A stretch of DNA of 27,056 nucleotides, taken from positions 1 through 27,056 of the IMG/VR virus record IMGVR_UViG_3300010883_000345. One strand, given 5' to 3'. Below the pieces are notes generated by a model. It saw nothing but the letters and a program-made list of their open reading frames with translations, was not told where the DNA came from and did no database searches. Each line of letters begins with the position of its first letter. Position 1 is the first letter of the stretch. A program made the translations under genes and the position numbers. The DNA is from a virus. Of this stretch, positions 1 through 27,056 are shown in pieces.

Positions 1-16
1 ATAAATAAAAAATCTA

Positions 17-132
<116 letters not shown>

Positions 133-465
133 ATGCCAGAACCAGATATTATAACTCAAAATTCAGCCGCTATATATAGTGCTGATTTAATGTACGAGCA
201 AAATTGTAAATGTGGAATGACAGAGGTTATTTTAGGAGAGTACGCTTTTAATTATGTGACTAACGGGGACTATGGATGGAAGATGGTTTGTTTAGTAGAC
301 GGAACAACATTAGAAAGCATTAATATTACTAATATAAGTGGGTCTCACAACGCAGCTCTAGCAACGCTAACTTACGAAGCAGGACAAGAGCTTATAGGGA
401 GTATTGCGACATTTGATTGCCTTACAGGTGGTTGGATTGTTTATAAGGACTGCTTACAATCATAA
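133..465 (+). CDS. Hypothetical protein, possibly structural (110 aa)
   Basis: The start ATG follows directly on the AAAT tract. The protein has no signal peptide or membrane helix. It contains a Cys pair (NCKCG, residues 25-29), and its middle and C-terminal parts alternate hydrophobic and polar residues as in beta-rich folds (for example YGWKMVCLVDGTTLESINI). It lies upstream of the terminase genes. I do not recognise the family. A small virion or decoration protein would fit the composition, but this is inference only. Confidence 0.6.
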   Translation: MPEPDIITQNSAAIYSADLMYEQNCKCGMTEVILGEYAFNYVTNGDYGWKMVCLVDGTTLESINITNISGSHNAALATLTYEAGQELIGSIATFDCLTGGWIVYKDCLQS

Positions 466-476
466 AAATAAAAAAT

Positions 477-908
477 ATGCCTTGCGAAGAATGTGAAGAT
501 AATAAATGGAGATGGGGAGAGAGTGGAGAATGTCAATACGACTCTAAAGAATCCTGTCAAGAAGCTAATGCTGAAGAAGAAGTTTCAGAAGAAGTTTACG
601 AAGAAAGAGAAGTTGAAGCTGTAGATGTAGATTGGACTTATAACTTCACTAAAGAACAAATGGATGTACTTCATGAAGAAGGAGAGCTTTTAGTTACAGT
701 AGAAAAAGAAGAAGAAGAATCAATGACACTTTTATTCACTTACGAGAAAGAAGAAGTAGAAGAAGAATTAGAAGAAGAAAAGGAAGAAGATGAAAAAGAA
801 GAAGATGAGTTGGAAAGTGCTTATGCTAAATTAACACGCTCAATGTTGGATGATGAGCTTGATGAATATATAGATAAAATTACAAGTGCTATAACAAAAT
901 TGAAATAA
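477..908 (+). CDS. Glu-rich acidic protein with N-terminal Cys cluster (143 aa)
   Basis: Two parts are visible. Residues 1-30 hold four Cys (3, 6, 19, 27) and a WRWG segment, which looks like a small metal-binding or disulfide module. Residues 31-120 are extremely acidic: by my count about 43 of 143 residues are Glu, many in EEE runs encoded by GAA repeats. The last 25 residues return to normal composition and look helical. It sits just before the terminase pair. Acidic phage proteins of this kind can be scaffolds, packaging accessory proteins or DNA mimics, and the sequence does not decide between these. The start has the usual AAAAATAAAAAAT leader. Confidence 0.65.
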   Translation: MPCEECEDNKWRWGESGECQYDSKESCQEANAEEEVSEEVYEEREVEAVDVDWTYNFTKEQMDVLHEEGELLVTVEKEEEESMTLLFTYEKEEVEEELEEEKEEDEKEEDELESAYAKLTRSMLDDELDEYIDKITSAITKLK

Positions 909-911
909 TTT

Positions 912-1313
912 ATGAGTGAAGATGAGAGATATAAATTAAGAGAAAGCAATTTAAACAAACTTAACCCATACAAAGAAACTTCTGACAAGTTCTTTCCAAA
1001 TGGAGGGAAGATAAATACAAAAGGGAGAACAAAAGGGGAAAAAAATAATGTATCTGTTAGCAAAATTAGCAGAAACGCTTTAACTTGGGCATTAGAAGGT
1101 CATTCAACTAAAATTAGATTAGCGTTGGATAAATTATTTGACCAAAATCCTGAAGCCTACATAAATGCAGTATCAAAACTACTTAACTATACAGTTCCAA
1201 AACTTACATCTTCTGAAATAAATGACAACACAACCAAGAAAGTCAAAATTGAATTAAATGATGATGTAAGCATTGAGGAGCTTAGAGCGAAACTTGATGA
1301 AATCAACAACTGA
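912..1313 (+). CDS. Putative terminase small subunit
   Basis: A protein of 133 aa directly upstream of, and overlapping, the large terminase gene. Residues 30-45 contain a basic GGKINTKGRTKGEKNN stretch resembling the G-R-x-K-G-x-x-N start of many phage terminase small subunits. A helical region follows with PEAYINAVSKLLNYTVPKL (about 80-98), which matches the P-x-A-Y-L-x-x-x-x-K-L-L-x-Y-x-x-P-K pattern of that family as I remember it. The small subunit recognises packaging DNA and regulates the motor. Position and motif agree; exact family membership is unverified. Confidence 0.65.
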   Translation: MSEDERYKLRESNLNKLNPYKETSDKFFPNGGKINTKGRTKGEKNNVSVSKISRNALTWALEGHSTKIRLALDKLFDQNPEAYINAVSKLLNYTVPKLTSSEINDNTTKKVKIELNDDVSIEELRAKLDEINN

Positions 1314-2745
1314 TGAGGTACTTAGATTTGCATTAGAAAAAAAGTTATGCGAATTATCTTTCTATGAATTTTTCCAAAAAGCATGGCATATTGTTGAGCC
1401 TAGTATTGAGTTATCTACTAATTGGCATCATAAATATCTATGTGATATTTTACAAGAAGAAGCAGAGAGAATAATAGCCAATAAACCCAAAACGAAAGAT
1501 ATAATTATTAATATCCCTTTTCGTTCTACAAAATCACTTTTAGTTACTGTTATGTTTCCTGTATGGGCTTGGATAATGAATCCTAAATTCAGATTCATCA
1601 CAGCATCTTATTCTGCAGAACTTTCAATAGAACATTCTACAAGAAGTAGGGATATAATAAATTCACAATGGTTTAAGGATAGATGGGGAGAGTTGTTCCA
1701 TATCAAAAAAGACCAAAACTTAAAATCAAGATATGAGAATAATTTTTTAGGAGTTAGGAGAGCAACATCTGTTGGAGGTACAGTAACAGGACAGGGTGGG
1801 GATTTTTTATTAGTTGATGACCCTGTATCTCCTCAACACGCTGCCTCAGAAATAGAAAGAGAAAATGCAAATGAGTGGTACAGAACAACATTCTATTCAA
1901 GATTAAATAACCCATTAACAGGAATAAGAATTATTATTATGCAAAGAATACATGATAATGATTTGAGTGGATTTTTATTATACGGAAACGAGAGTAGAAT
2001 GAAATATAAACACATCTGCATACCTGCAGAACTGTCAGATGATGTTAAGCCAAAAAAATTAGAATCAAATTATGATAAGAATGGTTTGTTTTGGTCAGAT
2101 AGATTTAGTAGAGATATTTTAGATGACTATAAACAAGCTTTGGGTAGCTATGGATATGCAGGACAGCTTATGCAAACACCAACACCCCTAAATTCAGGGA
2201 TGATAAAGTCAGAATGGTTAAAAATTGACCAATATAAAATTACTGATGATAATATAGCAGTAGATTTCGTAATTGACCCCGCATACACTTCAAGTGAAAA
2301 AAATGACCCCTCAGCTTTACTAGCATATACATTTAGAGATAATAAGTGGCAAATCATAGATTGTGTAAATGTTTACAAGGAATTTCCTGAGTTAGTAAAG
2401 TTTATCCCCCAATGGGTAACAAAAAATGGATACAGTAGTAGAAGCAGGATTTATGTAGAGCCAAAAGCATCAGGGAAGTCCATAGTTCAAACATTAAAAA
2501 AGGAAACAGGACTTAATGTCAAGGAAGATAAGCCGCCATCTAAAGATAAGGTTGCTAGAGTCCAAGATATTTCTGCTTCGTTAGAATCAGGAAGGGTAAG
2601 TTTATTAAGAGGGAAATGGAATGAAGAATTTTTGCAGCAGTTAGTAAAATTTCCTTCAGCTAAACATGACGATATGGTAGATTGTTTAGTTATGGCTATA
2701 AATAAAAATATGTGGAATCACTCAAAGATAGTTTATTTTTCCTGA
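1297..2745 (+). CDS. Terminase large subunit (packaging ATPase/nuclease)
   Basis: The 482-aa product drives DNA packaging into the prohead and cuts the concatemer. The Walker A-like motif PFRSTKS is at residues 74-80 and the Walker B motif LLVDDP at 171-176. A C-terminal RNase H-like nuclease is indicated by DPAY (D327) and HDDMVD (D458, D459, D462). The length is normal for the family. The first ATG at 1297 overlaps the small subunit gene by 17 bases; an upstream TTG at 1273 is possible but would be unlike the other starts here. A 67-base AT-rich gap with no promoter or terminator that I can see follows. Confidence 0.95.
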   Translation: MKSTTDEVLRFALEKKLCELSFYEFFQKAWHIVEPSIELSTNWHHKYLCDILQEEAERIIANKPKTKDIIINIPFRSTKSLLVTVMFPVWAWIMNPKFRFITASYSAELSIEHSTRSRDIINSQWFKDRWGELFHIKKDQNLKSRYENNFLGVRRATSVGGTVTGQGGDFLLVDDPVSPQHAASEIERENANEWYRTTFYSRLNNPLTGIRIIIMQRIHDNDLSGFLLYGNESRMKYKHICIPAELSDDVKPKKLESNYDKNGLFWSDRFSRDILDDYKQALGSYGYAGQLMQTPTPLNSGMIKSEWLKIDQYKITDDNIAVDFVIDPAYTSSEKNDPSALLAYTFRDNKWQIIDCVNVYKEFPELVKFIPQWVTKNGYSSRSRIYVEPKASGKSIVQTLKKETGLNVKEDKPPSKDKVARVQDISASLESGRVSLLRGKWNEEFLQQLVKFPSAKHDDMVDCLVMAINKNMWNHSKIVYFS

Positions 2746-2812
2746 TTTCCAAAAATTTCTAGTGTAATAGAAAAAAAAATCATATTATTGCGAAATAGTA
2801 AGAAAAAACTTA

Positions 2813-3241
2813 ATGAAACTCGCATCCCTTAACATAAAACATGAGAAACTTCTTAATGAATATGTGAAATATCTTCAGGGGGTGGCTTATGAAGCAACAG
2901 AATTAAGCGCTCCTAATAAATTTGAAGAATTTAATGAAATTTTACATAATATTATAAACTATACTAATGCCTTTCAGAAAATAGTAAAAGATTCTAAAAG
3001 AATTAGTGAGTGGGTGTATATGCCTCCTAATTTAATGCTATATGCGTGTATGGGATTTTTATCAGGAATAAAAAATAAAAAAAATAAAATATTGATAGAT
3101 GAACTTTCTGAAAATTTATTTGAAAAGACAGTAGATTTTGTGGGAGAAACAGCAGATATATTAGATTCTATAAAAACAAAAAGAATGGCAGAGGAAAAAA
3201 TTAAAATAATTCAAAAAGAAAGAAATGAGTATAACAGTTAG
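2813..3241 (+). CDS. Hypothetical protein upstream of tail chaperone (142 aa)
   Basis: A mostly helical, soluble-looking protein. The C-terminal 25 residues are rich in Lys and Glu (KTKRMAEEKIKIIQKERNE) and may form a short coiled coil. No catalytic motif or membrane segment is evident; the WVYMPPNLMLYACMGFL stretch near residue 67 is hydrophobic but too broken for a clear membrane helix. Its end overlaps the start of the next gene by 17 bases, suggesting translational coupling with the tail chaperone. I do not recognise the family; a tail-assembly accessory role is a guess from position. Confidence 0.7.
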   Translation: MKLASLNIKHEKLLNEYVKYLQGVAYEATELSAPNKFEEFNEILHNIINYTNAFQKIVKDSKRISEWVYMPPNLMLYACMGFLSGIKNKKNKILIDELSENLFEKTVDFVGETADILDSIKTKRMAEEKIKIIQKERNEYNS

Positions 3242-3926
3242 AGTTAAGAGAGATGATGAATCTATAGATTTTCAAGTGCCTACTGGATGGGAGGAAATAA
3301 CTTTGCAGCATTGGGGAGAGTTAGCGTACATCATCAAAAAACATCAGAATGACGCAAAATTGAAACAAAACTCTTTAGATGAAAGGTTTGCTTTAGATGA
3401 TGAGTCAGATTACGAAAAATTAACGGAAGATGTTAAGTTTGTTAATGAACTCCATCTAAATAGAGATATATTTTGCTATTTATCAGGGTTAGATAAAGAG
3501 GATATGAAATATGTTGATATGGAGCAGGTTATTCATGTTATTAATACTATTGGGATTCTAACGGAAGAATACAAACCAACAGGGATGACATCTTTTGAAT
3601 GTGATGGAGAAACATATTACTTCCCTGCAGAATTTTTAAAAAACAATACTTATGGAGATTATATTGAGGCTACTCAATTAGATATGTATATTGATTCAAT
3701 GAAAAACGGTAAGTATGATGTTTTACCAGAGCAGATGGCAATATTATGCAAGAAAATAGGCGAAGAATATGACGAAGATAAGATAGCAGAGAAAACAGAA
3801 AAATTTAAGCAATTAAAAATGGACATTATATTTGAGTTCGCTTTTTTTTTGACTCAGCGCAGCGAAAACTTGCTGAAACATTCAAGTACATATTTGGAGA
3901 AAAACGTGAATCTCTCATGGCAGTAA
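3225..3926 (+). CDS. Putative tail assembly chaperone, zero-frame product
   Basis: A soluble 233-aa protein rich in acidic residues and helices, beginning with a short beta-like segment (MSITVRVKRDDESIDFQVP). Its closing region contains a run of nine T at 3842-3850, and the next frame, at -1, is open from a TGA at 3833 onward through 4165. This is the arrangement of lambda G and G-T, where the short product and the frameshifted product bind the tape measure protein during tail assembly. The zero-frame tail after the slippery site is 25 residues. Family assignment rests on this gene architecture, not on recognised sequence motifs. Confidence 0.65.
   Translation: MSITVRVKRDDESIDFQVPTGWEEITLQHWGELAYIIKKHQNDAKLKQNSLDERFALDDESDYEKLTEDVKFVNELHLNRDIFCYLSGLDKEDMKYVDMEQVIHVINTIGILTEEYKPTGMTSFECDGETYYFPAEFLKNNTYGDYIEATQLDMYIDSMKNGKYDVLPEQMAILCKKIGEEYDEDKIAEKTEKFKQLKMDIIFEFAFFLTQRSENLLKHSSTYLEKNVNLSWQ
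3842..3850 (+). promoter_or_regulatory. Candidate -1 ribosomal frameshift site (T9)
   Basis: Nine consecutive T are read GC-T TTT TTT TTG in the zero frame, so both T-TTT-TTT and T-TTT-TTG fit the X-XXY-YYZ rule. The -1 frame has a TGA at 3833-3835 and is then open to 4165. Downstream, TCAGC (3854-3858) can pair with GCTGA (3872-3876), and ACTT (3868-3871) with AAGT (3884-3887), giving a weak H-type pseudoknot. Transcriptional slippage on T9 would give a similar product. A miscounted homopolymer cannot be excluded from sequence alone. Confidence 0.7.
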
Positions 3927-4165
3927 AAACAAAAGGGTTATTTGATATATACATTAAGCCTTTTGGATGGTTAAATAGCCTTTATGTCTTAGCTGAAAAA
4001 GGGGTTTTCAATAAAGAAGGGGATAATGGCATAGATAGTGTAAAAAATACTAATCTATACAAGGTAATGACTTATTTAAGTTGGATATCTGCAAAAAATG
4101 AATATGAATCAAAGGTTTCAGAAAAAATATCAAAAGACCAAGCTAATACAATGCAAGTAAAATAG
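3848..4165 (+). CDS. Tail assembly chaperone, -1 frame extension (GT-like)
   Basis: This is the -1 frame region joined to the preceding gene by frameshifting. Read from the slip it adds 105 residues starting FDSAQRKLAETFKYIFGEK, giving a predicted fusion of about 313 aa. The 22 codons between the slip and ATG 3917 look like ordinary helical protein, which supports translation through them and not only from 3917. Free initiation at ATG 3917 would give an 82-aa protein beginning MAVKTKGLFDIYIKPFGWLN. By analogy with lambda gpT the extension would recruit tail tube subunits. The tape measure gene is about 9 kb downstream, further away than usual. Confidence 0.65.
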   Translation, partial: FDSAQRKLAETFKYIFGEKRESLMAVKTKGLFDIYIKPFGWLNSLYVLAEKGVFNKEGDNGIDSVKNTNLYKVMTYLSWISAKNEYESKVSEKISKDQANTMQVK

Positions 4166-4180
4166 AAAAAATAAATAAAT

Positions 4181-6106
4181 ATGCCTTTAGGAACACCAAT
4201 AAAATTAACAGATATAGTCCAAGTAATGAAGGACAAATGGGTTTTTGGGGATAAATTCTTTGGATATACAGAAGAATTTAACGATAACCATAACACGCAG
4301 TATCCATCAATGCTAATTACACCTCCTACATCAGTATTCCCAGAGGTAGGATTAAATAATGGGTGGGAAGAATATACTTTTGAGATTTATTTTTCAGATT
4401 TATACAATAGAACAACACAAGCGAACGAGGAGATAGACCAAAGATGGGAGAATTTACAGGATTTAGCAACTGAATGGCTAAATGAGTTCTTAAAATTCTA
4501 TCAAGATGTAGCTCCAATCCTTGCTTTCTTACAAGATGAAAGCGTAATGATAGAGAGAAGCAAGGAAGTTGCTAATGACCAACTGCTTCAACTGAAACTA
4601 ACCTTCACTTGGAGAGTAATGAGTATGTGTTTTAGACCTCAATCTACTTCCCCTAATCAAATTCCTAACTTAGCGATATGGTTAAGAGCAGATAGTGATG
4701 TTACTTATAGCACAGCGACAAAACAAGTTTCTGCTTGGGCAGACCAATCAGGAAATAGTAATGATGTGGCTCAAACAACCTCAGCAGACCAACCTAAAAG
4801 ATATACTTATGATGGGGCAAGTGATAAAACAAGAATTGAATTTGATGGGACTACAGATAATTTTGTTTCAGATTCAAATAGTCCTATAACTACAGATTTT
4901 ACAATATTTACAGTAGCACAAGCAGTCCCCGTTACTCCTGCTTTTACAAACACTTATTCAACATTCTTTGATATAACTGCTCCTGCTACTTCCTGTGATA
5001 TAGGTAATCCTGCAGGTGGAGCGGGTGGTCAATTATTTTCATTTACAGATGGGGCTAATAATGACCAACCTTTTAGTATTTCGGTGTGGTCAAATATAGA
5101 CCCTACAACTGCTTATCGTGGGTGGATAGATAAAAATGATATTGTTGGAATGCAAAGAGAGTACACCTTTAAGCCTGAATACTCATCAGGGTATATTAGT
5201 TTTGTGCTATATGATAATATTGGAGGTGGACATCTATACAATAGGGTTACTGTAGGGGCTGCTGCCGAGCAAGGGGAATGGCATCACTATTGCGCTACTT
5301 ATGATGGAAGTGGATTAGCTACAGGAATGAAAATTTATATAGATGGAGTGGAAAGCCAAGACCATCAAAGCGCATCAGGGGTTTATAATGGGATGCAATT
5401 AACAACATCTCCCTTTGAGGTTGGTCAGGGGGGTGCTAACCCTATGAAGGGACATCTTGATGAGGCAAGTATGTTTGATGCAGAATTAAGTCAATCAGAT
5501 GTTACTGAATTATATAATTTAGGAAATCCTACTGATTTAATAACATCAACACCTAACGCAAATTTAATTGGTTGGTGGAGAATGGGAGATGGAGCAACCT
5601 ATCCAACAATCCCTGATGCTAGTACAAATAGTAATGATGGAACATTACTTAATCTAACTCCAGAGGCTATTCAAGCCTTCGCTCCAAATTCTGAACAAGC
5701 TGCTTATTTTACTTATGAATTAGGAAATATTAAGCTGTGTTTAGGTAGTTCATCTGAAAGATTGTATTGCCATATTGCTGATGCTACTGCTATAGCAGGA
5801 GATTGGAACGCAAGATTTATATGGGATGGAGATACTTCACAATATCATATAGCAACAATGCAATTAGATTCATCTACAACAAATTTATTCTTACAGTATA
5901 ATGACAGCACAAGTCAGCAAGATGTAATGCTAAATTATGACCCCGCAACAACTTTTAATGCAGCTAAGTTTGAGATTGGACACGGAACACATCTAGGGTA
6001 TTTAGGTGGAGGTATGCAAGAGGTTATAGTTTTCAATAGAGCGATAACTGCTGCGGAGATAGAAACAGTAAAAAATTATTTAAATATGAAATATCAAATA
6101 TATTAA
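4181..6106 (+). CDS. Tail protein with nested LamG-like domains (641 aa)
   Basis: Residues 1-155 form a compact alpha/beta region (MPLGTPIKLTDIVQVMKD...) of the kind used for small tail-completion proteins. Residues 161-265 begin a LamG/concanavalin-type jelly roll (NLAIWLRAD, VSAWADQSGNSND, IEFDGTTD, DFTIFTVA). That fold ends only at 503-641, with its typical closing motif EVIVFNRAITAAEIETVKNYL. Between them, residues about 266-502 make up a second, complete LamG domain: QPFSISVW, EWHHYCATYDGS, MKIYIDGV, GHLDEASMFDAELSQSDV and GWWRMGDGATYPTIPDAS. LamG folds bind glycans, so host-surface recognition on the tail is likely. The leader is AAATAAATAAAT before ATG. Confidence 0.8.
   Translation: MPLGTPIKLTDIVQVMKDKWVFGDKFFGYTEEFNDNHNTQYPSMLITPPTSVFPEVGLNNGWEEYTFEIYFSDLYNRTTQANEEIDQRWENLQDLATEWLNEFLKFYQDVAPILAFLQDESVMIERSKEVANDQLLQLKLTFTWRVMSMCFRPQSTSPNQIPNLAIWLRADSDVTYSTATKQVSAWADQSGNSNDVAQTTSADQPKRYTYDGASDKTRIEFDGTTDNFVSDSNSPITTDFTIFTVAQAVPVTPAFTNTYSTFFDITAPATSCDIGNPAGGAGGQLFSFTDGANNDQPFSISVWSNIDPTTAYRGWIDKNDIVGMQREYTFKPEYSSGYISFVLYDNIGGGHLYNRVTVGAAAEQGEWHHYCATYDGSGLATGMKIYIDGVESQDHQSASGVYNGMQLTTSPFEVGQGGANPMKGHLDEASMFDAELSQSDVTELYNLGNPTDLITSTPNANLIGWWRMGDGATYPTIPDASTNSNDGTLLNLTPEAIQAFAPNSEQAAYFTYELGNIKLCLGSSSERLYCHIADATAIAGDWNARFIWDGDTSQYHIATMQLDSSTTNLFLQYNDSTSQQDVMLNYDPATTFNAAKFEIGHGTHLGYLGGGMQEVIVFNRAITAAEIETVKNYLNMKYQIY
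4976..5686 (+). other. Inserted inner LamG domain within tail gene
   Basis: This marks the DNA coding for the inner lectin-like domain (residues about 266-502). Removing it brings STFFDI and the QAAYFTYELGNIKL segment together, restoring what looks like one uninterrupted outer LamG fold. Reading frame is kept across both junctions. Boundaries are estimated to within about ten codons from motif positions. Confidence 0.6.
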
Positions 6107-6109
6107 GAA

Positions 6110-8365
6110 ATGGCAATAGGAATAAATGGAACATTAAAATTTAGTTACGAACCTTATGCTTCTGGTACTTCTACGGGAACTTTTATAAGACAATATCCTT
6201 ATTATACTTCTTCAATACATAGTGTAAATAGTCCCATAGAGTTTACTGCATTATGGGAGAGTTCAGGTATGACCGAAGCTAACGAACCTTCAGCGATTAA
6301 TTATTCGGGTACTTCAACAACAGGAACAGGAGATATAGTAAATGTTCTTTTTGATATTTATATAAGTAATGATAGAGATGCGGGTGGAGGTACTTATACT
6401 ACGGATTGGCAACTTGTTACTACAATTCGTAAATCTAGGGATATGAGGAATATAGAAGCAGGGCCTCCCTCAACAGGTGGTCAAGGTACTAGTGTTGCGG
6501 CAGGGCATAGATTCACAGTAGATATAAGTGAGGTACTGAGAGATGAGGTTAGTTATTCTTTAGTGCCTCTTGGTAAGGGAACTTGGGCAGATTGGAAATG
6601 GGGAGGATTAAATGGTGGTAGAGTAAGACAAGCTAATGTATCCCTTCCTATATGGCAAAACGCTTGGGTGCAATCTACAAATGGAACTTACACTTGGGTT
6701 AGAGTAAGAATAAGAACAGAGATTTTAAATGCAGATGCTATAATAGAGGAAGCGACAGCATCAGGCTCTTGGAAGTCAAGCTTTAGTTCATTTATAGTAA
6801 TAAATAGTGCCCCACAATATGATAGTAATAAATCTGATGCTAATGCCAATCCTGCAACTTTTGCTCATAGTGGATGGGGGACAAGTTCGGGTTATGCAAG
6901 GATATGCCAAAGTTGGACTCCAAATTATACTTACACTAGCAGCACCACTTATGGAAGGAGGGTTGTAAAAGATATGCGCCCTTGTGAACAAACAGAAGTA
7001 TTACAATGGTATCAGAATACTATAAATAATTATGCTATTTGGTATTTAGCAGCAAATAATCCTGAAGGTAGGGCGTATGACGCCCTTAACGCTTCTGATT
7101 TAATAAAAGACACTTGGTTAGAGGTTGTTTGTTATGATGAAAATTGGTCGCAGGTAAGTGATACTAATGGTGCTAGAGTAGGAAGATTATTTGATTTTAC
7201 TAATAATTTACCTGCAAAAGTCGCTATCCCTGTAGATGCTACGGGAGGAGGTGGTTCTGCTATGAATATAACTGACGCTTACCCTAGAACCCCAAATCGT
7301 ATGTGCTCTCAAAATATTTCTATTGCTTTTATAAATGCTAATATAATACATCCTAATTCTACAGTTCAGCATACTTGGGAATATGGTGGAAAAACTTGGA
7401 CTAGAGAAGTGATTAGTAATGGTAATCCTTCTGACCAAACTGCTTTATTTATAAATGATGATGTAAAATACTATAGAGTAGGCATGAAAACGCTAACTAC
7501 TAGTCAGGGAGCGGGAACAGGAGTAACAAAAAGTAGCCTGACAGAATATAGGTGGTATAGAGTGGATAGAAGTAAAATGGAATTACAACACAATGCGCCG
7601 GGACAAACTTATGCTGCAACTTCTACTTATGGAGGAATATATTATACTGAGTTAAGGGGAGATTATAATGCTAATTGCCAAAAAGTTAGATGTAAGGCAT
7701 ATTATTGGGGTCAATCGCCAAGGGCTTTTAAGAGATTTCATTGGCTTAACACGGCAGGAGGCATAGATAGCTATACAGTAAAAGGCACTCAAACTGAAAA
7801 ATATTTAATGAATAAAGAAACTATATTAAGGAAGGAGGGTAGCAGGTGGAACGCAGGATGGGGTAAAGATTTTAATACAACAAATGTATGTATAGGTAAT
7901 CCTCAAACATTAGGTATGAAGCCTCCCTATCCTAGTGCCAATGCTGCATCAGCAGGGCCAAATAGTCCATACTTTTCTGACACTATGAAGGGGTTAGATA
8001 ATCATAAAGGAGGTAGAGAGGTTGTAGGTGTAGATGCTGATAGATTAGGAACAGCAACAACATTACCTTTAAATCCTAAAAAAGCCGAGTGGCTTAAAGA
8101 GTTAGCCTTATCCCCTAATGTATGGATAGAAACTGACCAACTGTTTTCTGGGCCTGACCAACCATATTTTAGTAAAATAATGAATAGAAGTATAACTAAT
8201 ATAGGGCACGGTGCTAATATGGATGGAAGAACTCCTACAAATTCTGTTTACACCCCTGTTATTATAACTAATCAGGAAGTTAATACTATAGATGAGGAGA
8301 ATGGATTTACTACAATAAATTTTGAATATACTTATGGGCATCAGGTTGTAACTCAAAGAAACTAA
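6110..8365 (+). CDS. Large tail/baseplate structural protein (751 aa)
   Basis: A beta-rich protein full of Gly, Ser, Thr, Tyr and Trp, without signal peptide or membrane helix. Around residues 543-556 it carries FHWLNTAGGIDSYT, similar to the W/F-L-N-x-x-G-G-F-D-S/Y-Y-T motif I associate with large tail or baseplate proteins of Bacteroidota phages. It begins only three bases after the preceding tail gene and ends one base before the next, so the three are probably cotranslated. The exact role (distal tail, baseplate hub, side fibre) cannot be told. A TTG or ATG internal start is not needed: the first ATG fits. Confidence 0.75.
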   Translation: MAIGINGTLKFSYEPYASGTSTGTFIRQYPYYTSSIHSVNSPIEFTALWESSGMTEANEPSAINYSGTSTTGTGDIVNVLFDIYISNDRDAGGGTYTTDWQLVTTIRKSRDMRNIEAGPPSTGGQGTSVAAGHRFTVDISEVLRDEVSYSLVPLGKGTWADWKWGGLNGGRVRQANVSLPIWQNAWVQSTNGTYTWVRVRIRTEILNADAIIEEATASGSWKSSFSSFIVINSAPQYDSNKSDANANPATFAHSGWGTSSGYARICQSWTPNYTYTSSTTYGRRVVKDMRPCEQTEVLQWYQNTINNYAIWYLAANNPEGRAYDALNASDLIKDTWLEVVCYDENWSQVSDTNGARVGRLFDFTNNLPAKVAIPVDATGGGGSAMNITDAYPRTPNRMCSQNISIAFINANIIHPNSTVQHTWEYGGKTWTREVISNGNPSDQTALFINDDVKYYRVGMKTLTTSQGAGTGVTKSSLTEYRWYRVDRSKMELQHNAPGQTYAATSTYGGIYYTELRGDYNANCQKVRCKAYYWGQSPRAFKRFHWLNTAGGIDSYTVKGTQTEKYLMNKETILRKEGSRWNAGWGKDFNTTNVCIGNPQTLGMKPPYPSANAASAGPNSPYFSDTMKGLDNHKGGREVVGVDADRLGTATTLPLNPKKAEWLKELALSPNVWIETDQLFSGPDQPYFSKIMNRSITNIGHGANMDGRTPTNSVYTPVIITNQEVNTIDEENGFTTINFEYTYGHQVVTQRN

Positions 8366-8366
8366 T

Positions 8367-11300
8367 ATGAAGAAAAACATAGTTATTGAATTGCTTGGAG
8401 ATAGAATCGGGGTGGATACTCAAGTAACCTCTCCTGAACTATTGAAAAATAGTAATTTTACTAATGGCAATACAGGGAGTAGCCAATTCGCTGCAGGATT
8501 TACCCCTACGAGTAATTATGCGACATCTAATGCGGCATCTCCTGATTGGGATTTAGATTGTGGTGTGTGGAGTAATGCAACACGGCAATTTACTTGGAAT
8601 AGTGCGGGGTGGCTACAAAAAACAGTAACTGGGCCTCCTAGCAGGTTTAGACAGGTTATGGTATTAGGTGCAGGGGTAGCATATACTTGCACAATGAGAT
8701 TCAAGAATTGGAGTAGGAGTGGTACTATTGGATTAGTCAGTCACGGGATGGCAGCGCCCGGACAACCACAATCGGTAGGAGCAAATGTAATTTTCACTGA
8801 CCCTTCAAATGATCCTCCTTATGGTCTTGGAGTTGGCGCAGGTGGAAACCCTAATGTTAATGTTGGATATGGTGGTGGCCGCCCTAACAATTCTATTGGT
8901 ACATTGTCCAACCCAGACACTTGGCACGAATCAACAGTTATTTGGCGACAGGCAAATAATTCTACTACTGATGCATTAACCTTTCAGATGGATGCCCTTT
9001 CTACAGTTACTATAGATTGGATAAGGCTTAGTAGAGTAGATATGAACCAAAGCTTACTAATAGGAGAATTAGACGGGGCAAACCCTGAAGATTCCCCTTT
9101 ATCGTTAAATTTTGCTATAAACTCTCCAACTAATATTGAAGCTAGAGCAGGAGCATATAGTAAAACATTTCAAATTCCCGCAACCCCAAACAATAATCAT
9201 GTTCTTAAAAGGATGAATATTACAAATTCAACCCACAGCGATTCAGCATTAAGATTCCAAACTCCCTGTCGTATTTCTATGGGGGGCTTGTTTGCTATAG
9301 ACGGATTATTTAAAGTGCAAGATGTAATAAGAATAAAAGAGAAAGCAATAGCATACTCTTGTGTATTTTTTGGAGATAATTTAGGGTGGAGTACGGGATT
9401 AGAAAATAAATTTATAAACCAACTAACTTTCCCTAATTCTACGAATCTAAAGGTTTGCGCTAGAGATATAATGGCTACTTGGACTGCTGATGATGCAACA
9501 CAGATAACTGAATATGATGGTACTGTATCCACAAACACATCTCCAATAATATATCCCTTTGCAACTTATGGCCCTACTAATGAAACTGGGCAATCTAATA
9601 GTATGCAAATATTAAGAGAGTATTGGGAGCGCTATACCCCAACCGTACCATCCACTAAAACGGGTTGTTATTTTTACGGTACTGCTCACATGACTGACCC
9701 TACTCCACTTCCTGTGTTAGATTGGAGGCCAATGTTGTGGGTGTATCCAATGATTAAAGAAATATTTGATAGTATAGGATATAGTATTGTTTCAAATTTT
9801 ATAGAATCAAGTGATTTTAAAAAATTATTATATGCAACCCCTAATGCACTTTATCAGAATCCTGATGCGAGATTCCTAGATTACAGCAATATGAATAATT
9901 TTAATAGTAATGCTCCTTTAACTGTTGATAACCTCAGGTTTTCCGTAACATCATCATCTCAATCTATTTCATATACTTGGCCTAATCCTTTAAACCCCGA
10001 CAATCCTGATGCTGCCGAAGGTTCTTTTAATTATGATGTCCCTATGGTATGGAACGCGATTTATGGCACTCAATGTAGATATCAGAATGTATTACAAAAC
10101 TCTACAATCATAACTCACGGAGGGACTTACTCTTATATGACTATAGGAGAAGCAGGGTATTATAATCTTAAATGTGAAAATTTTTGTTGGGGGTACTCAG
10201 GTTCTACTTGGAATACAGCAGCAGGTTCAGGAGGTAATAATGCGTTAATAAAATTCGGGCCCGGACTTGGATTCCGAGTGCAAAGCGTAGGTAATACCGC
10301 TTGGCATGATGTGGCTGTTAATACTAAAGTAACCTCACATAACTGTCTTGTTAAAAATGCAGGGCAAACAGGGAGTAAGTATCTTATAAACTTTGAGGAT
10401 GTAGATTTTACAGGGTATTTTAATAAAGGCGATAAACTAAGGTTATTTGTAAGGGTAGATTGGCATCTTGATGGCGATGGCCCTTCAGCGGGAGCAACTA
10501 CTACTATTAGCGGTTGTACTTGGAGATGTATGGGTAGTGAGTTAGATAATATATCTAACGCAAACCCAAGTGTTCAAGGGAGTAATGCGATTATGGAAGT
10601 AACCTTAATTAATCCTGATAGGCTTGAGTACGGTCAAACTTATGATTTAGCGGATATAATCCCTACTGAACATGAGCAATTAGAGTTTGTTAAAGGAATA
10701 GCACACTCTTTTAATCTTCAATTTCAAACTAGCGAAAAAACTAAAACGGTTTACATAGAGCCTTTTAGTGAGTTTTACCAACCCCTTCGTACAGCTATTG
10801 ATTGGACAGCAAAATTAGATAGAGGGAAGGAGATTGTAGATTCTTGGATAGATTCTAATTTTACAAGAAAGCTTATTTTTAAATACAAAACAGATGATAA
10901 TGATGCGATGATAGAGAACCTCGCCCCAACAAATTTTGACGGGGTAGAAGATTATGAACCTTATATACAATATTTAAATTCTGCTTACCCTTCAGGAGAT
11001 ACAGTTTTTGAAAATCCTTTCTTTTCTGGTACTTTTGATTCTCAGAAGTTTGCTGTGGGTGGAGGTGTAACTTCAGGTAATAACAATTTTTATTCTGCGG
11101 CTTTATGGACTAATGTAGGGGGGACATCTGAAAAGGGATTTGGTTTTTCCCCTAGATTGTTAATGTACGATAAAAAAGATTTTGGGATTCAAAACCTTAC
11201 TGATATGGATGGTAATTATGTAAATTATAATACGGGTAGAAATTGGCATGGGCAATATTGGAGAAATACAGATACAGGTAATTATTATAATGCTTGGGTA

Positions 11301-11903
11301 GGATGGGCAGATACTACGGTTGGCGCTTCATTTCCTCCTGCACCTTTTTATGGTGCTAACCCTCCTTACTTGCCTTTTGGGTATAATTGGTCACACGCTT
11401 TTCTACCTCAATGTACTTTTATTGATAGATTTAATTTTACTAATCAGTTTGGATTGTCTTACGGGAATTATACCTGTCAAGATTATGAGTATGACGGTAA
11501 TCTGAATGGAGGGACAGGAGGGCAAAGTTATGGAGCGATGGGAACAGGATTAGGGCTATATCATAGGTATTATAAAACAATGATAGATGGTCTTATTGAC
11601 CAACCGAAATTAAGAACCTGCTATATAGATTTAAAAGTAACTGACATACTTAATTTAGATTTTTCTTTTCCTATTTATATAGATGGTGTATATTATAAGT
11701 TAATAAAAATTGTAGATTATCAACCTCATTTTAATACATCAACAGAGGTACAGCTACATCAGTATAGTCCTGAAGTGGGGGCAGGAATACCTCAAGCTCC
11801 TGCACTTATAAGCACAGCAACTCCGGTCGGTGGTGTCGTTATTACGGGTAGCGGTGGTACTTATGGCCCTCCCGCACCTGCACCTCCACCTCCAGAATTA
11901 TAA
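8367..11903 (+). CDS. Large baseplate protein with inserted lectin-like domain (1178 aa)
   Basis: The protein opens with a beta strand (KNIVIELLGDRI). At 265-276 it has SKTFQIPATPNN, matching the Y-S-K-T-F-x-L-P-G-T-x-x-N motif typical of baseplate proteins in Bacteroidota phages as I remember them. Between residues about 19 and 240 lies a separate Gly/Trp-rich region (LLKNSNF, GWLQKTVTG, DALTFQMDALSTVTIDWIRLSRV) that resembles a CBM4/9-type galactose-binding jelly roll. The long middle section is unassigned. The C-terminus ends in a Gly- then Pro-rich linker (PPAPAPPPPEL), which suggests a flexible tip. The protein probably forms part of the host-contacting end of the tail. Confidence 0.75.
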   Translation: MKKNIVIELLGDRIGVDTQVTSPELLKNSNFTNGNTGSSQFAAGFTPTSNYATSNAASPDWDLDCGVWSNATRQFTWNSAGWLQKTVTGPPSRFRQVMVLGAGVAYTCTMRFKNWSRSGTIGLVSHGMAAPGQPQSVGANVIFTDPSNDPPYGLGVGAGGNPNVNVGYGGGRPNNSIGTLSNPDTWHESTVIWRQANNSTTDALTFQMDALSTVTIDWIRLSRVDMNQSLLIGELDGANPEDSPLSLNFAINSPTNIEARAGAYSKTFQIPATPNNNHVLKRMNITNSTHSDSALRFQTPCRISMGGLFAIDGLFKVQDVIRIKEKAIAYSCVFFGDNLGWSTGLENKFINQLTFPNSTNLKVCARDIMATWTADDATQITEYDGTVSTNTSPIIYPFATYGPTNETGQSNSMQILREYWERYTPTVPSTKTGCYFYGTAHMTDPTPLPVLDWRPMLWVYPMIKEIFDSIGYSIVSNFIESSDFKKLLYATPNALYQNPDARFLDYSNMNNFNSNAPLTVDNLRFSVTSSSQSISYTWPNPLNPDNPDAAEGSFNYDVPMVWNAIYGTQCRYQNVLQNSTIITHGGTYSYMTIGEAGYYNLKCENFCWGYSGSTWNTAAGSGGNNALIKFGPGLGFRVQSVGNTAWHDVAVNTKVTSHNCLVKNAGQTGSKYLINFEDVDFTGYFNKGDKLRLFVRVDWHLDGDGPSAGATTTISGCTWRCMGSELDNISNANPSVQGSNAIMEVTLINPDRLEYGQTYDLADIIPTEHEQLEFVKGIAHSFNLQFQTSEKTKTVYIEPFSEFYQPLRTAIDWTAKLDRGKEIVDSWIDSNFTRKLIFKYKTDDNDAMIENLAPTNFDGVEDYEPYIQYLNSAYPSGDTVFENPFFSGTFDSQKFAVGGGVTSGNNNFYSAALWTNVGGTSEKGFGFSPRLLMYDKKDFGIQNLTDMDGNYVNYNTGRNWHGQYWRNTDTGNYYNAWVGWADTTVGASFPPAPFYGANPPYLPFGYNWSHAFLPQCTFIDRFNFTNQFGLSYGNYTCQDYEYDGNLNGGTGGQSYGAMGTGLGLYHRYYKTMIDGLIDQPKLRTCYIDLKVTDILNLDFSFPIYIDGVYYKLIKIVDYQPHFNTSTEVQLHQYSPEVGAGIPQAPALISTATPVGGVVITGSGGTYGPPAPAPPPPEL

Positions 11904-11905
11904 TT

Positions 11906-12670
11906 ATGGGAATAACACAAAACATAACAGGTAGAGTGGTAACGGATAGCGGTATGCGTCTAATGGAAGGATTAGAAACATACAATGCTTTTCCTTTGGT
12001 TACTGAAGCTAAAATGTGGATTTCAAAAAATATAGAGATGCGCTTTTCTAATAGCGCTCTTGTTAATATAGATTATCTAGCAAGCTATAATCACAGGTCG
12101 CAATTTACAAAAAACACAGGAGTTGAGATGGTAGATGGGAGTTCTTATAATAATAATTGGATTCCAACCTCTGCCCAAATGATTGCTCCCACTCAATGCT
12201 ATCTTAAAAATGTTGTTGGATGGTTGAATCCACACTCTTGTTCAAGTTGTGAGGAGGTTTTTAAGATAATTATAAGTATATGGAAAAAGCCAACTACAGA
12301 TGACGGGACAGCAGGCACTATAGCTACCTTATTATTTACACAAACATTTGAAGGTTTAGCGGGTAAAGGTAATGGTTATGCTATGAAGATTGATGGAGCT
12401 ACAGATTCAAGAGTTGGAAATAATGCTTATACTGTAGATGAGGGGGAAGGGATTTTAGTGAGTGTAAGATGGGATGATGATGGTAGAGAAACTGCGTGTT
12501 GCAATATCAATGCTAATTTTGAAATGACTTTTGAAACAATGATAGGTGTAACTACAACAAAAGATGAGATTCTCCTTCCGTCTATAACTGTAGATGGGTT
12601 TAATAGATATAATGAAACTATTAACACTCCTAATAGAGCAAATGTAATTCGTCCACCAAAAATCACTTAA
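11906..12670 (+). CDS. Hypothetical virion protein (254 aa)
   Basis: A soluble protein with alternating beta-like segments and a Cys pair (SCSSCEEV near residue 112-118), plus CC near 199. It starts two bases after the previous stop, in line with the tail gene cluster. The N-terminal MGITQNITGRVVTDSG could be a strand that docks to the virion. No family recognised. A tail-tip or fibre-associated role follows only from its place between the baseplate-like gene and the neck/tape-measure genes. Confidence 0.65.
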   Translation: MGITQNITGRVVTDSGMRLMEGLETYNAFPLVTEAKMWISKNIEMRFSNSALVNIDYLASYNHRSQFTKNTGVEMVDGSSYNNNWIPTSAQMIAPTQCYLKNVVGWLNPHSCSSCEEVFKIIISIWKKPTTDDGTAGTIATLLFTQTFEGLAGKGNGYAMKIDGATDSRVGNNAYTVDEGEGILVSVRWDDDGRETACCNINANFEMTFETMIGVTTTKDEILLPSITVDGFNRYNETINTPNRANVIRPPKIT

Positions 12671-12674
12671 AATT

Positions 12675-13205
12675 ATGGGTGTATTTAAAATAATAGAAGA
12701 TAGATTAATGAAAGAAGGTAGGCAGGGTATAATCCTCTTACGAGAGGAGCTTACAGCTCAAAAGCATAGAGCTTCAGATAAATTGTATGATGGGTTTCGT
12801 GCAACAGTACAAGGACTAGGGGATAGGATTGTTATGAGGGTAAGTAATAATACACCTTATATGTGGCTAGTTAATAATGGTTCAAAAACGAATGGTGTAA
12901 ATGCCACTTATCAACAAATAGCAGATTGGGCTTTACAAAAACAAAATAAAGGAGAGATTAGATTTACCAGTATGACTTCTTTAAATAATTTTATAAATAC
13001 AGTTAAGAAAAGGTTAGAATCTAGGTATTTAACAGAAGGCGGAGATAAGGTTGCAGCAAGAAGATATTTTTTTATTAACATAGTGGTCGCTAAGATAAGA
13101 GCAAGTGGAGCAAAAAGTAGAATAGAAAGAGATTTAAATAAGCAGATTCAGAATTACATAGGATATAATAAAAAAGAAAAACCAATCACAGTAGGAATTA
13201 GTTAA
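12675..13205 (+). CDS. Putative neck or tail-completion protein (HK97 gp10-like)
   Basis: The 176-aa product has an N-terminal helix followed by a beta region (GLGDRIVMRVSNNTPYMWLVNNGSK, residues about 46-72) in which N-N-x-x-Y-x-x-x-V-x-x-G resembles the N-x-x-x-Y-A-x-x-x-E-x-G signature of HK97 gp10-type head-tail joining proteins. The C-terminal half is basic and helical. It lies directly before the tape measure gene. Size, fold pattern and position fit a neck/tail completion protein, but similarity is weak and a tail tip role is possible. Confidence 0.45.
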   Translation: MGVFKIIEDRLMKEGRQGIILLREELTAQKHRASDKLYDGFRATVQGLGDRIVMRVSNNTPYMWLVNNGSKTNGVNATYQQIADWALQKQNKGEIRFTSMTSLNNFINTVKKRLESRYLTEGGDKVAARRYFFINIVVAKIRASGAKSRIERDLNKQIQNYIGYNKKEKPITVGIS

Positions 13206-13216
13206 TATATAGAAAT

Positions 13217-16200
13217 ATGGCAGAAAAAATAGCATACGAAATAGAGATAAAAAATCTCACGCAAGTAACTAAGCTTAAGGATGAATTAAAGAAGCTAAGA
13301 AAGCAAAATAAGCTTCTTGAAAAGGATACTAAACAAAATACTAAAGCAGGTAGAATTGCTGCCAAGCAATATGATATAAATGCTAAAGCTATTGGAAATA
13401 AATCTACAAAGCTTAGGGTTTTAAATAAAGAATTAAGAGGCTCTACAACAGTAACAAAAAAAGCTACCAAGAGTAACAATAGTATGGCGAAGCAGTTTAT
13501 TAAAGGGGCGGCAGCTATTGGTATTGTTGTTGGTGCATTTAGAGCTGTAAATAGAATAGTAAGTTCTGTTGTTAATGTTTTTACAGAGTTTGAATTTGTA
13601 ATGGCTAAAGTTAATGCTGTGTCAGGCGCAACTGAAAAAGAGTTTTCGGCATTAACAGAAACAGCAGAGGAATTAGGTAGAACAACTTTCTTTACAGCAG
13701 CACAGGTTGGAGAGCTTATGTTAAATTTCTCTAAATTAGGATTTACTGCTTCTGAAATACAAGATGCCGTACAGCCAACTCTTGATTTAGCAACAGCAAC
13801 AGGTAGTGATTTAGCAAGAGCAGCATTAGTTGCAGGTGCAGCAGTTAGAGGATTTGGATTAGATGCTAGTGAAACACAAAGGGTAGTTGATGTGATGGCT
13901 GTATCGTTTAGTAGTTCCGCTATGAATATTGAGAAGTGGCAAACATCTATGACAAAGGTTGCTCCGATTGCAAAAGCAGCAGGATTCTCTATTGAAGATA
14001 CTGCAGCAATAATGTCAAAATTAACGGATTCAGGTATTGAGGCTTCTATTGCAGGTACATCTTTAAGAAATATATTACTTAAAATGCAAGACCCTACATC
14101 AGAACTTTCTATGAGGTTTGGGAAAACAATTCACTCTTTAGATGAGTTAGTACCTGCTATGAAGCAGTTTGTTGCTGAGGGTGGTAGTATGGCTGATGTT
14201 ATGGAGGTGGTTGATTTAAGACAGGCAGCAGCTTTTGAGCAAATGCTTACAACTGCAGATGGTACTTTAGCGTTAAGAGATTCTTTGTTAGAGGCAAATG
14301 GAGAAGGGGCAAGAATGGCTGCAATAATTGGGGACACATTACAGGGAGCGTTCTTAAAATTCACTTCAGCTATGCAAGGGTTAGGAATAAGTATAATGAA
14401 GGATTTTGCAGGAAATTTGCAAGAGGCAGTAGAAGGGGTGGCAGTATTTATGAATAAACTTGCTGCAAATAGTAAGACAATAGTAAAGGTTATAAATGGG
14501 CTTACAAAACTTATAAAATGGTTTGGTATATATAAAATTACGCTTCTAGCTGTTTCAGGATATACTATTGCTTACAATAAGGTACTAGTAATACAAAGGT
14601 GGATGGCTATAAAAGCGGCAGCAGGAATGACGACTTTAGCTACAGCAACTCTGGTTGCAAAGAGGGCTATTCAGTCACTTATAAGCGCTACAGGGATAGG
14701 GTTAGCTATAGTTGTATTATCAGAATTAATCCCTTGGCTGCTAAAAACTGAAGAAGAAACCGTAAAAGTTGCTGATGCAACTGAGGTTCTTATAGGAAAA
14801 TATCAAGATTCCATAAAGCCAATAGAAGATTTAAAACAAAAGGGAAAAGAATTGATACGGGTTAAAACTTTGATGAATGAGATGTTAGATGAGGAAGGGA
14901 ATTTATTAGACAATACTTCGGTTAATCAAAAAATATATAATAAATATAAAGGTCAGGCCGCTATCTTAATGAGAGCTGTAAATAAAGAGTTAAAAGATAA
15001 TGACCAAGCTTTAATAACTGAAAAAACATCTATTGATGGGCTGTCAAGCTCTATTGATGCTTTGACTGAATCACTAACAACCCAAGCATTAGTAAAGGGA
15101 TTTACAAGTGCAATAGAAGGAATTGCAGAATTAGCAGCTAACGCTACTATAGCACAAGAAAAAATGAAGTCATACCTTGCCGTTCAAAAGGAAACTCTAA
15201 CTGGCGACATAGGAACTGATATGGCGGATATGACAGATGCAAAATTTGTTGAGATGATAGATTTCTTTGAAAAACTCGGTGTTGTTGCGATAGAGGCTGC
15301 GGATGGCACGGTTCATTTCATAGGTGGGTTTAAAGAAATGCAAGATATTATAACAGGTGCAGGGTTTAAGGATTGGGATGATTTAAAGAGCGCTATAAGT
15401 GATACTGAGCAAAATACATTAGCCGTAACAAAAGCTTTTGAGAGGTTAGGTTTAGATTTTGACTTGCTTAGTACAAAGTTTAAAGGAAAAGGTGATGGGC
15501 CTGACCTTGGCAATACAGTAACTAATTGGGCTGAACTAACGAAATTAGCAATAAATCAAGTTAAGCAGAGCAAATTAGAAAGCATGATGACTGACGAAGA
15601 ATGGTTAGAGAATTGTAAATCTGTTAAAACGGAAGCTGTTATGACAGAAGTAGAATATAAGGACAAGGTATTGGAAGTTAGAGCGACTATGCTTGAAAAG
15701 GAACTAGCAGATACAAATACAACTGAGAAAAGGATAACACAAATAAAGCAACAGCAGTTAGATATTCAGTTACAGCAAAAGGACTCATCTTTTAGGAAAG
15801 AGATGGAATTAATAAAAACTAACTATGATGCGGAGGCCAACATTATAAGGGATGCTTATACTGTTAATGGAAGGGTAACTGAAGAAGGTAATAGGCTTTT
15901 GTTAGAGTTGGAAATACAACACTTACTTGCTAAAGCAGGGTTGCACAAGGACTACGGGAAAACTTTATTAGGAGTAAATGGTCAAATAGCAACTAGCAAT
16001 AGAAGCCTTCATGAATCAAATATGAGGCAGATACAGGAGCAACTTGGAGCTATGAGTGGTCTTGGTGGGGCTTTACAAACTTTAGCAGGAGATAATGAAG
16101 CGTTAAATGGAGTTAAAGAAGCGGGGATAGCAATTTCAGAAGCAGCATCTATAGCACAAGCATTTTTAACATTACAAGAGAGTTTGAATACTTTAGGGAT

Positions 16201-16852
16201 GGTAAAAAACAATGTAGCTAAAGCGCTTGGAATTGGCCTTAAAACTACAGATGTAGCCCTTACAAATACAGATTCAGTATCTACAGCATTAAACACTACA
16301 GCAACCACTACAAATACGGGTGCGGTTATTGGTAATACAATGGCAGATGCAGTTTCACTACCTGTTTTAGGTACTAAAGCAATTTTAAAACAAGGTGGTG
16401 GTGACCCTTATACGGCATTCTTTCGTATTATTGCGATGATAGCTCTAATAGCAGGAGTTATGAGTATGTTTATGAAGAAGGGGGGTCTTATTCCTAGTGG
16501 TAAAGAAGGAAAGTTTGCTAAAGGTGGTATGGTTAGGGGTAAATCCCACGCACAAGGCGGAGAGAAGTTTGCTGTAGGGGGTAGGGTGGTAGAGCTAGAA
16601 GGAGGAGAGGCTGTAATAAACAAAAGAAGTACGGCTATGTATAAAGACCAACTATCTTCTATGAACGCAGCAGGGGGAGGAAATAGATTTGCTGATGGCG
16701 GACTATTAAATATGCCTTCTTTTGCAACTGCTTCTTTTGGTGCATTAAGTGGTGGTAGTGGAGGTAGCACTCAAAAAGTAATAGTAGTAGAATCAGATAT
16801 AACAAAGACGCAGCGAAAAGTAAATGTGATAGAGGCTGCTGCAACAATTTAA
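13217..16852 (+). CDS. Tail tape measure protein
   Basis: The 1211-aa protein sets tail length. Residues 1-80 are a Lys-rich coiled coil. Residues about 120-370 match the TP901-type tape measure core (EFEFVMAKVNAVSG, ELGRTTFFTAAQVGELM, GFGLDASETQRVVDVM, IAGTSLRNILLKM). Hydrophobic segments near 95-120, 425-445 and 480-510 are typical of the family. Near the C-terminus are hydrophobic stretch IIAMIALIAGVMSMFM and Gly-rich repeats (GGLIPSG, AKGGMVRG, AVGGRVVELEGGEAVI, ADGGLL) commonly seen at tape measure ends. At the usual 0.15 nm per residue the tail would be roughly 180 nm. It is the largest gene in the window. Confidence 0.93.
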   Translation: MAEKIAYEIEIKNLTQVTKLKDELKKLRKQNKLLEKDTKQNTKAGRIAAKQYDINAKAIGNKSTKLRVLNKELRGSTTVTKKATKSNNSMAKQFIKGAAAIGIVVGAFRAVNRIVSSVVNVFTEFEFVMAKVNAVSGATEKEFSALTETAEELGRTTFFTAAQVGELMLNFSKLGFTASEIQDAVQPTLDLATATGSDLARAALVAGAAVRGFGLDASETQRVVDVMAVSFSSSAMNIEKWQTSMTKVAPIAKAAGFSIEDTAAIMSKLTDSGIEASIAGTSLRNILLKMQDPTSELSMRFGKTIHSLDELVPAMKQFVAEGGSMADVMEVVDLRQAAAFEQMLTTADGTLALRDSLLEANGEGARMAAIIGDTLQGAFLKFTSAMQGLGISIMKDFAGNLQEAVEGVAVFMNKLAANSKTIVKVINGLTKLIKWFGIYKITLLAVSGYTIAYNKVLVIQRWMAIKAAAGMTTLATATLVAKRAIQSLISATGIGLAIVVLSELIPWLLKTEEETVKVADATEVLIGKYQDSIKPIEDLKQKGKELIRVKTLMNEMLDEEGNLLDNTSVNQKIYNKYKGQAAILMRAVNKELKDNDQALITEKTSIDGLSSSIDALTESLTTQALVKGFTSAIEGIAELAANATIAQEKMKSYLAVQKETLTGDIGTDMADMTDAKFVEMIDFFEKLGVVAIEAADGTVHFIGGFKEMQDIITGAGFKDWDDLKSAISDTEQNTLAVTKAFERLGLDFDLLSTKFKGKGDGPDLGNTVTNWAELTKLAINQVKQSKLESMMTDEEWLENCKSVKTEAVMTEVEYKDKVLEVRATMLEKELADTNTTEKRITQIKQQQLDIQLQQKDSSFRKEMELIKTNYDAEANIIRDAYTVNGRVTEEGNRLLLELEIQHLLAKAGLHKDYGKTLLGVNGQIATSNRSLHESNMRQIQEQLGAMSGLGGALQTLAGDNEALNGVKEAGIAISEAASIAQAFLTLQESLNTLGMVKNNVAKALGIGLKTTDVALTNTDSVSTALNTTATTTNTGAVIGNTMADAVSLPVLGTKAILKQGGGDPYTAFFRIIAMIALIAGVMSMFMKKGGLIPSGKEGKFAKGGMVRGKSHAQGGEKFAVGGRVVELEGGEAVINKRSTAMYKDQLSSMNAAGGGNRFADGGLLNMPSFATASFGALSGGSGGSTQKVIVVESDITKTQRKVNVIEAAATI

Positions 16853-16861
16853 TATTAACAA

Positions 16862-17062
16862 ATGTTTGTTAGTAAAAAAACAAAACAACAAAGGTTAGAT
16901 ACCTGTAAAAAATGCGACTTTTACAGGAACTTCTTAATGCTTAAAAATCCTAAAATAACTTGGGGGTCAAGATGTGGAAAGTGTAGTTGCTTTTTAGATG
17001 CCAAAACAACTCTTACTAAAGAATTTTTAGGAGAGTGCCCATTAGATAAATGGAAAGAATAA
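16862..17062 (+). CDS. Small zinc-ribbon-like protein (66 aa)
   Basis: The residues C15-x2-C18 and C38-x2-C41-x-C43 with a later C59 form a probable Zn-binding site; the ending GECPLDKW is also typical. The pattern RLDTCKKC ... CGKCSCF ... CPLDKW is familiar from small proteins placed after tape measure genes in phages of Bacteroidota (DUF6171-like from memory). It starts nine bases after the tape measure stop. Role unknown; a structural or assembly helper in the tail is possible. Confidence 0.6.
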   Translation: MFVSKKTKQQRLDTCKKCDFYRNFLMLKNPKITWGSRCGKCSCFLDAKTTLTKEFLGECPLDKWKE

Positions 17063-17076
17063 TTAAAACTTAAATT

Positions 17077-17376
17077 ATGAGTATATTAACTGTTATAAAT
17101 AACATGTCTAATGAAGAAAAGATAGAAATTAAAGATGCTGTAGCATATAATAAGACAAAAATAAAAAACGGAAAGTATGATGCGGGTGCATTAAGTTTTA
17201 TGTTTAAGAAATGGAAGGAGTTATTCCCTAAAGTAAAACAAAGTATGAGTTGTAAGGGCTGCAGAGATAGTGTTGTAAAGTTTTTTGAACAGGTAGTTGA
17301 TATTATAGAGAAAGAAGAAAATGAAAATAACAAAACATTAACAGGGGCATTATCTCCTACAGGGCCGAGAGCTTAA
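17077..17376 (+). CDS. Hypothetical protein with CxxC motif (99 aa)
   Basis: A helical, Lys/Glu-rich protein with a single SCKGCRDS motif at residues 58-65 and a short disordered tail (TGALSPTGPRA). The CxxC may complete a metal site in a dimer or with a partner such as the Cys-rich protein encoded immediately upstream. No family recognised. It is cotranscribed in the run of small genes between the tape measure and the protease. Confidence 0.6.
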   Translation: MSILTVINNMSNEEKIEIKDAVAYNKTKIKNGKYDAGALSFMFKKWKELFPKVKQSMSCKGCRDSVVKFFEQVVDIIEKEENENNKTLTGALSPTGPRA

Positions 17377-17381
17377 AAAAT

Positions 17382-17699
17382 ATGGCAAGACAAAATAAAA
17401 AAGAAGTGGTTGGGGAGTATCTAAAAATAGCAGAATCAGAAATCCTAAAAAGATGGCACGAACCTACTATTCAAGATATGTTAAGGCATCTAATAGAAAA
17501 GGGTATAGTTGAACCAAAGAGGTTAAGAAATTATATGATAATATACGACTTTGATTGCATTTTAAGATTCAATGAAGGGAATAGAACTCATACCTTTATG
17601 GATTTATCTATTAAGTATGACATCTCTGAAAGACAAGTGCAAAGTGTAGTTTACAAGGAGAGAAAGAAAGAGGTGGCTACAATGAATATAACCTTCTAA
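17382..17699 (+). CDS. Helix-turn-helix protein (105 aa)
   Basis: A basic helical protein. Residues 71-95 (TFMDLSIKYDISERQVQSVVYKERK) read as a helix-turn-helix: a first helix, the turn Y-D-I-S, and a recognition helix E-R-Q-V-Q-S-V-V. The N-terminal 60 residues look like an oligomerisation or accessory domain. It could be a late transcriptional regulator, or a DNA-binding packaging protein, since it lies directly upstream of the head genes. The 43-base gap after it contains no convincing promoter. Confidence 0.6.
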   Translation: MARQNKKEVVGEYLKIAESEILKRWHEPTIQDMLRHLIEKGIVEPKRLRNYMIIYDFDCILRFNEGNRTHTFMDLSIKYDISERQVQSVVYKERKKEVATMNITF

Positions 17700-17742
17700 A
17701 GTTTTTTCCTAAAACTGCGTAAGATTCTCATAAGTAAAAAAT

Positions 17743-18747
17743 ATGTTTGCACTTATGGATAGAAATTGGTTTGACATTAAATCTAAGTCATCTGCGGAGG
17801 TTGTAGATGTTTATATATTTGATGAGATAGGAACTTTTGGAGTGAACGCACAATCCTTTATTGAAGAAATAAAAGCTTATAAAGGACAGCCTATGAACTT
17901 ACATCTAAACTGTGTAGGCGGAGATGTGTTTGAGGGTATGGCAATTTACAATGTAATAAAGAAAAGAAAAGCAAAAACTACTGTTTATATTGAAGGTATA
18001 GCAGCAAGTATGGGTAGTGTGATTGCCTTAGCAGCCGATGAAGTAATAATGGCTGAGAATTCTCTATTTATGATACATAATGCATTTGGAGGTGCGATGG
18101 GAGAAGCAGAGGAGATGAGAAAAACAGCAGCAGTATTAGATAAGATTAGTAATGAAATTGCTGATATTTACACAAAAAAAACGAATTTGTCTTTTGGCAA
18201 AGTTAAAGAAATGATGGATAAAGAAACATGGTTAAATGCTGATGAAGCTTTTGAATTAGGTTTTATTGATTCCATCTCAGACGCTATTAAAGTGGCGGCT
18301 AAATACGATATTTCTAAATTCAGAAACATCACGAATAAAGAGATACAACACAAATTAAATATTAACCTAAAAAGTAAAAAAATGACTGATGAATTAAAAA
18401 GTTGGTTCAACTCTAAAATTGAGGGTATTATTGCGAGAGTTCAAAATGATGATACTATTGATAATAAAGTTGAAGAAGTAAAGGTTACTATTGTGGATGA
18501 GATGGAAGTTTCTAAGAGGCTTACAAATTTTGAAGCAAAAGTTACCGAAATGAACGAATCTATTACTGATTTAGAAGGAGAAAAAGAAACTCTAACTGAG
18601 GAAGTGGGTAGATTAAACGCTTTATTAAGTAAAGCAGAAGCGGGTGGGACTGAAGTGAAAACTGATAGCGACCCTAGTGTAGTAAGTAACAAAGCAGAAG
18701 ATAAGAATAGTAGGTTTTTTAACGAACTTGCATTACTTATAAAATAA
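17743..18747 (+). CDS. ClpP-like prohead protease fused to scaffold
   Basis: Residues 1-190 are an S14 (ClpP/SppA-like) serine protease: LHLNCVGGDVFEGMAIYN, catalytic Ser in GIAASMGS (S89), catalytic His in MIHNA (H112), and a likely Asp at D159 in MMDKETW, followed by EAFELGFIDSI. Residues 214-334 form a separate acidic, helical domain with a coiled coil at about 255-300, as expected for capsid scaffolding. Proteases of this kind cleave scaffold and mature the prohead. An in-frame ATG at 18382 behind an A-rich leader may express the scaffold separately, as lambda Nu3 is made from within C. The major capsid gene follows directly. Confidence 0.9.
   Translation: MFALMDRNWFDIKSKSSAEVVDVYIFDEIGTFGVNAQSFIEEIKAYKGQPMNLHLNCVGGDVFEGMAIYNVIKKRKAKTTVYIEGIAASMGSVIALAADEVIMAENSLFMIHNAFGGAMGEAEEMRKTAAVLDKISNEIADIYTKKTNLSFGKVKEMMDKETWLNADEAFELGFIDSISDAIKVAAKYDISKFRNITNKEIQHKLNINLKSKKMTDELKSWFNSKIEGIIARVQNDDTIDNKVEEVKVTIVDEMEVSKRLTNFEAKVTEMNESITDLEGEKETLTEEVGRLNALLSKAEAGGTEVKTDSDPSVVSNKAEDKNSRFFNELALLIK
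18382..18747 (+). CDS. Probable scaffold protein from internal start (121 aa)
   Basis: The internal, in-frame ATG (residue 214 of the protease) is preceded by CTAAAAAGTAAAAAA, nearly the same leader as the true intergenic starts at 18773, 23299 and 24896. It separates the protease domain from the helical coiled-coil domain exactly at a domain boundary. The product would begin MTDELKSWFNSKIEG. This copies the nested protease/scaffold design of lambda C/Nu3; usage of the start is inferred. Confidence 0.55.
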   Translation: MTDELKSWFNSKIEGIIARVQNDDTIDNKVEEVKVTIVDEMEVSKRLTNFEAKVTEMNESITDLEGEKETLTEEVGRLNALLSKAEAGGTEVKTDSDPSVVSNKAEDKNSRFFNELALLIK

Positions 18748-18772
18748 TTAATAACCAAAAAAACTTAAAAAA

Positions 18773-19888
18773 ATGGCAGCAGGAGATATAGCAAATAACG
18801 GATTAGGGGGATTGTATGTAGGAACATACGCTTCTCAAATTTTATTAGAGCCAATGTTTACTTCAGATGACATTATGAGAAACTACTCAGTTTATCCTAA
18901 TGTTAAGTACAAGCAAAACATAATGATGGCTAACAGATTAACAGACATCACGGCTGTGAATTCAGGGTGTGGTGCTAACACTTGTACAGGTGCAAACTTA
19001 AACGACTTTGATATTACTCAAAAAGTCCTTGAAGTGCAAAATGTATCAGTAAAACAAGTACAATGTTGGGATGAGTTCCAATCAGAAATAATCAGAGAAT
19101 CATATAAAAATGGTATTGGTATGCCAGATTTAAATGGTACTGAATTGGCTCGTTTAATTATGACTAGAACACAACAAGGTATCCAACACGATACAGTAAG
19201 AAATATGTGGGCAGGTCAATTAGCTTTAAATGCAGCAGCAGCACAATGTTCTTATGGTTCAATGGGAGATGGCTTATGGACATCAATCTCAGCAGGTGGA
19301 GTTTTCGCAGGTACTTGTTTACCTGAAATTACAGCATCAGGAGCATCAACAGCAAATACTATTGTAATCGGAGGAGTGATTGCACCTGTAGATGCAGAAC
19401 TTTTATTAAGAACTGTATTTGATGGAGCACCTGCAGAATTACAACAAACACCTGCAGGATTAAAGAAAATGTTTGTAACGCCAAATATTTATAACGCATA
19501 CTACGGAGCTTTAACAGCAGTTAGTCCGTCAGTAGGTTCAGTAGATTATGGTCATTCAGAAGCTCAATCAGGAGCAAATTACCCAAGATTACACTTTAGA
19601 GGTGTTGAGGTTGTTCCTATGTATGAGTGGGATACTGCATTTACAGCTTTAGCAGGTGCAAACCACCCTGCTTTATTTACAGCAGCAGTAGCAGCTAAAG
19701 ATTGTACTCAAGGATGTGTTTATGCAGCTAAGAGTAACTTAATAATTGGCTCAGATGTTACAAATCCTGACAATCAATTAAAAATGTTTTATGATGAAAC
19801 TGGAGATGATATGCACATTAGAGCTTACTTTACTATGGGCTTCCAATATGGTTGGAACTCTCTAGTAACAGGCGGAATGTTAGTGTAA
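18773..19888 (+). CDS. Major capsid protein
   Basis: The 371-aa protein follows the protease/scaffold gene, as in HK97-type head operons. Long loops and beta segments rich in Ala and Gly, with no membrane or signal segment, fit the fold. The C-terminus has a compact domain (MHIRAYFTMGFQYGWNSLVTGGMLV) similar to other capsid ends. Its codons look more uniform than its neighbours' (repeated gca, aca, caa), which would suit strong expression. Cys at 66 and 71 (GCGANTC) are unusual in a capsid loop. The leader is TTAAAAAA before ATG. The fold is inferred from position and composition. Confidence 0.85.
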   Translation: MAAGDIANNGLGGLYVGTYASQILLEPMFTSDDIMRNYSVYPNVKYKQNIMMANRLTDITAVNSGCGANTCTGANLNDFDITQKVLEVQNVSVKQVQCWDEFQSEIIRESYKNGIGMPDLNGTELARLIMTRTQQGIQHDTVRNMWAGQLALNAAAAQCSYGSMGDGLWTSISAGGVFAGTCLPEITASGASTANTIVIGGVIAPVDAELLLRTVFDGAPAELQQTPAGLKKMFVTPNIYNAYYGALTAVSPSVGSVDYGHSEAQSGANYPRLHFRGVEVVPMYEWDTAFTALAGANHPALFTAAVAAKDCTQGCVYAAKSNLIIGSDVTNPDNQLKMFYDETGDDMHIRAYFTMGFQYGWNSLVTGGMLV

Positions 19889-19921
19889 TAAATTAATAAT
19901 AATCTTTAAAAATAAAATAAA

Positions 19922-20536
19922 ATGGCAATAGATACAGGATTACAGGTAGATTGCGGCAATCTTAATGCTGTCGGTGGAATTAGACAAATTCTTCTTACAG
20001 ATTTAGATAACATTGCTACAGTTGCACCTACAACATCAAACGCAGCACATACTTTAACGAGTATAACAACTACAAGCCCTTGGGCGAGATTTGAATTTAA
20101 GAACGAAACTGCTTCATTAGCAATTTCAGGAACTAAAGAGGGTGGGAGTACAGCTTATGAGTGTGCTCTATCTTTCTATCTTCCTCAAATGACAGGGGCA
20201 AGATTCAATGAGATAATGAGTTTAGCAGGATGGACAGACACAGCATTAGCTTCTGCTTGTCCCGTTGCTCTAGTTGAAATGAACGATGGCACACAGTTAT
20301 TGGTGGGATGGTCGTATGTTTATCAAAATATCTCACAAGGGGCAACTCCTTGGGATAGAAATCAAACATACGCTAACCTTGCAACTATAGAAGGTGGAAC
20401 GGGAGCAGCATACGCAGATGATAATGGTTTGACAATTACATTAACGGCAAGACAATTTGAATTACCTCTTGAGTATCAATCAGCTTTATTAGGAATTACT
20501 GTACTAGCAGGAGATGTAACAGCAGATACGGATTAG
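19922..20536 (+). CDS. Putative major tail tube protein
   Basis: The 204-aa, beta-rich, Thr- and Ala-rich product (GGIRQILLTDLDNIATV, ARFEFKNETASLAISGTKE, FELPLEYQSALLG) has the strand pattern and length of a tail tube subunit. It sits immediately downstream of the capsid gene and is followed by a strong terminator, so both very abundant virion proteins would share one transcript end. Alternative: a head decoration protein. The A-rich AAAATAAAATAAA leader fixes the start. Confidence 0.6.
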   Translation: MAIDTGLQVDCGNLNAVGGIRQILLTDLDNIATVAPTTSNAAHTLTSITTTSPWARFEFKNETASLAISGTKEGGSTAYECALSFYLPQMTGARFNEIMSLAGWTDTALASACPVALVEMNDGTQLLVGWSYVYQNISQGATPWDRNQTYANLATIEGGTGAAYADDNGLTITLTARQFELPLEYQSALLGITVLAGDVTADTD

Positions 20537-20548
20537 TATTATTGATAG

Positions 20549-20587
20549 TGGCGAGGGGTTATAAACACCCCTTGCTAATATCTTTTT
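20549..20587 (+). terminator. Intrinsic terminator after tail tube gene
   Basis: The arms 20549-20559 and 20667-type numbering are not needed: the left arm TGGCGAGGGGT (20549-20559) pairs with ACCCCTTGCTA (20567-20577), 11 bp including two G-U pairs, around a 7-base loop, followed by TTTTT at 20583-20587. It lies 13 bases after the tube stop codon and just before a promoter, so it should end the capsid/tube transcript. Confidence 0.85.
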
Positions 20588-20597
20588 AATATGTGTA

Positions 20598-20629
20598 TTT
20601 GTAATAGTAAAAATTATGTGGTAGATTTG
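20598..20629 (+). promoter_or_regulatory. Bacteroidota-type promoter for portal unit
   Basis: The -33 box TTTG at 20598-20601 is followed after 20 bases by the -7 box TAGATTTG at 20622-20629, matching TTTG-N19-21-TAnnTTTG. Transcription would begin near 20636, a short distance before the ATG at 20654. It lies directly behind the terminator, as expected for a separate transcription unit. Confidence 0.7.
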
Positions 20630-20636
20630 CCACATA
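20615..20636. promoter_or_regulatory. Inverted repeat enclosing the -7 box
   Basis: Arms TATGTGG (20615-20621) and CCACATA (20630-20636) are perfect complements, and the 8 bases between them are exactly the -7 box TAGATTTG. A dimeric repressor or activator bound here would cover the promoter core. It might instead be an RNA hairpin only if transcription came from upstream. Confidence 0.6.
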
Positions 20637-20653
20637 TTAATATATATACAGCT

Positions 20654-20899
20654 ATGGCAGAATATAAAGCAAAAGATTATTTAAGAGTTCAGGGTGGAGC
20701 GAGTCGGATTGGTAATATTCGTATTCGTTGGAATAGCGCTACACAAGAGGAACTTGCGTGGGTTTATGAAGAAGTTGAAAATGGCTCTCACTATGTAGAA
20801 AAAATTGACAAAACCAATAAATCAAATAATGAAGAAAGCACCATTAAAAAGTCAAATAAAAAAGGCAAGTCAAGTAAAGAAGTTAGCGAAGAAAAGTAA
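20654..20899 (+). CDS. Small protein upstream of portal (81 aa)
   Basis: The start at 20654 is chosen because the promoter -7 box lies at 20622-20629; an in-frame ATG at 20591 would place the promoter inside the gene. The N-terminal half is folded-looking (DYLRVQGGASRIGNIRIRWN, ELAWVYEEVENGSHYVEKI) and the last 28 residues are Lys/Ser/Glu-rich and probably disordered. The end overlaps the portal gene by 71 bases in another frame. No function recognised; a head-tail accessory is likely from position. Confidence 0.65.
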   Translation: MAEYKAKDYLRVQGGASRIGNIRIRWNSATQEELAWVYEEVENGSHYVEKIDKTNKSNNEESTIKKSNKKGKSSKEVSEEK

Positions 20900-22160
20900 T
20901 ACTTTTGAGTTTGGTGTTTTTAATTTAAGTGTTCCTCCTTCAATTACTGAACCTAAAAACTTAACAAATGTCAATACCAAGTGGATTCCATTTGGAGATG
21001 ACAATTTATTCCCACAATATTTAGCGGAGTTAAAGCGTAAATCTTCTACACATAGAAGTGTATTGGCACAAAAAACAGTATTTACAAGTGGGGCAAAATT
21101 TGTATGCGCTAACGAAAGCCTTGCAGAATTTATTGAGGATGTAAATGCTGACCACGAATCATTAAGAGATGTATTTAAAAAATTAGCAGATGATTACTAT
21201 ACATTTGGAAATGCTTATATGGAGTGCGTTATATATGAGGGAGGGGTAAACATTTATCATTTAGACGCAACTACTGTTAGGATGTCTAAAAGCAAGAAAG
21301 AGGTTTATGTTAATGCTGATTGGTGTAAGTATTGGAATAATGATGAAAAGATGCATCGGCTTCCTATATACCCTAGAGTATCGCACAATAAGTTTGTAAT
21401 CCACTTCAAAGATTATGAGCCTACCTTCCAATTTTATGGGCTTCCTGATTATGTAGCGGCATTAGAACATATATGTGTTGATTATGAGATTGGTAAATGG
21501 AATCACACTAAGTTTATGAATGGCTTTCAACCCTCTGCTATTGTAGAGATAAATGGAGATATGGGGGAAGAAGAAGCACAAACAATGGTAAAAGAAGCGC
21601 AAAAGAAATTTGTTGGAGAAGGAAACAATGGCAAGATATTATTTATAGTGAAAAATGGAGATACTGCTCCTGCAAATGTGCAAATAATTAAAGATGACCA
21701 AGAAGGTAGTTGGTTAGATTTACAACAAATTACTGACCAAAATATTATAACTGCTAATAGATGGCAGCCATCTTTAAGTGGTATTGTTAGTTCGGGAAAA
21801 ATGAACAACACAGGAAGTGAGATTAGAATTGCTTATGACTTAGTAATGACAACAGTAATTAGAGATACTTCTGAGTTGCTATTGAATGGGATAAGGACTA
21901 TCTTATATAAAGAGATGGGTTACGACCCTAAAGATTTAAGTATTCATTATGAGCCACCAATTTCTTATGCTAATGATGTGGATATTAAGCAGGTTCTTAC
22001 TATAAATGAGCAAAGGATGTTGATAGACGAAGATTTGCCAATGCTAGAAGATGGAGATATGTTTGTTGCAGATAGAGAGGTAATAGTAGTTGAGAAGGAT
22101 GAGGATGGGGATGGAGAGATTTCAGAAGATGAAACTAAAGAAATAACTATAGAGCAATAA
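20829..22160 (+). CDS. Portal protein
   Basis: The 443-aa product forms the dodecameric DNA gate at the head vertex. Features are WIPFGDDNLFPQYLAEL (about residues 49-65), a helical stem with HRSVLAQKTVFTSG, and YYTFGNAYMEC / LDATTVRMSK segments as in portals of Bacteroidota phages. QQITDQNIITANRWQPSLSGI is the conserved portal helix region. The first ATG (20829) overlaps the preceding gene by 71 bases; a TTG at 20805 is less likely. The C-terminus carries a perfect EF-hand-like loop, DEDGDGEISEDE, at residues 424-435. Confidence 0.85.
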   Translation: MKKAPLKSQIKKASQVKKLAKKSNTFEFGVFNLSVPPSITEPKNLTNVNTKWIPFGDDNLFPQYLAELKRKSSTHRSVLAQKTVFTSGAKFVCANESLAEFIEDVNADHESLRDVFKKLADDYYTFGNAYMECVIYEGGVNIYHLDATTVRMSKSKKEVYVNADWCKYWNNDEKMHRLPIYPRVSHNKFVIHFKDYEPTFQFYGLPDYVAALEHICVDYEIGKWNHTKFMNGFQPSAIVEINGDMGEEEAQTMVKEAQKKFVGEGNNGKILFIVKNGDTAPANVQIIKDDQEGSWLDLQQITDQNIITANRWQPSLSGIVSSGKMNNTGSEIRIAYDLVMTTVIRDTSELLLNGIRTILYKEMGYDPKDLSIHYEPPISYANDVDIKQVLTINEQRMLIDEDLPMLEDGDMFVADREVIVVEKDEDGDGEISEDETKEITIEQ

Positions 22161-22163
22161 GAT

Positions 22164-22763
22164 ATGGCAAATTATAGACAATATACACCTTTGGTAAGCG
22201 CAGGAGAAGTGATTGATAAAACTTTTACAAATAAAAATACTGACCCTGTTTTAGTTTCTAACAACACTATTATTTTAGCTGAATTAGCTCATCTCCGACC
22301 AATTTTAGGGGATAAGTTTTATGGAGAATTAAAACTGCAGCACGACACAGGGACATTAACTGTCGCTAATAGCGATTTAATGGTATATTATTTAGAGGAT
22401 TGTTTGGCTTGGTATGTTAGGTTTGAAGTGATAAACGATATTATGAGCAATATAACCTCAAGTGGGGTTGTTCATAATTTTGATGAGTTTTCAAGGGTTA
22501 TAAATAATGATGATTATAATGCTTTCAAGCAGGACACCTACAGAAAGGCTGATATTTTTGCAAAAGATATGGAGGAGTATTTAAATGGTAGCGACCAAGA
22601 TGGTTTGTTTCCTACTTATGAATCTAATAAACCTGCGAGTATGAGTGATACTTATAAAAATCATGGGATGATATTCTATGATAGTATTTATAATGTTACA
22701 GGAGTAGATGCTTGTTCTGGCTGTGGAGGGACATATACTGTGTGCAACTGTAACGATTGTTAA
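22164..22763 (+). CDS. Putative head-tail connector protein (199 aa)
   Basis: A helical protein placed just after the portal gene, with TIILAELAHLRPILGDKFYGEL and DLMVYYLEDCLAWYVRFEVINDI, patterns I associate with gp6-like adaptor proteins (DUF6712-like) of Bacteroidota phages. It ends in a Cys cluster, C184-x2-C187-x6-C194-x-C196-x2-C199, that could bind a metal ion. It is probably the adaptor ring below the portal. Start ATG is three bases after the portal stop. Confidence 0.65.
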   Translation: MANYRQYTPLVSAGEVIDKTFTNKNTDPVLVSNNTIILAELAHLRPILGDKFYGELKLQHDTGTLTVANSDLMVYYLEDCLAWYVRFEVINDIMSNITSSGVVHNFDEFSRVINNDDYNAFKQDTYRKADIFAKDMEEYLNGSDQDGLFPTYESNKPASMSDTYKNHGMIFYDSIYNVTGVDACSGCGGTYTVCNCNDC

Positions 22764-22774
22764 AAAATTAAAAT

Positions 22775-23287
22775 ATGGCAGCAAACGAACATAAGAATTT
22801 ACTAGACGGAAACCGACATAATCCTATGGGATTTGAAGGTGCGCAGAATAATAGTTTTTTAGGTAAAACAAATGGAACAGGGAGTGTTAGCTCTGACGGT
22901 AATTTAGTGTGGATGAGAGTTAGAAAGTGTTATGTGTTATCTTATGGTACTATTAGTACAACTTGCGCTGTAGCGCCTAACGCTGATTATATGAGATTGC
23001 CTTATGGCTTCAGATTAACGGGGGTAAGAGCGAGTTTGTTTACTGCGGCAGATGATATTGTGACTGTAGATATTTTAGAGGAAGGTGTAAGTGTTTTATC
23101 TACATTACTAACTATAGATGCAACAGAAAAAACATCAACTACTGCTGAAGCGGCTGCGGTAATATCAGATGCGGAGTTACTAGATGATGCCCAAATAACC
23201 ATAGATATAACAACTATTGGAGGGGGTGGAAATGAAGGTGTCGGATTAAAAGTATATTTAATAGGGCATACGGTGGAAAATTATTAG
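22775..23287 (+). CDS. Hypothetical virion protein (170 aa)
   Basis: A predominantly beta protein: residues 45-170 alternate strands and short turns (FRLTGVRASLFTAADDIVTVDILEEGVSVLSTLLTI is typical of a jelly-roll half). The N-terminal 40 residues are polar and Gly/Asn-rich, as in capsid-binding arms. No signal peptide. Position in the head/neck block suggests a decoration or minor structural protein; not recognised. Confidence 0.6.
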   Translation: MAANEHKNLLDGNRHNPMGFEGAQNNSFLGKTNGTGSVSSDGNLVWMRVRKCYVLSYGTISTTCAVAPNADYMRLPYGFRLTGVRASLFTAADDIVTVDILEEGVSVLSTLLTIDATEKTSTTAEAAAVISDAELLDDAQITIDITTIGGGGNEGVGLKVYLIGHTVENY

Positions 23288-23298
23288 AAATTAAAAAA

Positions 23299-23457
23299 AT
23301 GAAAGTACAGATGAATGATACAATACAAACAATAGGTGCTAACTTGGGGGCTATAGGAATTTCATTAACACAAGCAAATGAAATATTGACTTTTTTATCT
23401 TTAGGAATGGCAATAGCATTTACAATTTACAAATTTATAAAAACAAAAAACAAATAA
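23299..23457 (+). CDS. Small single-span membrane protein, possible holin
   Basis: A 52-residue gene too short for usual ORF lists. It starts at ATG after TTAAAAAA and ends with TAA, two bases before the next ATG. Residues about 26-44 (EILTFLSLGMAIAFTIYKF) form one transmembrane helix, followed by a Lys-rich C-terminus (IKTKNK), giving a cytoplasmic tail by the positive-inside rule. A holin or other small lysis protein is possible because the lysis-related genes begin shortly downstream. Confidence 0.6.
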   Translation: MKVQMNDTIQTIGANLGAIGISLTQANEILTFLSLGMAIAFTIYKFIKTKNK

Positions 23458-23458
23458 A

Positions 23459-23947
23459 ATGGCAGGAACAATACTACAAAGCGATTTATCGGTTACTATA
23501 AATGAAACTATTTCTTTAAATGGGGTGGCTTATGGAAATTCTATGACAAAAACTTTTGCGGGTAATGGAAAGATAGACCAAAGAATAATGACTCTTTCGG
23601 GTAAAGGAGGGGAAGGGGGAGTGTTCACAACTATCCTTAAATTATCTAGTGCAGACGCTAGAGGTCAAGTTGTTGTAGCTGACTACTCTTATTTTAGAAT
23701 TACAAATACTGACGATACTAATGCTCTAATATTAGAACTATACAATGGCGTTAATTATATATATATTAATGTTGAGGCAGGAGAAACATTTTTATTGATG
23801 AGTCCAGATATTGCTAGATTAGCAGCTTCGGGATTGGTTACTTTTGCTGATATTCAGGAAATAAATGGACAGAGTGCTAACGAAACAGAGAGCATAGATA
23901 TTGAATATGTTGCGGTTACTAAGGGTGGTATAGGAGAAGGAGAGTAG
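23459..23947 (+). CDS. Hypothetical virion protein (162 aa)
   Basis: A beta-rich soluble protein (YFRITNTDDTNALILELYNGVNYIYINVEAG is a clear run of strands) with a Gly/Glu-rich end (KGGIGEGE). It overlaps by one base with the GTG start of the next small gene (TAGTG). No family recognised; a minor capsid or tail-related jelly-roll protein seems likely from fold pattern and position. Confidence 0.6.
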   Translation: MAGTILQSDLSVTINETISLNGVAYGNSMTKTFAGNGKIDQRIMTLSGKGGEGGVFTTILKLSSADARGQVVVADYSYFRITNTDDTNALILELYNGVNYIYINVEAGETFLLMSPDIARLAASGLVTFADIQEINGQSANETESIDIEYVAVTKGGIGEGE

Positions 23948-24069
23948 TGGCTAAGGTAACTTGGAAATTCTGTGAAAAAAGAGCTAAAAAACGCAAAGGA
24001 GTTCATTCTAAAAATTCTTCAAAAGGTCAGAATGGCTATAAGAAAAAATATAGAGGACAAGGAAGGTAG
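23947..24069 (+). CDS. Small basic protein ending YRGQGR (40 aa)
   Basis: It starts with GTG overlapping the previous stop (TAGTG) and ends with TAG. The protein is strongly basic (V/MAKVTWKFCEKRAKKRKG ... KKYRGQGR). The pattern W-K-F-C-E-K-R-A-K-K-R-K-G followed by a Y-R-G-Q-G-R terminus matches a small conserved protein I remember from Bacteroidota phages, function unknown. It overlaps the next gene out of frame. Its high charge suggests binding to nucleic acid or to the cell envelope. Confidence 0.6.
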   Translation: MAKVTWKFCEKRAKKRKGVHSKNSSKGQNGYKKKYRGQGR

Positions 24070-24481
24070 AGCTAACTTACTGTTAATCAGGGATACATTT
24101 ACTGATAAGTCAGTTATAGGTAAGCTGTATTGTAATTCGGAATTTATTGCACATACACTAGAGTTAGCGTGGAGAGATAATGAAAAAAGTGTATCTTGCG
24201 TCCCCGAAGGAATATATGGATGTAGGGTTAGATTAGCAAGAGAAAGTGGAAGTAGAGATTATGTTCATTTGCTTGTACAAGATGTACCGAATAGAAGCTA
24301 TATACTTTTCCACCGAGGAAATTATCCCTCCGATAGTAGGGGGTGCATATTAACAGGAACTCATAGAGCACAGAGTCCTGATAAAATTTTAGAGAGTAAA
24401 GTGGCTCACGCTTACCTAATGAATTACATCTTAGGTAATCAATTAAGTAAGGAAATAAATTTAATAATTAAAAATAGATAA
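24032..24481 (+). CDS. DUF5675-like protein, putative lysis enzyme
   Basis: The 149-aa protein contains LLLIRDTFTDKSVIGKLY (residues 16-33), PEGIYGCRV and FHRGNYPSDSRGCILTG (93-109). These are the marks of DUF5675, a family often found with phage lysis genes and carrying a conserved His and Cys (here H94 and C105). I take ATG 24032 as start; a GTG at 23972 would add 20 Lys-rich residues, but that stretch also codes the YRGQGR protein in another frame. Role as a peptidoglycan-acting enzyme is inferred from context. Confidence 0.65.
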   Translation: MAIRKNIEDKEGRANLLLIRDTFTDKSVIGKLYCNSEFIAHTLELAWRDNEKSVSCVPEGIYGCRVRLARESGSRDYVHLLVQDVPNRSYILFHRGNYPSDSRGCILTGTHRAQSPDKILESKVAHAYLMNYILGNQLSKEINLIIKNR

Positions 24482-24482
24482 A

Positions 24483-24875
24483 ATGAAAAAAACAGTTTTA
24501 ACAATAGTGGTAGCATTATTTTGCTTAAGTGCTTCAGCACAATTCAGAGTAATGAGCAACATTGAACAACCTTCTGACAGTAGCGCTTGGGGGGTAAATA
24601 ATTTTACAAATAGTATTGGTGTTGGTTATCAAGTAACTGATGCTGTGATGGTAGGGTTTCAAAAGAATAGTGATGACTATGATTTTGTAGCAAGATACAA
24701 TGTGTCTGATAATTTATATTTATCGGCACAAATGCCAACTGAAGATGCGGTAGACAATATAACTTTAGGTGTTGGTATGTCAATAAAAGTTTGGAACAGC
24801 CTTTATGTAGAGCCAAACTATACAACAAAAGATGACGAGGGTTCTTTTAATGTAGGACTATCTTATAAATTATAA
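24483..24875 (+). CDS. Exported beta-barrel-like protein (130 aa)
   Basis: An N-terminal signal peptide (MKKTVLTIVVALFCLSASA, cleavage likely before Q20) precedes a 111-residue mature part made of alternating strands (IGVGYQVTDAVMVGFQ, DFVARYNVSDNLYLSAQ, ITLGVGMSIKVW, GSFNVGLSYKL). The last strand ends in an aromatic/hydrophobic pattern like outer-membrane barrels, although the final residue is Leu, not Phe. It lies between the DUF5675 and holin-like genes. Possible roles are superinfection exclusion or outer-membrane disruption at lysis; neither is shown. Confidence 0.6.
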   Translation: MKKTVLTIVVALFCLSASAQFRVMSNIEQPSDSSAWGVNNFTNSIGVGYQVTDAVMVGFQKNSDDYDFVARYNVSDNLYLSAQMPTEDAVDNITLGVGMSIKVWNSLYVEPNYTTKDDEGSFNVGLSYKL

Positions 24876-24895
24876 TAACTTTAAAAAATAAAAAA

Positions 24896-25078
24896 ATGAA
24901 AAATTGGTTAATTAGAACAATGTTAAAAAGTAAAAAGTTTTGGTACGCAATCTCAGCAGTAGTAGTTCCTGCAGTAGTTCAGATATTAGGAGTTTCTACA
25001 GGTACAGCAGAAGATTTATACCACGCAATTCTCGTCCTTATTTTAGGTCAGGGTATTGCTGATATATCAAAAAAATAA
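24896..25078 (+). CDS. Small membrane protein, holin-like (60 aa)
   Basis: Two hydrophobic segments, WYAISAVVVPAVVQILGV (about 17-34) and YHAILVLILGQGIADI (about 42-57), flank a short polar loop, with Lys on both ends. The GQGIADISKK ending resembles holin-like proteins I remember from Bacteroidota phages. It is the last gene before a strong terminator. A holin role fits size and location. Confidence 0.65.
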   Translation: MKNWLIRTMLKSKKFWYAISAVVVPAVVQILGVSTGTAEDLYHAILVLILGQGIADISKK

Positions 25079-25137
25079 TATATCTTTACAGTCCTTCTTT
25101 GAGTGTTTTCTGAGTTGGATAGTTAGTAGTTAAGAGT

Positions 25138-25165
25138 GGGGAGTTAATAACTCCTCATTTTTTTT
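25138..25165 (+). terminator. Intrinsic terminator
   Basis: The arms GGGGAGTTA (25138-25146) and TAACTCCTC (25148-25156) form a 9-bp stem with one G-U pair around a tight loop, followed by A and eight T. It ends the structural/lysis transcript. The T run overlaps the -33 box of the next promoter. Confidence 0.85.
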
Positions 25166-25195
25166 GCATACCTGTATCGTTTTTTTATATATTTG
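25163..25195 (+). promoter_or_regulatory. Promoter with start at the ATG (leaderless)
   Basis: TTTG at 25163-25166 is followed by 21 bases and TATATTTG at 25188-25195, a perfect Bacteroidota promoter. The ATG begins at 25199, only three bases beyond the -7 box, so the transcript would have no or almost no 5' leader. Confidence 0.75.
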
Positions 25196-25198
25196 TGT

Positions 25199-26287
25199 AT
25201 GTCAAAAGAATACGGAAAAAGGCTAAGGCTCACTCCTGACGAAGAAGATTTAATAAAGCAGAGTAGAGCAGAAACACTAGATAACCTAAACAACAATTCA
25301 TCATTAGATTTACATTTATTAGATAGAGGTATAGATAAGAAGGATGTAGTAAGCGTAAAACATTGGCAATCAGCAGGTGGAGATTATAGATTTTCAATAG
25401 TCACTAAAGAAGATTGCGGAGTAGATGAGAAGGAAATATTTAAAAGTATAAATAGTTTTATAGAGGGGCACTCTCCTGAATACGACCCTATTGAAAGGGA
25501 AAAAGGAAGTCATCTATTAGTTGTAAATCCTGCAGATATACATATAGGGAAGTATGCAAGTGAAACTGAAACAGGAGAGGCTTATGATTGTGAAACTGCA
25601 GTAATGAGAGTTCTGGAGGGAGTTCAGGGACTTATAAATAAATCTGAGGGATTTGATATTGATAGGATTTTATTTTGTATAGGTAATGATGTTCTTCATA
25701 TAGATAATGTTTATAATACTACTACTAAAGGAACTCATCAAGACACAGATGGAAAGTGGTGGGAACATTATGAGATAGCTTTAATGCTTTATGTTAAAGT
25801 AATAGAGATGCTTAGGACTATAGCTCCTGTAGATGTTTTACATTCAATGAGTAATCACGATTATCAAAGTGGATTTCATTTAGCCCATACCTTAAAATCT
25901 TGGTTTAGAAAAGCAAAGGATATTAAGTTTGATATTAGCGTATCTCATAGAAAATATTATAAGTATGGTAATAATCTAATAGGATTAGAGCATGGAGATG
26001 GTGCTAAGATGGATAAGCTTCCTCTATTAATGGCACAAGAAAAACCTAAAATGTGGAGTGAAACTCAGTTTAGATATTGGTATCTGCACCATATACATCA
26101 TAAGGTTAAACATAAATGGTTAGATGCTAAAGATTTTATAGGGGTTACTGTGGAGTATATGAGAAGCCCATCATCAGCAGATAGTTGGCACTCACGAAAA
26201 GGATTCTGTGGAGCACCTAAGGCTTGTGAAGCTTTCTTACACGACAAAGAAAGTGGACAGGTAGCAAGATTAACTCATTATTTTTAG
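25199..26287 (+). CDS. Calcineurin-like metallophosphoesterase
   Basis: The 362-aa protein has the metal-binding motifs in order: D113-x-H115 (PADIHIGK), G-N-D164 (IGNDVLHID), N219-H220-D221 (SNHDY), H265-G-D (LEHGDG) and a His cluster at 298-301 (LHHIHH). Substrate is unknown; phage relatives I remember are annotated as phosphatases or DNA exonucleases. The start is ATG 25199 and not the TTG at 25193, which lies in the promoter. The gene has its own promoter right after a terminator, so it marks a different expression class. Confidence 0.8.
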   Translation: MSKEYGKRLRLTPDEEDLIKQSRAETLDNLNNNSSLDLHLLDRGIDKKDVVSVKHWQSAGGDYRFSIVTKEDCGVDEKEIFKSINSFIEGHSPEYDPIEREKGSHLLVVNPADIHIGKYASETETGEAYDCETAVMRVLEGVQGLINKSEGFDIDRILFCIGNDVLHIDNVYNTTTKGTHQDTDGKWWEHYEIALMLYVKVIEMLRTIAPVDVLHSMSNHDYQSGFHLAHTLKSWFRKAKDIKFDISVSHRKYYKYGNNLIGLEHGDGAKMDKLPLLMAQEKPKMWSETQFRYWYLHHIHHKVKHKWLDAKDFIGVTVEYMRSPSSADSWHSRKGFCGAPKACEAFLHDKESGQVARLTHYF

Positions 26288-26346
26288 TTCTTTAACCTTA
26301 CCTTTATCTTGTTCTTTATCCTTAAGAGTATGTAATACCCTATCCA

Positions 26347-26368
26347 AAGGGTTAATTAAGGGTTAAAT
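26347..26368 (+). repeat. 11-bp tandem repeat upstream of promoter
   Basis: AAGGGTTAATT (26347-26357) is followed by AAGGGTTAAAT (26358-26368), two copies one helical turn apart with one mismatch, ending 42 bases before the -33 box at 26411. This 196-base gap contains no gene; the rest is AT-rich. The repeat could be an activator or repressor site. Confidence 0.55.
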
Positions 26369-26410
26369 TACAATTATATTACATTTATTTTAAAAAAAAC
26401 TACAAAAAAG

Positions 26411-26441
26411 TTTGGTGGTTTAAAAAATTATTGTATCTTTG
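26411..26441 (+). promoter_or_regulatory. Promoter for Cys-rich protein operon
   Basis: TTTG at 26411-26414, 19 bases, then TATCTTTG at 26434-26441. It is the strongest-looking match of the three promoters and predicts a start near 26448 and a 36-base leader before ATG 26484. Confidence 0.8.
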
Positions 26442-26463
26442 TACAGAATTTAAGATAAACAAC

Positions 26464-26474
26464 TACTAACTAAA
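26464..26474 (+). repeat. Leader repeat TACTAACTAAA, copy 1
   Basis: The 11-base sequence TACTAACTAAA lies ten bases before the ATG at 26484 and occurs again at 26937-26947, ten bases before the ATG at 26958. Confidence 0.6.
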
Positions 26475-26483
26475 ACACTTATT

Positions 26484-26798
26484 ATGGAATTTAATTATGC
26501 AGATTGGGCAGAAGGAACTTACCAAACAAGCAACGACCCTACAGAATTTAACGAAAAAAATAGAAAATGTAATCTATGCGATAAAGATGCACAGAGTATG
26601 GATGAATATTGTGATGACCACCAAAGATGTATTATGTGTGGAGATAATGATGATTGTGAATGCGAAGATGAATGGAGTCAGGTAAGTCATTGTTGTGAAG
26701 CTAAATTTGATACAGACATAGGAATATGTCATAACTGCAAAGAACATTGTGAAAGTGCTTGGGATTCAGCAGTTGAATATCCTCCTTATAGAAAATGA
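26484..26798 (+). CDS. Cys-rich zinc-binding protein (104 aa)
   Basis: Twelve Cys are present, in pairs CNLC (29-32), CIMC (49-52), CEC (58-60), HCC (69-71) and CHNC (82-85) with more near H46, H88 and C89. This gives probably two zinc ribbons. The segment HCCEAKFDTDIGICHNCKEHC resembles small zinc-ribbon proteins common in early regions of phages. The first gene of a promoter-driven unit; its stop overlaps the next start (ATGA). Function unknown. Confidence 0.7.
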   Translation: MEFNYADWAEGTYQTSNDPTEFNEKNRKCNLCDKDAQSMDEYCDDHQRCIMCGDNDDCECEDEWSQVSHCCEAKFDTDIGICHNCKEHCESAWDSAVEYPPYRK

Positions 26799-26929
26799 AA
26801 AAGACACTAATAATAATTCTATTACTACTACTTCTGTCATTGTTATTTGTTGCATGCAATACATATAAAGAAGTAGATGACACAGAACACTTATGGCGGG
26901 GCGATAATGGAATTGAATTTTACGAATAA
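26795..26929 (+). CDS. Small lipoprotein (44 aa)
   Basis: Starts at ATG overlapping the previous stop by four bases. Residues 1-20 are MKK plus a Leu/Ile-rich helix ending in LFVAC, a lipobox with C21 as the acylated residue. The mature part is only 24 residues (CNTYKEVDDTEHLWRGDNGI then EFYE). It is too short for an enzyme. Small lipoproteins in phages act in superinfection exclusion or lysis (outer spanin); the early-looking location favours the former. Inferred. Confidence 0.65.
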   Translation: MKKTLIIILLLLLLSLLFVACNTYKEVDDTEHLWRGDNGIEFYE

Positions 26930-26936
26930 AACTAAT

Positions 26937-26947
26937 TACTAACTAAA
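26937..26947 (+). repeat. Leader repeat TACTAACTAAA, copy 2
   Basis: Identical to 26464-26474 and at the same distance from the following start codon (10 bases before ATG 26958). Confidence 0.6.
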
Positions 26948-26957
26948 CTATTTTAAA

Positions 26958-27056
26958 ATGACGAAAACACAAACGAGTGACATTCTACAACACTTAAAAG
27001 ATGGTAGAAAACTAACACAGAAAGAAGCTATTAACGAATATGGTGCTTATAGATTA
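26958..27056 (+). CDS. Winged-helix DNA-binding protein, partial
   Basis: The 33 visible residues (ILQHLKDGRKLTQKEAINEYG...) match the start of a winged-helix/HTH family frequent in phages, whose pattern I-L-x-H-L-K-x-G-x-x-L-T-x-x-E-A-I-x-x-F/Y-G-x-x-R-L is recognisable. The gene runs past the window end. Probably a regulator or accessory of DNA metabolism genes further on. Confidence 0.6.
   Translation, partial: MTKTQTSDILQHLKDGRKLTQKEAINEYGAYRL

Follow-up and report, generated by a model that had tools for sequence, protein, structure and literature searches.

A conserved run of nine T with an adjacent upstream hairpin joins two reading frames in a family of uncultivated viruses: a candidate site of transcriptional slippage

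The window analyzed here is an entire virus record of 27,056 bp (IMG/VR IMGVR_UViG_3300010883_000345), in which a gene encoding domain A contains a run of nine T (T9), behind which the -1 frame is open and encodes a second domain, B. This locus raises the question of whether A and B are joined into one product and, if so, whether the ribosome or RNA polymerase changes the frame. An initial annotation of this DNA had assumed a ribosomal slip, aided by a downstream pseudoknot and producing a G/GT pair of tail assembly chaperones.

The junction in the window and in its relatives

The positions of the features are collected in Table 1. The T run inside the zero-frame gene, as described earlier, was confirmed in the sequence, and the fused product A-B, earlier put at about 313 aa, is 313 aa in length. 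Domain A consists of about 207 aa ahead of the slip and a 26-aa out-of-frame tail, and two zero-frame heptamers, T_TTT_TTT (3842-3848) and T_TTT_TTG (3845-3851), are found within or at T9. The -1 frame has a TGA at 3833-3835, is open from there to its TAG, and contains 22 codons between T9 and ATG 3917. This upstream stop, which had been noticed before, is present in the window and is not conserved among relatives.

Table 1. Positions of features in the window
Feature	Position	Strand	Remarks
Domain A, zero-frame gene ("G-like", 233 aa)	3225..3926	+	ATG 3225; TAA 3924-3926
5'-adjacent hairpin, GGAC(A)UUA / UGAGUUC	3819..3841	+	-2.7 kcal/mol in the window; 2 nt before T9
Slippery run T9	3842..3850	+	Zero-frame codons GCT TTT TTT TTG (3840-3851)
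Domain B, -1 frame ("T-like")	3851..4165	+	TAG 4163-4165; reached only via slip
ATG in -1 frame	3917..3919	+	Not conserved in relatives; probably no start
Tail tape-measure protein gene	13217..16852	+	phrog_1533, E 4e-57; PF10145

Successive protein-based scans of IMG/VR gave at least 1, 22, 183, and 193 confirmed relatives. Loci found with the pattern GAGTTCNNT9G carry a bias for T9, and the main count was therefore restricted to the 183 unbiased loci found by protein similarity alone. Both A and B are present in 180 of these, and the other three end ahead of B. The 180 loci correspond to 129 distinct junction regions, of which 128 could be parsed; the one whose alignment was unparsed at the junction (L094) also shows T9. 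The order of large terminase, A, B, next gene, and tail genes is constant in the loci examined, and the tape-measure gene is downstream of A-B in every locus long enough to reach it. No tblastn match to A, B, or two distant family members was obtained among named or cultured phages, and no relative was found in the bacterial genomes searched. The nearest counterparts of the large terminase belong to phages of Croceibacter, Chryseobacterium, and Cellulophaga, among others, which makes it likely that the host of the window virus belongs to Bacteroidota. Together, the relatives form a large family of uncultivated viruses whose hosts are bacteria of Bacteroidota type.

All 128 parsed junctions have exactly T9 with B in the -1 frame, and none lacks the run or has T8 or T10; the following base is G in 126 and A in two. 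In 430 kb of coding sequence from 53 related loci, T9 occurs once elsewhere, compared with 53/53 at the junction, and by this count its presence there is more than chance. The initial annotation had suggested that the 22 codons between the slip and ATG 3917 read as normal protein, and the comparison of relatives supports this: the residues encoded by the -1 codons 3851-3916 are conserved (FFFDSAQRK... after the run), and in the overlap, related pairs differ most often at the third position of the -1 frame (43%), which is position 2 of the zero frame.

The run is constrained along its whole length. On the tree, codon 206, which supplies the first T, shows at least 11 changes among AGT, GCT, GGT, and TGT, yet always ends in T (36/36 clusters under 80% nucleotide identity versus 18.6 expected), and the last Phe codon in the -1 frame is TTT in all 36 clusters. 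Judged by this codon usage, the whole of T9 is under selection, and both ends beyond any single heptamer are fixed. When the +1 triplets were read off the junction codons (GAC, GAA, GAG, or AAG), the triplet entered right after T9 was TGA or TAA (126 and 2 of 128 junctions, respectively). The exceptional TGC of one pattern-found locus (L174) occupies the site equivalent to 3850-3852 of the window.

If A and B were two ordinary overlapping genes, with translation of B beginning at ATG 3917, the presence of this codon in the window and of an ATG at +72 or +75 in some relatives would be accounted for. However, ATG 3917 is missing in many relatives. In several, the first ATG, GTG, or TTG comes only deep inside B (in some, the first possible start is at least 150 nt into it), the relatives share no conserved start for the second frame, and the -1 codons ahead of ATG 3917 are conserved. 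A start of B at ATG 3917 was rejected because this ATG is not conserved. A sequencing or indel artefact is difficult to reconcile with an identical T9 in 128 distinct contigs from many metagenomes, and separate genes and artefact together are regarded as highly improbable. The conservation of the -1 codons through the slip, which ATG 3917 does not share, means that a fused product is needed. A programmed frame transition making proteins of 233 and about 313 aa is thus almost certain, in agreement with the earlier proposal that the two frames are joined in the -1 direction at T9.

A conserved hairpin upstream of the run

In the window, a hairpin precedes T9 with pairs 3821-3839, 3822-3838, 3823-3837, 3824-3836, 3826-3835, 3827-3834, and 3828-3833. 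RNAalifold applied to the relatives gave a stem UGGAY...GUUCR that ends 1-2 nt ahead of T9. In the codon-bias test on the same 36 clusters, the pairing base was preferred at the GAC codon (26/36 versus 7.5 expected), the third base C of codon 201 (19/35 versus 3.5), GAG (36/36 versus 13), and TTC (35/36 versus 8.5), and codon 202 in the hairpin loop showed no bias to C; as the sequences are related, binomial p-values from these counts overstate independence. GAA replaces GAG in three sequences, by three changes on the tree, all with GAT, and the pair is kept; the lone TTT in place of TTC gives a G-U pair. Four degenerate codon positions are thus biased toward pairing bases and, judged by codon choice, the hairpin is conserved. 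Covariation is thin, since the encoded amino acids dictate most of the paired bases.

When codons were replaced synonymously according to usage, the hairpin windows were more stable than the shuffled sequences in 44/44 cases (mean z -4.73), while 36 control windows of the gene had a mean z of -0.07 (sd 0.22, minimum -0.55); given such low folding energies, the z values should not be read as normal deviates. The empirical p was below 0.05 in 39 of 54 hairpin windows. The stability of the hairpin across relatives is weak, ranging from -0.5 to -9 kcal/mol, and a search of Rfam gave no match.

A hairpin followed by U9 resembles a terminator in geometry, and the two elements might serve as an intragenic pause or weak terminator tuning the downstream tail genes, with the frame change being secondary. 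The stem is too weak for this, a terminator scan found none, and neither the constant -1 offset between A and B nor the missing start of B would be explained; we consider such a role very unlikely.

Downstream of T9, the pseudoknot proposed previously (TCAGC/GCTGA and ACTT/AAGT) proved not to be conserved: 43% of cells pair, compared with 48% when slid by one column and 45% in shuffles. The folding energy downstream of the run equals that of shuffles (mean z 0.04, 53 relatives), and RNAalifold found no covarying downstream stem in the relatives.

RNA polymerase or ribosome

Bacterial RNA polymerase slips efficiently in vivo on nine As or Ts (PMC5009743), runs of Tn with n>8 are associated with transcriptional realignment (PMC3711429), and a Roseiflexus IS owes its slippage to a 5'-adjacent nascent stem-loop (PMC5009743). 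A homopolymer of nine is common to the Shigella mxiE T-run, Thermus dnaX, the Roseiflexus IS, and the present locus, where a run of at least nine A or T is found at the transition in 128/128 junctions. The conserved 5'-adjacent nascent hairpin of the Roseiflexus IS subtype is also found in the window family, and by analogy the hairpin plus U9 has the geometry of RNA-polymerase slippage. Differing from these known sites, the present one is in a phage tail gene, combines a homopolymer with a hairpin, and is putative as to slippage. Another difference is that the hairpin of the Roseiflexus IS gives 1-nt deletions, whereas the -1 frame here needs a gain of one nucleotide or a loss of two.

The following course of events would be consistent with these features. 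At T9, RNA polymerase would hold a weak rU9:dA9 hybrid, and the nascent-RNA hairpin ending 1-2 nt upstream of the run, abutting the U9 tract like a defanged terminator, would destabilize this hybrid and give mRNAs with an altered number of U. An mRNA with U10 (or U7) would direct A-B via normal translation, one with U9 would direct A with its tail of about 26 aa, and one with U8 would lead to an immediate stop; since in the +1 frame a TGA or TAA comes immediately behind T9, loss of a single U would end translation at once.

The ribosomal alternative is a classical -1 frameshift, in which tandem tRNAs would slip on T_TTT_TTT and/or T_TTT_TTG in a manner similar to lambda G/GT, without a downstream stimulator; we regard it as a serious possibility, a little short of an even one. 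Perfect zero-frame heptamers are present in every relative, with the X_XXY_YYZ form at 3842-3848 in the window, and the Nonlabens phage P12024S described below also has an in-phase T_TTT_TTT. Lambda and other long-tailed phages are known to use a ribosomal -1 shift, and a tested phage tail chaperone cluster gave 6-7% (PMC5009743, PMC3711429). In E. coli, however, ribosomes slip less on U_UUU_UUU than on A_AAA_AAG (PMC5009743). A ribosomal shift needs only T7, yet all nine Ts are fixed at both ends, and the conserved 3' stem-loop or pseudoknot that is usual, though not obligatory, at such sites is missing. The 5' hairpin, at 1-2 nt from the slip site, would sit inside a ribosome paused there with its P site on the run, which would melt it, so that it could not easily act. 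The upstream GAG or GGAG could instead be an internal Shine-Dalgarno-like element; this would leave the bias of the GAC, ATC, and TTC codons unexplained. Bacteroidota make little use of Shine-Dalgarno pairing.

Because the run exceeds the need of a heptamer, its outer Ts are fixed, and the hairpin is on the 5' side, we place transcriptional slippage slightly ahead of a ribosomal shift, and both may occur at T9. Of the mechanism assumed initially, the slip at T9 stands, and the 5' hairpin and fixed 9-nt run fit slippage by RNA polymerase at least as well as slippage by the ribosome. That slippage occurs, as well as its stage and rate, we infer from the observed conservation of T9, the -1 frame, and the hairpin. 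The best explanation, to which we assign about an even chance, is a programmed A / A-B pair, very probably of the G/GT chaperone type, made mainly by transcriptional slippage at T9. The chances are similarly balanced that RNA polymerase rather than the ribosome would set the stoichiometry of tail chaperones in the whole family of Bacteroidota-type phages.

In the literature searched, no phage tail chaperone pair made by transcriptional slippage was found, and to our knowledge this would be the first. Textbooks use the frameshift behind the ratio of phage tail chaperones to illustrate ribosomal recoding. Should a large phage group rely on polymerase slippage with a terminator-like hairpin instead, two separate fields would be joined, and the old question of the product ratio would become testable by counting Us in mRNA. 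The hairpin, T9, and -1 ORF may also be used as a signature for finding missing chaperone fusions in unannotated Bacteroidota phages such as P12024S.

Putative chaperone function, cultured counterparts, and neighbouring genes

The function of A and A-B, likewise judged from comparison with known systems, is likely to be that of a G/GT-type tail assembly chaperone; this is the best functional reading because a two-product architecture is found in a siphophage. The gene set is that of a long-tailed phage with a tape-measure protein. As in lambda G/GT and its HK97-type counterparts, a short protein would be accompanied by a low-level -1 fusion made near the 3' end; a helical C-terminal domain and a siphophage genome with a tape-measure gene are also shared with lambda. 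In contrast, there is no detectable sequence similarity to lambda G/GT, and the slip site combines T9 with a 5' hairpin. A-B (3225-4165) follows the large terminase and lies 9.3 kb before the tape-measure gene (13217), while lambda G/GT is adjacent to it; such adjacency is typical placement rather than a functional criterion, and the displacement is conserved in relatives showing both.

When A and B were modelled apart, the AlphaFold model of A (mean pLDDT 81) had an N-terminal beta hairpin, long helices, and a second hairpin, and that of B (pLDDT 72) had two long helices. In Foldseek, A matched viral proteins without a name and, weakly, proteins of Flavobacterium phage 6H and Nonlabens P12024S; the chaperone matches (N15 GT, E 0.42; another, 0.82) were below significance. 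Searches of Pfam and PHROGs with A and B of the window and with alignments gave chance-level matches only, and PDB gave no meaningful match by sequence or fold, although a missing chaperone fold there proves nothing. The G/GT proposal of the initial annotation is plausible given the siphophage gene set and architecture; these searches gave no significant sequence or fold match to known chaperones, and the pair does not lie beside the tape-measure gene.

Nonlabens (Persicivirga) phages P12024S/L have an unannotated counterpart, in which the large terminase and A are followed by B in the -1 frame joined at T9, as in the window. In P12024S (NC_018271, 23136-23830), T9 at 23578-23586 joins gp38 to a helical -1 domain overlapping gp39. 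This domain shares a W...G.F...V...L..VL.WL..QS-like pattern with B; the similarity is weak (hhalign E 0.003-0.004, low probability), T9 is in another codon phase, gp38 and gp39 are annotated as two hypothetical proteins, and the hairpin upstream of the P12024S run is not significant (p 0.40). In Flavobacterium psychrophilum phages FPSV-F7, 2A, and 23T (Unahavirus), a 293-aa protein is remotely similar to A (hhalign 81%, E 1.3e-5), with the counterpart of B following in order (E 0.007). The two are in one continuous frame in FPSV-F7, and probably likewise in the other 879-nt relatives. Comparison of the FPSV-F7 and 6H loci (L226, 9586-10930, and L230, 204-1085) showed that 6H alone has the frame interrupted, through a 2-nt difference together with stop codons where A and B meet; recombination, error, or another mode of recoding may be the cause.

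The module order at 1273-22160 in the window is unusual: it begins with the terminase and the chaperone-like pair and continues through the tail genes to the tape measure, and the Clp-like protease, the probable capsid, and the probable portal come last, at the far end. The gene at 4181-6106 encodes a conserved N-terminal domain fused to a LamG domain; the label "tail terminator" in PHROGs derives from the LamG portion of the profile and so does not identify the N-terminal domain. In one relative (L140, 1061-2221, minus strand), B continues in-frame into the next gene, with 1161 nt open, so that B may here be naturally fused to the downstream tail protein.
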